64,000 nt of DNA from contig NZ_RKLP01000004.1 of NCBI RefSeq assembly GCF_004011865.1, positions 62,001 through 126,000 on the forward strand, in the 5' to 3' direction. The position numbers were made by a program, and so were the translations under genes. The notes below the pieces were generated by a model that did not search any database, was not told the origin of the DNA, and saw nothing but the letters and a program-made list of their open reading frames with translations. Positions 1-64,000 of the stretch are shown piece by piece. The first letter of the stretch is position 1. The number at the start of each line of letters is the position of its first letter. The stretch is from Prescottella agglutinans. GTDB taxonomy: Bacteria; Actinomycetota; Actinomycetes; Mycobacteriales; Mycobacteriaceae.

Positions 1-1590
1 CCCGTAGCTCGAGCGATGACGCCGCCCGAACACGAGCGGCAGCACACCGGGCAGCGTCAGATCGGTTTCCGGCAGCAGGAACTCGCCGGTGGCGGCATCG
101 ACCGGGTCCTGGCATTCGGTGACCTGGTTGCTCGTCTGGTCGCTCGCCGGTCCGTTGTCCTCCGCGGTCCGCGCCGCCCCGGCGTCGGATTCGGCGAGAT
201 GCTGCGGGTTCGGGTTCTCGCCCTCGGGCGGACGGGTGAAGTCGGGGTCGTGGCCGGCGCCGGTCGGACCCTGGTCGTGCGCGGGGGTGGACTGGTCCGG
301 GCCGCCCGGGTCCGCACCGTGTAGCGACGACGGTGAATCGATGTCCGGCGCATCGATTCTCGGGGCGTCGGCTCCCGGTGCCTCCGCGCGGGGGACCTCG
401 GGCGTCGGGACGTGGCCGGCCGTGTCCGCCACGCGATCGACGGTCCGCAGATCGCTCCCCAGATCAGCAGCGATCTCGACCGCGTGCATGGACGTCCGCG
501 CACCGGCCACTCCGGCGCCGGCGCCACCCGTCGCCGCCGTCAGCAGCGCGTCTCCGGTGAGCGCTCCCGCGAACTCGAACGGGTTGGCCCGTGCGTCGGC
601 GAGGAACGCGTCCACCACGGCCCCCGGATCCGCCGCCGCCACCACGAGGCCGGTCGTCAGGTCGCTCAGTCCTTCGACGTACTCCGCCGGGTGGCTGAGG
701 TTGTACGGGTCGACGGGGTTGACCTGTCGCACGAACTGCACGAGTCCGGTGACGCTGGTGACGAGACCGGAGGTGAAGTTGACGCTGCCGTGCTCGAGCA
801 CATCGGTCAGGTCCCCGAAGTTCGCGGCCATCCGCTGCGTGAACGGCGGCTCCTCGGGCGCCGACTCGGTCAGGGCCGCCAACTGACCGGCGATCTGCGA
901 CGCGGCGTTGTCGCGCTCGGCCCGGGCGGCACGCAGGGTCTCCACCGCATCGGCGTACATCGCCGTCCACGAATCGACCACGGGGGTCCGCGCACGCTGC
1001 TCGCCGCTGAGCGCGTTGTAGGCGGCCTTCGTCGCCCGCTCCTGCTGTTCGGCCTGCTCCCACCGCGCGATCGCGTCGGCCGCGCGCGCCTGCGCCGACT
1101 CGATCGTGTTCGCCCACCAGGTCAGTGACTGCGCGGCGGACGCCATCGCATCGGCAGCGTCCTGCCACAGCGCCGGCTGTCTGTCGTAGACGGCCTGGAA
1201 CGCGTCAGCCGCGTCGCCGGTCCAGCCGGCGGCGTCGACCGTGCGTAGGGAGGTCCCGGTGGACCCGATGTTCGTGCCCAGTTCCGTCAGCGTGGTGACG
1301 GCCTCGTTGACCGCACCGGCGTCGCCACGGATCAGTTCCCGCGGATCGGTGGTCTGGCCGAGTTCGAGCTCGTCGACCGCACCCCCGGTGCTGCTCGCAA
1401 CCCGATCGCCGAGGTCCGTGAGGACGTCGGCAACCCCGTCCGCGCCCAAGCCGCGGGCGACACCCGCCAGGCCGTCGAGACCCGCATCGGCCATCTGGCC
1501 GGCCTTTTCCAGCACCCCTTCGGCCGCGTCCTCGACGAACTCACCGACCTTGTCCAGGCCGCCGATGACGTCGTCCCACCCATAGCCCAT
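1..1590 (-). CDS. Rhs-family polymorphic toxin, N-terminal part (3' end beyond window)
   Basis: An uninterrupted frame of 530 codons runs off the left edge. It starts at ATG 1590 behind a GGGGGAGA ribosome site. Residues 1-170 are helical and resemble WXG100/ESX substrates, with a W-T-G turn near residue 123 and W-W at 158-159. A proline- and acid-rich linker lies around 410-480. From residue 491 the sequence is C-Q-D-P-V-D-A-A-T-G-E-F, continuing to G-R-R-H-R-S-S-Y, the hallmark opening of the DUF6531/Rhs shell. Such proteins encapsulate a variable C-terminal toxin. The toxin and any immunity gene lie outside the window, so the activity is unknown. The N-terminus suggests type VII-like export rather than type VI; that is inference. 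It is last in a three-gene operon with the two small genes upstream. Confidence 0.85.
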   Translation of the reverse strand, partial: MGYGWDDVIGGLDKVGEFVEDAAEGVLEKAGQMADAGLDGLAGVARGLGADGVADVLTDLGDRVASSTGGAVDELELGQTTDPRELIRGDAGAVNEAVTTLTELGTNIGSTGTSLRTVDAAGWTGDAADAFQAVYDRQPALWQDAADAMASAAQSLTWWANTIESAQARAADAIARWEQAEQQERATKAAYNALSGEQRARTPVVDSWTAMYADAVETLRAARAERDNAASQIAGQLAALTESAPEEPPFTQRMAANFGDLTDVLEHGSVNFTSGLVTSVTGLVQFVRQVNPVDPYNLSHPAEYVEGLSDLTTGLVVAAADPGAVVDAFLADARANPFEFAGALTGDALLTAATGGAGAGVAGARTSMHAVEIAADLGSDLRTVDRVADTAGHVPTPEVPRAEAPGADAPRIDAPDIDSPSSLHGADPGGPDQSTPAHDQGPTGAGHDPDFTRPPEGENPNPQHLAESDAGAARTAEDNGPASDQTSNQVTECQDPVDAATGEFLLPETDLTLPGVLPLVFGRRHRSSYG

Positions 1591-1628
1591 CAGTTCTCCC
1601 CCGCCCCTGCCTCAGCCCTGGCCGTCGG

Positions 1629-2246
1629 TCAGGTCTGGTCGTTCATGACCGACGCCGCCTGCTCGGCGGCGCCGGTGTGGTACCCGGGCGCAGCGTCCAC
1701 ACCGACGACGTCCGCGACCGCCAGCGACACGTTGGCCAGCGCCTGCGGGCCGACCGCCGCGATCACGTCGTTGTTGGTCCGGATCGTGTCCATCGCCGCG
1801 TCGAACGACTCGCCGCTGTAGTCGGGATGGAGCACGTTGTTGACCGGGTTGTCCGCGAAGGTCTCGCCCCACGAACGCTCGCTGATCTCCTCCTCGCTGA
1901 GGTGCGGGTTGCCCGCGACGTGCGTCCAGGCGGTCTTGACCATGTCCGAGGCTTGCTGGTCCATCAGGTGATAGCGCCCGGCCTGGAGATCGAGCAGTTC
2001 GGCGATCTCGTTCGCCGACCGGACGAGGTGGCGCACACCCCAGGACCACCGCTCCGCGTACTCCTCGAGACTCTTCTGGACGGCCTGCGATCCCGCCTCC
2101 ATCGGCGACAGCGCCAGCATCGCGAACCCGCGACCGGCTGCGGCCGTCTCACCGATCCCGAGCCCGGACAGCGAATCGATGATCCCGGTGATGCCGGCCG
2201 ACGCCTGCTGCAGGACGGCGGGATCGACCTCGAGTTCCGCGCTCAT
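1629..2246 (-). CDS. WXG100/EspC-like helical protein, Rhs toxin partner
   Basis: 205 residues starting at ATG 2246, preceded by GGAGAG. The first ~100 residues (MSAELEVDP..., then an alanine- and leucine-rich helical hairpin with E-Y-A-E-R-W-S-W-G-V near residue 65) look like an ESX target or EspC-type protein that begins with a short acidic stretch and a long helix. No signal peptide or membrane segment is visible. The start codon overlaps the stop of the upstream SseB-like gene by four bases, and the Rhs gene begins 38 bases downstream, so the three genes should be co-transcribed. It is probably a secretion partner or chaperone for the toxin; this rests on position and fold only. Confidence 0.65.
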   Translation of the reverse strand: MSAELEVDPAVLQQASAGITGIIDSLSGLGIGETAAAGRGFAMLALSPMEAGSQAVQKSLEEYAERWSWGVRHLVRSANEIAELLDLQAGRYHLMDQQASDMVKTAWTHVAGNPHLSEEEISERSWGETFADNPVNNVLHPDYSGESFDAAMDTIRTNNDVIAAVGPQALANVSLAVADVVGVDAAPGYHTGAAEQAASVMNDQT

Positions 2247-2611
2247 GATCTCTCCGGCTCGAGACCGGGCGGAAAGGCCATCGGTCGACTGCCGCCGGCG
2301 TCGACGACCACCCCGGTCGGCCGGTCGAAGCTCGGCAGGACATGCTCGACGATCCGCCAGCCGAACAGTGCGTGGTACCGCGCCGCGGTCTGCTCTCCCC
2401 GCGCGAGCGTGTGCCGGGCCAACTCGTGCTCGCTGGTGAACACGGGAAGCCAACCGAGCTCGCGGATCTCGCTGCTCCACACACGGTTCTCGGCCGTCAG
2501 CGGCACCAACAGCCGTGCCTGCCGGAACGCCTCGAGTAGCGCGTCCGGCTGCCCGAAGCCTTGATAGAAAGCGTCGATCTCCGCAACGAGATCCGCGCAG
2601 CCCCCACCCAC
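2243..2611 (-). CDS. SseB-like N-terminal domain protein
   Basis: 122 residues from GTG 2611, chosen because GAGGGGGAG lies at good spacing upstream; ATG 2668 is an in-frame alternative. The sequence (FRQARLLVPL, then a tryptophan, LGWLPVFTSEHEL and a long helix) matches the SseB N-terminal fold, often found next to secreted effectors and WXG proteins in actinobacteria. It lacks secretion or membrane signals, so it is likely cytosolic. It is first in the operon with the WXG-like and Rhs genes (ATGA overlap). A chaperone or adaptor role is inferred from context; an immunity role is less likely because it sits upstream rather than after the toxin tip. Confidence 0.65.
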   Translation of the reverse strand: MGGGCADLVAEIDAFYQGFGQPDALLEAFRQARLLVPLTAENRVWSSEIRELGWLPVFTSEHELARHTLARGEQTAARYHALFGWRIVEHVLPSFDRPTGVVVDAGGSRPMAFPPGLEPERS

Positions 2612-2736
2612 CGAACTCCCCCTCGTTCCATCCCCCGGAAACGGCGCAATAGTACTACCCGGTCCCATCCCGCCCGAACCGGTGGATTCGGCGTAGCGTC
2701 CCGGATGCAGACGTCGTTCCGACAGGAGGGCGCACG

Positions 2737-4173
2737 ATGACCGACACCGACTCCGGCGACCGGCCCGCGACGGCGCAGGCCTCGATCGTCCGGGCCGTGA
2801 TGTTCTCGGCCGCAGCAGCACTGGGCGGCTTCCTGTTCGGCTACGACACCGCCGTCATCAACGGCGCCGTGAACGCGATCCGCGACCGCTACGACATCGG
2901 CGCCGGTGCGACCGGGCTGTCGGTGTCGCTGACGCTGCTCGGTGCCGCCCTCGGAGCGTGGGTCGCGGGCAGCATCGCCGACCGACTCGGCCGGATCCGG
3001 GTCATGCAGATCGCGGCGGTGCTCTTCGTCGTCGGCGCCCTGGGTTCGGCGTTCCCGTTCGGCATCGTCGACCTCACCCTGTGGCGCATATTGGGCGGTG
3101 TCGCAGTCGGTTTCGCGTCGGTGATCGCGCCCGCCTACATCGCGGAGATCGCGCCTGCGGCCGTCCGCGGCCGGCTCGGGTCGATGTACCAGTTGGCGAT
3201 CGTGCTCGGCATCGCCGTCTCGCAGTTGATCAACTACGCGATCTCGGCGGCCGCCGGCGGCGGGCGGGGCGAACTGCTCGGCGTCGAGGCCTGGCAGTGG
3301 ATGCTCGCGATCGAGGCGATTCCCGCGGTGGTCTATCTGGTCATGACGTTCACGATCCCGGAGTCCCCGCGGCACCTGGTGCGGTGCGGCCGCGAGGACG
3401 ACGCCCGCGCGATCATCGGCGAACTCGAGGGCGGCGACCCGCAGGCCGTGTCGCACCGGATCGAGGAGATCCGCACCTCGCTCGGCGCCGAACGCGCCCG
3501 GGTGGGGGTGCGGGCGCTGTTCGCCAAGTCCACCGGAGTCGCCGCGCTGGTCTGGGTCGGCATCGCGCTGGCCGCGCTCCAGCAGTTCGTCGGCATCAAC
3601 GTGATCTTCTACTACTCGAGCACGCTGTGGCAGGCCGTCGGCTTCGGCGAGGACCGCTCGCTGCTCATCAGCGTCGTCAGCGCCCTGGTCAACATCGTCG
3701 GCACGTTCGTCGCGATCGCGGTGATCGACCGCATCGGCCGCAAACCACTGCTGCTGGTCGGCTCGGTCGGCATGGCCGTCTCGCTGGCAACGGCCGCCGT
3801 CTGTTTCCATTCGGCAACGATCACCCGCAACGCGGAAGGCGAGTCCGTCGCGACCTTGACCGGCGCGGGCGGCACCGTCGCGCTGATCGCCGCCAACGCC
3901 TTCGTCTTCTTCTTCGCGCTGTCGTGGGGGCCGGTGGTCTGGGTGCTCATCAGCGAACTGTTCCCCAACCGGGTCCGGGCCGCCGCCGTCGGCATCGCGA
4001 CCGCGGCCAACTGGGTGGCGAACTTCCTCGTCTCGGCCACCTTCCCGTCGCTCGCCGACTGGAACCTCTCGCTCACCTACGGCGGCTACGCCCTGATGGC
4101 GCTGCTGTCGATCGTCGTGGTCACGCGCTTCGTCACCGAGACCCGCGGCCGCACGCTCGAACAGGCCGGCTGA
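2737..4173 (+). CDS. MFS sugar porter
   Basis: 478 residues, about 12 membrane segments, with the major facilitator sugar-porter signatures: G-Y-D-T-A-V-I-N-G-A in helix 1 (residues ~35-44), an A-D-R-L-G-R-I-R loop between helices 2 and 3, P-E-S-P-R-H-L after helix 6 and Q-Q-F-V-G-I-N-V-I-F in helix 7. These belong to the XylE/GlcP family, so it probably imports a hexose or pentose with protons or sodium; the substrate cannot be read from sequence. A clear AGGAGG site lies a few bases before ATG 2737. It diverges from the Rhs operon and converges almost stop-to-stop with the pentapeptide-repeat gene. Confidence 0.88.
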   Translation: MTDTDSGDRPATAQASIVRAVMFSAAAALGGFLFGYDTAVINGAVNAIRDRYDIGAGATGLSVSLTLLGAALGAWVAGSIADRLGRIRVMQIAAVLFVVGALGSAFPFGIVDLTLWRILGGVAVGFASVIAPAYIAEIAPAAVRGRLGSMYQLAIVLGIAVSQLINYAISAAAGGGRGELLGVEAWQWMLAIEAIPAVVYLVMTFTIPESPRHLVRCGREDDARAIIGELEGGDPQAVSHRIEEIRTSLGAERARVGVRALFAKSTGVAALVWVGIALAALQQFVGINVIFYYSSTLWQAVGFGEDRSLLISVVSALVNIVGTFVAIAVIDRIGRKPLLLVGSVGMAVSLATAAVCFHSATITRNAEGESVATLTGAGGTVALIAANAFVFFFALSWGPVVWVLISELFPNRVRAAAVGIATAANWVANFLVSATFPSLADWNLSLTYGGYALMALLSIVVVTRFVTETRGRTLEQAG

Positions 4174-4174
4174 G

Positions 4175-4996
4175 CTACGCCCAGTGCGGCGGGCGGGACA
4201 ACACCGCCGGGAGTCGGGTGCGGCCGTCGCCGCGCGCCGCGTTGACCTGGAACTGGGTGAGGAACAACGCGTCCGACAGATCCGCGCCGCGCACGTCGGC
4301 GCCGCGCAGATCGGCGCCGATGAGGTCCGCGGTCCGCAGGTCCGCCCTCCGCAGGTCCGCGCCGATCAACCACGCCCCGCGCAGGTTCGCCCCGCGCAGG
4401 TCCTTGCCGGCCAACTTCGCGCCCATCAGGTCCGCACCGCGATGATTGCGTCGACGCCCCGGCACCGCGGCCCGCGCGAGTTCGCTGGTCTCGAGCAGCA
4501 GCGCGTTCACCCGCTCCCGGTGCCCGGCGACGTCGAGTCCGGCGAGCACCACGGCGTCGGCGGCCGTGAGCGCGGCGGTCTCCTCGCGCAACCGGGTCAG
4601 GTCGTCGTGCAGGCGCGCCGCGGCGCGGATCCGCAGCGACTCGTCGAGGTACCAAAGCAATTCGTGCAGCTGGCGCATCACCGGGAAGACGTCGAACATC
4701 GCGCGGGCGGTGTCCGCGGCCCCGCGCCAGTCCCGGCCCGCGAACGTCACCTGTGACACCTTCTGGCCTGCGCCGAAGCAGTCGTACACCGTGCAGCCCG
4801 AAAAGCCCCGCTCCCGCAGCTGGGAGTGGATCCCGCAGCGGAAGTCGGCGAGCAGGTTCCGGCACGGCGTCCCGCCGGCCTTGTCGACCGCGAAGTCGCT
4901 CGACACCGCGAACGGCAGCGCGACGCAGCACAGGCCGAAACAGTTCGAGCAGTCCGAGACGAGCTCGGACGACACCCGCGTATTCGGCTCCGACAC
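4175..4996 (-). CDS. Pentapeptide-repeat protein with Cys-rich N-terminus
   Basis: 273 residues from GTG 4996, chosen for the GAGGAG six bases upstream. Residues ~10-70 carry a cysteine cluster (C-x2-C-x3-C-C, then further Cys around P-C-R-N, R-C-G-I, G-C-T-V and D-C-F-G), suggesting a metal-binding module. A helical middle follows. From residue ~205 there are pentapeptide repeats of the A-D-L-R-x type (D-L-R-G-A-N-L-R-G-A, A-D-L-R-R-A-D-L-R-T-A), forming a right-handed beta helix. Some pentapeptide proteins shield DNA gyrase, but this family is usually anonymous. It is divergent from the oleate hydratase gene, with no clear operon partner. Confidence 0.8.
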   Translation of the reverse strand: MSEPNTRVSSELVSDCSNCFGLCCVALPFAVSSDFAVDKAGGTPCRNLLADFRCGIHSQLRERGFSGCTVYDCFGAGQKVSQVTFAGRDWRGAADTARAMFDVFPVMRQLHELLWYLDESLRIRAAARLHDDLTRLREETAALTAADAVVLAGLDVAGHRERVNALLLETSELARAAVPGRRRNHRGADLMGAKLAGKDLRGANLRGAWLIGADLRRADLRTADLIGADLRGADVRGADLSDALFLTQFQVNAARGDGRTRLPAVLSRPPHWA

Positions 4997-5192
4997 CGAG
5001 ACCTCCTCATCGTTCGCGACCACCCATCCTGCACGACGGGCACCTGCTGCGGCCAACCATTTCGCCATGATCCGGACCACGCTCGCAAAGCTCTTGCCGG
5101 GCAGCGGCACTCGGGATGAACCCGCCAAACCGCCGGCCACCGGTTGACCGCCGCGAACGCCCGGACCGACACTGGTCCTGGGAGGGACCACC

Positions 5193-6788
5193 ATGACCGT
5201 CGACCCCAAGCAGGCCCACCTCTGGATCGTCGGCGGCGGCATCGCCGGAATGGCCGTCGCCGCCTTCGCGATCCGCGATGCCGGGGTGCCCGGCGAGAAC
5301 GTGCACATCCTCGAGGAACTCGACGTCGAAGGCGGCTCGCTCGACGGCGCCCGCTCCCCCGCCGTCACCGACGGCTGGGTCACCCGCGGCGGGCGCATGC
5401 TCGAGGAGGAGGCCTACCGGTGCACGTGGAACCTGTTCGAGTCGATCCCGTCGCTCGAGAACCCCGACATCAGCGTCCGCCAGGAGATCCTCGACTTCAA
5501 TGCCAGGGTCCGGACGAACGACAAGGCGCGACTGATCGATGCACGCCACAACATCATCGACGCGTCCCAGTTGGGTCTCGACCACCGCGACCGGCTCGAG
5601 ATGATGCGGTTGCTGGGCCTGCCCGAGCACGCCCTCGGGGCCCGGCGGATCGACGAGATGTTCGGTGACCACTTCTTCACCACCAACTTCTGGCAGATGT
5701 GGCGCACCACGTTCGCCTTCCAGAAATGGCATTCGGCGGCCGAATTGCGCCGCTACTTCCTGCGATTCGTCCAGGAGTTCCCGCGGATCCACACCCTGTC
5801 CGGGGTCCGGCGCACCGTGTACAACCAGTACGACTCGATGGTCGTCCCGCTGCAACGGTGGATGTGGGCCCGCGGTGTCGACGTCCGGTTCGCAACCCGC
5901 GTGGTCGACGTCGACTTCGCGCAGGCCGGGCAGCCCCGGCGGGCACGGCGACTGCACGTCGAGGACGCGGACGGACACTCCACGATCGAACTGGGCGAGG
6001 ACGACTACGCCTTCATCACCCTCGGCTCCATCACCTCCGACTCGACGTACGGCGGCAACGACGACGTGCCCGCCCTGATCCGCGACCGCGTCGACCACGG
6101 CTGGTCGCTGTGGGAGGAGATCGCCAGGAAGGCCCCGGACTTCGGGCGGCCCAACACCTTCTACGGCAACATCGACGAGAACAAGTGGGAGTCGTTCACC
6201 CTCACGATGCGCGGCGACGGACTGCTGCGCCGCATCACCGAATACACGGGCAACGAACCCGGGACCGGCGCGCTGACCACCTGGTTCGAATCCGGATGGC
6301 ACCTGTCCACGGTGATCCCCTTCCAACCCCACTTCCCCGCGCAGCCCAAGGGCGTCTACACGCTGTGGGGGTACGGCTTCGACATCGACAACGAAGGCGA
6401 CTACGTCAAGAAGAAGATGTCCCAGGCCACGGGCAAGGAGATCCTCACCGAACTGATCCACCAGTACGGGTTCGAGGACATGCTCGACGAGGTGCTGGCC
6501 ACCACCGACGTGACGACGGTGATGATGCCGTACGCGTCGGCCCTGTTCAGCCGCCGCGTCCCCGAGGACCGCCCGAAGGTGGTGCCGGACGGCGCCGAGA
6601 ACTTCGCGTTCCTCGGACAGTTCACGCACCTGCCCGAGGACGTCGTGTTCACCGTCGAGTACTCGGTGCACGGCGCGATGCACGCGGTCTACACGCTCTT
6701 CGGCGTCGACAAGCCGATCCCGCCGATCTACCACGGGCTGCTCGACCCCAAGGTCGGGGTCAAAGCGCTCGAGGCGGCCTTCCGCTAG
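5193..6788 (+). CDS. ohyA: Oleate hydratase (myosin-cross-reactive antigen family)
   Basis: 531 residues. The N-terminal FAD-binding motif is V-G-G-G-I-A-G-M-A-V (residues ~10-19), followed by the family stretch D-V-E-G-G-S-L-D-G and R-G-G-R-M-L. Other family features are Y-N-Q-Y-D-S-M-V-V-P, T-F-Y-G-N and the C-terminal F-L-G-Q-F and Y-S-V-H-G-A-M-H-A-V-Y. The enzyme adds water to the cis-9 double bond of unsaturated fatty acids, giving 10-hydroxystearate from oleate, with FAD as structural cofactor. The length fits the shorter hydratase class. GGGAGGG precedes ATG 5193. It ends eight bases from the convergent dxs gene. It may detoxify free oleic acid; that is inferred from the family. Confidence 0.92.
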   Translation: MTVDPKQAHLWIVGGGIAGMAVAAFAIRDAGVPGENVHILEELDVEGGSLDGARSPAVTDGWVTRGGRMLEEEAYRCTWNLFESIPSLENPDISVRQEILDFNARVRTNDKARLIDARHNIIDASQLGLDHRDRLEMMRLLGLPEHALGARRIDEMFGDHFFTTNFWQMWRTTFAFQKWHSAAELRRYFLRFVQEFPRIHTLSGVRRTVYNQYDSMVVPLQRWMWARGVDVRFATRVVDVDFAQAGQPRRARRLHVEDADGHSTIELGEDDYAFITLGSITSDSTYGGNDDVPALIRDRVDHGWSLWEEIARKAPDFGRPNTFYGNIDENKWESFTLTMRGDGLLRRITEYTGNEPGTGALTTWFESGWHLSTVIPFQPHFPAQPKGVYTLWGYGFDIDNEGDYVKKKMSQATGKEILTELIHQYGFEDMLDEVLATTDVTTVMMPYASALFSRRVPEDRPKVVPDGAENFAFLGQFTHLPEDVVFTVEYSVHGAMHAVYTLFGVDKPIPPIYHGLLDPKVGVKALEAAFR

Positions 6789-6795
6789 AAGACCG

Positions 6796-8739
6796 CTACT
6801 TGACGCTCGGATTCGACTTGTCGAGACCCTTGTCGAGGCCGCCGCCGGTGTCGGCGCGGTCCAGCCCCACGACCCAGCCGGTGACCTGGCGCGTGATGTC
6901 CTGCGCGGTCAGGCCGAGTTCACGATGAATCTGATCGCGCGACGCGTGATCCAGGAACTGTTGCGGCACACCGAGATCCCGGCAGGGGACGTCGACGCCG
7001 GCCGCGCGCAGCGCCGCCGACACCGTCGAACCGATACCCCCGTGCAGACCGTTGTCCTCGACCGTGACGACCATCCGGAAGCTGTCGGCGAGCTTGACCA
7101 CCGACTCCGGCACCGGCAGCACCCACCGCGGGTCGATGACCGCCGCGGTGATGCCGTGCTGGGCGAGCCGTTCGGCCGCCTCCATCGCGACGCCGGCGAA
7201 CGAGCCCACCGCCACGAACAGGACGTCACCGCGATCGCCCTCCGGCATCTGCAGCACGTCCACGACGCCGTCGAGACGCCGGGTCGCCGGGATGTCGTCG
7301 CCGACCGCACCCTTGGGGAAGCGGATCACCGTCGGACCGTCGTCGACCGCGAGGGCCTCCGCCAACTCCTCGCGCAGCGTCGCGGCGTCGCGCGGCGCGG
7401 CGACCCGGATGCCCGGGATGATCCCCAGCAGCGACAGGTCCCACATGCCGTTGTGGCTCGCGCCGTCCACGCCCGTGATGCCCGAGCGGTCCAGCACGAT
7501 CGTGACCGGCTGCTTCAGCAGCGCCACGTCCATGAGCAACTGGTCGAACGCACGGTTGAGGAAGGTCGAGTAGATCGCGACCACCGGGTGCATGCCGCCG
7601 AGCGCGAGACCTGCGGCCGACGTGACCGCGTGCTGCTCGGCGATGCCGACGTCGAACATCCGCTCCGGGAAGCGTTCCCCGAACGCGGCCAGCCCGGTCG
7701 GACCGGGCATCGCGGCGGTGATCGCGACGACGTCGTCCCGCTTCTCGGCCTGCTCGATCAGCTCCGCCGAGAACACCGACGTCCAGTCCGGCGCGGACGT
7801 TCCCCGGGACATGCCGGTGAGCGGGTCGATCACGCCCGTCGCGTGCATCTGGTCGGCGACGTGGTTCTCGGCGGGCGCGTACCCCATGCCCTTGCGGGTC
7901 ACGGCGTGCACGATCACCGGACCGCCGAAGGCCCTCGCGCGGCGCAGCGCCGACTCCATCGCGACCTCGTCGTGCCCGTCGACGGGGCCGAGGTACTTGA
8001 TGCCGAGATCGGTGAACATCACCTGCGGGCTGACGGCGTCCTTGAGGCCCGCCTTCATCCCGTGCAGCAACTGGTAGGCGGCGCGGCCCACCCACGGCAT
8101 CTTCTTGACCATCCGCCGCCCGCTGTCGAGCATCCGCTCGTAGCCGGGCTGCAGGCGCAGCGACGCGAGGTGGTCGGCCAGGCCGCCGATGGTGGGTGCG
8201 TAGGAGCGGCCGTTGTCGTTGACGACGATGACGACCGAACGATCCTTGCCTGCGGCGATGTTGTTGAGCGCCTCCCAGCACATACCGCCGGTCAGCGCGC
8301 CGTCGCCGACGACGGCCACGACGTGACGGCCCCGCTGCCCGGACAGCTCGAACGCCTTCGCCATGCCGTCGGCATACGAGAGGGCGGCCGACGCGTGCGA
8401 CGACTCGACCCAGTCGTGCTCGCTCTCGGCGCGCGACGGGTAGCCGGACAGCCCGCCCTGCTTACGCAGCGAATCGAACTCGTCCTTGCGGCCGGTGAGG
8501 ATCTTGTGGACGTAGGCCTGATGACCGGTGTCGAAGATGATCGGATCGGAGGGGGAATCGAACACCCGGTGCAGCGCGAGCGTCAGTTCGACGACACCGA
8601 GGTTGGGCCCGAGGTGGCCACCGGTGGCGGACACCTTCTGCACCAGGAACTCGCGGATCTCCGCGGCGAGTTCCTTCATTTCCTCAGGATCGAGCTGACG
8701 CAGATCGTCAGGCGTCTGGATACGGGCAAGGACACCCAA
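6796..8739 (-). CDS. dxs: 1-deoxy-D-xylulose-5-phosphate synthase
   Basis: 647 residues from TTG 8739; GGAGGGAG lies eight bases before this TTG, and the resulting [10 protein letters not shown] start fits the family. GTG 8766, the longer option, has no ribosome site and sits inside a palindrome. Dxs condenses pyruvate with glyceraldehyde-3-phosphate using thiamine diphosphate, the first step of the non-mevalonate isoprenoid pathway. Visible motifs are G-H-Q-A-Y-V-H-K, the ThDP site G-D-G-A-L-T-G-G-M ... N, the transketolase-type [10 protein letters not shown] and [10 protein letters not shown]. It is the first member of the conserved mycobacterial-type gene block and is divergent from the glutaminase gene. 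Confidence 0.96.
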
Positions 8740-8765
8740 CGAGATCGCTCCCTCCAGCAGATTCA

Positions 8766-8787
8766 CGGGCTGTCACGTGACAGCCCG
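8766..8787. promoter_or_regulatory. Perfect 22-bp palindrome between dxs and glsA
   Basis: A perfect dyad with core GGGCTGTCACGTGACAGCCC (8767-8786), extended by one more base pair on each side. It lies 27 bases upstream of the dxs TTG and 110 bases upstream of glsA. Either it is a dimeric regulator's operator (TGTCACGTGACA core) or, in dxs RNA, a hairpin in the leader. The regulator is unknown. Confidence 0.6.
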
Positions 8788-8896
8788 ACAAGTCTACGGA
8801 GCGACCGGACACGATGCCCCTCGGCATCGGATCCGAGCACACCTGTGCGTGCCCGATTGCACATCGCAGACTGTCCGCTCATCCTACTGTTGCTCC

Positions 8897-10720
8897 ATGG
8901 GCAACGTTGTCGACGAGTTCATCACCCGAGTGTTCGACGTGGTCCGCGGCGACCACGGCGGCGCGGTCGCCGACTACATTCCGGAACTCGCCGCCGTCGA
9001 CCCCGACCGGTTCGGAATCGCCGTCGCCACCAGCGACGGGCACGTCTACGAGGTGGGCGACACCGCGGTGCCGTTCACCATCCAGTCGATCTCCAAGCCC
9101 TTCACGTACGCGTTGGCGCTGGCCGATCGCGGAGTGGACGCGGTCGCCGAGAAGATCGACGTCGAACCGTCGGGCGAGCCGTTCAACGAGATCAGCCTCG
9201 ATCCCGACACCGAGCGACCGCGCAACCCGATGATCAACGCGGGCGCCATCACGTCCGCGTCGCTGGTCGCCGGATCGAACACGGGCGAACGATTCGGACG
9301 GATCCGGTCGCTGTACTCGCGCTGCGCCGGGCGGCAGTTGCCGCTCGACGACGCGGTGTACACCTCCGAGGCGAAGACCGGGCACCGCAACCGCGCGATC
9401 GGCTACATGCTGCGTTCGTTCGGTGTCATCACCGACGACCCGGACGAGGTCGTGGACCTCTACTTCCGGCAGTGCTCGATCGAGGTCACGTGCCGCGACC
9501 TCGCGCTGATGGCGGCGACGCTCGCGAACAACGGCATCAATCCCCTCACCCGGGACCGCGTGCTCGACCCGGCCCTCGTCGAACGCGTCCTCAGCGTCAT
9601 GACCACGTGCGGGATGTACGACGCCGCCGGCGAATGGGTCACCGAGGTGGGCATGCCCGCCAAGAGCGGCGTCGGCGGCGGCGTGCTGGCCGTCCTGCCC
9701 GGACAGCTGGGGATCGCCGTCTACTCGCCGCGCCTGGACCGACACGGCAACAGCGTCCGCGGCGTGCGAGCCTGTCGGGAGCTCTCCCGCGATCTGGAGC
9801 TGCACTTCCTGCACGTCACCCGCGCCGCGCGGTCGTCGATCCGCGCCCGCTACAGCATCGGATCGGCGCCCTCCCGGACCCGCCGCACCGACGCCGAGCG
9901 GGCCGCCCTCGACCGGATCGGCGACCGCGGCCGCATCTACGAACTGCACGGCGACCTGCTGTTCACCGGCGCCGAGACCGCCGTCCGGGAGGTCGACGGC
10001 GCCCGCGACGACCTCGAGGCCGTCGTCGTCGACGTCCGCCGCGTGGACGAGGTCAGCGCCGTCGCACAGCGGATGATCGAGGCGCTGCGGGCCGACCTGG
10101 CCCGGCACGGCTGCCGGACGGCGCTCGTGGACCCGAAGGGGCTCTTCGGCCACACGACGTCCAGCCTGACGCCCGACGATCCGCACGGCCGGGTGTTCGC
10201 CGATCCGGACGCGGCGACTGCGTGGTGCGAAGAGGTCCTGCTGGCCCGGCACTGCGCGCTCGGGCGGCAACCAGAGTCCGTCGAACTGGATCAGCACCCG
10301 CTGTTGGCGGATCTCACGCCGGAGCAGTTCGAGCGCTTCACCGACGAACTCGAGAAGCGGACCGTCGCGCGTGGCGAGACGATCGCCCGGCGCGGCGCCC
10401 CCGCCGCCGGCATCTTCCTCATCCTGTCGGGTCGCGCGAGCACCGCCGTGACGTCCGCCGACGGCACGATCCACCGCATCACGACGCTGTCGGCCGGGAT
10501 GACCTTCGGCGAGATGCCCACCCTGCTCGATTCGTCGTTCCTCAACGACGTGCGCGCCGACACGACGGTCACCCTGGCCGTGCTTCCCCCGGACGGTTTC
10601 GCCCGGCTCACCTCCGCCGCCCCCGAGATCAAGTCGGCCCTGCTCGAACGCCTGGCGATGGCGGCGTACGGACAACTCGAGATGCTGCTCCGCACGTTCG
10701 AACAGCACGGACGCCTCTGA
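8897..10720 (+). CDS. glsA: Glutaminase fused to STAS and cyclic-nucleotide-binding domains
   Basis: 607 residues from ATG 8897. Residues 1-310 are a serine-dependent beta-lactamase-fold glutaminase (S-I-S-K-P-F with the S64-x-x-K67 pair, N-P-M-I-N-A-G-A-I near 112, K-S-G-V-G-G-G near 255), converting glutamine to glutamate and ammonia. Residues ~340-450 resemble a STAS domain (D-D-L-E-A-V-V-V-D-V-R-R-V-D-E-V). Residues ~475-600 are a cNMP-binding beta roll (A-A-G-I-F-L-I-L-S-G-R-A, T-L-S-A-G-M-T-F-G-E-M). The typical bacterial enzyme is only ~310 residues, so the two C-terminal modules imply allosteric control. The cAMP pocket R/E pattern is only partly visible, so ligand binding is uncertain. 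Confidence 0.9.
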   Translation: MGNVVDEFITRVFDVVRGDHGGAVADYIPELAAVDPDRFGIAVATSDGHVYEVGDTAVPFTIQSISKPFTYALALADRGVDAVAEKIDVEPSGEPFNEISLDPDTERPRNPMINAGAITSASLVAGSNTGERFGRIRSLYSRCAGRQLPLDDAVYTSEAKTGHRNRAIGYMLRSFGVITDDPDEVVDLYFRQCSIEVTCRDLALMAATLANNGINPLTRDRVLDPALVERVLSVMTTCGMYDAAGEWVTEVGMPAKSGVGGGVLAVLPGQLGIAVYSPRLDRHGNSVRGVRACRELSRDLELHFLHVTRAARSSIRARYSIGSAPSRTRRTDAERAALDRIGDRGRIYELHGDLLFTGAETAVREVDGARDDLEAVVVDVRRVDEVSAVAQRMIEALRADLARHGCRTALVDPKGLFGHTTSSLTPDDPHGRVFADPDAATAWCEEVLLARHCALGRQPESVELDQHPLLADLTPEQFERFTDELEKRTVARGETIARRGAPAAGIFLILSGRASTAVTSADGTIHRITTLSAGMTFGEMPTLLDSSFLNDVRADTTVTLAVLPPDGFARLTSAAPEIKSALLERLAMAAYGQLEMLLRTFEQHGRL

Positions 10721-10858
10721 CGGCGGCGCGCGCAACCGCCCCTGGGTTGGGGAAGACGCTCCCCGGGAGGAACGAAAACCGATTGCGCGGCCTCCGCCGA
10801 TCCTTCAGGCTGAGACGGTCTAGTTGCGACATCATTCACACCAGACGACAGGGACCAG

Positions 10859-11848
10859 ATGAAACCTGACAGCGCACTGGCCATCGAAACCACCGGATTG
10901 ATCAAGCGCTTCGGCTCGAACACCGCAGTCGCCGGCGTCGACCTGGCGGTGCCGTCCGGCGGCGTGTACGGCGTCCTCGGCCCCAACGGTGCCGGCAAGA
11001 CGACCACGATCCGGATGCTCGCGACACTGCTCCCGATCGACGGCGGATCCGCGCGTGTCCTCGGCCACGACGTCACCGCCGAAGCCGAGACCGTCCGCAG
11101 CAAGGTGTCGCTGACCGGGCAGTTCGCGTCCCTCGACGAGGACCTGACCGGCACCGAGAACCTGATCCTGCTCGGGCGGCTGTACGGGTACTCGCGGGCC
11201 GCGGCCCGGTCCCGGTGCGAACAGTTGCTCGACGCCTTCGGACTCGAAGAGGCCGGAGGTCGCCAGGTCAAGACCTACTCGGGCGGCATGCGACGGCGCA
11301 TCGACATCGCCGCGAGCATCATCGTGACACCCGAGTTGATCTTCCTCGACGAGCCGACCACGGGACTCGACCCGCGCAGCCGCAACCAGGTGTGGGAGAT
11401 CGTCCGGGCCCTCGTCGCCGGCGGCACCACCGTCCTGCTCACCACCCAGTACCTCGACGAGGCCGACCAGTTGGCCGACCGGATCGCCGTGATCGACCAC
11501 GGCAAGGTCATCGCGGAGGGCACGACCGGCGAACTCAAGGCGTCCGTGGGCTCGGGGGCGCTGCATGTCCGGGTGGCGGAACCGTCACGGCGCCAGGACG
11601 CAGCCGCGGTCCTCGAACCCGTGCTCGGTGTTCCGGTCACGCTCGAATCGGACCCGGCCGCGCTGACCGCGCGCATCGACGACCCGCAGCGGGTGGCGCG
11701 GGCGCTGGCCGCCCTCGACGACGAGAACCTCGCCGTCACGACGTTCGCCCTCGGCCAACCCAGCCTCGACGAGGTGTTCCTCGCCCTCACCGGGCACAGC
11801 GCCGAGACTTCCGCAGACTCCGACACCTTCGAGGAGACCGCGTCATGA
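10859..11848 (+). CDS. DrrA-type ABC exporter ATP-binding protein
   Basis: 329 residues with a complete nucleotide-binding domain: Walker [11 protein letters not shown] (residues ~41-50), a Q-loop near residue 87, the signature [10 protein letters not shown] near 139 and Walker [13 protein letters not shown] near 159, with the switch-region T-T-Q-Y-L-D-E-A-D of the daunorubicin-resistance (DrrA) family. A ~100-residue C-terminal extension is typical of that family. It energises the membrane partner immediately downstream, whose ATG overlaps its TGA (ATGA). Likely exports a hydrophobic drug or lipid; the substrate is unknown. It follows glsA in the same direction after ~140 bases, without a clear terminator. 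Confidence 0.9.
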
Positions 11849-12675
11849 CCGACACCATCACCACCTCGGCGCAGGCGGTCGGCAACGTCCTGCAGATGCC
11901 CGGCCCGCGCCCCGCACGTCCGAACGCCCTGTCGACGTCGATGTCGTTCGGGTGGCGGGCCCTGCTCAAGATCAAGCACGTTCCGGAGCAGTTGTTCGAC
12001 GTGACGATGTTCCCGATCATGTTCACGCTGATGTTCACGTTCCTGTTCGGCGGCGCCCTCGCCGGCTCGACCGGCGCCTACGTCCAGTTCCTCATCCCGG
12101 GCATCCTCGTGCAGACCGTGGTCATGATCACGATGTACACCGGTCTGACGCTGAACAAGGACATCGAGAAGGGCGTGTTCGACCGGTTCCGCTCGCTGCC
12201 GATCTGGCGGCCGTCCCCGCTCGTCGGCGCGCTGTTCGGCGACATCGTGCGGTACACGATCGCATCGGTGATCGTGCTCATCCTCGGCCTGATCCTCGGA
12301 TTCCGGCCGGCGGGCGGCGTGGTCGGTGTGGTGCTGTCGGTCCTGCTGTTGCTGTTGTTCTCGTTCAGTCTGTCGTGGGTGTGGACGATGTTCGCGATGC
12401 TGATGCGGACCGAACAGGCCGTCATGGGCGTGTCGATGTTCATCCTGTTCCCGCTCACGTTCGCCAGCAACATCTTCGTCGACCCGTCGACGATGCCCGG
12501 CTGGCTGCAGGCGTTCGTCGAGGTCAACCCGATCAGCCACCTCGTCACGACTCTGCGAGCACTGTGCGAAGGCTCGTTCGAGTTCGGCCAGATGTCGGGC
12601 GTGCTGATCTGGTGCGCCGGATTCATCGTCATCTTCGGCCCGCTGACCATGCGGCTCTACAACCGCAAGACCTAG
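11845..12675 (+). CDS. DrrB-type ABC-2 permease
   Basis: 276 residues with about six membrane segments and the ABC-2 architecture: a cytoplasmic N-terminus (~45 residues), [13 protein letters not shown] in the first helix region, then [13 protein letters not shown] and [11 protein letters not shown], both DrrB-family hallmarks. It forms the exporter channel with the ATPase upstream. The start ATG overlaps the ATPase stop by four bases, implying translational coupling. A strong hairpin follows within ten bases, closing a two-gene operon. Drug resistance is the family assignment; export of an endogenous lipid is equally possible. Confidence 0.9.
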
Positions 12676-12685
12676 CCTCGACGAA

Positions 12686-12728
12686 GATCAGTGGCCCGCA
12701 ACCGATGAACGGTTGCGGGCCACTGATC
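12686..12728. terminator. Perfect 18-bp stem-loop between convergent exporters
   Basis: Arms GATCAGTGGCCCGCAACC (12686-12703) and its exact complement (12711-12728) enclose a seven-base loop. There is no T-run. It lies ten bases after the DrrB stop and ahead of the convergent MFS gene's 3' end, so it can serve both directions. Confidence 0.75.
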
Positions 12729-12755
12729 GTCTCGGACCGACCCTCGGGGTGTCCG

Positions 12756-14360
12756 TTACGCCTTGACGTCCTCCACTGCTGCCTCCGCCTGCTCGCCGTC
12801 CTCGGCGGGCTTCTGGATGTCGATAGTCTTCCGCAGCGGGGTGTTGGGCACCAGGATCACGCACACCAGCGTGATCAGTGCGACGCCCGCGGCAATCGCG
12901 AACAGCAGACCCGTCGCGTCGCCATACGCCGTCCGGATGACCTCCGCGATGGGGGCAGGCAGCGCGTTCAGATCCAGGCTGCCGCCGCCCGCGGACGAAT
13001 GCGCGTCGATGCCGAGTTTCGCGAACCCGTCCGTCGACAGGGTCGCCACCCGGGTCGCCAGCACCGAGCCGAGGACCGACACGCCGATGGCACCACCGAA
13101 GGTCCGGAAGAACGCCACCGAACTGCTCGCCGCGCCGATATTGTTCACGCTCACCGTGTTCTGGACCGCGAGCACCAGGTTCTGCATCAGGCTGCCGACA
13201 CCGACGCCGACGATCGCGATGTAGACGCCGATCAACCACAGGCTGGTCGCGTGATCGATCGTGCCCAGCAGCGCGAAGCCGACGACCAGCAGCACCGCGC
13301 CACCGACGATGAACGGCTTCCACTTGCCGAAGCGCGAGATCAGCTGGCCCGAGACCACCGACGAGATCAGCATGCCGACGACCATCGGGATGGTCAGGAC
13401 ACCGGCGATCGTCGGGCTGTACCCACGAGCGGTCTGGAAGTACTGGCCGAGGAACGTCGTGGCGCCGAACATGCCGACACCGACGGCGACCGACGCGATG
13501 ATCGCGATGCCGGTGGTCTTCTCGGTGATGATGTTCAGCGGAATGATCGGCGCCTTGACCTTGGACTCGACGATCACGGTCGCGATCAGCAGGAGCACGC
13601 CGACACCGACGTAGATCGCCGATTCCTTGGAGATCCAGGGGTAGTAGTCGGCCTTGCCCGCGAACGACACCCAGATCAGCAGGACGCTGACGCCGGCTGT
13701 CAGCAGGATCGCACCCCACCAGTCGATGGAGACGTCGCCCTTGCGCTCGGTCGCGATGTGCAGCGTGCGCTGCAGCAGGAACAGCGCGATGACGGCCAAC
13801 GGGACGCACACGAAGAAGCACCAGCGCCACCCGAGGGGGCTGTCGACGATCACACCGCCGAGGATCGGACCGCCCGACATCGACACCGCCATCGCGGCAC
13901 CCATGTAGCCGGAGTATCGACCGCGGTCGCGCGGCGGAATGATGCTGCCGATGATCGCGACGACGAGGGCGGTCAGGCCACCCATGCCGATGCCCTGCAC
14001 GACACGCGCCGCGAGCAGGACCGGGACGTTGTGGGCGAAACCGGCGATGACCGAACCCACGACGAAGATGACGATGGCCGACTGGACGAGCACCTTCTTG
14101 TTGAACAGGTCGGCGAGCTTGCCCCAGATCGGGGTCGACGCCGCGTTCGCGAGCAGGGCCGTCGTGATCACCCACGCGAACTGAGTCTGGGTGCCCTTCA
14201 GGTCACCGATGATCGTCGGCAGCGCCGTCGAGACGATCGTCGTGCTGAGCAGCGCCGTGAACAGTGCCGCGATGAGGCCCGCGAGGACCTCGAGAATCTG
14301 GCGATGGGTCATCGCCTCCTGGCTGGCGCCTGCCCGGCTCTCCCCCACTGATGTCGTCAT
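12756..14360 (-). CDS. EmrB/QacA-type MFS multidrug exporter
   Basis: 534 residues with about 14 membrane segments, the DHA2 drug/proton antiporter family. Helix 1 has S-T-T-I-V-S-T-A-L-P-T-I (motif D1-like), the first cytoplasmic loop has W-G-K-L-A-D-L-F-N-K-K (motif A), and helix 5 has G-G-P-I-L-G-G-V-I-V-D (motif C of drug exporters). ATG 14360 overlaps the stop of the MarR gene by four bases, with GGGAGAG nine bases upstream, so the repressor and pump are co-expressed. An acidic and alanine-rich cytosolic tail ends the protein. Expected role: proton-driven efflux of toxic compounds, induced when MarR releases its operator. Confidence 0.9.
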   Translation of the reverse strand: MTTSVGESRAGASQEAMTHRQILEVLAGLIAALFTALLSTTIVSTALPTIIGDLKGTQTQFAWVITTALLANAASTPIWGKLADLFNKKVLVQSAIVIFVVGSVIAGFAHNVPVLLAARVVQGIGMGGLTALVVAIIGSIIPPRDRGRYSGYMGAAMAVSMSGGPILGGVIVDSPLGWRWCFFVCVPLAVIALFLLQRTLHIATERKGDVSIDWWGAILLTAGVSVLLIWVSFAGKADYYPWISKESAIYVGVGVLLLIATVIVESKVKAPIIPLNIITEKTTGIAIIASVAVGVGMFGATTFLGQYFQTARGYSPTIAGVLTIPMVVGMLISSVVSGQLISRFGKWKPFIVGGAVLLVVGFALLGTIDHATSLWLIGVYIAIVGVGVGSLMQNLVLAVQNTVSVNNIGAASSSVAFFRTFGGAIGVSVLGSVLATRVATLSTDGFAKLGIDAHSSAGGGSLDLNALPAPIAEVIRTAYGDATGLLFAIAAGVALITLVCVILVPNTPLRKTIDIQKPAEDGEQAEAAVEDVKA

Positions 14361-14839
14361 CGAAGTGCTCTCCCACATTGATCGGCTGCTAGATGCGAGG
14401 ATTCGGAGCGCGCGGTGAGCGAGTCGGTGAGACGTTCGATCGTGGTCAACGCGACCGCCGCCTCGTCCTGACTCCACCCGCTCAGCATGTCCCGTAGACG
14501 CGCTGACCTGATCTCCTTGGTGGCCCGCAGCGCCTTGTGCCCTTGCTCCGAGACCTGGACACGGAATGCCCGTTTGTCGTCCGGGTCCGGCTGTCTCTCG
14601 ACCAGTCCGGCATCGACCAGTTCGGTCATCTGCCGACTGAGCGCCGATTGGCTCACGCACAGAACGGACGCGAGCTCGTTCTGTCGGCACGAGCCACGGG
14701 CCGACAGCGCCACGAGTACCGCGACGAGCGCCGGCGCGATCGGGTCGTCCGCCGCACTTGCGATCGCGTTCTTCAACGAGCGGCCGAAGAGAAAGATGGC
14801 GTCGACCAGGGCCTGCGCGGTATCGGCCTGAACAGCCAT
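14357..14839 (-). CDS. MarR-family regulator of the adjacent drug exporter
   Basis: 160 residues from ATG 14839 (GTG/ATG alternatives up to 14917 would run into the putative operator). The winged helix spans residues ~45-110: R-Q-N-E-L-A-S-V-L-C-V-S-Q-S-A-L-S-R as recognition region and L-V-E-R-Q-P-D-P-D-D-K-R-A-F as the wing with the classic D-x-R-A/D-K-R signature. Flanking helices make the dimer interface. Translationally coupled to the MFS exporter downstream, which fits an autoregulated mar-like operon whose repressor is released by a phenolic or drug ligand. The ligand is unknown. Confidence 0.88.
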   Translation of the reverse strand: MAVQADTAQALVDAIFLFGRSLKNAIASAADDPIAPALVAVLVALSARGSCRQNELASVLCVSQSALSRQMTELVDAGLVERQPDPDDKRAFRVQVSEQGHKALRATKEIRSARLRDMLSGWSQDEAAVALTTIERLTDSLTARSESSHLAADQCGRALR

Positions 14840-14869
14840 CGGATACCCCGAATCCTCGAATAGACCTTG

Positions 14870-14924
14870 AATTACTTGCAGAACGCAACGATACGCATAG
14901 TTGCGTGCGTCAAGCAATTACTTC
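14870..14924. promoter_or_regulatory. Probable MarR operator upstream of the marR-MFS operon
   Basis: An inverted repeat ACGCAAC-N10-GTTGCGT (14883-14906) is flanked by two direct copies of AATTACTT (14870-14877, 14917-14924). The area is locally AT-rich compared with its surroundings and lies 31-85 bases before the MarR start, where autoregulation would act. TTG-N11-CAA spacings typical of MarR sites also occur here. Confidence 0.5.
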
Positions 14925-15017
14925 ACAAATCCGACATACCACACTTCGAGGGTCCTGAACAGCACAAACGCGAACATCGGAGTGGCCGGGTGTGTCGAGG
15001 CACACTCGGAACCGCGC

Positions 15018-16286
15018 TCAGCGCGTGAGCAACGCGAGGCTCTCCACGTGATGCGTGAGCGGGAACGCGTCGAACGCGCGCACCTCGGCGAGCCGGAAGC
15101 CGTGCTCGCGGTAGAGCGCGACGTCACGCGCGAACGAGGCGGGATCGCACCCGATGTGCACGATCCGCTGCGGGCCGGCCGCCGTCACGGCGGCCACGAC
15201 GTCCCGGCCCGCCCCCGCGCGAGGCGGATCCAGGACCACGACCTCCGGGGCGGGCAGGTCGTGCAGCGCCCGCTCGACGCGGGCCGCATGCAGGTACACC
15301 TGCGGCAGGTCCTGCAGCGCCGCGCCGCCGTCGGCCACGGCCTGCCGCGAGAACTCCACCGAGTCGACCCGGCCGAGCGGGCCCACCTGGTCGGCCAGCG
15401 CGGCCGCGAACACACCGACGCCGCCGTAGAGGTCCCACACGTTCGCGCCGGCCGACGCCCGCGCCCACTCCCCCACGACCGACGAGTACGTCGCGGCGGC
15501 ACCGCGGTGCGCCTGCCAGAAGCCCGTCGCCGACAGCGTCCACGCCCGGTCGCCGACCCGTTCGACGGGCCGACCCGAACCGATCACGACGTGCTCAGCG
15601 CGGCTGCCCGCCGACGCCGCCCGGCGCGCCGTCGCGCCGCGTCGGCCAGGGCTGCGCCGGCCCGTGCGCGACACCTTGGGCGGCGCGATCTCGACGACGT
15701 GCCGCTCACCCGCCGCGTCCAGCACGAGTTGGACCTCCGCACCCGGATGCCACGACCGCTCGGCCAGCCCGGCGTAGGCGGCCGGATCGATCTGCGGGCA
15801 GGCCAGGAAGGTCTCGATGTCGAGGCTGCGGAAGCGATGGAAGCCGGGGCGTCCCGTTGCCACGTCCACCGCCAGCCGCACCCGGCTGCGCCATCCCGTG
15901 CCGTCGCCGGTGCCGGGCAGCTCCTCGACGGCAACGTCCAGGTCGACACCCGCGATCCGGCGCAGCTGCTCGATGACGACGGCGGACTTCATCCGCCGCT
16001 GCGCGTCGAGGGTGGCGTGCGAGTAGTCACAGCACCCGGCACCCCCCGGTCCCGAGATCGGGCACAGCGGCGCAATCCGGTCGGGGGACCCCTCGAGGAT
16101 CTCGACGGCATCGGCCCGGCAGAACGATCCACCGCGGTCCTCGGTGACGTGGGCGATCACCTTCTCGCCCGGAAGCCCGTGCCGGACGAACAGCACCCGG
16201 CCCTCGTGCCGGGCGACGCAGAACCCGCCGTGGCCGGGGTTGCCCAGCTCGACCTCGAGCCGACGTCCGGTCCAGTTCTCACTCAC
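15018..16286 (-). CDS. TrmA/RlmD-family class I SAM-dependent RNA methyltransferase
   Basis: 422 residues from GTG 16286; ATG 16310 is possible but would overlap the upstream gene. Residues ~1-60 form a TRAM-like domain. A Cys group (C-P-I-S-G-P-G-G-A-G-C-C, with a further C-P-Q near residue 160) corresponds to the Fe-S cluster seen in RlmD-like enzymes. The Rossmann motif W-D-L-Y-G-G-V-G-V-F lies near 285, V-V-L-D-P-P-R-A-G-A near 350 and the catalytic Cys in I-G-C-D-P-A-S-F-A near 388. These enzymes make 5-methyluridine in tRNA or rRNA; the target base here is not known. It follows the APC permease by seven bases, the same order as Rv2690c-Rv2689c. Confidence 0.88.
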   Translation of the reverse strand: MSENWTGRRLEVELGNPGHGGFCVARHEGRVLFVRHGLPGEKVIAHVTEDRGGSFCRADAVEILEGSPDRIAPLCPISGPGGAGCCDYSHATLDAQRRMKSAVVIEQLRRIAGVDLDVAVEELPGTGDGTGWRSRVRLAVDVATGRPGFHRFRSLDIETFLACPQIDPAAYAGLAERSWHPGAEVQLVLDAAGERHVVEIAPPKVSRTGRRSPGRRGATARRAASAGSRAEHVVIGSGRPVERVGDRAWTLSATGFWQAHRGAAATYSSVVGEWARASAGANVWDLYGGVGVFAAALADQVGPLGRVDSVEFSRQAVADGGAALQDLPQVYLHAARVERALHDLPAPEVVVLDPPRAGAGRDVVAAVTAAGPQRIVHIGCDPASFARDVALYREHGFRLAEVRAFDAFPLTHHVESLALLTR

Positions 16287-16293
16287 CTGCCGG

Positions 16294-18288
16294 TCACTTG
16301 CCTTCCACATCGAAACCGCGACGGATCGCGCCCGGCGCGTTGTCCACGCGCTCCCGCTTGACCTTCTCCGACGAACTGAGCTGCCACGGCACGCTCGTGA
16401 CCATCACACCGGGCTGGAACAGCAGCCGGCTCTTGAGGCGCAGCGCGCTCTGGTTGTGCAGCAACTGCTCCCACCAGTGACCGACGACGTACTCGGGGAT
16501 GAACACCGTCACGACGTCGCGCGGCGAATCCCGCCTGATCCGGCGCACGTAGTCGAGCACCGGCTTGGTGATCTCGCGGTACGGCGACTCGATCACCTTG
16601 AGCGGCACCGTGATGTCGCTGCTCTCCCACTCCCGGACCAGGGCCCGGGTATCCGGCTCGTCGACGTTGACCGTGACGGCCTCGAGGGTGTCCGGGCGGG
16701 TGGCCCGCGCGTAGGCGAGCGCGCGCATCGTCGGCATGTGCATCTTCGACACGAGCACGATCGAGTGTGTCCGGCTCGGCAGGACACCGTCCCATTCCTG
16801 CTCGTCGAGTTCGGCCGCGACGCTGTCGTAGTGGCGGCGGATCGACTTCATCACCACGAAGATGGCGATCATCGCGACGATCGCGATCCAGGCGCCCGCC
16901 GCGAACTTGGTGAGCAGGACGATGACCAGCACGGCACCGGTCATCGCCAGACCGATCGAGTTGATCACCCGGGAACGCTTCATCCGCGCGCGCTGCGCGG
17001 GATCGGTCTCCGCCTTCAGGTGCCGCGTCCAGTGCCGGATCATGCCGGTCTGGCTCAGCACGAACGAGACGAACACGCCCACGATGTACAGCTGGATCAG
17101 CTTGGTGACCTCGGCGCCGAACACGACGACGAACGCGATGGCCGCACCCGACAGGAACAGGATGCCGTTGCTGAACGCGAGGCGGTCGCCCCGGGTGTGC
17201 AGCTGGCGCGGCAGGTAGCGGTCCTGCGCGAGGACCGACCCGAGCACCGGGAACCCGTTGAACGCCGTGTTCGCGGCCAGCACCAGGATGAGCGCGGTGA
17301 CGGTCGCGATGAAGTAGAAGCCGATCGGGAATCCGGAGAACACCGCCTCGGCAAGCTGCGCGATGAGCGTCTTCTGCTGGTAGCCCTCGGGCGCGCCGCC
17401 CAGCTGCGCCGCCGGATCGTGCGCGTACACGACGCCGATCTTCTGGGCCAGGATGATGATGCCCATCAGCAGCGTGATCGCGAAGGTACCGAGCAGCAGC
17501 AGCGTCGTGGCGGCGTTCCGCGACTTGGGCTTGCGGAAGGCGGGCACACCATTGCTGATCGCCTCGACACCGGTCAGTGCCGCACAACCGGAGGAGAACG
17601 CGCGCGCGATGAGGAACGCGAACGCGATGCCGTGCAGCTGTGCGTCCTCCGCGTTGAGGGTGAACCCGGCGGACTCGGCGTGGACGTCGTCACCGAAGAC
17701 GTAGATGCGGACGAATCCCCACACGAGCATCACCATCATGCCGACGATGAACGCGTATGTCGGAATCGCGAACGCCGACCCGGACTCCCGGATGCCGCGC
17801 AGGTTGATCGCGGTCAGCAGCACGATCGCCGCGATCGCGAACAGCACCTTGTGCTCGGCCACGAACGGAACCGCGGACCCGATGTTCGACGCGGCCGAGG
17901 AGATCGAGACCGCCACCGTCAGGACGTAGTCGACCATCAGCGCACTGCCGACGGTCAGACCGGCGTTCGGCCCCAGGTTGACGGTCGCGACCTCATAGTC
18001 ACCGCCACCGGACGGATACGCGTGCACGTTCTGCCGGTAGCTCGCGACGACCACCGCCATCACCAGCGCGACGGCCAGGCCGATCCACGGCGCGAAGGCG
18101 TACGCGGAAATGCCCGCGACCGACAGCACGAGATAGATTTCTTCGGGCGCATAGGCCACCGACGACATCGCGTCCGAGGCGAAGACGGGTAGCGCGATCC
18201 GCTTGGGGAGAAGCGTGTGTCCGAGTTTGTCGCTTCGGAACGGTCGCCCCAAAATCAGCCGCTTCGCAGCGGTGGAAAGCTTCGACAC
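16294..18288 (-). CDS. KimA-like APC-superfamily potassium permease (Rv2690c homologue)
   Basis: 664 residues from GTG 18288, giving M-S-K-L-S-T-A-A-K-R as in mycobacterial homologues; TTG 18294 is the alternative. About 12 membrane segments occupy residues ~40-470, opening with S-D-A-M-S-S-V-A-Y-A-P-E-E-I, nearly the S-D-A-L-S-S-V-A-Y-G-P-E-Q motif of the Bacillus K+/H+ symporter KimA. A Y-P-S-G-G-G-D-Y-E-V loop follows. The C-terminal ~190 residues are soluble, as in KimA. It is therefore a likely potassium importer; annotation as an amino-acid permease is the alternative. It diverges from ceoB-ceoC, which encode K+-uptake regulatory subunits, supporting the potassium reading. Confidence 0.85.
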   Translation of the reverse strand: MSKLSTAAKRLILGRPFRSDKLGHTLLPKRIALPVFASDAMSSVAYAPEEIYLVLSVAGISAYAFAPWIGLAVALVMAVVVASYRQNVHAYPSGGGDYEVATVNLGPNAGLTVGSALMVDYVLTVAVSISSAASNIGSAVPFVAEHKVLFAIAAIVLLTAINLRGIRESGSAFAIPTYAFIVGMMVMLVWGFVRIYVFGDDVHAESAGFTLNAEDAQLHGIAFAFLIARAFSSGCAALTGVEAISNGVPAFRKPKSRNAATTLLLLGTFAITLLMGIIILAQKIGVVYAHDPAAQLGGAPEGYQQKTLIAQLAEAVFSGFPIGFYFIATVTALILVLAANTAFNGFPVLGSVLAQDRYLPRQLHTRGDRLAFSNGILFLSGAAIAFVVVFGAEVTKLIQLYIVGVFVSFVLSQTGMIRHWTRHLKAETDPAQRARMKRSRVINSIGLAMTGAVLVIVLLTKFAAGAWIAIVAMIAIFVVMKSIRRHYDSVAAELDEQEWDGVLPSRTHSIVLVSKMHMPTMRALAYARATRPDTLEAVTVNVDEPDTRALVREWESSDITVPLKVIESPYREITKPVLDYVRRIRRDSPRDVVTVFIPEYVVGHWWEQLLHNQSALRLKSRLLFQPGVMVTSVPWQLSSSEKVKRERVDNAPGAIRRGFDVEGK

Positions 18289-18477
18289 CGACAAAGCGTA
18301 AGCCGTCCTCGGCGATACACGACATCAGGGCGCCTCCGACAGCGTTTCCCGGCCCACCGCCGTCGGGACCGTCCGCCGGTTCGGCGGTGGCTGCTTGCTC
18401 TTCCCCTCAGGCGCTGTACGGTTCGACTCGATGCCGACGGCACACCGTCGGCCGCTGAGCAATGAACGGAGTGACGG

Positions 18478-19143
18478 GTGTACGTAGTCGTCATGGGATG
18501 CGGCCGGGTCGGCTCCTCCCTCGCTACCGCACTGAGCCGGATCGGCCACGAGGTCGCGGTCATCGACCGCGACGCGAGCGCATTCCTCCGCCTCGGACCG
18601 GATTTCACCGGCAAGACCGTCGTCGGCATGGGCTTCGACCGAGACGTACTGGTTCGAGCCGGAATCGAGCACGCACAGGCGTTCGCCGCCGTGTCCTCGG
18701 GCGACAACTCGAACATTATCTCCGCGCGTGTCGCGCGCGAGACGTTCGGCGTCGAACGGGTCGTCGCACGCATCTACGACGCCAAGCGCGCCGCGGTCTA
18801 CGAGCGCCTCGGAATCCCGACCATCGCGACGGTGCCGTGGACCACCGACCGCTTCATGCTCGCGCTCGCACAGGACGATCAGATGGCGAAGTGGCGCGAT
18901 CCGTCGGGCACGGTCGTGGTCACCGAACTGTCCCTGCACGAGGACTGGGTCGGCCGCAACGTCACCGAACTCGAGGCCGCGACGTCGTCGCGGGTCTCGT
19001 TCATCATCCGGTTCGGGACCGGAATCCTCCCGGACCGCAAGACCGTGATCCAGTCCCAGGACCAGGTGTACGTCGCCGCCGTGTCCGGGACCGTCGCCGA
19101 GGCCGTCGCGCTCGCGGGGAACCCGCCCCCGTCCGACGACTGA
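18478..19143 (+). CDS. ceoB: TrkA-type K+ uptake regulator CeoB
   Basis: 221 residues from GTG 18478 with GGAG nearby. The N-terminal RCK_N Rossmann domain opens with M-G-C-G-R-V-G-S-S-L (G-x-G-x-x-G, NAD(H)-binding), the acidic end of beta2 is V-I-D-R-D, and the second half (from ~residue 140) is an RCK_C/TrkA_C ligand domain. Such proteins form cytoplasmic gating rings on potassium transporters and respond to nucleotides. It pairs with the second RCK gene 55 bases downstream and is the orthologue by order of Rv2691. No TrkH/KtrB-like membrane subunit is present here; the divergent permease is the only nearby candidate partner. Confidence 0.9.
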   Translation: MYVVVMGCGRVGSSLATALSRIGHEVAVIDRDASAFLRLGPDFTGKTVVGMGFDRDVLVRAGIEHAQAFAAVSSGDNSNIISARVARETFGVERVVARIYDAKRAAVYERLGIPTIATVPWTTDRFMLALAQDDQMAKWRDPSGTVVVTELSLHEDWVGRNVTELEAATSSRVSFIIRFGTGILPDRKTVIQSQDQVYVAAVSGTVAEAVALAGNPPPSDD

Positions 19144-19197
19144 CATCGCCCCGGTCATGACCCCCTTCTCGATCGACTACCCGATTGGATGCCTCCG

Positions 19198-19854
19198 ATG
19201 AGAGTGGCCATCGCAGGAGCCGGCGCCGTAGGCCGCTCCATCGCCCGTGAACTCGTCCGCAGCGACCATCACGTCATGCTGCTCGAACGCAAGCTCGAAC
19301 ACGTCGAACCCGACGTGATCCCCCAGGCCGAGTGGGTGCACGCCGACGCGTGCGAGCTGAGCCTGCTCGAGGCCGCCCAGTTGGAGAGCTACGACGTCGT
19401 GATCGCCGCGACCGGCGACGACAAGGCGAACATCGTGGTGAGCCTGCTCGCGAAGACCGAGTTCGGTGTGGGTCGAGTCGTGGCCCGCGTCAACGATCCG
19501 CGCAACGAGTGGCTGTTCGACGAGTCCTGGGGCGTGGACGTCGCGGTGTCCACCCCCCGGATGCTGGCCTCGCTCGTCGAGGAGGCCGTCACCGTGGGCG
19601 ATCTGGTGCGGCTGATGACGTTCCGCCAGGGTCAGGCGAATCTCGTCGAGATCACCTTGCCCGACGACACCGCGCTCGCGGGCAAGCCGGTCCGCAAGAT
19701 CCGGTTGCCGCGAGATGCGGCGCTGGTCACCATCATCCGGGGTGGGCGCGTGATCGTCCCGCAGCCGGACGATCCGGTCGAAGGCGGCGACGAGCTGCTG
19801 TTCGTCGCCGCGGTCGAGGTCGAAGACGAGCTACGCGCCGCGATCGACATCTGA
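19198..19854 (+). CDS. ceoC: TrkA-type K+ uptake regulator CeoC
   Basis: 218 residues from ATG 19198 (ATG 19189 adds three residues). It begins M-R-V-A-I-A-G-A-G-A-V-G-R-S, the Rossmann dinucleotide loop of an RCK_N domain, and ends with a TrkA_C domain (L-A-G-K-P-V-R-K-I-R-L-P ... E-G-G-D-E-L-L-F-V-A). It is the paralogue of CeoB, and the two probably form a heteromeric gating complex. The 3' end overlaps the convergent DUF3159 gene by 24 bases. Orthologue by order of Rv2692. Confidence 0.9.
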   Translation: MRVAIAGAGAVGRSIARELVRSDHHVMLLERKLEHVEPDVIPQAEWVHADACELSLLEAAQLESYDVVIAATGDDKANIVVSLLAKTEFGVGRVVARVNDPRNEWLFDESWGVDVAVSTPRMLASLVEEAVTVGDLVRLMTFRQGQANLVEITLPDDTALAGKPVRKIRLPRDAALVTIIRGGRVIVPQPDDPVEGGDELLFVAAVEVEDELRAAIDI

Positions 19855-20523
19855 TTCGGGCCGGTCCGCCGTGCGCTCCGCGGCCCCCTCGATCTGTTCG
19901 AGGTCCGCGGGGGCCGGTGCCGGCTCGACGATCCGATCCGCACGGCGGACCGCCCACACCGTCACCAGCAACACCAGTCCGGTGAGCGGCCACCCCATGC
20001 CGATGCGGGCAGCCGCCAGCCACCCCGTCTGGTCGGCGTCGTAGAGCTCGGACTGGACCAGATAGCGGGCCCCGAACACCAACGCCCACGCGACGGTCGC
20101 GATGTCGTAGGCGCGCACCGCGCCCTTGTGGGCCCGCCACGCGTTCTTGTGTCCGTTCAGGTACCCCCAGATGACGCCGACGAGGGGCCACCGCACGAGG
20201 ATCGAGACGACGAAGACCGCCGCGTACAGCAGGCTCGTGTAGATGCCGAAGAGGAAGTAGCCCTTCGCATCACCGGTGCGATAGGCGATGAACGCGCAGA
20301 CGCCGACACCGAGGAAACCCGAGATCGCGGGCTGGATGGCTCCGCGCCGGACGATGCGCCACACGAGGATGGCGGCGGCCACGCCCAGCGCGATCCACAC
20401 GGCCGGTCCGAGCCCCCACAGGCTGTTCGCGGGAACGAAGGCGACGACCGGCAGCGACGAGTAGACCAGCCCACTCAGTCCACCGAGCTGTTCGAGGATC
20501 GTCTGCTGCTTCGTTTCGGTCAC
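19831..20523 (-). CDS. DUF3159 membrane protein
   Basis: 230 residues from GTG 20523, with about five or six hydrophobic segments between residues ~20 and 195 (L-V-Y-S-S-L-P-V-V-A-F-V, W-I-A-L-G-V-A-A-A-I-L-V, L-L-Y-A-A-V-F-V-V-S-I-L-V) and a charged cytosolic tail. The pattern matches the actinobacterial DUF3159 family (Rv2693c by position). Conserved N-S-L-W-G, Y-L-N-G-H and arginines between helices are family features; no function is established. It sits between ceoC and the OB-fold gene, in the same place as in mycobacteria. Confidence 0.82.
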   Translation of the reverse strand: MTETKQQTILEQLGGLSGLVYSSLPVVAFVPANSLWGLGPAVWIALGVAAAILVWRIVRRGAIQPAISGFLGVGVCAFIAYRTGDAKGYFLFGIYTSLLYAAVFVVSILVRWPLVGVIWGYLNGHKNAWRAHKGAVRAYDIATVAWALVFGARYLVQSELYDADQTGWLAAARIGMGWPLTGLVLLVTVWAVRRADRIVEPAPAPADLEQIEGAAERTADRPESDVDRGA

Positions 20524-20626
20524 TCGACGAGATTGCCATACTCCGACGGCATGCCGTCAAGGCCGATCGGACGGTGGCCCCTCGCTGCTCGCCGGTGAGC
20601 CGTCGCCGCCGCGAGGGAAGCACCGA

Positions 20627-21004
20627 TCACGAATCGCCGCGGAGTTCGTAGTACGGGTTGAAGATGACCTTCTGACCGGCGCGATCGCCGATGCGTCCAC
20701 GCACCATCAGCGTCTTGCCCGGCTCGATACCGGGGATGCGTCGGCGACCGATCCAGACCAGCGTGACGGGATCGGTTCCGTCGAAGAACTCGGCCTGGAC
20801 GGATGCGTTCGCGGACTTGGGACACGCCTCGACGCTGCGCAGGCGTCCGAGGATCGTGACCTCCTCACCGCGCGAGCAGTCACAGGCGCGCTTCGCACCC
20901 GATGCCTGCGCGGTCTCAACCATTTCCTCGGCGTCCAGCTGCTCGAGATCTTCCGTGAGTCTGCGAGTCAGCCGGCGAAAGTAACCTGCCGCGGCGGGGG
21001 CCAT
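20627..21004 (-). CDS. OB-fold nucleic-acid-binding protein (Rv2694c-like)
   Basis: 125 residues from ATG 21004, with AGGAG five bases upstream. An N-terminal helix-rich part (residues 8-40) precedes an OB-fold barrel: V-T-I-L-G-R-L-R-S-V near 49-58, V-T-L-V-W-I-G-R near 80-87, I-P-G-I-E-P-G-K-T-L-M-V-R-G-R-I near 90-105 and V-I-F-N-P-Y-Y-E-L near 113-121. The layout resembles RecG wedge/RecO-like OB domains, and the family is often named OB-fold nucleic-acid-binding protein. A DNA-repair role is inferred only. The 5' leader carries two hairpins. Confidence 0.83.
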   Translation of the reverse strand: MAPAAAGYFRRLTRRLTEDLEQLDAEEMVETAQASGAKRACDCSRGEEVTILGRLRSVEACPKSANASVQAEFFDGTDPVTLVWIGRRRIPGIEPGKTLMVRGRIGDRAGQKVIFNPYYELRGDS

Positions 21005-21023
21005 AGCGCGCTCCTGGACAAAG

Positions 21024-21083
21024 GCGGCGCAGGTCTTGCGCCGCACGATAAGGCTTCTACGAGGGCCCGTAGTCGGGCCCTCG
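21024..21083 (-). promoter_or_regulatory. Two tandem hairpins in the leader of the OB-fold gene
   Basis: GCGGCGCA/TGCGCCGC (21024-21031, 21037-21044) and CGAGGGCCC/GGGCCCTCG (21060-21068, 21075-21083) are perfect stems with 5- and 6-base loops. On the minus strand both lie in the leader, within 80 bases of ATG 21004. They could be an attenuator, or a terminator for transcription arriving from either side. No aptamer class is recognised. Confidence 0.45.
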
Positions 21084-21163
21084 TTGGCCACTGTAACCCC
21101 AAAGTGACCTGACAACCACAGCCGTGTGGCACGGGCCGGGACACGGCAGTGCAAGATCGACTC

Positions 21164-21868
21164 ATGCAACAACGTACGTGGCCCGCAGTGGCCGTCGTCC
21201 TCCCCGGCACCGGCTCCGACGCGGACTTCGCCGATCGCGCCTTCCGTTCCGCATTGACGCAGGTGGGAGTGCGGACGATCGCCGTGGAGCCGGACCCGCG
21301 GAGGGTCGTCGACAGCTACCGGGAGGCGATGGACCGGGCCGCGGACGCGCACGGCCGGATCCTGGTCGGCGGCGTGTCGATCGGTGCCGCCGTCGCGCTG
21401 GAGTGGGCGTCCGTGAACCCCGGCCGGGTGGACGCGGTCCTCGCGGCGCTGCCCGCCTGGACGGGCTCGCCGACGCACGCACCGGCCGCCGCCAGCGCAA
21501 CCTTCACCGCGTCGCAGTTGCGCGCCCACGGCTTGGATGCGGTGACGGCGGAGATGACCGCGTCCAGCCCGCCGTGGCTCGCCGACGAACTCACGCGCTC
21601 GTGGCGGGCCCAATGGCCGCATCTGCCGTCGGCACTCGAGGAGGCGGCCGGCTACCACGCGCCGGACGCGCAGACACTCGCGCACATCCAGGCCCCGGTG
21701 GGCATCGCCGCCGCGGTCGACGACGCCGTCCACCCCTTCACGGTCGCCAAGGAGTGGGCGGCGACGCTGCCGAACGCCGAGTTGACCGAGCTGACGCTCG
21801 AGGAGGTCGGGGACGACCCGGGCGCCCTCGGCCGAGCGTGCCTCGGCGCGCTCGACCGGATCGCCTGA
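21164..21868 (+). CDS. Alpha/beta-hydrolase-fold protein (Rv2695-like)
   Basis: 234 residues from ATG 21164. The fold begins A-V-V-L-P-G-T-G-S-D-A-D-F, includes a nucleophile-elbow-like G-G-V-S-I-G-A-A-V-A-L-E-W at ~residues 66-78 (serine in G-V-S-I-G), and ends with a strand and helix containing V-D-D-A-V-H-P-F near 190, which would supply Asp and His. It has no signal peptide, so it is cytosolic. Homologues sit in the same place in mycobacteria, and substrates are unknown. No strong ribosome site is seen, and the start could be the GTG five codons upstream. Confidence 0.75.
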   Translation: MQQRTWPAVAVVLPGTGSDADFADRAFRSALTQVGVRTIAVEPDPRRVVDSYREAMDRAADAHGRILVGGVSIGAAVALEWASVNPGRVDAVLAALPAWTGSPTHAPAAASATFTASQLRAHGLDAVTAEMTASSPPWLADELTRSWRAQWPHLPSALEEAAGYHAPDAQTLAHIQAPVGIAAAVDDAVHPFTVAKEWAATLPNAELTELTLEEVGDDPGALGRACLGALDRIA

Positions 21869-21877
21869 GCCCGGTGG

Positions 21878-22801
21878 CTAGAGTCCGAGCTGCTGCATCG
21901 CGGATCCCGACTCGCCGCGGCGCGGCGGCTCGGACCCGTTACCCGGCTGCCCCTCCGGGCCCGGCTGCTGCGGAGCCTGCGGTTGTGCCGGCTGCTGCTG
22001 GGCCCGCGGTTGCGCCGGCTGCTGCTGGACCTGCGGTTGCGTCGCCTGCTGCTGGGCTTGCTGCTGCGCTGCAAGCTGCTCCTGGACCGCCTGCTGCTGG
22101 GCTGCGAGCTGCTGCTGCTGGACGGCCACGAGCTGCTCGACGAGGACCTGCGGCAGCACGACCGGCAGCGGGGTCCGCACCGGATGCGGATCACTGCCAC
22201 GGTTGACGACCGTGTCGCGCAGGACGTCGCGGGCGATCTCGACCAGCGGCGAACCGGCCGCCACGTTGCCGGAGGGTCCGGCGACGACACAGCGGATCAT
22301 CCAGCGCGGCCCGTCCACGCCGATGAATCGGAGATCCGCGTTCGGGGTGACCCCGATCACCTCACGGCCCCACGGCCCGCTCTCGATACTGACCTCGGCG
22401 TTGTCGCCCCGCAGCGACTCGGCGAGCTCCGACGCCACCTCGCGCCACTGGCCTGGCGACTTCGGCGCGGCATACGCGGACACGGTCACCCGACCGAACT
22501 GGGTCACCAGGTGGACGGCCTGCGGCGTGCCCTCCGGCGACATCTCGACCTGGAGCTGGGCGCCGTCGGGCATCGGGAGCAGGACCGAACCGAGGTCGAG
22601 CCGCGTTGCCGCCGGTTCCTCGCCCTCGGCGAGATCGGTCGAGTCGAACGGGCCGGCGTCGACCGCCCCGACGGAACCGTCGAACTCGTAGTCCTCGTAG
22701 AAGTCCTCTTCGTAGAAGTCTTCGTCGGTGCCGTATTCGATGTCGACGTGCGCCGCGTCGTCCGCGGCGGCTGCGTCCTTGTTCTTGCGACGTCCGAACA
22801 T
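21878..22801 (-). CDS. DUF3710 protein with glutamine-rich C-terminus
   Basis: 307 residues. Residues 1-60 are acidic (D-E-D-F-Y-E-E-D-F-Y-E-D-Y). Residues ~65-210 are the conserved DUF3710 core (R-L-D-L-G-S-V-L-L-P, V-H-L-V-T-Q-F-G-R-V-T-V, G-V-D-G-P-R-W-M-I-R). Residues ~220-290 are a low-complexity tail built on glutamine, alanine and proline (Q-Q-Q-Q-L-A-A-Q-Q-Q, Q-P-A-Q-P-R-A-Q-Q-Q). It follows dut by four bases, and the order dut-DUF3710 is kept in mycobacteria (Rv2697c-Rv2696c). Function unknown. The Q-rich tail looks expanded and is coded by near-repeats of CTGCTG/CTGCGG on the + strand. Confidence 0.85.
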   Translation of the reverse strand: MFGRRKNKDAAAADDAAHVDIEYGTDEDFYEEDFYEDYEFDGSVGAVDAGPFDSTDLAEGEEPAATRLDLGSVLLPMPDGAQLQVEMSPEGTPQAVHLVTQFGRVTVSAYAAPKSPGQWREVASELAESLRGDNAEVSIESGPWGREVIGVTPNADLRFIGVDGPRWMIRCVVAGPSGNVAAGSPLVEIARDVLRDTVVNRGSDPHPVRTPLPVVLPQVLVEQLVAVQQQQLAAQQQAVQEQLAAQQQAQQQATQPQVQQQPAQPRAQQQPAQPQAPQQPGPEGQPGNGSEPPRRGESGSAMQQLGL

Positions 22802-22805
22802 GAGA

Positions 22806-23342
22806 TCAGGCCCCTTCCCTCGGCAGCCTCGTCAACTCGTGCGGGCGGCCTTCCGTACCGTCGAAATCCTGATCGGCATTGTGCGTCACCAGGCTCGCAT
22901 GTCCCCCACTCGATCCGTAACCGCCTGTGCCACGGACGGTTTCGTCGAGGGAATCGACCTCCACGAAGTCGACGAGTTCGACCCGCTGCACCACGAGCTG
23001 CGCGATGCGGTCGCCGCGGCGCAATTCGATCGGGGTCTCGAGGTCGTGATTGATCAGGCAGACCTTGATCTCGCCGCGGTAGCCGGCGTCGATCGTGCCG
23101 GGCGTGTTCACGACGGACAGACCGGCCTTGGCGGCCAGTCCGGAACGTGGATGGATGAGGCCGACCGTGCCGATCGGCAGCGCGATCGCGATGCCGGTAC
23201 CGACCAGGACCCGACGACCGGGCTCGATCGTCACGTCGGTGGTGGTGCACAGGTCGACGCCGGCGTCACCGTCGTGGGCCCGACGCGGCAGCGGGATACC
23301 GGGGTCCAGTCGCTTCAGCGCGATGGCAGGAAGATCGCTCAC
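22806..23342 (-). CDS. dut: Deoxyuridine triphosphatase (dUTPase)
   Basis: 178 residues from GTG 23342 (GTG 23348 is possible). It hydrolyses dUTP to dUMP and pyrophosphate, keeping uracil out of DNA and feeding dTMP synthesis. All five trimeric-dUTPase motifs are visible: D-A-G-V-D-L (~28-33), P-R-S-G-L-A-A-K (~66-73), [10 protein letters not shown] (~83-92), R-G-D-R-I-A-Q-L (~109-116) and the C-terminal arm [10 protein letters not shown] (~140-149). About 27 residues follow the arm after H-A-S-L, where M. tuberculosis Dut stops. Directly upstream of the DUF3710 gene in one operon and divergent from DUF3093. Confidence 0.95.
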
Positions 23343-23367
23343 GTGCACCGAGACTACTCTGGAATAC

Positions 23368-23880
23368 GTGTCCGAATCGTCTCAGCCCGCCGCGACCACG
23401 CCCGACAGCACCCGAGTGCCGATCTATTCGGAGCGCCTGTGGGTTCCGCTGTGGTGGTGGCCCGCCGGGTTGCTCATCGCCGGCCTGCTCGCCGCGGAGA
23501 TCCACATGGGGTCCCCGGGTGTCCGCGCCTGGCTTCCGTACGTCCTACTGTTCCCGTTCCCGGTCTGGGCCCTGCTGTGGGTCTCCAGGCACCGGGTCGA
23601 GGTCTTCGACGGCCCCGGCGCCGAGCTCAGGGTCGGCCGAGCGCACCTGCCGCTGTCCGTCATCTCGCGCACGGCGGCCATCCCGCCGTCCGCGAAGAGC
23701 GCGGCGATGGGCCGTCAGCTGGATCCGGCGGCCTTCGTCCAGAATCGGTCGTGGATCAAGGACACCGCCCTGATCGTCCTCGACGATCCCGAAGACCCCA
23801 CGCCCTACTGGTTGGTCAGCACGAGGCGGCCAGCCGAACTGCTGGCCGCCATCGGCCGTGGGACTGCCCCGAAGGGCTAG
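23368..23880 (+). CDS. DUF3093 membrane protein
   Basis: 170 residues from GTG 23368. Two adjacent hydrophobic segments at ~residues 25-75 ([30 protein letters not shown]) are followed by a small beta-rich cytosolic domain with [12 protein letters not shown] and the family stretch [22 protein letters not shown]. This is DUF3093 (Rv2698 by position). Only 25 bases separate its start from that of dut, so the two promoters must overlap. Function is unknown. Confidence 0.85.
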
Positions 23881-23900
23881 TCCGGTTCTGCCCTGACGGG

Positions 23901-24203
23901 TCAGGCGGCGCAGTCCATGCAGATCATGACGCCGTTCTCCTCGCTCGCGAGGCGGCTGCGGTGGTGAACCAGGAAGCAGCTCGAGCAGGTGAACTCGTCC
24001 GCCTGCTTGGGCACCACCCGCACCGACAGTTCCTCGCCGGAGAGGTCCGCGCCGGGGAGTTCGAACGACTCCGCGGTATCGGACTCGTCCACGTCGACGA
24101 CCGCCGACTGCGCCTCGTTGCGTCGTGCCTTCAGTTCTTCGAGCGAATCCTCGGAAACCTCGTCAGTTTCCGATCGCCTGGGTGCGTCGTAGTCGGTTGC
24201 CAT
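23901..24203 (-). CDS. DUF4193 zinc-ribbon-like protein
   Basis: 100 residues from ATG 24203, with GGAAGAGGA upstream. The acidic N-terminal two thirds contain E-L-K-A-R-R-N-E-A-Q-S near 22-32. The C-terminus carries two Cys pairs, F-T-C-S-S-C-F-L-V-H-H and V-M-I-C-M-D-C-A-A at the very end, a probable zinc ribbon. Matches actinobacterial DUF4193 (Rv2699c). It is convergent with the DUF3093 gene, with a small CCTGAC/GTCAGG hairpin across its stop codon. Role unknown; RNA polymerase or nucleic-acid contacts are speculative. Confidence 0.88.
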   Translation of the reverse strand: MATDYDAPRRSETDEVSEDSLEELKARRNEAQSAVVDVDESDTAESFELPGADLSGEELSVRVVPKQADEFTCSSCFLVHHRSRLASEENGVMICMDCAA

Positions 24204-24685
24204 TTCCTCTTCCCCTCGTCCTCTTGCGTGTATCCCCGGTGCCCGGGCCACCGAAACCGATCGGTCGCGGCGATCCAAGGGGAACCGACAGTGATGTAGA
24301 TCCATTCCTGCGGCTGTAACAACGCCTCAGGTCACCCGGAAGTGCCCGAAACACCCTCCGGAAAACATGACCTACACCTCACTCTCGATTCCGTCCGGAC
24401 CCTCTCGAAATCGTGTGTTCTCACGACTGGGGCCGCCAGACAATAGCCGACGCGTCAGGAAAAGTGGCAACCGAACCGGACACTGCCGGAAACTGTCCGT
24501 CAATCGTCACCAACCGCACAGCAACCCGAGACATTCCTGGACGGGCCATGTGCGCGACGGTGATCAGCCGGGGATCTAGAGTTGGCTGCGGTACGGCGGC
24601 GGCAAGACAGGCGTGGCCGGAACCACACCAACTCTTTTCCTGCGGATCACCGCCGCACGTTCGGCAACGGAGAGGTCGACACACC
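24204..24685. other. 482-bp divergent intergenic region between DUF4193 and cei
   Basis: I see no gene here. A frame in phase with cei extends back to 24413 but lacks coding character and a ribosome site. It presumably holds both promoters. TAGAGT at 24577-24582 is a possible -10 for cei, without a clear -35. A TGTAAC/GTCAC pair near 24315-24335 is noted without assignment. Confidence 0.5.
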
Positions 24686-25369
24686 GTGGTTTCACTGATC
24701 ACCGATGGCAGATCGACCGACGACCAAGGCCGCCCGTTCCGTCGCCGCCGCGCAATCCCGGTGATCGCGCTCATCTCCGTCCTGGCACTCCTCGGGGTCG
24801 TGCTGTGGACACGCATCCTCACGGAACCCGAGGTCTACGCGACCACGGTCGACTGCAATCCCCCGGTGAAGCCGAAGTCTCCCGACGCACCGATGCCGCA
24901 GCCGCTCGGCGAGAAGGTGAGCCGCAACACCCTCCTCGAGGTCGAACCGGCGCCGCTGTCGGCGACCAAGGTCCGCGTCTACAACGCGAACGGCGAACGC
25001 GGCCAGGCCGCCGAGGTCGCCAACGAGCTACGCGACTATGGATTCGCGAGCGCCCCCGACGTCCAGGTCGGGAACGACCCGGTGTACGTGGACCAGAACC
25101 TGCAGTGCCACGGCCAGCTTCGATTCGGACCGAACGGGTTGTCCGCCGCCAGTGCGCTCTGGCTGTTGGCGCCGTGCGCCGAACTGATCCAGGACGGCCG
25201 CACCGACGACACCGTCGACCTCGCGCTGGGCACCTACTTCGCGAAGAACGTCACGCCCAACGCGGACGCCGAGGAAGTGCTCAACGCCCTCAAGGACCCG
25301 CTTCCCGGCGCCACTCCCGCACCGCTGGATCCGGGCCTGCTCAGCGCGGCCCGGACCGCGCGCTGCTGA
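24686..25369 (+). CDS. cei: Cell envelope integrity protein Cei
   Basis: 227 residues from GTG 24686; the M. tuberculosis protein (Rv2700) is of similar size. Residues ~1-22 are cytosolic and basic (R-R-R-R), ~23-43 form one membrane helix (V-I-A-L-I-S-V-L-A-L-L-G-V-V-L), and the rest is outside, with a LytR_C-type fold: V-R-V-Y-N-A-N-G-E-R-G-Q-A-A-E-V-A near residue 97. C57 and the other Cys in the extracellular part may form disulphides. In mycobacteria Cei is needed for envelope integrity and virulence. It is convergent with suhB. Confidence 0.88.
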   Translation: MVSLITDGRSTDDQGRPFRRRRAIPVIALISVLALLGVVLWTRILTEPEVYATTVDCNPPVKPKSPDAPMPQPLGEKVSRNTLLEVEPAPLSATKVRVYNANGERGQAAEVANELRDYGFASAPDVQVGNDPVYVDQNLQCHGQLRFGPNGLSAASALWLLAPCAELIQDGRTDDTVDLALGTYFAKNVTPNADAEEVLNALKDPLPGATPAPLDPGLLSAARTARC

Positions 25370-25375
25370 GCGCGC
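25358..25375. terminator. Hairpin across the cei stop codon
   Basis: GCGCGCT-gctg-AGCGCGC (25358-25364, 25369-25375) spans the cei stop, six bases before the convergent suhB 3' end. It is short, GC-rich and without a T-run, so termination is only plausible. Confidence 0.35.
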
Positions 25376-25381
25376 CCGGAC

Positions 25382-26278
25382 TCACGGAACCGGGTCGAAC
25401 ACGCCCGCCGACCGGAACACCGACTCCAGTTCGTCCGCGATCCCCGGCGCCATCGCGACCACGACCTCGCCTGCGGCGCTGCGCGTGTCGGGGGCGGGCA
25501 GGTGGACACGGGCACCGGCTTCGGTGGCAATGAGGGCACCCGCCGCCCAGTCCCACGGGTTCAGTCCGTGCTCGAAGTGCGCGTCCACCCGCCCCGACGC
25601 CACCATGCACAGATCGAGGGCCGCCGAACCGACCCGTCGGATGTCGCGCACGTGCGGGAGCACCTCGCCGATGATCCGGCCCTGCGCGCGGCGACGCGGC
25701 GCGCTGTAACCGAACCCGGTCGCGAGCAAGGTGAAGGACGCGTCGGTGACCGGATTGCACGAGAGCACCCCGGCACCGCCGTTCGCGTCGGTGAACGTCG
25801 CGCCGCCACCCACGACCGCGGAGTAGGTGACGCCGCCGGCGACGTCGACGACCGCCCCCGCGACGGAGACGCCGTCGATCTGGGCGGCGACCGAGACCGA
25901 GTAGGCGGGGATGCCGTACAGGAAGTTCACGGTTCCGTCGATCGGATCGACGACCCAGCGGGTGCCCTCGACACCGACCTCCCCGCCGCCCTCCTCGCCC
26001 AGGATGGCGTCGTGCGGGCGGAGTTCGGCAAGCCGGGCGCGGATGAGGTGCTCGGCCTCGGTGTCCACGACGGTCACCGGGTCGGTAGGAGTGCTCTTGG
26101 CCTGCACGGACCCGCCGTCGGTGGCGTGCAACTCGGCACCCATGACCCCGAACACCTCCGGGCGCCGCGCCCGGACGAGAGCGGCGGCCGCTTCCGCGAC
26201 GGTGACCGCGATATCGCGGAGCACACGCGGGTCGGTGGAGGTGGAATGGTCGGAAGCGGGGATGTCAGTGGCACGCAT
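25382..26278 (-). CDS. suhB: Inositol monophosphatase family protein
   Basis: 298 residues from ATG 26278. The metal-dependent phosphatase signature is intact: E-E-G-G near residue 101, D-P-I-D-G-T-V-N-F near 116-124 (metal ligands D116 and D119 by family) and the second motif N-P-W-D-W-A-A-G-A near 243. It dephosphorylates inositol-1-phosphate to inositol, feeding phosphatidylinositol, PIM lipids and mycothiol in this group. It corresponds to Rv2701c. An insertion of acidic residues after E-E-G-G is minor. Divergent from ppgK with a ~110-base gap. Confidence 0.92.
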
Positions 26279-26391
26279 GCCTGTATCGCACCACACCCGG
26301 ACGACCCCACACCAGCAGTATCGAAAAGCTGAACGGCCCGAAACCAACTACTGTTTCGGCGCAGACTGTCATCTCGCGGAAGGAGCCGATT

Positions 26392-27156
26392 GTGGGAGCG
26401 CTCGGGTTCGGTGTGGACGTCGGCGGCAGCGGCATCAAGGGTGCGATCGTCGACCTCGCCACCGGTGAACTGGTCGAGGATCGGATCAAGATCGAGACGC
26501 CGCATCCCGCGACCCCCGACGCGGTCGCGGCGACGGTGGCGGAAATCGTCGCCCGGGCCCGATGGGAGGGACCGGTCGGCATCACGCTGCCGAGTGTGGT
26601 CACGTCGGGAATCGCGCGGACGGCAGCGAACATCGACAAGTCGTGGATCGGGACCGACGCCCGCGCGCTGTTCTCGCGCGCACTCGGCGGACGCGACGTC
26701 ACGGTCCTCAACGACGCCGACGCCGCCGGACTCGCCGAGGACCGCTACGGGGCGGGCAAGGACGTCGACGGCGTCGTCGTGCTGCTGACCTTCGGGACGG
26801 GCATCGGGTCCGCGATCATCCACGACGGCGTCCTTCTCCCGAACACCGAGCTCGGACACATGGAGGTCGACGGGCGGGAGGCCGAGCACCGGGCGGCGTC
26901 GTCAGTCAAGGACACCGAGGGACTGTCGTACAAGGAGTGGGCGGCCGAGGTGACGCGGGTCCTGTGCCGGTTCGAGGACCTGCTGTGGCCCGACCTGTTC
27001 ATCGCCGGCGGCGGGATCAGCCGGAAGCACGAGAAGTGGATTCCCCGGCTGGAGAACCGGACACCGGTCGTTCCGGCCGCGTTGCTCAACACTGCGGGCA
27101 TCGTCGGCGCGGCGCTGTCCGCGGCGAACCGCCAGGAAACGGGCATCGCTCCGTAA
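26392..27156 (+). CDS. ppgK: Polyphosphate glucokinase
   Basis: 254 residues from GTG 26392, with AAGGAG upstream. It is a ROK-family kinase that phosphorylates glucose using polyphosphate or ATP. The phosphate-1 motif is D-V-G-G-S-G-I-K-G (residues 9-17), the catalytic region V-L-N-D-A-D-A-A-G (~104-112), the phosphate-2 motif [10 protein letters not shown] (~131-140) and E-L-G-H-M-E-V near 152. The basic polyphosphate-binding residues usual in the family ([11 protein letters not shown]) are present. It ends ~20 bases before the sigA -10 element. Orthologue by order of Rv2702. Confidence 0.94.
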
Positions 27157-27174
27157 CAATTTCGAAGCTGTCGT

Positions 27175-27180
27175 TACAAT
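27175..27180 (+). promoter_or_regulatory. sigA promoter -10 element (TACAAT)
   Basis: TACAAT lies 102 bases before the sigA start and just after the ppgK stop. The area is unusually AT-rich for the window. No good -35 is seen at 17 bases, as is common for mycobacterial-type housekeeping promoters. Confidence 0.5.
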
Positions 27181-27281
27181 GGATGGCGGCCGACTGTGAG
27201 TCGGCGAAAACCCGACAGACCTCTCCGCCGGAAAATCCACTCTGGCGTGACGCCGCACGACACCGTCACGAAAGGGCGTAC

Positions 27282-28664
27282 GTGGCAGCCACCGATACGC
27301 GTCAGACCGCCGATTCCACCCCCGAGTCAGCGACTCCTGCATCCACTGCCGAGGCGACTACCGGTAGCGCGCCCGCCGCCAAGAAGGCCCCTGCGAAGAA
27401 GGCCGCCGCCAAGAAGGCGCCTGCGAAGAAGGCCGCTGCCAAGAAGGCACCTGCAAAGAAGGCCGCCGCCAAGAAGACGGCCGCGAAGAAGACCACCAAG
27501 AAGGCCACCAGCAAGGCCGCCAAGGCCGGCGACGACATCGTCGAGGACGACGACATCGACATGGCCGATCTCGACGTCGCCGACGGCGAACTGGTCGACG
27601 AGGAAGTTGTCGTCGAAGAGGTCGAGGAGGACGAGGAAGAGACCGCCGAGCCGTCCGAGAAGGACAAGGCGTCGGGCGACTTCGTCTGGGACGAGGAGGA
27701 GTCCGAGGCTCTCCGTCAGGCCCGCAAGGACGCCGAGCTCACCGCGTCCGCCGACTCGGTGCGCGCGTACCTCAAGCAGATCGGCAAGGTCGCACTGCTC
27801 AACGCCGAGGAGGAGGTCGAACTTGCCAAGCGCATCGAGGCGGGCCTGTTCGCCACCTTCAAGATGACGGAGATGGCCGAGAAGGGCGAGAAGCCCTCCC
27901 CCGCCGATCGCCGGAACCTGAACTGGATCACCCGCGACGGCAACCGCGCGAAGAATCACCTCCTCGAGGCGAACCTGCGTCTGGTCGTCTCGCTGGCCAA
28001 GCGCTACACCGGCCGCGGCATGGCGTTCCTGGACCTGATCCAGGAAGGCAACCTGGGCCTCATCCGCGCGGTCGAGAAGTTCGACTACACCAAGGGCTAC
28101 AAGTTCTCGACGTACGCCACGTGGTGGATCCGGCAGGCGATCACGCGTGCGATGGCCGACCAGGCCCGCACGATCCGCATCCCGGTCCACATGGTCGAGG
28201 TCATCAACAAGCTGGGTCGTATCCAGCGCGAGCTGCTGCAGGACCTGGGCCGCGAGCCCACGCCGGAGGAGCTCGCGAAGGAAATGGACATCACGCCGGA
28301 GAAGGTGCTGGAGATCCAGCAGTACGCGCGTGAACCCATCTCCCTGGACCAGACGATCGGCGACGAGGGCGACAGCCAGCTCGGCGACTTCATCGAGGAT
28401 TCCGAGGCCGTGGTGGCCGTCGACGCGGTCAGCTTCACCCTGCTGCAGGATCAGCTGCAGTCGGTGCTCGAGACGCTGTCCGAGCGCGAGGCCGGCGTGG
28501 TGCGTCTGCGCTTCGGCCTGACCGACGGCCAGCCGCGGACTTTAGACGAGATCGGCCAGGTCTACGGCGTGACGCGCGAGCGCATCCGCCAGATCGAATC
28601 GAAGACGATGTCGAAGCTGCGCCACCCGTCGCGTTCGCAGGTGCTGCGCGACTACCTGGACTAG
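27282..28664 (+). CDS. sigA: Principal RNA polymerase sigma factor SigA
   Basis: 460 residues from GTG 27282. Residues ~30-78 are a Lys/Ala/Pro repeat region, ~80-130 strongly acidic, and ~155-460 the conserved sigma-70 core. Region 1.2 is V-R-A-Y-L-K-Q-I-G; region 2 includes [24 protein letters not shown] and the -10-melting [14 protein letters not shown]; region 4.2 has T-R-E-R-I-R-Q-I-E. It directs housekeeping transcription. The acidic block is a likely region 1.1 equivalent. In place of Rv2703, after ppgK, and followed by a strong terminator. Confidence 0.97.
27375..27494 (+). repeat. 30-bp coding repeat ([10 protein letters not shown]) in sigA
   Basis: Four tandem 10-residue units (three exact [10 protein letters not shown], one [10 protein letters not shown]; residues 32-71) resemble histone H1/HU-type tails. 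The codons vary between units, so it is an old repeat rather than a recent expansion. Confidence 0.85.
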
Positions 28665-28675
28665 CCCGAGACGTT

Positions 28676-28717
28676 AACTGCGCCCCGACCTGCGATGATG
28701 CCGGTCGGGGCGCAGTT
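28676..28717 (+). terminator. sigA terminator
   Basis: AACTGCGCCCCGACC (28676-28690) pairs exactly with GGTCGGGGCGCAGTT (28703-28717) around a 12-base loop, 12 bases after the sigA stop, followed by a weak CTCGTTTCT tail. Confidence 0.8.
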
Positions 28718-28776
28718 CTCGTTTCTGCACAGTGCAGTCAGTGACGATTGATCGGGCATAGTCAGGGCTCGTACGG

Positions 28777-29982
28777 TCAGTTCGTGAGGAAGGGGTCCTT
28801 CGGGGCCCCTTCCTCTTTCGGTCGGGGCGGCTGGAACAGCCGGACGAGCGGTTCGGCGACGCGGGCGCCGACCGGCCCCAGGACCGCCATCAGGAGCACG
28901 TAGGCGGTGGCCAGCGCCGCCAACTCCCCCTCGACCGCGCCGGCGGACACGGCGAGTCCGGCGATGACGATCGAGAACTCGCCGCGGGCGATCAACGCGG
29001 CACCCGCGCGGGCGCGGCCCATCACACCGACGCCCTGCCGTCCCGCGGCCCACCATCCGGTGAGCACCTTGGTGGCGGTCGTGACGACCGCCAGGCCGAT
29101 CGCGGGCAGCAGCACCGGTGGGATGGTCGTCGGATCGGTGTTGAGTCCGAAGACGACGAAGAACATCGCCGCGAACAGGTCCCGCAGCGGCTCCAGCAGT
29201 CGCGTCGCGTTCCGTGCGGTCGATCCGGAGATCGCGATACCGAGCAGGAACGCGCCGACCGCCGCGGACACCTGCAGCGACGAGGCGAAGCCGGCGACGA
29301 GCAGTGCCGCGCCGAGCAGTTTGAGCAGGAACACCTCGCGGTCGGTGCTGTCCACGATCGCGGAGACGACGCTGCCGTAGCGCAGGGCGACGACGAGCAC
29401 GACGGTGATGACCACGAACGAGATGGCCACCGCCTGGAGCCCGCCCAGGAAGCTCACGCCCGCGAGCACCGCGGTGAGGATCGGCAGGTACACCGCCATC
29501 GCGAGATCCTCGAAGACGAGGATCGACAGGATCACCGGGGTTTCGCGGTTACCGAGCCGACCGAGATCGCCGAGCACCTTCGCGACGATGCCGGACGACG
29601 AGATGTAGGTGACGCCACCGAGTGTCAGCGCCCCGACCGGACCCCACCCGAGCATGAACGCCAGGATCGCGCCGGGCGCCGCGTTCAGCGCGAGGTCGAC
29701 GACGCCGGCGAACCACGACCTCTTCAGGCCGGTCACGAGTTCGGACGCGGTGTACTCCAGGCCCAGCAGCAACAGCAGCAGGACGACGCCGATCTCGCTC
29801 GCGAGATGGCTGAACTCGCCGATGTCGCCGAGTTGGATGAAGCCGCCCTGGCCGAAGCACAGGCCGCCGATCAGGTACAGCGGGATCGGCGACATGCCGA
29901 TGCGCCCGGCCAGCCGACCGAGTACCCCGAGTGTGAAGAAGACAGCGCCGAGTTCGACGAGTGCCAGTGCAGTGCCAGTCAT
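28777..29982 (-). CDS. khtU: KhtU/KefB-type K+/H+ antiporter membrane subunit
   Basis: 401 residues from ATG 29982, with about 12-13 membrane segments, the CPA2 family. Family features are P-L-Y-L-I-G-G-L (helix 2), E-I-G-V-V-L-L-L-L-L-L-G-L-E-Y (~residues 66-80), the exchange motif F-E-D-L-A near 160 and A-R-G-E-F-S-I-V near 346. The large C-terminal TrkA_N domain of Kef proteins is absent, as in KhtU, whose regulator is the separate KhtT. Expected role: potassium efflux in exchange for protons. The adjacent upstream gene supplies KhtT, 19 bases away. The symbol is by similarity. Confidence 0.87.
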   Translation of the reverse strand: MTGTALALVELGAVFFTLGVLGRLAGRIGMSPIPLYLIGGLCFGQGGFIQLGDIGEFSHLASEIGVVLLLLLLGLEYTASELVTGLKRSWFAGVVDLALNAAPGAILAFMLGWGPVGALTLGGVTYISSSGIVAKVLGDLGRLGNRETPVILSILVFEDLAMAVYLPILTAVLAGVSFLGGLQAVAISFVVITVVLVVALRYGSVVSAIVDSTDREVFLLKLLGAALLVAGFASSLQVSAAVGAFLLGIAISGSTARNATRLLEPLRDLFAAMFFVVFGLNTDPTTIPPVLLPAIGLAVVTTATKVLTGWWAAGRQGVGVMGRARAGAALIARGEFSIVIAGLAVSAGAVEGELAALATAYVLLMAVLGPVGARVAEPLVRLFQPPRPKEEGAPKDPFLTN

Positions 29983-30001
29983 CGCGTCGATCGTGCCGCG
30001 A

Positions 30002-30484
30002 TCAGCCGTGCGCGAGGATCTTCGCGGCGTGGTCGAGGCCCTCCTGGGTCCCGACCGCGACCAGGAGGTCACCCTCGGTGAATGTGAAGTCGGGGTTCGG
30101 TGACGGCGCCACCTGACCGGCGCGCATGACGGCGACGACGGAGACGCCGGTGCGGGTGCGCATCGCGGTCTCGCCGAGAGTCCGGCCGTCCCACGGCGAG
30201 TTCTCGGTGATCGGCAGCTGGCGGGTGCTGATGCCGGGCAGGTCCCGGTGCTCCTCTCGCAACTGCGCGACGAGCTGCGGGGCGCCGAGCAGGTTCGCCA
30301 GCACCGACGCCTCGTCCGATTCGAGCGGGATCGACGCCATGCAGGCGTCGGGGTCGTCGATCTTGGAGACGATGAGATCGGTGCGGCCGTCGCGGTGGGT
30401 GACCACCCCGATGCGTCGACCCGTCGCCAGCGCGAAGTCCTTTCGGACTCCGATACCGGGCAGCGGTGTCACTTCCACGTTCAT
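30002..30484 (-). CDS. khtT: KhtT-type RCK_C regulator of the antiporter
   Basis: 160 residues from ATG 30484. A short N-terminal domain (V-E-V-T-P-L-P-G-I-G-V-R-K-D-F) is followed by a TrkA_C domain at ~residues 75-158 (E-N-S-P-W-D-G-R-T-L-G-E-T-A-M-R, V-V-A-V-M-R-A-G, F-T-E-G-D-L-L-V-A-V-G-T). In Bacillus, KhtT binds c-di-AMP and gates KhtU; that ligand is known for the family, not shown here. Transcribed just before khtU, so subunits should be co-made. Confidence 0.86.
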   Translation of the reverse strand: MNVEVTPLPGIGVRKDFALATGRRIGVVTHRDGRTDLIVSKIDDPDACMASIPLESDEASVLANLLGAPQLVAQLREEHRDLPGISTRQLPITENSPWDGRTLGETAMRTRTGVSVVAVMRAGQVAPSPNPDFTFTEGDLLVAVGTQEGLDHAAKILAHG

Positions 30485-30547
30485 GGCTCAACGGTAGCGC
30501 CACGCTCCGACGTCGGACCACGAACACCCGCTCTCCCGGCCTACGTG

Positions 30548-30904
30548 TCACACGATCGGCGGAAACACCCCGGCGGCATCGGGCAGGTAGTTGGCCACCT
30601 CGACGACGGCCGCCACCGGCAGCGGACCGTACAGGTGCGGGAACCGCATCGACGCGGGGTCGGACGGGACCCCGGGCTCCCAGCGGACCTCGGCGTCGAG
30701 CCGGCCCGGATCCAGACGAAGGAGCACCAGGTCGCGGCGGCCCGCGAACAAGCGGTTGGCGGGCAGGTGGACCTGCGCGGGCGTCGACAGGTGCACGAAT
30801 CCGTCGGCGGCGAATCCGTCCGGCACCCGCTGCCCGGCGCGCTGCGCGTCCGCCCATTCGTCGCGCGTGCACATGTGCACCAGCACCTGCCGGGAATCGG
30901 TCAT
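30548..30904 (-). CDS. DUF952 protein
   Basis: 118 residues from ATG 30904. It matches the DUF952 fold: H-M-C-T-R-D-E-W near the start, D-G-F-V-H-L-S-T-P near 34-42, D-L-V-L-L-R-L-D-P near 58-66 and F-P-H-L-Y-G-P-L-P near 88-96. The conserved His and Arg residues suggest a small enzyme related to ADP-ribosyltransferase folds, but no reaction is established. It lies upstream of khtT in the same direction with a ~60-base gap, so co-transcription is possible. Confidence 0.82.
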   Translation of the reverse strand: MTDSRQVLVHMCTRDEWADAQRAGQRVPDGFAADGFVHLSTPAQVHLPANRLFAGRRDLVLLRLDPGRLDAEVRWEPGVPSDPASMRFPHLYGPLPVAAVVEVANYLPDAAGVFPPIV

Positions 30905-31154
30905 CGGTGCTCCTTTTCGGCCGGTCGTCGCCCCGACACACTAGGTCGACGCTCAGCTGTCAGCGAACACCGGACCCTCCCGAATCGCATTGTCCGAGTT
31001 CAGGACGATTCCTGTTAGAGAGAACACACCGAGGGCCTATCGGGAACAACCCGATCAAGTCGAACGTCTGACAGAGTGGACCTACCGCGTCACCCCCGAC
31101 GCGGCGGAAGACCCCAGGCAGCGGGTGCGAGCCCGCAGCCAGTTCGGAGGAGTC

Positions 31155-31358
31155 ATGCCCGGAACCCTGACCAGCCCCCCGTTGACCGCTGCCGACCGGT
31201 GCGACCGGTGCAGCGCAGGAGCCCGCGTGCGCGCCGTGCTCGCGAGCGGAGGAGAGCTTCTCTTCTGCCAGCATCACGCCAACGAGCATGCCGATCGTCT
31301 TCGTGAGATGAACGCGACCATCGTGAGCGATTCGGATTCATCTGCGGCGCCGATCTGA
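31155..31358 (+). CDS. Small DUF7455-type protein
   Basis: 67 residues from ATG 31155, with an excellent GGAGGAG. Cys-x2-Cys (D-R-C-D-R-C-S-A-G) and C-Q-H-H-A-N-E-H suggest a small zinc-binding fold: A-A-D-R-C-D-R-C, R-A-V-L-A-S-G-G-E-L-L-F-C-Q-H-H. Such proteins are common near sigA/sigB in actinobacteria, and none has a known role. In the 250 bases upstream a TTGTCC-N17-TGTTAG element (30990-31018) may be the promoter, leaving a ~130-base leader. A perfect terminator hairpin follows. Confidence 0.85.
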   Translation: MPGTLTSPPLTAADRCDRCSAGARVRAVLASGGELLFCQHHANEHADRLREMNATIVSDSDSSAAPI

Positions 31359-31400
31359 CGCGTCAGCCCTCCGGGCGGACTACCGTCCGTCCCCAGTTCC

Positions 31401-31436
31401 CGAAGCGGGCGACCACCACGGTGGTCGCCCGCTTCG
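31401..31436. terminator. Perfect 17-bp bidirectional terminator hairpin
   Basis: CGAAGCGGGCGACCACC (31401-31417) pairs exactly with 31420-31436 around AC. It lies between the DUF7455 gene and the convergent helicase gene. Confidence 0.8.
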
Positions 31437-31480
31437 GCGTTTCGAGAGCCCGTCCGAGCGCGTCCGGGCCCCCGACCGGA

Positions 31481-33217
31481 CTACCACTGGCGCAGCATCG
31501 CGATGCGATCGGTGAGCTGCTCCACAGTGGCGATCGCGGTGGGCGGGCCGCCGCACTCCCGGCGCAGTTCGCCGTGGATGACCCCGTGCGGCTTGCCGGT
31601 CCGGTGGTGGTGCATCGCGACGAGGGAGTTGAGCTCACGTCGCAGGTTCGCCAACTGGCCGGCGGCGGCGACACGCTCGGTCACGATCTGCGGCGCGGGG
31701 GCCGGCACCGCCGCGGGCTCGGCGGCCGGCTTGTCGAGCTGCTTCTGCTGTCGCTGCCGCAGCAGCGCCCGCATCTGATCGGCGTCGAGCAGACCGGGAA
31801 GCCCGAGATAGTCGGCCTCCTCGTCGGATCCGGAGAACGTCGCGGTGCCGAAGGACGAGCCGTCGTAGATCACCTGGTCGAGTTCGGCGTCGGCGCCCAG
31901 CGAGACGAACGCCTTCTCCTCCTCGCCCGGTTCGTCCTTCTGCTTGTTCGCGTCCGCGAGCAGATCGTCGTCGAGACCGTCCTTCTCGCGGTGCGGCTTG
32001 CCGAGGATGTGGTCGCGCTGCGCCTCGAGCTGACTCGCGAGGTCCAGGAGGACCGGGACCGACGGCAGGAACACACTCGCCGTCTCGCCCTTCGTCCGCA
32101 GACGCACGAAACGCCCGATGGCCTGCGCGAAGAACAGCGGTGTCGAGGCGCTCGTGGCGTAGACGCCGACGGCGAGCCGCGGCACGTCGACGCCCTCGGA
32201 CACCATGCGCACCGCGACCATCCAGGCCTGGGTGCTGTTGGAGAACTCCGCGATGCGCTTCGACGCGGTCGGGTCGTCGGACAGGATCAGGGCCGGCGCC
32301 TCGCCGGTGATCGCCTCGAGCTGCTTGGCGTAGGCGCGGGCCACGGTCTGGTCGGTGGCGATCACCAGCCCGCCCGCATCGGGCATGCCGCCGGAGCGCA
32401 ACTGCCCGAGGCGGGTGTTCGCCGCCGTGAGCACCGACGGGATCCAGTCGCCCGCGGGGTCCAGGGCGGTGCGCCACGCCCGCGCGGTCTGCTCGGCGCT
32501 GAGCGGCTCACCGAGGCGCGCGGCGAACTCCTCGCCCGCGCTGTTGCGCCACCGCGCCTCGCCCGAGTACGCCAGGAACACGACCGGGCGGACGACGCTG
32601 TCGGCGAGGGCGTCGGAGTAGCCGTACGTGTGGTCCGCCTTCGAGCGCTGGTGGCCCTCGTTGTCGGGTTCGTACGTCACGAACGGGATCGGGCTGTCGT
32701 CGCTGCGGAACGGGGTTCCGGTCAGGGCGAGTCGACGGGTGGCGTCGCCATACGCCTCGCGGATCGCGTCACCCCAGCTCTTCGCGTCGCCGCCGTGGTG
32801 GATCTCGTCCAGGATGACGAGCGTGCGGCGGGCCTCGGTGCGGGCCCGGTGCTTGAACGGGTGCGACGCGACCTGGGCGTACGTGACGACGACACCGTGG
32901 TAGTCCGACGACGTCTGCCCCGTGGAGTTCGAGAAGTTCGAGTCCAGCGCGATGCCGATCCGCGCCGCCGACTCGGCCCACTGGTGCTTGAGGTGCTCGG
33001 TCGGTGCCACGACGGTGACCTGGTCCACCGTGCGGTCCCGCAGCAACTCGGACGCGACCCGGAGCGCGAATGTGGTCTTGCCGGCGCCGGGCGTCGCGAC
33101 CGCGAGGAAATCCCTCGGCTTGGTCGCCAGGTACTTCGTCAGAGCACGGCGCTGCCACGCTCGGAGGGAGCCGGTGGGAGCAGGTGCACGTTCGACACTT
33201 CCGGGTTCAGCGCTCAC
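31481..33217 (-). CDS. SF2 DEAD/DEAH-box (XPB-like) helicase
   Basis: 578 residues from GTG 33217, with GAGGTG upstream. Motifs in order: Q-R-R-A-L-T-K-Y-L (Q-like, ~residue 24), Walker A A-T-P-G-A-G-K-T-T-F (~41-50), motif II L-D-E-I-H-H-G-G-D (~140), motif III-like A-L-T-G-T-P-F-R-S (~165), motif V V-S-E-G-V-D-V-P-R near 340 and motif VI Q-A-I-G-R-F-V-R near 370. The DEIH/XPB pattern suggests dsDNA translocation or unwinding in repair; the substrate is unknown. The C-terminus is charged and ends with R-I-A-M-L-R-Q-W. Confidence 0.88.
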   Translation of the reverse strand: MSAEPGSVERAPAPTGSLRAWQRRALTKYLATKPRDFLAVATPGAGKTTFALRVASELLRDRTVDQVTVVAPTEHLKHQWAESAARIGIALDSNFSNSTGQTSSDYHGVVVTYAQVASHPFKHRARTEARRTLVILDEIHHGGDAKSWGDAIREAYGDATRRLALTGTPFRSDDSPIPFVTYEPDNEGHQRSKADHTYGYSDALADSVVRPVVFLAYSGEARWRNSAGEEFAARLGEPLSAEQTARAWRTALDPAGDWIPSVLTAANTRLGQLRSGGMPDAGGLVIATDQTVARAYAKQLEAITGEAPALILSDDPTASKRIAEFSNSTQAWMVAVRMVSEGVDVPRLAVGVYATSASTPLFFAQAIGRFVRLRTKGETASVFLPSVPVLLDLASQLEAQRDHILGKPHREKDGLDDDLLADANKQKDEPGEEEKAFVSLGADAELDQVIYDGSSFGTATFSGSDEEADYLGLPGLLDADQMRALLRQRQQKQLDKPAAEPAAVPAPAPQIVTERVAAAGQLANLRRELNSLVAMHHHRTGKPHGVIHGELRRECGGPPTAIATVEQLTDRIAMLRQW

Positions 33218-33489
33218 ATCGCACCTCGCCACAGGCTTCGCACAGTTGGTCCCACTCCTTGCTTCGCTGACGGGGCTACCGGCCGCTCGGGTCCGGCACG
33301 ATGTCCGGCTACGACCCCCGAGGAGCCTAGCGCCCGGGACCGACCGCTTCCGCATCAGCCGCGGACACGCCGGGGCGTCCCGGGCCGTCGCCCGCCCGGG
33401 AACGAATCGGCACCGATGGCAGAATCGGTCGCGACACGGCGGCGTCCCACCGCGCGGGACGGCGTGTCGTCAGGAATCCTGGAAGAGCC

Positions 33490-34617
33490 ATGAGTAAGAC
33501 GTCGACCGTCACCAGAGTCCGCCCGGTACGCCGGTGCGGGCAGGTGATCGGGCGCACCGCGGTGAAGGCGTGGAACGACTCGATCTTCGGGAAGTCGGCC
33601 ACCGCCGCGTTCTGGCAGACGCTCTCGCTGCCCCCGCTGCTGCTCGGACTGCTCGGCAGTCTCGGCTACGTCGGCGGATGGTTCGGCCCGAACACCGTCG
33701 AGATCATCCAGTCGAAGATCATCACGTTCAGCCACACCGCGTTCAGCGAGAACGTCGTCGACCAGATCATCCAGCCGACCGTCTCCGACGTCCTCGGCCG
33801 GGGACGCCCGGAGATCGTCTCGGCGGGCTTCCTGCTGTCGCTGTGGGCGGGATCGTCGGCGATCTCGACGTTCGTCGACTCGATCGTCGAGGCGCACGGC
33901 CAGAAGGACGCCCGGCACCCCGTGTGGCAGCGGGTGTTCGCACTGCTGCTCTACGTGACCTTCCTCGTCCTCGCCGTGTTCACGCTCCCCCTGGTCGCGC
34001 TGGGCCCGACGATGATCGGCCGCGCGCTGCCGGAGTCCTGGCATGCGGTCGGGACCGAGATGGTCGACGCGTTCTACTACCCGGCGGTGGGCCTGCTCCT
34101 CATCGTCGGCCTGACCACGCTGTACAAGGCGGCACTCCCGAAGTCGCTGCCGTGGCACCGCCTGCTGGGCGGGGCGCTGGTCGCCGGCGTGTTCTTCATG
34201 GCGGCCAGCACGGTTCTGCGGTGGTACCTCAGCTGGGTGACCGGAACCGGATACACCTACGGCGCGCTGGCGACGCCGATCGCCTTCCTGCTGTTCACGT
34301 TCTTCCTCGGATTCGCGATCGTGCTCGGCGCCGAGTTCAACGCGACCATCCAGGAGTTCTGGCCGGCCCGGGCGACCCGGATGGAGCAGGTCCGCGACTG
34401 GATCGCCGCGCAGGCGGCGGTCGACGCGTCCGAGGACGCCGGGCCGATGACGAATCTCACGCGTCGACTGGCGACCGGACCGATCCGATTCACGTCTGAT
34501 CGGTCACAGTCCGCCGAGGGCGACGCCGACGAGACGGTGGACGCGTGCGAGTGCGACGCGCCCACCGACGGGGACGAGACCCGGCCGGTTCAGTCGCCCT
34601 TGCGCAACCCGTCGTAG
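33490..34617 (+). CDS. YihY/BrkB-family inner membrane protein (Rv2707-like)
   Basis: 375 residues. Six membrane segments lie between residues ~35 and 285 (S-L-P-P-L-L-L-G-L-L-G-S-L, L-L-L-Y-V-T-F-L-V-L-A-V-F, F-L-L-F-T-F-F-L-G-F-A-I-V-L-G-A), the YihY/virulence-factor BrkB pattern, with the family's G-A-E-F-N-A near 279. It lacks an obvious enzyme motif and was once misnamed RNase BN. The cytosolic C-terminus is acidic and rich in Asp/Glu/Thr. Its 3' end overlaps the convergent DUF3039 gene by 28 bases, and it is divergent from the helicase. Confidence 0.86.
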   Translation: MSKTSTVTRVRPVRRCGQVIGRTAVKAWNDSIFGKSATAAFWQTLSLPPLLLGLLGSLGYVGGWFGPNTVEIIQSKIITFSHTAFSENVVDQIIQPTVSDVLGRGRPEIVSAGFLLSLWAGSSAISTFVDSIVEAHGQKDARHPVWQRVFALLLYVTFLVLAVFTLPLVALGPTMIGRALPESWHAVGTEMVDAFYYPAVGLLLIVGLTTLYKAALPKSLPWHRLLGGALVAGVFFMAASTVLRWYLSWVTGTGYTYGALATPIAFLLFTFFLGFAIVLGAEFNATIQEFWPARATRMEQVRDWIAAQAAVDASEDAGPMTNLTRRLATGPIRFTSDRSQSAEGDADETVDACECDAPTDGDETRPVQSPLRNPS

Positions 34618-34826
34618 ACCTTCTTGCACTCCGGGCAGACCGGGGAACCGGGCTTCGCGGACTTCGTGACCGGGAAGACCTCGCCGCACAGGGCGACGAC
34701 GTGGGTGCCCATCACGGCGCTCTCCGCGATCTTGTTCTTCTTCACATAGTGGAAGAACTTGGGTGTGTCGTCGTCGGTCGTCTCGTCGGTGGTGGTGTCG
34801 GGGCGTTCCTTCGTCAAAGTGCTCAC
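34590..34826 (-). CDS. DUF3039 protein (Rv2708c-like)
   Basis: 78 residues from ATG 34826. F-F-H-Y-V-K-K-N-K-I near 24-33, then A-L-C-G-E-V-F near 45 and C-P-E-C-K-K-V-Y at ~64-71 give three or four Cys plus His, a small zinc-ribbon-like protein. DUF3039 is confined to actinobacteria and always sits beside YihY and DUF3099 genes. Function unknown. The start is well placed, with only ~60 bases to the divergent DUF3099 gene. Confidence 0.9.
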   Translation of the reverse strand: MSTLTKERPDTTTDETTDDDTPKFFHYVKKNKIAESAVMGTHVVALCGEVFPVTKSAKPGSPVCPECKKVYDGLRKGD

Positions 34827-34885
34827 AGGTCAATGATGCCGCACTCTCGTGTGCATTTGCCGCCCGAGAGTGCAACAGTGGACGT

Positions 34886-35242
34886 ATGGCAAGAACATCG
34901 GGGTTCGGCGAGTCCGCCGAGAGCGGCACACCCCGCAACCCGGCGCTGATCACCGAGGCTGCGCAGTCGATCGAGGATCAGCACCGGGCGCGCGTGAAGA
35001 AGTACCTGACGATCATGTCGTTCCGAATCCCGGCACTGATTCTCGCCGCGATCGCATACGGGGCATTCGGTAATCCCTGGATCTCCGTGGGCATCATCGC
35101 CCTGTCCATTCCGCTGCCGTGGATCGCGGTGCTCATCGCGAACGATCGACCGCCGCGGTCGAAGGACGAACCGAGCAGGTACGACCACCGCGACGCGGCC
35201 CGCGCGCTCGAAGCCCGGCAGCACCGCACCATCGAGGGGTGA
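34886..35242 (+). CDS. DUF3099 membrane protein (Rv2709-like)
   Basis: 118 residues from ATG 34886. The DUF3099 motif P-A-L-I-T-E-A-A-Q-S-I-E-D-Q-H-R-A-R-V-K-K-Y (residues ~20-41) precedes two membrane helices (I-P-A-L-I-L-A-A-I-A-Y-G, I-I-A-L-S-I-P-L-P-W-I-A-V-L-I-A). The tail is basic and arginine-rich. Divergent from the DUF3039 gene with a shared short promoter region; 47 bases upstream of the methyltransferase gene, perhaps in one operon. Confidence 0.87.
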   Translation: MARTSGFGESAESGTPRNPALITEAAQSIEDQHRARVKKYLTIMSFRIPALILAAIAYGAFGNPWISVGIIALSIPLPWIAVLIANDRPPRSKDEPSRYDHRDAARALEARQHRTIEG

Positions 35243-35289
35243 CCCGCAGGCCCGGGTGACCCGGCGTCGAAGGCTGCAACAATGCTGGG

Positions 35290-36768
35290 GTGAACCGAGA
35301 TCTCCTGCTGTCCGTCTGCGGCCCGCTGCGCGAGGCGCTCACCCGCGCCCGGTACGACATCGACTCGATCGTCGATCTTCTCGGCGCCGACGCGCACGCC
35401 GCGCTCGGACGGCACGAACCCGTTCCCGCTCGCCGCGCGACCGAGAACGGCGGAGACCTCGGTTGGCTGATCCGCCTGTTCCTGCTGGGCGACGAGTGCC
35501 CGGCGACCGACGTCGCGACCGCGCTGAAGCCCCTGCCCCTCGACGACGCCGTCGCCGCGGGCCTGCTGTCGCGCAGCGGCGACACGGTGCGCGCCGAACT
35601 CGATCTGCGCCCGCTCGACCTGGGCGCCGGCAACCGCTGGGTGGTGTCGGACCTCGACGGCTCGATGCGCCCGCGCCCCACGGCCGACGATCACGTCATC
35701 GGGGTCGGGCAGGCGTCGCTGTCGCTGCTGCGGGGCACCCCCACCCGCCCGGTCGGCACCGTCCTCGACGTCGGCACCGGCTGCGGCATCCAGGCGATCC
35801 GCGCCGCCGACTACGCGGGCACGGTCACCGTGACGGACATCAACCCGCGCGCGCTCACGCTGACCGCGGCCACCGCGGCGCTCAACGGACTCGACTTCGA
35901 GATCTGCGAGGGTTCGTGGTTCGAACCGGTCGAGGGCCGCCGGTTCGACCAGGTGGTGGCGAATCCGCCGTTCGTCGTCGGCGAGGCCCGTGTCACGCAC
36001 ACCTACCGCGATTCCGGCCTGGACCTGGACGGGGCGAGCGAGCTGATGATCTCGCGGTCCGCCGACTACCTGAATCCCGGCGGGACGGCGGCGCTGCTCG
36101 CGTCGTGGCTGCATGTCGACGGCGAGGACTGGCGTCACCGGGTCGCGTCGTGGCTGCCGGCGCACGGCATCGACGCGTGGATCGTCCAGCGCGACGTCGC
36201 CGATCCCGCCCTGTACGTCGGGACGTGGCTGCGCGACGGCGGGGCCGATCCGCGCGATCCGGCCGTCGAGGCGCGTGCGCACGCCTGGCTCGATCATCTC
36301 GAGGAGGCCGACGTCGAGGGCGTCGGGTTCGGGTTCGTCTACCTGCGCCGGACCGACGCGCCGTCGGACATCCTGTGCGAGGACCTGCGCCACGGCTTCG
36401 ACGACCCGCTCGGCGACGAGGCCCTCGCGTACTTCGAGCGCCTGGCGTGGCTGCGTGAGCACGACGTGCTGTCGGCGCGGTTCGCGGTGCAGCCCGAGAC
36501 GGCGCTCGAGCGGGTGTACCTGCCGGGCGAGGACGGCTGGCGTCAGGTCGTGGCGCGGGTGCACCGCGGCAACGGCCCGCAGTGGCAGCACGAGGTCGAC
36601 GACCTCGCCGCGGCACTGCTCGCGGGAATGCGCGAGGAGGGACTGCCGTTGGAAGAACTCGTCACGCTCCTCGCGTTCGCGCACGACGAGGACGAAGAGG
36701 CGCTCGCGGCCACAGCGGTGCCGCTGGTCCATTCACTGGTGCGGCACGGTTTGATCGCACCGGTGTGA
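35290..36768 (+). CDS. Class I SAM-dependent methyltransferase (HemK/RsmC-like, large actinobacterial form)
   Basis: 492 residues from GTG 35290. An N-terminal helical domain (~1-140) precedes the Rossmann core: motif I V-L-D-V-G-T-G-C-G-I-Q near 157, acidic post-II T-D-I-N-P-R-A near 181 and the catalytic N-P-P-F motif (V-V-A-N-P-P-F-V-V-G) near 220, which marks N-methylation of an amide or amino group. A long C-terminal region (~310-492) has F-G-F-V-Y-L-R-R. The N-P-P-F motif fits protein glutamine or rRNA base targets; which is unknown. Homologues occur beside sigB in related genera. Confidence 0.87.
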   Translation: MNRDLLLSVCGPLREALTRARYDIDSIVDLLGADAHAALGRHEPVPARRATENGGDLGWLIRLFLLGDECPATDVATALKPLPLDDAVAAGLLSRSGDTVRAELDLRPLDLGAGNRWVVSDLDGSMRPRPTADDHVIGVGQASLSLLRGTPTRPVGTVLDVGTGCGIQAIRAADYAGTVTVTDINPRALTLTAATAALNGLDFEICEGSWFEPVEGRRFDQVVANPPFVVGEARVTHTYRDSGLDLDGASELMISRSADYLNPGGTAALLASWLHVDGEDWRHRVASWLPAHGIDAWIVQRDVADPALYVGTWLRDGGADPRDPAVEARAHAWLDHLEEADVEGVGFGFVYLRRTDAPSDILCEDLRHGFDDPLGDEALAYFERLAWLREHDVLSARFAVQPETALERVYLPGEDGWRQVVARVHRGNGPQWQHEVDDLAAALLAGMREEGLPLEELVTLLAFAHDEDEEALAATAVPLVHSLVRHGLIAPV

Positions 36769-36784
36769 GACGCGTTCCCGTCTC
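36767..36784 (+). terminator. Short hairpin at the methyltransferase stop
   Basis: GAGACG-cgttcc-CGTCTC begins inside the stop codon, with no T-run. Weak. Two copies of CTTCTCAGG (36789, 36800), 11 bases apart, follow. Confidence 0.3.
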
Positions 36785-36857
36785 GTAGCTTCTCAGGAAC
36801 TTCTCAGGGGAGCCGACGGGAATCCGCAGGTCACGGACCATCGGGTCGAATTCTCTC

Positions 36858-36885
36858 GGGAACTTTCCCGGGCTGTCGGAGCGTT
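36858..36885 (+). promoter_or_regulatory. SigE/SigH-type ECF promoter of sigB
   Basis: GGGAAC (36858-36863), 18 bases, CGTT (36882-36885) fits the GGAAC-N16-18-CGTT consensus of SigE/SigH promoters, which drive sigB in mycobacteria. It lies 35 bases before the sigB ATG. Confidence 0.75.
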
Positions 36886-36920
36886 GAGGCATATGAGACA
36901 CCCCGACGAGGAGGCCCGTC

Positions 36921-37889
36921 ATGACAAGCCCCAGCACCACTCGCCCCCGCACCACCGACTCCGATCTGGACGGCCAGAGCCCGGCTGCGGATCTCGTTCG
37001 CGTCTACCTGAACGGGATCGGCCGCACAGCCCTGTTGACCGCCGCAGACGAGGTGGATCTGGCGCGGCGGATCGAGGCTGGGCTGTACGCGGCTCACGTG
37101 CTGGAGACCAAGAAGCGTCTCTCGGCCGTGAAGAAGCGCGATCTGGCGACGATCGTCCGGGACGGCGAGGCCGCCCGGCGCCATCTCCTCGAGGCCAACC
37201 TGCGCCTCGTGGTGTCGCTCGCCAAGCGCTACACGGGCCGCGGGATGCCGCTGCTGGATCTCATCCAGGAGGGCAACCTCGGACTGATCCGCGCGATGGA
37301 GAAGTTCGACTACGCGAAGGGCTTCAAGTTCTCGACCTACGCGACGTGGTGGATCCGCCAGGCCATCACCCGCGGCATGGCGGACCAGAGCCGCACGATC
37401 CGCCTGCCCGTCCATCTCGTCGAGCAGGTCAACAAGCTGGCCCGGATCAAGCGGGAGCTGCACCAGCAGCTCGGCCGCGAGGCCACCGACGAGGAGCTGT
37501 CGCAGGAGTCGGGCATCCCGGCGCACAAGATCGCCGATCTGCTGGACCACAGCCGCGACCCGGTGAGCCTGGACATGCCGGTGGGCAACGACGAGGAGGC
37601 CCCGCTCGGCGACTTCATCGAGGACTCCGAGGCGACGTCGGCGGAGAGCGCGGTCATCGCGGGTCTGCTGCACAGCGACGTCCGCAGCGTGCTCGCGACG
37701 CTCGACGAGCGCGAGCAGCAGGTGATCCGCCTGCGCTACGGGCTCGACGACGGCCAGCCGCGCACCCTCGACCAGATCGGCAAGCTGTTCGGTCTCTCCC
37801 GTGAGCGCGTGCGCCAGATCGAGCGCGAGGTCATGGGCAAGCTCCGTCAGGGCGAGCGCGCAGATCGCCTGCGCGCCTACGCCAGCTGA
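36921..37889 (+). CDS. sigB: Principal-like stress sigma factor SigB
   Basis: 322 residues from ATG 36921, preceded by GAGGAGG. It shares region 1.2-4.2 with SigA but lacks the long N-terminus: V-R-V-Y-L-N-G-I-G near 26, [12 protein letters not shown] near 95, [14 protein letters not shown] near 137 and [10 protein letters not shown] near 301. SigB is the group 2 sigma factor for stress and stationary phase. The SigE/SigH-like promoter upstream makes it a second-tier stress factor. A GC hairpin with TTTT follows. Confidence 0.96.
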
Positions 37890-37907
37890 CCGACACCCCC
37901 CCCAGCC

Positions 37908-37962
37908 GCCCGGCCGGGCGCGGGTCCCCTCCCCCTCGGGATCCGCCTCCGGCCGGGCTTTT
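37908..37962 (+). terminator. sigB terminator
   Basis: GCCCGGCCGG (37908-37917) pairs with CCGGCCGGGC (37949-37958), followed by TTTT (37959-37962). The loop is 31 bases. It lies 19 bases after sigB and before the convergent acetyltransferase 3' end. Confidence 0.65.
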
Positions 37963-38002
37963 CACGGTCCCGGGTCCGGGCGATCGAATCAGGGGGTGGT
38001 GC

Positions 38003-40682
<2,680 letters not shown>

Positions 40683-40690
<8 letters not shown>

Positions 40691-41957
40691 GGGGGTCCTC
40701 CGGATCGAGTCCGAGCAGTGGGAACGTGGCACGACGGGTCGCGATGATCGCCGCGTCGATCCGGGTCAGCGCCCGATCCATCGACGCCACCCCGGTCTCC
40801 GGCGTGCCACCCGGCCCGTCCCACCGCAGGTACGACGTGTCGCCGCCCTCCCCCATGGTCGTCGGGAGGTCGACGCTCGGGGCGATCGTGTGCGCCTTCT
40901 CACGCCAGGATTCGGGTGTCGAGGTGGCGGGGTCGATCTCGCGATCGAGCGCCGTCGCGATCAGGTGCGTCCACGAGCGCGGCACCACCCGCACCAGCCC
41001 GTACCCTCCGCCGCCGACGGCGAGCCAGCGGCCTTCCGCGTAGCGGTCCGCAAGGTCCCGCATCGCCAGGTACGCCGCCCGCTGCCCGTCGACGGTGAGC
41101 GCGAGGTCCGCCAGCGGGTCCTCGCGATGGTTGTCCGCACCGCACTGGCTGACGACGATCTGCGGCCGGAACGACGCGATCGCGGCGGGCACCACCGCGT
41201 GGAATCCCCTCAGCCACAATGCATCGGAGGTGCCCGGGAGCACCGGAAGGTTGATCGCGGTGCCCTCGGCCGCGCCCGAACCAACCTCGCTCGACCATCC
41301 GGTGTTCGGCCAGAGCGTCGCCGGATGCTGATGGATCGAAACCGTCAGTACCCGCGGGTCACCGATGAACGCGTGTTGCACGCCGTCGCCGTGGTGGGCG
41401 TCGATGTCGATATAGGCGATGCGGTCGAATCCGTTGTCGAGCAACCAGGAGATCGCGATCGCGGCGTCGTTGTAGACGCAGAATCCCGACGCCCAGTCCG
41501 CCATGGCGTGGTGCATCCCGCCGCCGATGCTGACGGCGCGTCGCGCCCGACCGGACGCGATCTCCTTGGCGGCGGCGAGCGTGCCGCCGGCGAGGATCGC
41601 GCTGGCCTCGTGCATGCGCGGGAACACCGGGTTGTCGTCGGTGCCCAGCCCGTGCCGGGTCTCGATCTCGGGAGGTAGGCCGCCGTCCGGTTCGGAGCCG
41701 GCCCGTTTCACCGCGTCGATGTAGGCCGGGGTGTGGATACGGAGCAACTCGGCGTCGGGCGCCGAGTCGGGCCGGATCAGCTCGGCCCCCTCGACGAGCC
41801 CGAGCCCACGCGCGAGGTCCATCGTCAGCTCGAGCCGCGTCGGGTTCATCGGGTGTTGCGGACTCCACCGGTAACTGAGGTAGTCCGGGCTCCACACCAC
41901 CACGCGGTTTGTACCGGAAGCTCGGATGCCCGGGGCGGGACCTGTCGGCGCGGTCAT
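40683..41957 (-). CDS. acuC: Zn-dependent lysine deacetylase AcuC
   Basis: 424 residues from ATG 41957. It is a class I HDAC-like acetoin-utilisation protein: L-R-I-H-T-P-A-Y-I near 70, the tandem His G-G-M-H-H-A at ~148, the metal-binding D-I-D-A-H-H-G-D-G-V-Q at ~182-192 (Asp and His ligands), G-A-D near 279 and the active-site Tyr in G-G-G-G-Y near 317. In Bacillus AcuC removes acetyl from acetyl-CoA synthetase. Its 3' end overlaps the PatA-type gene, giving a reversible-acetylation operon. It diverges from ideR. Confidence 0.93.
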
Positions 41958-42078
41958 GGACTCAAGTTACTTCCCGCGGCACCCACCGCGCGAGGCGCCG
42001 TCGTGGGGCGCCGATCACGCTCCCGATGACCGGAACGCGCGGAAGGCCCGACCGGAACCTGGAATGCGGTTTGCCCGG

Positions 42079-42084
42079 TAGAAT
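42079..42084 (+). promoter_or_regulatory. ideR -10 element (TAGAAT)
   Basis: TAGAAT lies 25 bases before the ideR GTG. A TTGCCC just upstream is too close to serve as a -35; GGAATG at ~42061 is nearer to usual spacing. No iron-box palindrome is seen nearby. Confidence 0.45.
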
Positions 42085-42108
42085 CGCTCCAGACGAAGGG
42101 GTGTGAGA

Positions 42109-42795
42109 GTGAAGGATCTGGTCGACACCACGGAGATGTATCTCCGGACGATCTACGACTTGGAAGAAGAGGGCGTTGTCCCGCTCCGCGCACGAATCGC
42201 CGAACGGCTGGATCAGAGCGGGCCGACGGTGAGCCAGACGGTTGCTCGCATGGAACGTGACGGGCTGCTGCAGGTGGCCGGCGATCGCCATCTGGAGCTC
42301 ACAGAGAAGGGCCGCAGCCTCGCGGTCTCGGTGATGCGCAAGCATCGCCTCGCCGAGCGGTTGCTCGTCGACATCATCGGGCTCGACTGGGACCAGGTGC
42401 ACGCCGAGGCGTGCCGCTGGGAGCACGTGATGAGCGAGGACGTCGAGCGACGCCTCGTCGAGGTGCTCAACAATCCCACGACGTCCCCGTACGGAAACCC
42501 CATCCCGGGTCTCGCCGAGCTGGGCCTCGATCGGCCCTCCGCCAACGCGGAATCGCTGATCCGGCTCACCGACGTTCCCGCGGGCAAGCCGACGGCCGTC
42601 GTCGTTCGCCGACTCGCCGAGCACGTGCAGTCGGACCCCGAGCTGATCGGCCAGCTTCGCGAGGCAGGCGTGGTCCCCGACGCTCGGGTTACAGTCGAGA
42701 CCCGGCCCGGATCGGTGACGATCACCGTATCCGGCCACGACGAATTCGAACTTCCCGAGGAAATGGCCCACGCCGTCCAGGTGAAGCAGGTCTGA
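42109..42795 (+). CDS. ideR: Iron-dependent repressor IdeR (DtxR family)
   Basis: 228 residues from GTG 42109, giving [11 protein letters not shown] like the M. tuberculosis M-N-E-L-V-D start; upstream GTGs at 42101/42103 are less likely. The HTH lies at ~27-50 ([15 protein letters not shown]). Metal site residues are present: Met in T-E-M-Y, C-R-W-E-H-V-M (primary site), and M-R-K-H-R-L-A-E-R and V-H-A-E (ancillary site). The C-terminal SH3-like domain is present (~150-228). With Fe2+ it represses siderophore genes and controls iron storage. galE follows after 40 bases, as in corynebacteria (dtxR-galE). Confidence 0.96.
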
Positions 42796-42835
42796 CGCCT
42801 CGCTCCGCCGGATCCGGCGGGTGAGGAGACAAGCG

Positions 42836-43831
42836 GTGAGACTTCTGGTTACCGGCGGCGCCGGCTACGTGGGCAGCGTGTGCAGCACTGTCCTGCTCGA
42901 GCGCGGCCACGAGGTCGTCGTCGTCGACGACCTGTCGACCGGTAACGCCGATGCGGTGCCCACGGGTGCCGAGTTCATCGAGGGTGACATCGCGGCCGTC
43001 GCCGGATCCGTACTCGGGTCCGGCGACGGCGCACCGCGTTTCGACGGTGTGCTGCACTTCGCGGCGCAATCGCTCGTCGGCGAGTCGGTGGAGAAGCCGG
43101 AGCAGTACTGGCAGGGCAACGTGGTCACCACGCTGGCACTGCTCGAGGCCATGCGGCTGTCCGGTACACCGCGCCTGGTGTTCTCGTCGACGGCCGCGAC
43201 CTACGGTGAGCCCGAGCGGACTCCGATCACCGAGGACGATCCGACCCGGCCCACCAACCCGTACGGCGCCACCAAGCTGGCGATCGACCACGCGATCACG
43301 TCCTACGCCAACGCGCACTCGCTGGCGGCAACGAGCCTGCGCTACTTCAACGTCGCGGGCGCGTACAAGGGCGCCGGTGAGAACCGTGTCGTGGAAACCC
43401 ATCTCATCCCCCTCGTGCTCCAGGTCGCGCTGGGCCAGCGCGAGAAGATCTCGGTGTTCGGTACCGACTGGCCGACCAAGGACGGCACCGCGGTCCGGGA
43501 CTACATCCACGTGCTCGATCTCGCCGAGGCCCATCTGCTCGCGCTGGAGTCGTCCGAGCCGGGCCGCCACAAGATCTACAACCTGGGCAGTGGCGCCGGA
43601 TTCACTGTCCGTGAGGTCATTTCGGCGTGCGAGCGGGTGACGGGGCTACCGATCGCCGCCGAGGACGCGCCCCGGCGCGCGGGCGATCCCGCCGTCCTCA
43701 TCGCGTCCAGCGAGCGTGCGATCGCCGAGATGGGTTGGCGCCCCGCGCACACCGATCTCGACGAGATCGTCGCCGACGCCTGGACGTACCTGCAGGCGCT
43801 GGGCGACCGCTCACACGCCGCCAAGCGGTAG
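42836..43831 (+). CDS. galE: UDP-glucose 4-epimerase
   Basis: 331 residues from GTG 42836, with GAGGAG upstream. NAD-binding [10 protein letters not shown] (residues ~5-14), S-S-T-A-A-T-Y-G (~116-123; catalytic Ser/Thr), the Y-x3-K pair in P-Y-G-A-T-K-L (~143-149) and the C-terminal [12 protein letters not shown] show an extended-SDR epimerase making UDP-galactose for arabinogalactan and other envelope glycans. It is in a likely operon with ideR. The 3' end overlaps the convergent DUF4192 gene by 21 bases. Confidence 0.93.
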
Positions 43832-44974
43832 CGGCCCGAGCCGAGGTAGCTGCACCCCGAGGTCCTGCGCGATCCGATAGCCGACCGCCGCGAGGTCTCG
43901 GAGTGCGGCGGGCCGCACCCCCGCCTGAAGTGCATCGTCGAGCAGGCCCGCCAGCCGGTGACACGGATCGGCGACGAGCGCGGCGCACAGCGCGACGCCG
44001 GCCATGGGTCCGTCGCCGCGCAGGTACGCGCTGTACCCGAACAGTGCGAGCGGCTCGGCGCGTTCGGGGTCGGGCAGCGTCCGGGCCAGGTGCACCCACA
44101 TCTGCTCCGCCGCGGCCGCCTGCGCCCCCGCCGACAGCGCGAGGAGCGAGTCCCGGACGGTGAGGGTCTCGAGTGCGAGGGCGAGTTCGGCACACTCCTC
44201 CGCGGCGATCTCGTCGCCCGAGTCGTGCTGCGCGATCCGGGTGAGCACGTATTCGAGACCCTCGCGGTCGGACCGGTGCGGGTCGGCGGCCGTGCCGGTG
44301 AGCGCGGAGCCGCACGTGCGGTCTTCGCGCGCGGTGTCGATCAGGTCGGCGATCCGCTCCTGCACCTCCTGCGAGACGGGATCGAGCACCGTCTCGAGTT
44401 CCTCCCGGGAGCCGCGGATCGCCCGCCCTTCGAGGACCTGGGCCGCCGCGACCGCGGATGCCGTGGGGTCCGGAAGGACCCCACGATTCGGGCCGGTGAG
44501 GTCCTGCCACGGCGCCCCGGCCTCGATCCGCGAGCACACGTGCACCGCGGACAGATCGATTCCACTGTGGTGCAACAATTCCCGAAACGCCTCGGCGACG
44601 GCCACGTGTCCGACGAGATCCGCGGCGCGGGCGCGGGACGGGATCCGGTCGTCGACGATGACGACCAGCATCCGATCGGCCCCCTCCCGCACAGCGACCG
44701 CGGCGAACTGCTCGAGGACCAGCTCCATCACCGCGCCGGCCCGGCCGGGCTCGTCGAGGACCAGGTCGTGCCGCATCACGGCCCCGACACTCGTCCCGCT
44801 CAGGCAGATCGCCACGAGGGAACGCCGGGGGTGGAACCCGAGCAACGCCGGCACTGCACTGATCAGTGAGCCCGGGTCGGATATGCGCACCGCGCAGCCG
44901 GTGCCGAATCCCGGGCCGGCCCGGTGCGGGTCCGAGGGAGTGTGCGAATCGTGCGAGAAGGCTGATGTCGTCAT
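43811..44974 (-). CDS. DUF4192 protein (Rv2712c-like)
   Basis: 387 residues from ATG 44974. The N-terminal block [26 protein letters not shown] (~30-55) is the DUF4192 signature, and a second conserved block is [10 protein letters not shown] near 105. The rest is alpha-helical and alanine-rich, with no transmembrane segment. Present in the same place in mycobacteria; function unknown. In mycobacteria sthA follows here; this window has a lipoprotein and protease gene instead. Confidence 0.87.
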
Positions 44975-45126
44975 GCGTCGACCCTCCCGCGCGCGCCGGC
45001 CGCCGATCCCCGCCCGACCTGGGATTTCCGCGGACCTGTGGATGGCACCGACGACTGTGCACAACCCGGGCGGGCGCCCCCTTCCGGCAGGGGCCGGTGT
45101 CGGAGCCGCCTGCTAGGTTCGCCGCC

Positions 45127-45822
45127 TCATTCCGTCCGCACCTTCTCGACCGCCGACGCGAAGAGGGTGCCGAGGAGTTCGGGGTCCGTGATGTCCCCGA
45201 ACGACATCGCCGTGGCCTGCACCCGCACCCCGTCGATCTGGGCGATGAGCGTCACCATCGACTGCGTGACGGCCTGCTCCGCCTGGCCCGACATCACCGT
45301 TCGCTGCAGTGCGAGCGTCTCGTCGACGTCGAGTCGTGGCGGCGGGGTGAGGGTGGTTCGCACGACGGCTTCGACACCGTTCCGGGTGGCCGTCACCTCG
45401 GGGCAGTCGACGATCTGCGCCCCGAACTCCGACAGCGGGGTGTCCACGCGGATCAGTTCGATCGTGATCGTCGATCGGTTCTCGTTGTCGGTCCCCACCA
45501 CCATCGCGGTGCCGTCCGGTCCGTAGTCCTGGGTGGGCGGCTTGCATCCCGCGGGGTCGACCCTCGCGCCCGGCGCGATCCCGGTCAGATCGGGTGCGGC
45601 CTGCGACACCGCCTGCGGGGGAAGGACCACCGCCGGATACCGCGGGGGAAACACGGACGGCTCGAGAAGCATCTCCCCGAGAGTCCGTGGGCCGGAGGGC
45701 CGGCCGTCGACCGCGTGGGCGGCGCCGTCGATCTCCGAGGAACATCCGACGGCGAACGTACCAGCGCCGAGCAGCATCGAACCGAACACCAGGCTGGGTG
45801 CGACGCGCGCCCGCAGCGACAT
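45127..45822 (-). CDS. Putative lipoprotein, sensor-like/DUF5642 domain
   Basis: 231 residues from ATG 45822, with GGAGG upstream. A signal sequence with an imperfect lipobox (F-A-V-G-C-S, cleavage before C27) precedes a low-complexity linker and an extracellular domain with Cys pairs (A-G-C-K-P near 87, V-D-C-P near 134). The fold, R-T-L-G-E-M-L-L-E-P then V-I-G/L-I-R-V-D, resembles the extracellular sensor domain of mycobacterial PknH/LppH-like proteins (DUF5642). Role unknown. It is not part of the Rv2712c-Rv2714 backbone. Confidence 0.72.
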   Translation of the reverse strand: MSLRARVAPSLVFGSMLLGAGTFAVGCSSEIDGAAHAVDGRPSGPRTLGEMLLEPSVFPPRYPAVVLPPQAVSQAAPDLTGIAPGARVDPAGCKPPTQDYGPDGTAMVVGTDNENRSTITIELIRVDTPLSEFGAQIVDCPEVTATRNGVEAVVRTTLTPPPRLDVDETLALQRTVMSGQAEQAVTQSMVTLIAQIDGVRVQATAMSFGDITDPELLGTLFASAVEKVRTE

Positions 45823-45997
45823 AGCCGGACCTCCTGCCGTTCGATCGTTCCGATCCACCGGACAGCGTGACACACCCGACCCGGGATACGTCCGGAACCG
45901 GCACAGGGAAGTGTGCCGGCACGGCATGTTTCCTTCGCCCACACGCGTTGTCGCGGCGCCGATCCCGAACCGCCGCGCACCGCGCCGGGACTACCGC

Positions 45998-46816
45998 CTA
46001 CTCGTGGGACGCGACCGTGTCGTCGCCGGCGGTGCGGGACGGTTCGATACCGCGCCGCTTGACGAGCAGGACGACGGCGAGCACCGGGTAGGCCAGGATC
46101 GGCGCGAGGGCGCCCGCGTAGAACGTTTGGTCCAGCAGGATGGAGGTGCTGCTGAGCAGCGCGAAGTCGAACAGGCCGTGGAGGACGGAGTTGACGGCGT
46201 TGCTGCCGGCGACTCTGCGGGTGAGGTAGAAGAAGTAGCCGGCGAGGCTGACGATGATCGCCTGCGGGATGGCGGACGCTCCCCCGTGCCCGAACACGTT
46301 CGACAGATGGACCACCCCGAAGACCAGGCTGGACCACAGAGCGACCTGGCCTTCGCGGAGGCCGTGCTGACGCAGCAGCGTCACGCTGATGCCGCGGAAC
46401 ATGCCCTCCTCGCCCCAGCCGACGAACTGGGTGGCGACGAGCAGTGCGACGACGAACAGCCAACCCTTGTCCGCGAGCGCGCCGTAGTCGATGCCCACCA
46501 GGATCGCGACGAGGAGGACCGCGGGCACCACCCACACCCAGCGGTTGACCGGCCGGTCGTCCCTGATCACGGGACGCCACCAGCCCAGAGCCGCGACGAC
46601 GCCATACGTGAAGACGAGGGCCAGCCCGAGCGGGATCACCATGGTGAAGACCACCCCCCGGGTGGTCAGGATGTCGCTCTCGTCGGCCCAGCCCGAGACG
46701 AGGCGGCCGCCGAACTGGATGATCGCCAGATACACGACGACCACCACGGCGAAGGCGAGATACGACAACCGGCGGCCGGTCGTGCAGGGCGAGTCCCCGG
46801 GTGTCTGCGTGTTCAT
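45998..46816 (-). CDS. CPBP-family intramembrane glutamic protease
   Basis: 272 residues with about eight membrane helices. The three CPBP/Abi motifs are present: W-G-E-E-G-M-F-R-G (~residues 134-142, E-E-x3-R), F-G-V-V-H-L-S-N (~165-172) and L-H-G-L-F-D-F (~212-218), the metal- or glutamate-type active site of Rce1-like proteases. Such enzymes act in bacteriocin immunity or envelope peptide processing; the substrate is unknown. Not in the M. tuberculosis block, so lineage-specific insertion with the lipoprotein gene. Confidence 0.87.
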   Translation of the reverse strand: MNTQTPGDSPCTTGRRLSYLAFAVVVVVYLAIIQFGGRLVSGWADESDILTTRGVVFTMVIPLGLALVFTYGVVAALGWWRPVIRDDRPVNRWVWVVPAVLLVAILVGIDYGALADKGWLFVVALLVATQFVGWGEEGMFRGISVTLLRQHGLREGQVALWSSLVFGVVHLSNVFGHGGASAIPQAIIVSLAGYFFYLTRRVAGSNAVNSVLHGLFDFALLSSTSILLDQTFYAGALAPILAYPVLAVVLLVKRRGIEPSRTAGDDTVASHE

Positions 46817-47028
46817 TGCGCGAGCCTAGAACCGGGCGGGGCGATTTCGCGCGACGAACACATCGGGAGCTCTCGGGAATCGACGGGCGCCACCGGGTGT
46901 TGGAGTTCCCAGGACGTCGTTCAATGATCTTGGTCGGCGCCCTATGGACGTGTCCGCTCCTCCCATTTCGGTCCCCGGGAGGTGGTGAGGGACACTGGAA
47001 GCAGACGTTCGAAGGAAAAGGAGCCGTC

Positions 47029-47976
47029 ATGGACGAGCAGTCGAAGATGTACGAGCTGGAGTTCCCGGCACCGCATCTGTCCTCCGCCGACGGCCTGGGC
47101 CCGGTTCTGGTTCACGGCCTCGAGGGATTCTCCGACGCCGGGCACGCCGTGAAGCTGGCCACCAAGCACCTGCGCGAGAGCCTCGAGACCGAGCTCGTCG
47201 CCTCGTTCGCCGTCGACGAACTGATCGACTACCGGTCGCGTCGACCCACGATGACCTTCAAGGCGGACCACTTCTCCGACTTCGAGGCCCCGGAGCTCAA
47301 CCTGTACGCCGTTCGCGACACCGCCGGGACCCCGTTCCTGCTCCTCGCCGGCATGGAACCGGATCTGCGCTGGGAGCGGTTCACCACCGCGGTGCGGCTG
47401 CTCGCCGAGCAGTTGGGGGTGCGCCGGACCGTCGGGATCAACGCCATTCCGATGGCGATTCCCCACACCCGCCCGCTGAGCGTGACCGCGCACTCCACCA
47501 ACAAGGAATTGATCAAGGACCACCACCGCTGGTCGGGTGAGCTCCAGGTTCCGGGGAGCGCGTCGTCGCTCCTGGAACTGCGGATGAGCCAGCACGGCCA
47601 CGAGTCGGTGGGATTCTCCGTGCACGTCCCGCACTACCTGGCGCAGACCGACTATCCCGCTGCCGCGGAGACGCTGCTCGAGAACGTCATGGAGATCGCC
47701 GATCTCGAGCTGCCGCTGGCCGCGCTCGGCGAGGCGTCCGCGCGCGTGCGCGAGCAGATCGACGAGCACATCGCGGCGAACGAGGAGGTTCAGGCCGTGG
47801 TCAGCGCGCTCGAGAACCAGTACGACTCGTACGTCGCCGCGCAGGAACAGCAGGCGACGCTGCTCGCCACCGACGACGATCTGCCGAGCGGCGAGGAACT
47901 GGGCGCGGAGTTCGAGCGGTTCCTGGCCGAGCAGGCACAGCTCGACGAGGACCGCGGGGACGAAAAGGACGAATGA
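47029..47976 (+). CDS. PAC2-family protein (Rv2714-like)
   Basis: 315 residues from ATG 47029, with AAAGGAG. PAC2 features: L-V-H-G-L-E-G-F-S-D-A-G-H-A (~28-41), L-L-L-A-G-M-E-P-D-L-R-W (~99-110), G-I-N-A-I-P-M-A-I-P-H-T-R near 141. The fold is that of the PAC2/ATP-grasp-related proteasome-assembly chaperone; mycobacterial Rv2714 has been crystallised without an assigned function. The C-terminus is a long charged coiled coil (Q-E-Q-Q-A-T-L). No membrane segment. Confidence 0.9.
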   Translation: MDEQSKMYELEFPAPHLSSADGLGPVLVHGLEGFSDAGHAVKLATKHLRESLETELVASFAVDELIDYRSRRPTMTFKADHFSDFEAPELNLYAVRDTAGTPFLLLAGMEPDLRWERFTTAVRLLAEQLGVRRTVGINAIPMAIPHTRPLSVTAHSTNKELIKDHHRWSGELQVPGSASSLLELRMSQHGHESVGFSVHVPHYLAQTDYPAAAETLLENVMEIADLELPLAALGEASARVREQIDEHIAANEEVQAVVSALENQYDSYVAAQEQQATLLATDDDLPSGEELGAEFERFLAEQAQLDEDRGDEKDE

Positions 47977-48063
47977 GTTCGTCGATCGACCGGTCATTTG
48001 GTCGCCTGTCCAGGTATGGTCGACGGCGAAACCCATCCGTTATCCGACGTCATGCACACGACA

Positions 48064-48097
48064 AGTAGGACACCTACTCTCGGTACACGGATATACT
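48064..48097 (+). promoter_or_regulatory. Palindrome and -10 element ahead of the hydrolase
   Basis: AGTAGG-ACA-CCTACT (48064-48078) is a perfect 15-bp dyad. It covers the -35 position of a TATACT -10 (48092-48097), 59 bases before ATG 48156. This placement suits a repressor site. The regulator is unknown. Confidence 0.5.
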
Positions 48098-48117
48098 CGG
48101 ACGATCGATATCTGAGC

Positions 48118-48139
48118 GCTGCTCACCTGGCTGAGCAGC
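48118..48139 (+). promoter_or_regulatory. Leader hairpin before hydrolase RBS
   Basis: GCTGCTCA-cctggc-TGAGCAGC is a perfect 8-bp stem ending just before the AGGAGG site of the hydrolase gene. It might limit access to the ribosome site or stabilise the message. Confidence 0.4.
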
Positions 48140-48155
48140 GGCTTCAGGAGGCGAT

Positions 48156-49193
48156 ATGAGCGACTCTCGCACGCGCATGCTCCGCCCGGTGCCCGACACC
48201 GAGCCGCGGCTAGCATTCCGCACCATCCACGGATACCGGCGCGCGTTCCGCATCGCCGGCGAGGGGCCCGCGGTCCTCCTGCTGCACGGTATCGGCGACA
48301 ACTCGTCGACCTGGAGCGAGATCATCCCGCACCTGGCGCAGAACTACACGGTCGTCGCGCCCGATCTCCTGGGCCACGGCCGCTCCGACAAGCCCCGGGC
48401 CGACTACTCGGTGGCCGCGTACGCGAACGGGATGCGCGATCTGCTGTCGGTGCTGGGCATCGACAAGGTCACAGTGGTCGGGCACTCGCTCGGCGGCGGC
48501 GTCGCGATGCAGTTCGCGTACCAGTTCCCGCACATGGTCGAGCGTCTGGTGCTGGTGTCGGCGGGCGGCGTGACGAGGGACGTGCACCCGCTGCTGCGAC
48601 TGATCTCGATGCCCGTGGTGAACGAGGCCCTCAAGCTGCTCCGGATTCCCGGCGCGATGACGGCGGTCCGCGCGGTCGGCGAGGTGATCTCGAGTGTCCA
48701 CGGCTCGCCGCTGCGGCCCGGCACGATGCTGCACGACACCCCCGACCTGGTCCGGGTCCTCGGCGAGCTGCCCGACCCCACCGCGTACGAGGCGTATCTG
48801 CGGACGCTGCGATCCGTCGTCGACTGGCGCGGGCAGGTGGTGACGATGCTCGACCGCTGCTATCTCACCGAGAACCTCCCGGTGCAGCTCATCTGGGGTG
48901 AACGCGACTCGGTGATCCCCGTCAGCCACGCCCGCCTCGCGCATTCGGCGATGCCGGGCTCGCACCTCGAGATCTTCGAGGACGCCGGCCACTTCCCGTT
49001 CCGGGACGACCCGCTCCGCTTCCTCAGTGTCGTCGAGAACTTCCTCACGACGACCACCCCACTCGAGTTCGACGAAGGCCGCTGGCGCAACCTGCTGATG
49101 AACGGCGTCGGAGAGGGCGCCATCACGGGCGGACCCGAGACCCGAATGGCGGTGCTCGACGCGATGGGTTCCGACGAGCGCAGCGCCACCTGA
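48156..49193 (+). CDS. Alpha/beta hydrolase (Rv2715-like)
   Basis: 345 residues from ATG 48156, with AGGAGG. The fold is canonical: oxyanion L-L-H-G-I-G-D-N-S near 44, nucleophile V-V-G-H-S-L-G-G-G-V near 107-116 (Ser in G-H-S-L-G), Asp in W-G-E-R-D-S-V-I-P near 250 and His in A-G-H-F-P-F near 279. It is probably a soluble esterase or epoxide-hydrolase-like enzyme. The substrate is unknown. The preceding palindrome suggests a dedicated regulator. Confidence 0.87.
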   Translation: MSDSRTRMLRPVPDTEPRLAFRTIHGYRRAFRIAGEGPAVLLLHGIGDNSSTWSEIIPHLAQNYTVVAPDLLGHGRSDKPRADYSVAAYANGMRDLLSVLGIDKVTVVGHSLGGGVAMQFAYQFPHMVERLVLVSAGGVTRDVHPLLRLISMPVVNEALKLLRIPGAMTAVRAVGEVISSVHGSPLRPGTMLHDTPDLVRVLGELPDPTAYEAYLRTLRSVVDWRGQVVTMLDRCYLTENLPVQLIWGERDSVIPVSHARLAHSAMPGSHLEIFEDAGHFPFRDDPLRFLSVVENFLTTTTPLEFDEGRWRNLLMNGVGEGAITGGPETRMAVLDAMGSDERSAT

Positions 49194-49195
49194 GC

Positions 49196-49423
49196 TCAGC
49201 CGAACAGCTCCGCCAGCACCGCGACGCGTCGGGGCGCGTTGTCGGGCGAGAGGCGCCGGCCGCGGGACAGCACGCACATCCCGTGCAGCGCACTCCAGAA
49301 GACCTCGGCCTGGGTCTCGACGTCCCGAGTGGGCGCCGCCCCGACCGCTGACACCAGCACCGCAAAGGCCTCGCGCAGCTCCGGCGGCGTCGAGTCGTCC
49401 GCGAACCACGTCTGCCGAAAGGA
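49196..49423 (-). pseudogene. C-terminal remnant of a TetR-family regulator
   Basis: About 75 residues resemble the WHG/TetR_C ligand domain end: F-A-D-D-S-T-P-P-E-L-R-E-A-F-A-V-L-V-S-A-V, E-V-F-W-S-A-L-H-G-M-C-V-L-S-R-G, ending F-G-stop. No HTH lies upstream: that DNA belongs to the divergent DUF4267 gene, whose ribosome site begins where similarity ends. A deletion or fusion is inferred. Confidence 0.65.
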
Positions 49424-49429
49424 GGTCAC

Positions 49430-49798
49430 ATGCTCTCGTGGATCGGACTCGTCATCAGCTGGATCGGCGCGCTCGGGATCATCGGGATCGGCGTCGCCTA
49501 CCTCGCCAAGAACGAAGGAAACGCCGCGGGGTTCGGCCTGCCCACCAGCCCCGCACCCGAGGCACGCGGCTGGTGGCAGGTCAAGGGAATCCGGGACGTC
49601 GCCGCGGGCATGCTGGTGATCGTCTTCAGCTTCGCCGCGCGTGACCAGCTCGCCCTGCTGATCCTGATACTGGCCGTCATCCCCGTCGGCGACATGCTCA
49701 TCATCCTCGGCAACAAGGGAAACCGTAAGGCCGCGTACGGAATCCACGGAACCACCGCGCTCGCGATGATCCTCGCCGGCATCCTGCTCACCGTGTGA
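49430..49798 (+). CDS. DUF4267 small membrane protein
   Basis: 122 residues from ATG 49430, behind AAAGGAGG. About four membrane helices (L-S-W-I-G-L-V-I-S-W-I-G-A-L, M-L-V-I-V-F-S-F-A, A-L-L-I-L-I-L-A-V-I-P-V-G-D-M-L-I-I-L, A-L-A-M-I-L-A-G-I-L) with the DUF4267 stretch G-F-G-L-P-T-S-P and W-W-Q-V-K-G-I-R-D. Such proteins are often next to TetR regulators; here only the TetR remnant is left on the other strand, so its control may be lost. Function unknown. Confidence 0.85.
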   Translation: MLSWIGLVISWIGALGIIGIGVAYLAKNEGNAAGFGLPTSPAPEARGWWQVKGIRDVAAGMLVIVFSFAARDQLALLILILAVIPVGDMLIILGNKGNRKAAYGIHGTTALAMILAGILLTV

Positions 49799-49828
49799 CA
49801 ACTTCGCCGACCAGAGCAGGAGATCGCA

Positions 49829-49930
49829 ATGATCGACATGACGAATCCCGGACACGCAGTGTCCGTGCCATCGACCGCAACGCGACGCTTCCACACTGAC
49901 CTGGTGCAGGGCCCGTCCGGCGACCGATAG
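49829..49930 (+). CDS. 33-residue small ORF between DUF4267 and helicase
   Basis: M-I-D-M-T-N-P-G-H-A-V-S-V-P-S-T-A-T-R-R-F... from ATG 49829 with AGGAG six bases upstream; the stop is nine bases before the helicase ATG. It could be a leader peptide or the N-terminal remnant of a lost gene, perhaps a deletion mate of the TetR fragment. Coding is unproven. Confidence 0.35.
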   Translation: MIDMTNPGHAVSVPSTATRRFHTDLVQGPSGDR

Positions 49931-49939
49931 CCTGTATCG

Positions 49940-52444
49940 ATGCTCCTCACAGACCTCGTGCCCGCCAGCCCCGACGCCGACGCCCTGTTCGACGCCTTCA
50001 CGTCGTGGACGAGCGAACGCGGCCTGCAGCTGTATCCGGCGCAGGAAGAGGCGCTCATGGAGCTGGTCTCCGGGGCGAACGTCATCCTGGCCACCCCCAC
50101 CGGCTCCGGCAAGTCGATGGTGGCGCTCGGTGCGCATTTCTTCGCGCTCGCCGAGGGACGGCGCACGTTCTACACCGCGCCCATCAAGGCGCTGGTCAGC
50201 GAGAAGTTCTTCGCGCTGTGCGAGGTGTTCGGCGCCGACAACGTCGGGATGATGACCGGAGACGCGTCGGTGAACTCGTCGGCGCCGATCATCTGCGCGA
50301 CCGCCGAGATCGTCGCGAATCTGGCTCTGCGCGAGGGCGCGGGCTCCGACATCGGCCAGGTCGTGATGGACGAGTTCCACTTCTACTCCGAGCCGGATCG
50401 AGGCTGGGCGTGGCAGGTGCCGCTGATCGAGTTGCCGCAGGCCCAGTTCCTGCTGATGTCGGCGACGCTCGGCGACGTCACGCACCTGCGTGACGACCTC
50501 ACCCGCCGGACCGGACGCCCGACGACGGAGGTGTCAGGCTCCGAACGTCCTGTACCGCTGCACTTCTCGTACTCGCAGACCCCGATCGGCGAGGAGATCG
50601 AGGAGCTCGTCACCACGCACCAGGCGCCGGTGTACGTCGTGCACTTCACCCAGGCGGCCGCGCTCGAGCGCGCGCAGGCGCTGACGAGTGTCAACCTGTG
50701 CAGCCGCGCCGAGAAGGACGCGATCGCCGAGGCGATCGGGGCGTTCCGGTTCACCACGGGCTTCGGAAAGACGTTGTCGCGTCTGGTCCGTCACGGCATC
50801 GGCGTCCATCACGCCGGCATGCTGCCCAAGTACCGCCGGCTCATCGAACGCCTGGCGCAGGACGGCCTGCTCAAGGTCATCTGCGGCACCGACACGCTCG
50901 GCGTCGGCATCAACGTGCCGATCCGCACGGTGCTGCTGACGGGCCTGACGAAGTTCGACGGCACCCGCACCCGGCAGTTGCGGGCGCGGGAGTTCCACCA
51001 GATCGCCGGGCGCGCGGGCCGGGCCGGCTACGACACGATGGGCACGGTCGTGGTGCAGGCGCCCGAGCACGAGATCGAGAACGTGCGGGCGCTGGCGAAG
51101 GCGGGCGACGACCCGAAGAAGCGTCGGAAGGTGCAGCGCAAGAAGGCGCCCGAGGGGTTCGTGTCGTGGGGTGAGGGCACGTTCGACAAGCTGATCGTGG
51201 CGTCTCCCGAGCCGCTCGTCTCCCGGTTCTCGGTGAGCAACTCGATGCTGCTCAACGTGATCGCCCGCCCCGGCAACTGCTTCCAGGCCATGCGGCATCT
51301 GCTCGAGGACAACCACGAGCCGCGCCCGGCGCAGCGCCGGCACATCCTCAAGGCGATCCGGCTCTACCGGGGCCTGCTGCAGGCGGGCATCGTGCAGCAA
51401 CTCGACGAGCCCGACGAGTACGGCCGCATGGCCCGGCTGACGGTGGACCTGCAGCGCGACTTCGCGCTCAATCAGCCGCTGTCGCCGTTCGCGCTCGCCT
51501 CGCTGGAACTGCTCGATCCCGAATCCCCCAGCTACGCACTCGACGTCGTGTCGATCATCGAGTCGACGCTCGACGATCCGCGGCAGATCCTCATGGCGCA
51601 GCAGCACGCGGCGCGCGGCGAGGCGGTGGCCGAGATGAAGGCGGACGGCATCGAGTACGAGGAGCGGATGGAGCTTCTCGAGGAGATCACGTGGCCGAAG
51701 CCGCTGGCGGACATCCTCTTCCCGGCGTTCGAGACGTACCGTGCCGGGCATCCGTGGATGAGCGAGTTCGCCCTCTCCCCCAAGTCCGTGGTCCGCGACA
51801 TGGTGGAGCGGTCGATGACGTTCGCCGAACTCGTCAGCCACTACGGCCTCGCCCGCTCCGAGGGCCTGGTGCTGCGCTACCTCGCGGACGCGTATCGCGC
51901 ACTGCGGCAGACGGTTCCGGCAGAGGCCCGGACCGAGGAACTCGAGGATCTCACCGAATGGCTGGGTGAGCTGATCCGCCAGGTGGATTCGAGCCTGCTC
52001 GACGAGTGGGAGCAGCTCACCAACCCGGGCGCCGAGTCCGACGACCAGCAGGTCGCGTTCGGCGCCGACACGCCGCGGCCGATCACCGCGAACACCCGCG
52101 CCTTCAAGGTGATGGTCCGCAACGCGATGTTCCGCCGCGTCGAGTTGGCGTCCCGGCAGCGGTGGGACGACCTCGCCGAACTCGGTGACGGCCTCGACGC
52201 CGACGACTGGGCCGACCTCCTGGAGCTGTACTTCGACGAGTACGACGAGATCGGGACCGGCCCGTCCGCCCGCGGCCCGCTGCTGTTCCAGGTCACCGTG
52301 GAGCCGACGCTGTGGCGCGTCCGACAGGTCCTCGAGGACCCGAACGGCGACCACGGCTGGGCGCTGCTCGGCGAGGTCAACCTCGCCGAATCCGACGCGG
52401 CCGGCGAGGTGGTGTTCGACGAGTTCGAGGTGGCCGAGGGCTGA
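49940..52444 (+). CDS. DEAD/DEAH-box helicase with DUF3516 domain
   Basis: 834 residues. Motif I A-T-P-T-G-S-G-K-S-M (~residues 52-61), the Ia region P-I-K-A-L-V near 79, motif II V-V-M-D-E-F-H-F-Y near 139 (D-E-F-H variant), motif III M-S-A-T-L-G-D near 173, motif V G-V-G-I-N-V-P near 319 and motif VI Q-I-A-G-R-A-G-R-A-G near 354. The second half (~420-834) is DUF3516. The Ski2-like layout suggests an RNA or DNA helicase; the actinobacterial family has no defined substrate. It is a separate gene from HelY. The start lies directly after a 33-residue small ORF. Confidence 0.9.
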   Translation: MLLTDLVPASPDADALFDAFTSWTSERGLQLYPAQEEALMELVSGANVILATPTGSGKSMVALGAHFFALAEGRRTFYTAPIKALVSEKFFALCEVFGADNVGMMTGDASVNSSAPIICATAEIVANLALREGAGSDIGQVVMDEFHFYSEPDRGWAWQVPLIELPQAQFLLMSATLGDVTHLRDDLTRRTGRPTTEVSGSERPVPLHFSYSQTPIGEEIEELVTTHQAPVYVVHFTQAAALERAQALTSVNLCSRAEKDAIAEAIGAFRFTTGFGKTLSRLVRHGIGVHHAGMLPKYRRLIERLAQDGLLKVICGTDTLGVGINVPIRTVLLTGLTKFDGTRTRQLRAREFHQIAGRAGRAGYDTMGTVVVQAPEHEIENVRALAKAGDDPKKRRKVQRKKAPEGFVSWGEGTFDKLIVASPEPLVSRFSVSNSMLLNVIARPGNCFQAMRHLLEDNHEPRPAQRRHILKAIRLYRGLLQAGIVQQLDEPDEYGRMARLTVDLQRDFALNQPLSPFALASLELLDPESPSYALDVVSIIESTLDDPRQILMAQQHAARGEAVAEMKADGIEYEERMELLEEITWPKPLADILFPAFETYRAGHPWMSEFALSPKSVVRDMVERSMTFAELVSHYGLARSEGLVLRYLADAYRALRQTVPAEARTEELEDLTEWLGELIRQVDSSLLDEWEQLTNPGAESDDQQVAFGADTPRPITANTRAFKVMVRNAMFRRVELASRQRWDDLAELGDGLDADDWADLLELYFDEYDEIGTGPSARGPLLFQVTVEPTLWRVRQVLEDPNGDHGWALLGEVNLAESDAAGEVVFDEFEVAEG

Positions 52445-52491
52445 GGCGCGTTCACAGCGCAGACACACCACCTGGTCGGTACTGTTCCCCT

Positions 52492-53148
52492 ATGTCTGAC
52501 ATCGTGATCGGGATCCTGGCCGTTTTCGTCGGCGCGGTGTTCTGTTTCCGCGGCGTGCCGGCGATGCGGTTCGTCATCGCGCTGTGGGGCGCGTTCGCGG
52601 GCCTCAATCTGGGCGCCGGACTGGTGTCCGCGATCACCGGCGACGATTACCTCGCCACCTTCCTCGGCTGGTTGGTGGGCATCCTCGTCGCCGTCCTGTT
52701 CGCCGTGCTGTCCTACCTGTACTACGCGGTGGCGGTGACGCTGACGATGGCGTCGGTCGGATTCGCCCTCGGCTCCGCCGGGATGGCCGCGCTCGGAGTG
52801 ACCTGGAACTGGGTGGTGATCACCGTCGGCGTCGTCGTCGGCGTGGCGCTGGCGGTCCTCGCGCTGGCGGTGGACCTGCCGGCGGTGCTGCTCGTCGTGG
52901 TCAGCGTCCTCGGCGGCGCGGTCACGATCGTCGGCGGCGTGATGCTGCTCGCCGGCACCCTCGACACCACGGACTTCGACGAGCCGACCCTCACCGCCGA
53001 CGTCACGCACGACTGGTGGTGGTACGCACTGTATGTGGCACTCGTCGTCGCCGGTGCGGTCGCGCAGACCCGGGCGCTCGGGCGGGAGCGGTCGCTGCGC
53101 GACCAGTGGCGGACCGCCGACGCTCAGCCCGTCCCCTCCAACACGTAG
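52492..53148 (+). CDS. DUF4203 membrane protein
   Basis: 218 residues from ATG 52492. About seven hydrophobic segments are packed with few loops (I-V-I-G-I-L-A-V-F-V-G-A-V-F-C, F-V-I-A-L-W-G-A-F-A-G-L, V-V-I-T-V-G-V-V-V-G-V-A-L, A-V-L-L-V-V-V-S-V-L-G-G-A), the DUF4203/TMEM198-like pattern, then a basic tail (R-A-L-G-R-E-R-S-L-R-D-Q-W-R). No catalytic motif. It follows the helicase by ~47 bases and may share its transcript. A bidirectional terminator follows. Confidence 0.83.
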   Translation: MSDIVIGILAVFVGAVFCFRGVPAMRFVIALWGAFAGLNLGAGLVSAITGDDYLATFLGWLVGILVAVLFAVLSYLYYAVAVTLTMASVGFALGSAGMAALGVTWNWVVITVGVVVGVALAVLALAVDLPAVLLVVVSVLGGAVTIVGGVMLLAGTLDTTDFDEPTLTADVTHDWWWYALYVALVVAGAVAQTRALGRERSLRDQWRTADAQPVPSNT

Positions 53149-53166
53149 TCGGCCCCGTAGACGCCG

Positions 53167-53227
53167 TCGGGCTGTTACTGCGACATCCGCCGAGAGGCGC
53201 CCGCAGCAACAGCCCGATGAAGCGTCC
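53167..53227. terminator. Bidirectional terminator between DUF4203 and DUF5997 genes
   Basis: TCGGGCTGTTACTGCG (53167-53182) pairs with 53212-53227 with one mismatch, around a 29-base loop that has its own small GCC/GGC hairpin. Confidence 0.6.
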
Positions 53228-53232
53228 GAACG

Positions 53233-53664
53233 CTAGGCCGACGGCTTGAACGGTCCCGCGTTGCGCGGCTTGCGGTTCGACTCCTCACGCTTGGTGGCAT
53301 GCAGTTCCTTGACGCGCTGCTCCTCCTTGCGGACCTCGACGAAGCTGGTCCGCTCGGCGACGAGCCAGTCGGGCTGGTCGGCGAGGAGCGCGTCGATCTG
53401 CGCGGTGGTGAGCGCCTCGGCGATCCCGCCGCGGGCGAGTCCGGCGATGGAGACGCCGAGCTTGGCGGCCACGACGTTCTTGGGGTGCGGTCCGTCCTTG
53501 CGGAGCGCGACGAGCCACTCCGGCGGGTTGGTCTGCCATTCGTTCAACTCGTCGCGCGAGACCACGCCGTCCTGGAACTCGGCGGGGGTGGCCTGGAGGT
53601 ACACACCCAGCTTCTTCGCGGCGGTTGCCGGCTTCATCGTCTGGGGGGTCTTCTGCGACGTCAT
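53233..53664 (-). CDS. DUF5997 protein
   Basis: 143 residues from ATG 53664. The protein is helical and basic at the end (K-R-E-E-S-N-R-K-P-R), with K-P-A-T-A-A-K-K-L-G-V-Y-L near 11-23 and the conserved L-N-E-W-Q-T-N-P-P-E-W-L near 40-51 (DUF5997). It is divergent from the LysR-effector-domain gene with a ~70-base gap, a pair conserved in many actinobacteria. I infer a joint role; function unknown. Confidence 0.85.
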   Translation of the reverse strand: MTSQKTPQTMKPATAAKKLGVYLQATPAEFQDGVVSRDELNEWQTNPPEWLVALRKDGPHPKNVVAAKLGVSIAGLARGGIAEALTTAQIDALLADQPDWLVAERTSFVEVRKEEQRVKELHATKREESNRKPRNAGPFKPSA

Positions 53665-53737
53665 ACGTCAAGGGTAACGAGCCTGCCCCGCGCGGCCGCA
53701 CCGGTGGCTCCCCACGGGCGGCGGGTAGCCTGACCGG

Positions 53738-54475
53738 GTGACCGAGGCGACTGATTCCCGACCGTTCCGGCTCGCGTACGTCCCCGGTGTCACCCCCGCG
53801 AAGTGGGTCCGCATCTGGGGTGAGCGGGTCACCGACACACCGCTCGAACTGGTCGCGGTCGACGCCGCCGACGCGACGGCCGCGCTACGCGAGGACCGCG
53901 CCGACGCCGCGCTGCTCCGACTGCCCGTGGACCGCGACGGGCTGAGCGTGATCGCGCTGTACGAGGAGATTCCGGTGGTCTTGGTGCCGAAGGACCACGT
54001 GGTCACCGCCGCCGACGAGGTGTCCGCCGCCGACCTGGCGGACGAGATCGTGCTGCATCCGCACGACGACACGCTCGAGTGGCAGGCTCGACCGGGCACC
54101 CCGGCACTGCACCGTCCGGACACGACCGGCGACGCTGTCGAACTCGTCGCGGCCGGGGTGGGTGTGCTGGTGGTGCCCCAGTCCCTCGCCCGACTGCACC
54201 ACCGCAAGGACCTGACGTACCGCACCGTCAACGACGGCCCGCTCTCCCCCGTTGCCCTGGCCTGGGCAACCACGGCCACGACCGACCTGGTGGAGGAGTT
54301 CGTCGGCATCGTGCGCGGGCGCAGCGCCAACAGCTCCCGCGGCCATGGCGCGCCCGAACCGGCGCCCAAGCGCACCGCGTCCCAGAAGGCGGCGGCCAGA
54401 CGCGCCGCCCGGGCGGAGGCGGGCAAGGTGCCGCCACCACGAAAACCTCAGAAGGCGCGGCGCGGCAAGCGCTGA
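53738..54475 (+). CDS. LysR substrate-binding-domain protein lacking HTH
   Basis: 245 residues from GTG 53738. The start R-L-A-Y-V-P-G-V-T-P-A-K-W (~9-21) already belongs to a LysR effector fold; later parts include Y-E-E-I-P-V-V-L-V-P-K-D-H near 77-89 and A-A-G-V-G-V-L-V-V-P-Q-S near 139-150. No winged helix precedes it. The last ~45 residues are very basic (P-K-R-T-A-S-Q-K-A-A-A-R-R-A-A-R), possibly for binding nucleic acid. It pairs with the divergent DUF5997 gene. Ligand-binding role and partner are inferred. Confidence 0.82.
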   Translation: MTEATDSRPFRLAYVPGVTPAKWVRIWGERVTDTPLELVAVDAADATAALREDRADAALLRLPVDRDGLSVIALYEEIPVVLVPKDHVVTAADEVSAADLADEIVLHPHDDTLEWQARPGTPALHRPDTTGDAVELVAAGVGVLVVPQSLARLHHRKDLTYRTVNDGPLSPVALAWATTATTDLVEEFVGIVRGRSANSSRGHGAPEPAPKRTASQKAAARRAARAEAGKVPPPRKPQKARRGKR

Positions 54476-54481
54476 CGCGCG

Positions 54482-54523
54482 CGTGCGCGGCCACCGAGTC
54501 CGTCGACTCGACGACCGCGCACG
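54482..54523. terminator. Nested hairpin terminator
   Basis: CGTGCGCGG (54482-54490) pairs with CCGCGCACG (54515-54523), enclosing CGAGTC-cgtc-GACTCG (54495-54510). It lies between the convergent LysR-like and thiolase genes. Confidence 0.65.
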
Positions 54524-54539
54524 GGCGGCACAGCTGTCG

Positions 54540-55718
54540 TTACACCTCGAGGATCATGGCGATGCCCTGACCGCCGCCGCCGCACAGCGCGGCCGCACCC
54601 TTTCCGCCGCCCCGCGCCTTGAGCGAATGCGCCAGCGAAAGCGCGATGCGCGCACCGGACATGCCGACCGGGTGGCCGACCGCGATGGCGCCGCCGTTGA
54701 TGTTGACCTTCTCCGCGTCGACGCCGAGCTGCCGCACGGACGCGATCGCGACGCCGGCGAACGCCTCGTTGATCTCCAGCAGGTCGAGATCGGCGACGGT
54801 GGTGTCGTCGTCACGCTTCAACGCGGCTTCGATGGCGTTCGCGGGCTGGTGCAGCAGCGAGGTGTCCGGTCCCGCCACGAGGGCGTGCGAGCGGATCTCG
54901 GCGAGCCACTCGATACCGCGCTCGATCGCGAGTTCCTTGCGCATCACGACGACGGCCGCCGCACCGTCGGACAGCTGTGAGGACGCGCCGGCGGTGATGG
55001 TGCCGTCCTTCGCGAACGCCGGACGCAGCTTTCCGAGCGACTCCACGGTGGTCTGCGCGCGGATGCCCTCGTCCTCCGACACCGTGACGGTGCCCTTGCG
55101 GGAGGAGATTTCGACGGGTGCGATCTCGGCGGCGAACGCGCCGGACTCGGTCGCGGCGGCCGCGAGGCGGTGCGAGCGGGCGGCGAACTCGTCCTGCTCG
55201 GCGCGGGTGATGTTCTCCCCCGCCTGGTAGCGCTCGGTGGAGGCACCCATCGAGATGCCGTCGAACGCGCACGTCAGTGCGTCGCGGTCCAGCGCGTCCT
55301 CGAAACCGGTCGAGCCGTACTTCAGACCCTGACGGGCGCCGCGCACCACGTAGGGCGCGGCGGTCATCGACTCCATTCCTCCCGCCACCACGACGTCCGC
55401 GGCACCGGTGGCGATCAGCCGGTCGGCCTGCATGATCGCCTCGAGGCCGGACAGGCACAGGTTGTTGACGGTGGTCGCCGGGACGGTCATCGGCAGACCC
55501 GCCCCGACCGCCGCCTGGCGGGCCGGGTTCGGGCCCACGCCGGCCTGCACGACGGTCCCCATCACGACGGCGTCGACGCCGTCGGTACCTACCCCGGCCC
55601 GTTCGACCGCCGCCGCGATGGCGTGCGCGCCGAGATCCACCGCGGTCAGGGAGGCGAACGCCCCCGACAGCTTGCCGATCGGGGTCCGTGCCCCCGCAAC
55701 GATGACACTGGTGCTCAA
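54540..55718 (-). CDS. Acetyl-CoA C-acetyltransferase (thiolase)
   Basis: 392 residues from TTG 55718, giving M-S-T-S-V-I-V-A-G-A-R-T-P-I as in homologues, with AAGGAG nine bases upstream; ATG 55736 adds six residues and hides this site. Catalytic residues are all present: nucleophile Cys in N-N-L-C-L-S-G (~residue 88), His in N-I-N-G-G-A-I-A-V-G-H-P near 348, and the C-terminal A-A-L-C-G-G-G-G-Q-G (Cys near 379). It condenses two acetyl-CoA or cleaves 3-ketoacyl-CoA, so is biosynthetic or degradative. The pathway is not shown; no other fatty-acid gene is next to it. Confidence 0.94.
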   Translation of the reverse strand: MSTSVIVAGARTPIGKLSGAFASLTAVDLGAHAIAAAVERAGVGTDGVDAVVMGTVVQAGVGPNPARQAAVGAGLPMTVPATTVNNLCLSGLEAIMQADRLIATGAADVVVAGGMESMTAAPYVVRGARQGLKYGSTGFEDALDRDALTCAFDGISMGASTERYQAGENITRAEQDEFAARSHRLAAAATESGAFAAEIAPVEISSRKGTVTVSEDEGIRAQTTVESLGKLRPAFAKDGTITAGASSQLSDGAAAVVVMRKELAIERGIEWLAEIRSHALVAGPDTSLLHQPANAIEAALKRDDDTTVADLDLLEINEAFAGVAIASVRQLGVDAEKVNINGGAIAVGHPVGMSGARIALSLAHSLKARGGGKGAAALCGGGGQGIAMILEV

Positions 55719-55871
55719 GCCAGCCCACTCCTTCATCTCTGATCGATCTCGCGCGAGCACGCCCACCGAACGTGACGCGGCTCGCACCCGTGAATCTTCG
55801 CACCTGCAACCATCGATGTCTCCGCGAGCACCGGCATACGCCGCGCCCCCGCACGATCCGCGGACCGCGGG

Positions 55872-56657
55872 TCACATGCGGCAGGCCGAATCCAGCGTGA
55901 CGGTCCCGGGCGACAGCCCGTGCAGGTACGTGTTCAGAGAATGCGCGCAGCCGAGGCTCCAGCGGGCATAGGTCAGCGAATCGATCGCATAGCCCGTGTT
56001 GACGTGCTGGTAGTCGTCGACCGGGTCGCGGGGAAAGTACGGGACCGGGTCGACGATGTTGTAGATCCGCCACGACACGGTGCTGAGTTCCCCGTATCGC
56101 GCCGCGAAGTTCGAATCACCCACTTTCGGCGCCGCGTACGTCCACGCCTGGGGCTTCAGCGCCGAGTTCGCCGCGAGGTCTGCCACCAGGAGCGTCGACA
56201 GGGCGCCACCGAGACTGTGACCGGTCACGACCAGCGGCACGGCGGGGTCGATCGCCGACACGAGATCCCCCGTTCCGAGGGAGACCACGGGCTGCCCCGG
56301 TCGCATGGTGGCAATGGTGTCGTAGAGATCGAGGAAACCCTCGGCCACCTTCCCGCCGCCACTCACCTGCGTGAACGGGACCGGCGCCCAGTGCAGGTCG
56401 TCCACCCACTCGGCGGCGGTCGCGGTGCCGCGCAGCGCGATCACCTGGACCTTCGGTGTCCCGCCGGCCGCGAGGAACCCGAAGAACACCGGAGCCGATC
56501 CGGACACGTCGGTCATCTGGATCGTGCGGACGAGCGAGAAGCCCGCCGGCAGCGCCATCGACGCCGGGTTGACCACTCGAGGGGCGGCATAGAACTGGTC
56601 GTAGGCCGCTTCGACGAACGGTCCCCATCCGGCAGCGACTGCGGTGTCCATCGCCAT
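55872..56657 (-). CDS. Class 3 lipase-family protein
   Basis: 261 residues from ATG 56657, behind GAGGAGG. The lipase triad is visible: Ser148 in T-G-H-S-L-G-G-A, Asp203 in Y-N-I-V-D-P-V-P and His239 in G-C-A-H-S-L. An F-G-F-L-A segment and L-R-G-T-A-T-A-A-E-W near 75 are the family's oxyanion/lid region. No signal peptide is visible, so it is cytosolic or exported by another route. The substrate is probably a lipid ester. Confidence 0.88.
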   Translation of the reverse strand: MAMDTAVAAGWGPFVEAAYDQFYAAPRVVNPASMALPAGFSLVRTIQMTDVSGSAPVFFGFLAAGGTPKVQVIALRGTATAAEWVDDLHWAPVPFTQVSGGGKVAEGFLDLYDTIATMRPGQPVVSLGTGDLVSAIDPAVPLVVTGHSLGGALSTLLVADLAANSALKPQAWTYAAPKVGDSNFAARYGELSTVSWRIYNIVDPVPYFPRDPVDDYQHVNTGYAIDSLTYARWSLGCAHSLNTYLHGLSPGTVTLDSACRM

Positions 56658-56717
56658 CTCGCCTCCTCGCGACCATCCGATCATCCCGCGCCGCGGTGTT
56701 GCGTGGGATCGGAACGG

Positions 56718-57650
56718 TCAGGTTCGATCCGCGAGGACTCCCGCCGGTGCGACGTCCCGCAGCAACCCGGCCAACTGCATGTACCCGTCGGCGCGGCCGC
56801 TCGACGCCCGGAACACGAGGCCGATCGTGCGCCCCGGTGCCGGGCTCGAGAACCGAGCCGTGGCCAGATCGCCGCGCCTCGTCTCGATGTCGACGGCCGA
56901 CTCCGGGACCAGGGTCACACCCAATCCCCCTGCGACGCACTGCACCACGGTCGCCAACGACGTCGCCCGGGTGTCGCCGGACAGCGGGTGCGCGTCGACG
57001 GATCGGCACAGATCCAGCGTTTGGTCACGCAGGCAGTGACCCTCGTCGAGGAGCAGCAGGGGCAGCTCGTCGAGCACGGTGAGCGGCAGGTCGTCGCGGC
57101 CGGCGAAGGCATGGTCCTTGGGCAGGACGACCACGAAATCCTCCTTGTACAGGGGAATTTCGATGAGTCCGGGCGCCTCGGAGGGCAGCGCCAGCACTGC
57201 GACGTCGATCGCACCGGTCCGCAGCGACTCGATCAGCCGCGCGGTCTGGTCCTCGATGACCTGAGGAACCAGCGCGGGCATCTCGCGACGCAGTGCGGGC
57301 AGCAGGGCCGGCAGCACGTAGGGAGCGACGGTCGGGATCAACCCGACCCGCAGGGGTCCCACCAGCTTGTCACCGACCCCGGCCGCGGCGGCGACGAAAC
57401 CGTCTGCCGCATCGAGGATCAGCTTCGCCTGCGTGAGCAGCTGCTCACCGGCCGACGTGACGAGGACCCTGCGGGTGCTGCGTTCGATCAACTGCACCCC
57501 CAGGCCGTTCTCGAGCGACGCGAGCGCCTGGGAGAGGGTGGGCTGACTCACACTCAGACGCGCTGCGGCGGTGCCGAAGTGGCGATATTCGGCCACCGCG
57601 ACGAAGGCGCGCAGCTGCGACAGTGTTGGTTGGTAGGTCCCATCAGCCAT
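56718..57650 (-). CDS. oxyR: Peroxide sensor OxyR (LysR family)
   Basis: 310 residues from ATG 57650. The winged helix lies at ~10-65 (F-G-T-A-A-A-R-L-S-V-S-Q-P-T-L-S). The redox pair is Cys206 and Cys215 in G-H-C-L-R-D-Q-T-L-D-L-C, matching the E. coli C199/C208 segment, so disulphide switching is expected. It diverges from an ahpC-like gene over an 81-base region, as in mycobacteria, where M. tuberculosis has a broken oxyR; this copy is intact. Confidence 0.93.
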   Translation of the reverse strand: MADGTYQPTLSQLRAFVAVAEYRHFGTAAARLSVSQPTLSQALASLENGLGVQLIERSTRRVLVTSAGEQLLTQAKLILDAADGFVAAAAGVGDKLVGPLRVGLIPTVAPYVLPALLPALRREMPALVPQVIEDQTARLIESLRTGAIDVAVLALPSEAPGLIEIPLYKEDFVVVLPKDHAFAGRDDLPLTVLDELPLLLLDEGHCLRDQTLDLCRSVDAHPLSGDTRATSLATVVQCVAGGLGVTLVPESAVDIETRRGDLATARFSSPAPGRTIGLVFRASSGRADGYMQLAGLLRDVAPAGVLADRT

Positions 57651-57731
57651 ACCTATCAGTATAGTGCCACCTATCACCTTTACCTTTCGAGAGGTCGTGA
57701 GCACGACGTGGCGCCCGCACGCCTACCCGCT
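57651..57731. promoter_or_regulatory. oxyR-ahpC-like intergenic control region
   Basis: ACCTATCA occurs twice (57651-57658, 57669-57676), 18 bases apart, and ATAG-N6-CTAT (57661-57674) gives a partial dyad near the OxyR consensus (ATAG-N7-CTAT). TATCACCTTT at ~57672 recalls the M. tuberculosis ahpC promoter. Likely OxyR site; not proven. Confidence 0.5.
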
Positions 57732-58340
57732 ATGCACGGCCACAGGAAGCACGGACGACACGCGACCCCGCTGACCATCGGCGACCAGTTCCCCACCTAT
57801 AACCTCAGGGCGGTCGTCGGCGGCAACCTGTCCACCGTCGAGGCTCGTCGGCCCGACGACTACTTCACCCCGGTCACCAGCGACGATTACGCCGGCAAGT
57901 GGCGGATCGTGACGTTCTGGCCCGAGGACTTCGCCGCCGCGTGCCCGGACGAGGTCGCCGCATTCGGCGGGCTGTACGACGCGTTCGCCGATCGCGGCGC
58001 CCAGGTGCTCGGTGTCTCCGTCGACGACGAGTTCGCGCACCTCCGGTGGCGCGCACGACACGAGGCCCTGAAGTTCATTCCGTTCCCGATGCTCTCGGAC
58101 CCCGAGCGCGAACTGACGGCGGCCACCGGCGGCCTGAACGCCGACGGTTTCGCCGAGCGCGCCACCTTCATCGTCGACCCGGACAACGAGATCCGGTTCG
58201 TGTCGGTCGGCACGGGTTTCGCGGGCCGCGACGTCGACGAGGCTCTGCGCACCCTCGACGCCCTGCAGTCCGCCGGCAACCCCGGAAATGCGCGTCGACA
58301 CGCAACCGCGCCGGGCGGGCTTCCGCCGGTCCGGGGATAG
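57732..58340 (+). CDS. Degenerate AhpC-like peroxiredoxin
   Basis: 202 residues from ATG 57732 (in-frame GTG 57708 is possible). Strong AhpC similarity runs from residue ~13 (L-T-I-G-D-Q-F-P-T-Y-N-L, N-A-D-G-F-A-E-R-A-T-F-I-V-D-P). The peroxidatic Cys is kept (Cys71, P-E-D-F-A-A-A-C-P-D-E), but the usual Thr three residues before it is Ala. After L-D-A-L-Q-S the C-terminus diverges: the C-x-C resolving residues of mycobacterial AhpC are absent, and no other Cys exists in the protein. No ahpD follows; PhzF starts ten bases later. It may be a 1-Cys or non-catalytic form. An unusual His/Arg-rich N-terminus (M-H-G-H-R-K-H-G-R-H). Confidence 0.85.
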   Translation: MHGHRKHGRHATPLTIGDQFPTYNLRAVVGGNLSTVEARRPDDYFTPVTSDDYAGKWRIVTFWPEDFAAACPDEVAAFGGLYDAFADRGAQVLGVSVDDEFAHLRWRARHEALKFIPFPMLSDPERELTAATGGLNADGFAERATFIVDPDNEIRFVSVGTGFAGRDVDEALRTLDALQSAGNPGNARRHATAPGGLPPVRG

Positions 58341-58350
58341 CCTGAGCCGC

Positions 58351-59034
58351 ATGGCAGTCGAGGTCCACGTCGTCCGCGTCTCCTCCGGCCCCGACGGCAA
58401 GCACGGCAATCCGCTCGGCATCGTCGACGCGGCGGCCGTCGTCGATGATGCCGAGCGTCAGGCCCTGGCGAAGCATCTCGGCTTCAGCGAGACGGTGTTC
58501 GTCGATCTCCCCGATCCGGGCACGCGCACCGCTCGTGCCCGGATCTTCACCCCGGCCGCCGAACTCCCGTTCGCCGGTCATCCGACCGTCGGTCTCGCGT
58601 GGTGGCTCGACGACAACGGCCTCGCGGTCGACGCGCTCGAGGTACCGGCCGGCCGGGTCGAGACACGCGCACGCCACGGCGCGACTTGGGTTCGCTCACA
58701 GCCGGATTGGGCTCCGGAGTTCACGATCCACCCGATGCCGCACGTCGAGGACGTCGTGCACGCCCGGGCCCACGACTTCACCAGCGGGCACCACTACGTC
58801 TGGGCATGGGAGGACGAGCTCGAGGGCCGAATCAGGTCCCGGATGTTCGCCCCCGACCTCGGCATCGCGGAGGACGAGGCGACCGGGTCGGCGGCCGTGC
58901 GGATCACCGCACACCTGCGGCGGGCGCTGCTCATCGTCCAGGGACGCGGCTCGCGGATCCACACGACGTGGGGCGACGACGGCACCGTCGAGATCGGCGG
59001 CCTGGTCCGGGCCGAGCGCCGGATCGTCGCCTGA
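58351..59034 (+). CDS. PhzF-family isomerase-like protein (Rv2716-like)
   Basis: 227 residues from ATG 58351. PhzF/DapF fold marks: G-N-P-L-G-I-V-D near 22-29, the acidic catalytic region S-E-T-V-F-V near 49, F-T-P-A-A-E-L-P-F-A-G-H-P-T near 67-80 and E-D-E-A-T-G-S-A-A near 172-180 (the D/E-x-A-T-G-S-A signature). Shorter than the usual ~260-300, like the mycobacterial protein. Isomerase activity is inferred; the substrate is unknown. It lies ten bases after the AhpC-like gene. Confidence 0.87.
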   Translation: MAVEVHVVRVSSGPDGKHGNPLGIVDAAAVVDDAERQALAKHLGFSETVFVDLPDPGTRTARARIFTPAAELPFAGHPTVGLAWWLDDNGLAVDALEVPAGRVETRARHGATWVRSQPDWAPEFTIHPMPHVEDVVHARAHDFTSGHHYVWAWEDELEGRIRSRMFAPDLGIAEDEATGSAAVRITAHLRRALLIVQGRGSRIHTTWGDDGTVEIGGLVRAERRIVA

Positions 59035-59044
59035 CGACCGCGGG

Positions 59045-59617
59045 TCAGCCCGGCAGGACCCGATCGACGGCGGCGTCGACGAGTGCGTCGATCTCCTCGT
59101 CCGTGAACAGACCCGGCAGGGTCAGCCGGTCGACGATCAACCAGTTCAATGCCATGTAGAGCAGCGTCACGGTCGTCGGGTCCCCCGGCATCTCCGACTC
59201 GACGTGGTTGGCGATGTTGAAATCCAGGTCCTGCCGCACCCGCTCGGTGAGGACCGCGCGGAGTTCGGGGCGCCGGGTCGCTTCGAGTCGAAGCTCGAGC
59301 AGCGCCAGGAACCCGGTGCGGAACGAGGCGACGCGGCCGACGGTCTCGCGCATCAGCGCGGCGAGATGCTGCCGGTCGTGCGCACCGCGCATGCTGAGAT
59401 CGAGCGTCGCATCGTCGGGCTTCAACCGTTCGTAGACCCGCATCCCCGCCTGCGTCAGCAGGTCGTCCCGGTTGGCGAAGTAGTTCGACGCCGTGCCCGG
59501 CGGCACCGCGGCCTCCGTATCGACCGCCCGGAAGGTCAGTCCGCGCGCTCCCTCGCGCGCCAGCACCTCGATCGCGCCGTCGACCAGCGCCGCGCGCCGC
59601 TCAGCATTCCGCCGCAC
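59045..59617 (-). CDS. TetR-family repressor
   Basis: 190 residues from GTG 59617. The HTH lies at ~9-47 (A-A-L-V-D-G-A-I-E-V-L-A, then G-L-T-F-R-A-V-D and G-T-A-S-N-Y-F-A-N-R). The C-terminal ligand domain has L-T-L-P-G-L-F-T-D-E-E near 163. Divergent from a RibD-like reductase gene over 71 bases that hold a strong inverted repeat, so mutual control of both genes is likely. It converges with the PhzF gene. Confidence 0.9.
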   Translation of the reverse strand: MRRNAERRAALVDGAIEVLAREGARGLTFRAVDTEAAVPPGTASNYFANRDDLLTQAGMRVYERLKPDDATLDLSMRGAHDRQHLAALMRETVGRVASFRTGFLALLELRLEATRRPELRAVLTERVRQDLDFNIANHVESEMPGDPTTVTLLYMALNWLIVDRLTLPGLFTDEEIDALVDAAVDRVLPG

Positions 59618-59632
59618 CTTGACACCACTCCA

Positions 59633-59677
59633 TCCGTAGTACTAACTTCGCAACCACTTCATGCAGAGTACTACGGA
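59633..59677. promoter_or_regulatory. Inverted repeat operator between tetR and the reductase gene
   Basis: TCCGTAGTACT (59633-59643) and AGTACTACGGA (59667-59677) are perfect complements, 23 bases apart; each arm contains AGTACT, itself palindromic. This suits two TetR dimers flanking both promoters. Confidence 0.75.
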
Positions 59678-59688
59678 CGGAGTGTTAT

Positions 59689-60270
59689 ATGCGCAAGCTC
59701 GTGTACTACGTCGGGATCACCCTGGACGGCTACATCGCCGGACCCGACGGCGAGGTCGACTTCTACCCCCTGTCCGACGCGATGGCGGCATGGATCAACG
59801 AGCGGTACCCGGAGACCGTTCCGACACACATCCGCCCCGCAGCTGGACTCGTCGGCGAACCGAATCGCAGGTTCGACACGATCGTGATGGGCCGCGGCAC
59901 CTACGAACCCGCGCTGGACATCGGCGTCACCAGCCCGTACGCACACCTTCGCCAGGTCGTGGTCTCGTCGACGCTCGGGGCGAGCCCTGACCCGGACGTC
60001 GAACTGATCGCCGCCGATCCGCTCGAGGCGGTCCGGAAACTGAAGCAGGAGGACGGCCTCGACATCTGGCTGGCCGGCGGCGGCACGCTGGCCGGCGCAC
60101 TCCTCCCGGAGGTCGACGAGTTGATCGTCAAGACCTACCCCGTGGTCGCCGGTTCCGGGCGGCCCGTGTTCGGCGGCCCGTTCCAGCCGACCGCCTTCAC
60201 CCGGACCGACGCCACCACGTTCGACAACGGGGCCACGGTCACGTGGTTCGCCCGGGCCGCGGAGGCCTGA
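59689..60270 (+). CDS. Dihydrofolate reductase/RibD C-terminal-like protein
   Basis: 193 residues. The family's opening V-Y-Y-V-G-I-T-L-D-G-Y-I-A-G-P-D-G (~5-21), then T-I-V-M-G-R-G-T-Y-E near 64-73 and I-W-L-A-G-G-G-T-L-A-G near 125-135 (NADPH-binding, G-G-G) identify the YyaP/RibD_C reductase group. Many members are TetR-controlled, and some reduce nitro or quinone-like compounds; the substrate here is unknown. It shares the divergent operator with the TetR gene. Confidence 0.88.
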   Translation: MRKLVYYVGITLDGYIAGPDGEVDFYPLSDAMAAWINERYPETVPTHIRPAAGLVGEPNRRFDTIVMGRGTYEPALDIGVTSPYAHLRQVVVSSTLGASPDPDVELIAADPLEAVRKLKQEDGLDIWLAGGGTLAGALLPEVDELIVKTYPVVAGSGRPVFGGPFQPTAFTRTDATTFDNGATVTWFARAAEA

Positions 60271-60296
60271 CCGGGCCGTACGGCGGACGAACGACA

Positions 60297-60325
60297 GCCC
60301 CGCCGGGAGTGGTCACCGGCGGGGC
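60297..60325. terminator. Bidirectional terminator, reductase/rpf
   Basis: GCCCCGCCGG (60297-60306) pairs with CCGGCGGGGC (60316-60325) around a nine-base loop, between the convergent reductase and rpf genes. Confidence 0.7.
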
Positions 60326-60350
60326 CGCGAGCTGTCGGTCGTGGACCGGA

Positions 60351-61305
<955 letters not shown>

Positions 61306-62004
61306 TCACCGCCGCGGAGTCGCTCCCGAGGCCAGATCGTCCGGACCGAGGAGCACCGCGACCTCGTCCCCCAGCCCCACCCCGGGCGCGAGCGGGAGGC
61401 GGTCACCACTCCAGAACCGGCCCGGGTCGTACCAGTTGGTCTTGCGATCCGCGGTCAACAGGCCCATCGCCTCGTAGGTCGACGCCACCACCTCGGCGCA
61501 GTAGGCGCTCTCGACGCCGCCGCGCTCCCCGACCTCGTCCCCGCGCCGCCGACCCCGCCACGACGGCAGCCGTCCACCGAACCACCGGGACGCGAGCTTC
61601 GCGCTGGAGGGGAACGGCGTCCCGTCCAGGCGGGCGATCGTGCGGAGCAGCGCGTCCTCCTGCTCGCGGGTCACGGGCGCGGCGAGTTGCCGCAGCCAGG
61701 CCCGCTGGCCGTAGCGGGCGCCCCACACCTGGACCGCCGCCCGCAGGTCGTGCAACTGGACTCCGCGCTGGAACTTGCCGGTCCACATGTCCGGCAGCGA
61801 GCGCCCGAGTTCGGCATGCCACATCAACGGCGGCATGTCGTCGAGAACCACCGACATGCCGACGTGGTTCACGGGGCTGTTCGTCAGCGTCTGAATTGCG
61901 CGATCGGCCCCCGAGTGTCCCCGGAAGATCCAGATGTCGCCGGTGCGGGTGGCGTCGACCGCCTCGTCCAGGTCGATCTCCGATGGATGCGGCTGCCGAA
62001 TCAT
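61306..62004 (-). CDS. Permuted papain-like (YiiX/NlpC-P60-type) hydrolase
   Basis: 232 residues from ATG 62004. The permuted NlpC/P60 order is seen: G-D-I-W-I-F-R-G-H-S-G near 22, N-H-V-G-M-S-V (His, ~residue 46) early and the nucleophile Cys in S-A-Y-C-A-E-V-V-A near 169, the reverse of classical NlpC order. No signal peptide. Such proteins act on lipid-linked or amide bonds; the target is unknown. It lies upstream of rpf in the same direction but ~350 bases away, so is probably a separate unit. Confidence 0.78.
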   Translation of the reverse strand: MIRQPHPSEIDLDEAVDATRTGDIWIFRGHSGADRAIQTLTNSPVNHVGMSVVLDDMPPLMWHAELGRSLPDMWTGKFQRGVQLHDLRAAVQVWGARYGQRAWLRQLAAPVTREQEDALLRTIARLDGTPFPSSAKLASRWFGGRLPSWRGRRRGDEVGERGGVESAYCAEVVASTYEAMGLLTADRKTNWYDPGRFWSGDRLPLAPGVGLGDEVAVLLGPDDLASGATPRR

Positions 62005-62021
62005 CCACCTAGCCTAGAGCG

Positions 62022-62273
62022 ATGCGGATCGACAGCAGACGTGTGTGGAAGGCCCTCGGCCTGGCCGGTGCGGTCGGGGTGGCGGCCGGCGGAGTCCTCG
62101 CGGCACGGGCCGAACGGCAGCGCCGCGCCTACACCCCCGACGAGGTCCGCGACCGTCTGCACACCCGCCACGCGCAGGCGTCCGCGGCGGCCGACCGCAC
62201 CACCGTCGACCTCGTCGAGGTGAAACCGTCACTGCGCCAACGCCTGTCGCGGCGGCTCCGTCGGCACCACTGA
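62022..62273 (+). CDS. Small single-span membrane protein
   Basis: 83 residues, ATG 62022. One hydrophobic segment (W-K-A-L-G-L-A-G-A-V-G-V-A-A-G-G-V-L, ~9-26), then charged arginine-rich sequence with Y-T-P-D-E-V-R-D-R-L-H near 37-47. It occurs only 17 bases from the divergent hydrolase start. I do not recognise a family; size and codon use look like a real gene. Confidence 0.7.
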   Translation: MRIDSRRVWKALGLAGAVGVAAGGVLAARAERQRRAYTPDEVRDRLHTRHAQASAAADRTTVDLVEVKPSLRQRLSRRLRRHH

Positions 62274-62292
62274 CCCGCAGCCGGTGCGGGGG

Positions 62293-63519
62293 TCACCCCA
62301 GCGCCTTGGCCACCCCCGCCGCCATCTCGGCGACCTGGTCGTCGGTCATGACGAACGACGGCGAGAACTGCATCGCGCCCTGACCGGCGGCACGACCCGA
62401 GATCCCGAACTCGCGCAACGCCTTCACGAACGGCAGCGCCTCGGCCGGATCGGCCAACTGCACCGCCGCGACCGCGCCGAGGCCGCTGCGCACCTCCGCG
62501 ACCCGCGGGTGCGCCGCGAGCGGGGACAGGTGCTCGTGCAGCGACGCCTCCAGTCGCGCGGAGTCCGCGAGCAGGTTCTCCCGCTCGATGATGTCGAGGT
62601 TCGCCATCGCCGCGGCCGCCGCCCCGGCGTGGCCGCCGTAGGTGTAGCCGTGCCGCCACCACACGCCGCCGCCGAAGAACGGCTCGGCGACCCGGGGTGC
62701 GACGAAGACCGCACCCATCGGGACGTACCCGGACGTGAGCCCCTTCGCGGTGGTGACCATGTCCGGCTGCAGGTCGAAGCGGGTCGACGCGAACCACGAA
62801 CCGCCGATCCGGCCGAATCCGGTGACCACCTCGTCGACGACGAACAGGATGTCGTGCTCGCGGCAGATGTCGCGGACCTCGGTCAGGTAGCCCTCGGGCG
62901 GCAGATAGATTCCGCCGGCACCGATGATCGGCTCGCAGAAGAACGCGGCGATCGCGTCCGCGCCCTCCTGCTCGATCAGCTCGAGCAGCCCCTTCGCGTC
63001 GTCCCACGCGACGGTGCGGGCGTCGGACATCAGCTCGCCGTACCCCTCGCGGTTGACCGGGATGCCGGCCAGCGCGGTGCCGGCCACGTGCATCCCGTGG
63101 TACGCCTTCTGCCTGGCCACGACGAGCTTCTTCGACGGCCGACCGACCTCCGTCCAGTAGCGGCGGGCCAGCTTCGCGGCGGAGTCGACCGAGTCGGATC
63201 CGCCCGACGTGAAGAACACCTTCGACCCCGGCACCGGGGCGATCTCGGCCAGCCGGTCCGCGAGCGCGACGGTGACGTCAGAGGTGAAGTCACCGAAGTT
63301 CGAGAAGTGCGCCACCTTCGACAGCTGCGCGGCGACGGCCTCGGCGATCTCGGTGCGCCCGTGCCCGACGTTGGTGAACCACAGGCCGGCCGTCGCATCG
63401 AGGTAGCGGGTGCCGCCGTCGTCCCAGATGTAGGCGCCCTCACCGCGAGCGACGACGAACGCACCCTCGCGCTGGACCGCTCCCATGTCCGCGAACCCGT
63501 GCCACAGTGCTCCACCCAT
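62293..63519 (-). CDS. Class III PLP-dependent aminotransferase
   Basis: 408 residues. The fold-type I omega-aminotransferase features: D-A-T-A-G-L-W-F-T-N-V-G-H-G near 41, T-S-G-G-S-D-S-V near 104, F-F-C-E-P-I near 193, D-E-V-V-T-G-F-G-R near 227 and the PLP lysine in T-T-A-K-G-L-T-S-G near 259. The family moves amino groups between omega-amino compounds and keto acids; the substrate is unknown. The 3' end lies 20 bases from the small membrane protein gene. Confidence 0.9.
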   Translation of the reverse strand: MGGALWHGFADMGAVQREGAFVVARGEGAYIWDDGGTRYLDATAGLWFTNVGHGRTEIAEAVAAQLSKVAHFSNFGDFTSDVTVALADRLAEIAPVPGSKVFFTSGGSDSVDSAAKLARRYWTEVGRPSKKLVVARQKAYHGMHVAGTALAGIPVNREGYGELMSDARTVAWDDAKGLLELIEQEGADAIAAFFCEPIIGAGGIYLPPEGYLTEVRDICREHDILFVVDEVVTGFGRIGGSWFASTRFDLQPDMVTTAKGLTSGYVPMGAVFVAPRVAEPFFGGGVWWRHGYTYGGHAGAAAAAMANLDIIERENLLADSARLEASLHEHLSPLAAHPRVAEVRSGLGAVAAVQLADPAEALPFVKALREFGISGRAAGQGAMQFSPSFVMTDDQVAEMAAGVAKALG

Positions 63520-63560
63520 CAGTGCTCTCCCCTGTCCGGATCACATCGTCTCTCCGGCGA

Positions 63561-64000
63561 CTATGCCACGGGTTCGCGTTCGGCCTCGTGGCCGCGCCAC
63601 CGGCGTCCGAGGCGACCGACCGCGTTGACGGCCAGGGCCATGAGTGCCATCGCGACGAGCAACACGACCAGTCCGATCGCGAGCTGGAGGTAACCCTGGT
63701 CGCGCGGATCGATGAACGGGTACGGGTACCAGTCGACGATCGGTCCCCGGATCAGCGAGTAGACGCCGTAGACGACGGGGAACGCCAGCCACGACAGCGA
63801 CTGCCGGTCCGGGATCCGCATGCGGGGCGGCGCCACCACCCAGTCGCCCAGCAGCACCAACGGCAGGATGCGGTGCAACACGTCGTTGATCCACCGGTCC
63901 TGCAGCATGACGTCGACGTTCGCGAGCAGCACCGCGTAGACGATGCCGGTGATCACCATGTAGACCGTCGCGGCGCCGCGCACCAGCTGCCACCGCACGC
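63561..64000 (-). CDS. Pr6Pr-family membrane protein, N-terminus beyond window
   Basis: About 146 residues of the C-terminal part, with five hydrophobic segments (V-Y-M-V-I-T-G-I-V-Y-A-V-L, L-A-F-P-V-V-Y-G-V-Y, L-Q-L-A-I-G-L-V-V-L-L-V-A-M) and the Pr6Pr/FAR-17a-like W-Y-P-Y-P-F-I-D-P near 90. GTG 63998 could be a start, but homologues are longer, so the gene probably continues past 64000. Function unknown. In the same direction as the aminotransferase, 41 bases apart. Confidence 0.78.
   Translation of the reverse strand, partial: VRWQLVRGAATVYMVITGIVYAVLLANVDVMLQDRWINDVLHRILPLVLLGDWVVAPPRMRIPDRQSLSWLAFPVVYGVYSLIRGPIVDWYPYPFIDPRDQGYLQLAIGLVVLLVAMALMALAVNAVGRLGRRWRGHEAEREPVA

Follow-up and report, generated by a model that had tools for sequence, protein, structure and literature searches.

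An ahpC-like open frame beside a retained oxyR in Prescottella agglutinans as a probable relic of an AhpCD system replaced by AhpCF

In this study, a 64,000-nucleotide stretch of Prescottella agglutinans DNA (the window), part of a 5.43-Mb genome of 22 contigs rated 100% complete (G000), was compared with 13 congeners, giving a genus sample of 14 genomes. An open frame at 57732-58340 is real and AhpC-like, as a sequence-only reading had observed, and comparison with its relatives makes it very probable that the frame is an abandoned ahpC in early decay, in a lineage where the ahpCD locus has been replaced by ahpCF and oxyR has been retained. Intact congeners carry a divergent oxyR followed by ahpC and ahpD; by comparison, this lineage has lost the ahpC start codon together with its ribosome-binding site, a portion of the promoter spacer and the active-site Thr, and a single gap of about 615 bp accounts for both the C-x-C and the whole of ahpD. 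AhpCF may have taken over the peroxidase task with AhpF as the reductant of AhpC in the place of AhpD, as is the case in AhpCF systems, and this takeover would have removed selection on ahpCD. The remnant is probably decaying because another version of the enzyme system exists elsewhere in the genome, and OxyR may have been kept because ahpCF and other targets are now under its control. Stops seldom arise in G+C-rich DNA, and this, along with a recent onset of decay, may be why the frame is still open. The relic itself would be ordinary gene decay, and the swap of AhpCD for AhpCF, of which it may capture an intermediate step, is the more interesting context; such an open frame should not be annotated as a working peroxiredoxin.

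With reference to the protein sequence, the product belongs to the AhpC/TSA family by its PF00578 match (Table 1), and its best solved-structure matches, 7bz6 and 2bmx, are both alkyl hydroperoxide reductase C, which we take to be M. tuberculosis AhpC. The structure match stops at query residue 181, and intact AhpC can be aligned with the frame only to its residue 170, short of the C-terminal C-x-C region. Cys71 and the Pro of the active-site motif are kept, and the P-x3-T-x2-C motif reads PEDFAAAC (PEDFAAACPDE), with Ala in the place of Thr. The product ends in ...LDALQSAGNPGNARRHATAPGGLPPVRG, a cysteine-free tail without the C-x-C, the resolving cysteines having lain in the missing span together with ahpD. 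No AhpD over the TIGR00777 cut-off was found in the entire genome, in which the wider CMD family PF02627 gave ten matches, nine of them over cut-off. The kept Cys71, the altered motif, the cysteine-free tail and the missing ahpD had been pointed out by the sequence-only reading, and they hold, as does its picture of an intact sensor beside an altered target, with oxyR normal next to a frame that has lost Thr, C-x-C and ahpD. OxyR has cysteines at positions 206, 215 and 238, all retained in the 14 genus genomes, and its PRK11151 match has an E-value of 5.8e-75 and a score of 252 bits, below the 329-bit cut-off of that model. One detail had to be corrected: the ATG taken as the start of the frame is not ancestral, the ancestral start lying at 57762-57764, where no start codon remains. 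The gene order in the window is oxyR, AhpC-like frame, PhzF-like gene. Farther along, at 60351-61142 on the minus strand, the window encodes a transglycosylase-like protein with LysM (PF06737, PF01476), a homologue of which lies near the locus in 11 of the 13 congener stretches, with none matched in G011 and G013.

Table 1. Coordinates of the features at the oxyR locus of the window.
Feature	Position	Strand	Basis or remark
oxyR, intact, 310 aa read from MADG	56718..57650	-	OxyR PRK11151 best NCBIfam match
oxyR-ahpC spacer	57651..57761	.	111 bp vs 145-198 bp in 7 intact congeners
AhpC-like open frame	57732..58340	+	202 aa, sole Cys = Cys71; PF00578 E 2.5e-31
Probable ahpC relic body (codons 1-170 of intact congener ahpC)	57762..58271	+	congener comparison
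Tail codons, from former intergenic DNA upstream of PhzF-like gene	58272..58340	+	spacer alignment, shuffles
PhzF-like gene	58351..59034	+	PF02567 E 1.6e-29; 86-88% identical to G002/G005

During comparison within the genus, oxyR was found at its old place in all 14 genomes, also where the neighbouring ahpC has gone. An intact ahpC stands beside it in 7 of the 13 congeners (G001, G007, G008, G010-G013), in the order oxyR (divergent), ahpC, ahpD; all seven AhpC proteins have 195 aa, the PKDFTFVCPTE motif and a CACNW end, and immediately downstream of each of the seven genes lies an AhpD over the curated cut-off. Orthologues with the normal motif, whose occurrence in close strains the sequence-only reading had counted against itself, do therefore exist. 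Five of these seven (G007, G010-G013) carry a PhzF-like gene after ahpD; in G001 it is reduced to a 33-residue remnant, and in the fetched locus of G008 none was found. In the closest relatives of the window's genome, G002 and G005 (two-gene tree, support 100), 111 and 165 bp separate the start of oxyR from that of the PhzF-like gene, and nothing between the two genes matches ahpC; in G004, oxyR likewise adjoins the PhzF-like gene without ahpC, and at the oxyR locus of G003, G006 and G009 both ahpC and the PhzF-like gene are absent. The proposal that the Ala form without resolving Cys might be a conserved clade is not supported, because among the eight genus genomes with such an ahpC beside oxyR only the window's copy is altered, and Thr and C-x-C are both present in 35 of 35 named loci fetched. 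The altered form was also not found among 201 family genomes, where the other matches were at most 72% identical and ended at residue 180-185, nor on plasmids, where the best among the 12 of 397 records listed reached 68.5%, in collections from which the records closest to the window's genome, and hence other strains of the species, may be missing.

Compared with the intact orthologues, lesions are found in the start, the control region and the coding part, as is characteristic of a pseudogene. The relic body has no stops and no indels over 170 codons, has lost the ancestral start codon, and is 69-71% identical in amino acids to the seven intact congener genes, six of which are 95-99% identical to the seventh, that of G012. 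In the shortened oxyR-ahpC spacer, the ahpC-proximal part and the AGGAGG ribosome-binding site are gone and the oxyR-proximal CCTATCAGTRTAG...CCTATC is retained. The distance between codon 171 of ahpC and the start of the PhzF-like gene is 694 bp in G007 versus 79 bp here. Relative to G007, a deletion of about 615 bp has thus removed the last 25 ahpC codons, including the C-x-C, and the entire ahpD. The tail DNA matches the oxyR-phzF spacers of G005 (54 of 65 aligned bases identical, score 71 versus a maximum of 43 in 500 shuffles) and G002 (50 of 64 bases, score 62 versus a shuffle maximum of 31), as well as the ahpD-phzF spacer of G007 (52 of 68 bases, score 35 versus a shuffle maximum of 29); against the ahpC end and ahpD of G007 there was no match beyond shuffles (score 24, shuffle mean 25). 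Since the tail resembles the spacer on the PhzF side and not the end of ahpC or ahpD, the cysteine-free tail is spacer DNA that came to be read by chance after the deletion. A frameshift artefact near 58275-58300 that would restore the C-x-C, raised by the sequence-only reading, was looked for and is not supported: an ELCxCNW-like end is absent from all three forward frames, the alignment with intact AhpC goes no farther than residue 170, and the tail DNA matches the phzF spacer.

An intact E. coli-type ahpC-ahpF pair (AhpF by TIGR03140) was disclosed in the same genome at C12:562840-565073, its AhpC belonging to a different subfamily and being 34% identical to the window protein. The search for another ahpCD that had been recommended was answered in two ways, with no AhpD over cut-off and an intact ahpC-ahpF pair elsewhere. 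Within the genus, AhpF over cut-off occurs in 7 of 14 genomes, plus G002 with its AhpF in two pieces, and AhpD in 7 of 14; both are found together only in G008, and no genome is without both. All seven genomes without AhpD have AhpF (that of G002 in two pieces), and all seven with AhpD have an intact ahpC. The two pieces in G002 are overlapping adjacent frames (C1:5203095-5204641), which may be a sequencing error because this genome is rated 79% complete. Across the 201 family genomes, AhpD was recorded in 126, AhpF in 34 (33 over cut-off and G002), both in one (G008) and neither in 42, an exclusion with a Fisher P of 7e-16 when relatedness is ignored. Eight genera (g1, g3, g6, g9, g21, g23, g27 and g30) contain sampled species with AhpD and others with AhpF, and together with the near-exclusion this suggests repeated replacement. 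A class-wide sample of 296 genomes, with AhpD in 64, AhpF in 13 and both in none, gives weak support because only about three co-occurrences are expected by chance. Among the 201 family genomes, only G000 and G017 have a window-type AhpC (E up to 1e-40) but no AhpD; in the latter, a 1.9-Mb genome, this AhpC lies at C1:169505-170047 with 51% identity and no AhpD over cut-off. No title describing a swap of AhpCD for AhpCF in this group was found in the open-access library that was searched.

Moreover, a conserved OxyR-like site is present 107-110 bp before the ahpCF start in 7 of 7 loci examined, with G009 left out, matching the E. coli OxyR consensus at 14-16 of 20 positions and scoring higher than anything upstream of oxyR itself. 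Simulated sequences scored about 10 on average, with maxima of 13-15 (200 each), and the G003 ahpCF site only equals its maximum. In the window's own genome (C12:558000-568000), the site lies 107 bp before the ahpC of ahpCF. Upstream of oxyR, matches to the same consensus did not surpass the simulated maximum in any of the 14 genomes, and control of the old oxyR-ahpC site by OxyR is not supported by that motif since no score there exceeded chance. The ahpCF sites suggest, from sequence, that OxyR may control ahpCF.

Again, the rate of change sets the window gene apart. Over 170 codons it differs from the seven intact genes by.153-.176,.165-.182 and.235-.282 at codon positions 1, 2 and 3, versus.006-.047, 0-.018 and.035-.241 among the intact genes, so that its change at positions 1 and 2 is more than three and more than nine times that of the most different intact pair; 93 substitutions separate codons 2-170 from the congener majority. 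A codon model gave a dN/dS of 0.116 on the window branch versus 0.019 in the background, six times higher (2dlnL 18.4), and this whole-branch average is significantly below 1 (2dlnL 48.2). That plain value first suggested retained selection; a two-phase model fits better, with a loose bound on its second phase, so that the rate tests leave room for residual constraint. With a constrained phase followed by a neutral one, the window branch reached a lnL of -1326.9 versus -1336.1 for one altered rate; fitted free, the second-phase dN/dS is 1.1, loosely bounded, with 0.2-3 lying within 1.4 lnL units, and the cost of letting stops arise at the neutral rate is only 0.8. For OxyR from this genome, the branch displays no neutral phase (2dlnL 1.7), and the intact branches of G008, G013 and G010 gave fitted neutral phases of 0.0007-0.0036 versus 0.085 for the window. 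The two-phase statistic is uncalibrated, because the intact branches of G008 and G013 themselves gave 2dlnL of 4.2 and 10.7; a fourth control, G007, did not converge, had a likelihood below that of the nested model and carries no weight. These fits assume a branching order whose inner nodes are weak (two-gene tree support 32-39), and their codon frequencies come from eight genes in the single-rate fit versus seven in the two-phase fit, a small mismatch.

Considering the other possible explanations, the frame might still be translated, from the upstream ATG or from a GTG, into a protein that keeps the AhpC fold in remodelled form and has given up classical peroxidase chemistry, such as a chaperone, a thiol sensor or a structural subunit needing neither AhpD nor a resolving Cys. 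The open frame without indels would be in line with this, as would the retention of Cys71 and the motif Pro and the fact that a second-phase dN/dS of 0.2 falls within the fit range. The changes are also milder than random, with 49 amino-acid changes versus a mean of 64.9 under neutral reshuffling (0 of 5000 as low), a BLOSUM62 mean of -0.06 versus -0.52 (8 of 5000 as high) and a family-profile score of -2.5 versus -3.2 (0 of 5000 as high). An early constrained phase may account for the change count and less well for the conservatism, which leaves room for a slower relaxation. The stop-free and indel-free frame is only mild evidence for function, because a frame free of stops had a probability of 0.35 under reshuffling and nearby spacers hold few indels (6 per 142 substitutions, with G002 and G005 treated as independent and two tail-spacer alignments unanchored). 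Against translation stand the loss of the ancestral start codon and ribosome-binding site, the shortened spacer and a tail of read-through spacer DNA; moreover, the gene is absent from the nearest relatives, and no other match in 201 family genomes exceeds 72% identity. We thus regard a remodelled protein as unlikely, and it seems quite unlikely that the frame is a living intermediate, that is, a translated, catalytically dead AhpC-fold protein kept for a role other than peroxidase in a lineage where AhpCF has taken the place of AhpCD and OxyR has stayed.

A 1-Cys peroxiredoxin, in which Cys71 would reduce peroxide and another thiol would recycle it, agrees with the sole cysteine being the peroxidatic one, and such enzymes exist. 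They keep Thr and Cys without a resolving Cys; here the resolving Cys is absent and Thr is lost too. The Thr of P-x3-T-x2-C positions the peroxidatic Cys, and with it replaced by Ala and the start signals gone, peroxidase activity of this kind is very unlikely; besides the intact AhpC-AhpF pair, the genome furthermore encodes other proteins of the AhpC/TSA family, some of them AhpE-like and Bcp-like by eye. A sequencing or assembly error, judged from the assembly alone, had nothing in its favour and is hardly credible given the substitutions spread over codons 2-170, the missing span, a normal flanking oxyR and the absence of AhpD from an entire genome of such rated completeness. Among the options that had been left side by side (1-Cys enzyme, sensor or chaperone, decaying gene), the evidence favours a decaying gene.

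In comparison with known systems, the window gene occupies the same place by a divergent oxyR as actinobacterial AhpC/AhpD (2bmx, 7bz6 and the congener ahpC), is homologous to it over 170 codons and keeps the peroxidatic Cys, whereas its partner ahpD is gone, as are the Thr, the C-x-C, the start codon with the ribosome-binding site, and a portion of the promoter spacer. In M. tuberculosis, an oxyR pseudogene stands beside an intact ahpC. One half of the pair has likewise decayed there, in a mirror image of the window, which keeps an intact regulator beside an enzyme gene that has probably decayed. The E. coli-type AhpC-AhpF of the same genome (G000:C12:562840-565073) is likewise an alkyl hydroperoxide reductase system, but it differs from the window locus in its AhpC subfamily and in having AhpF as the reductase instead of AhpD.
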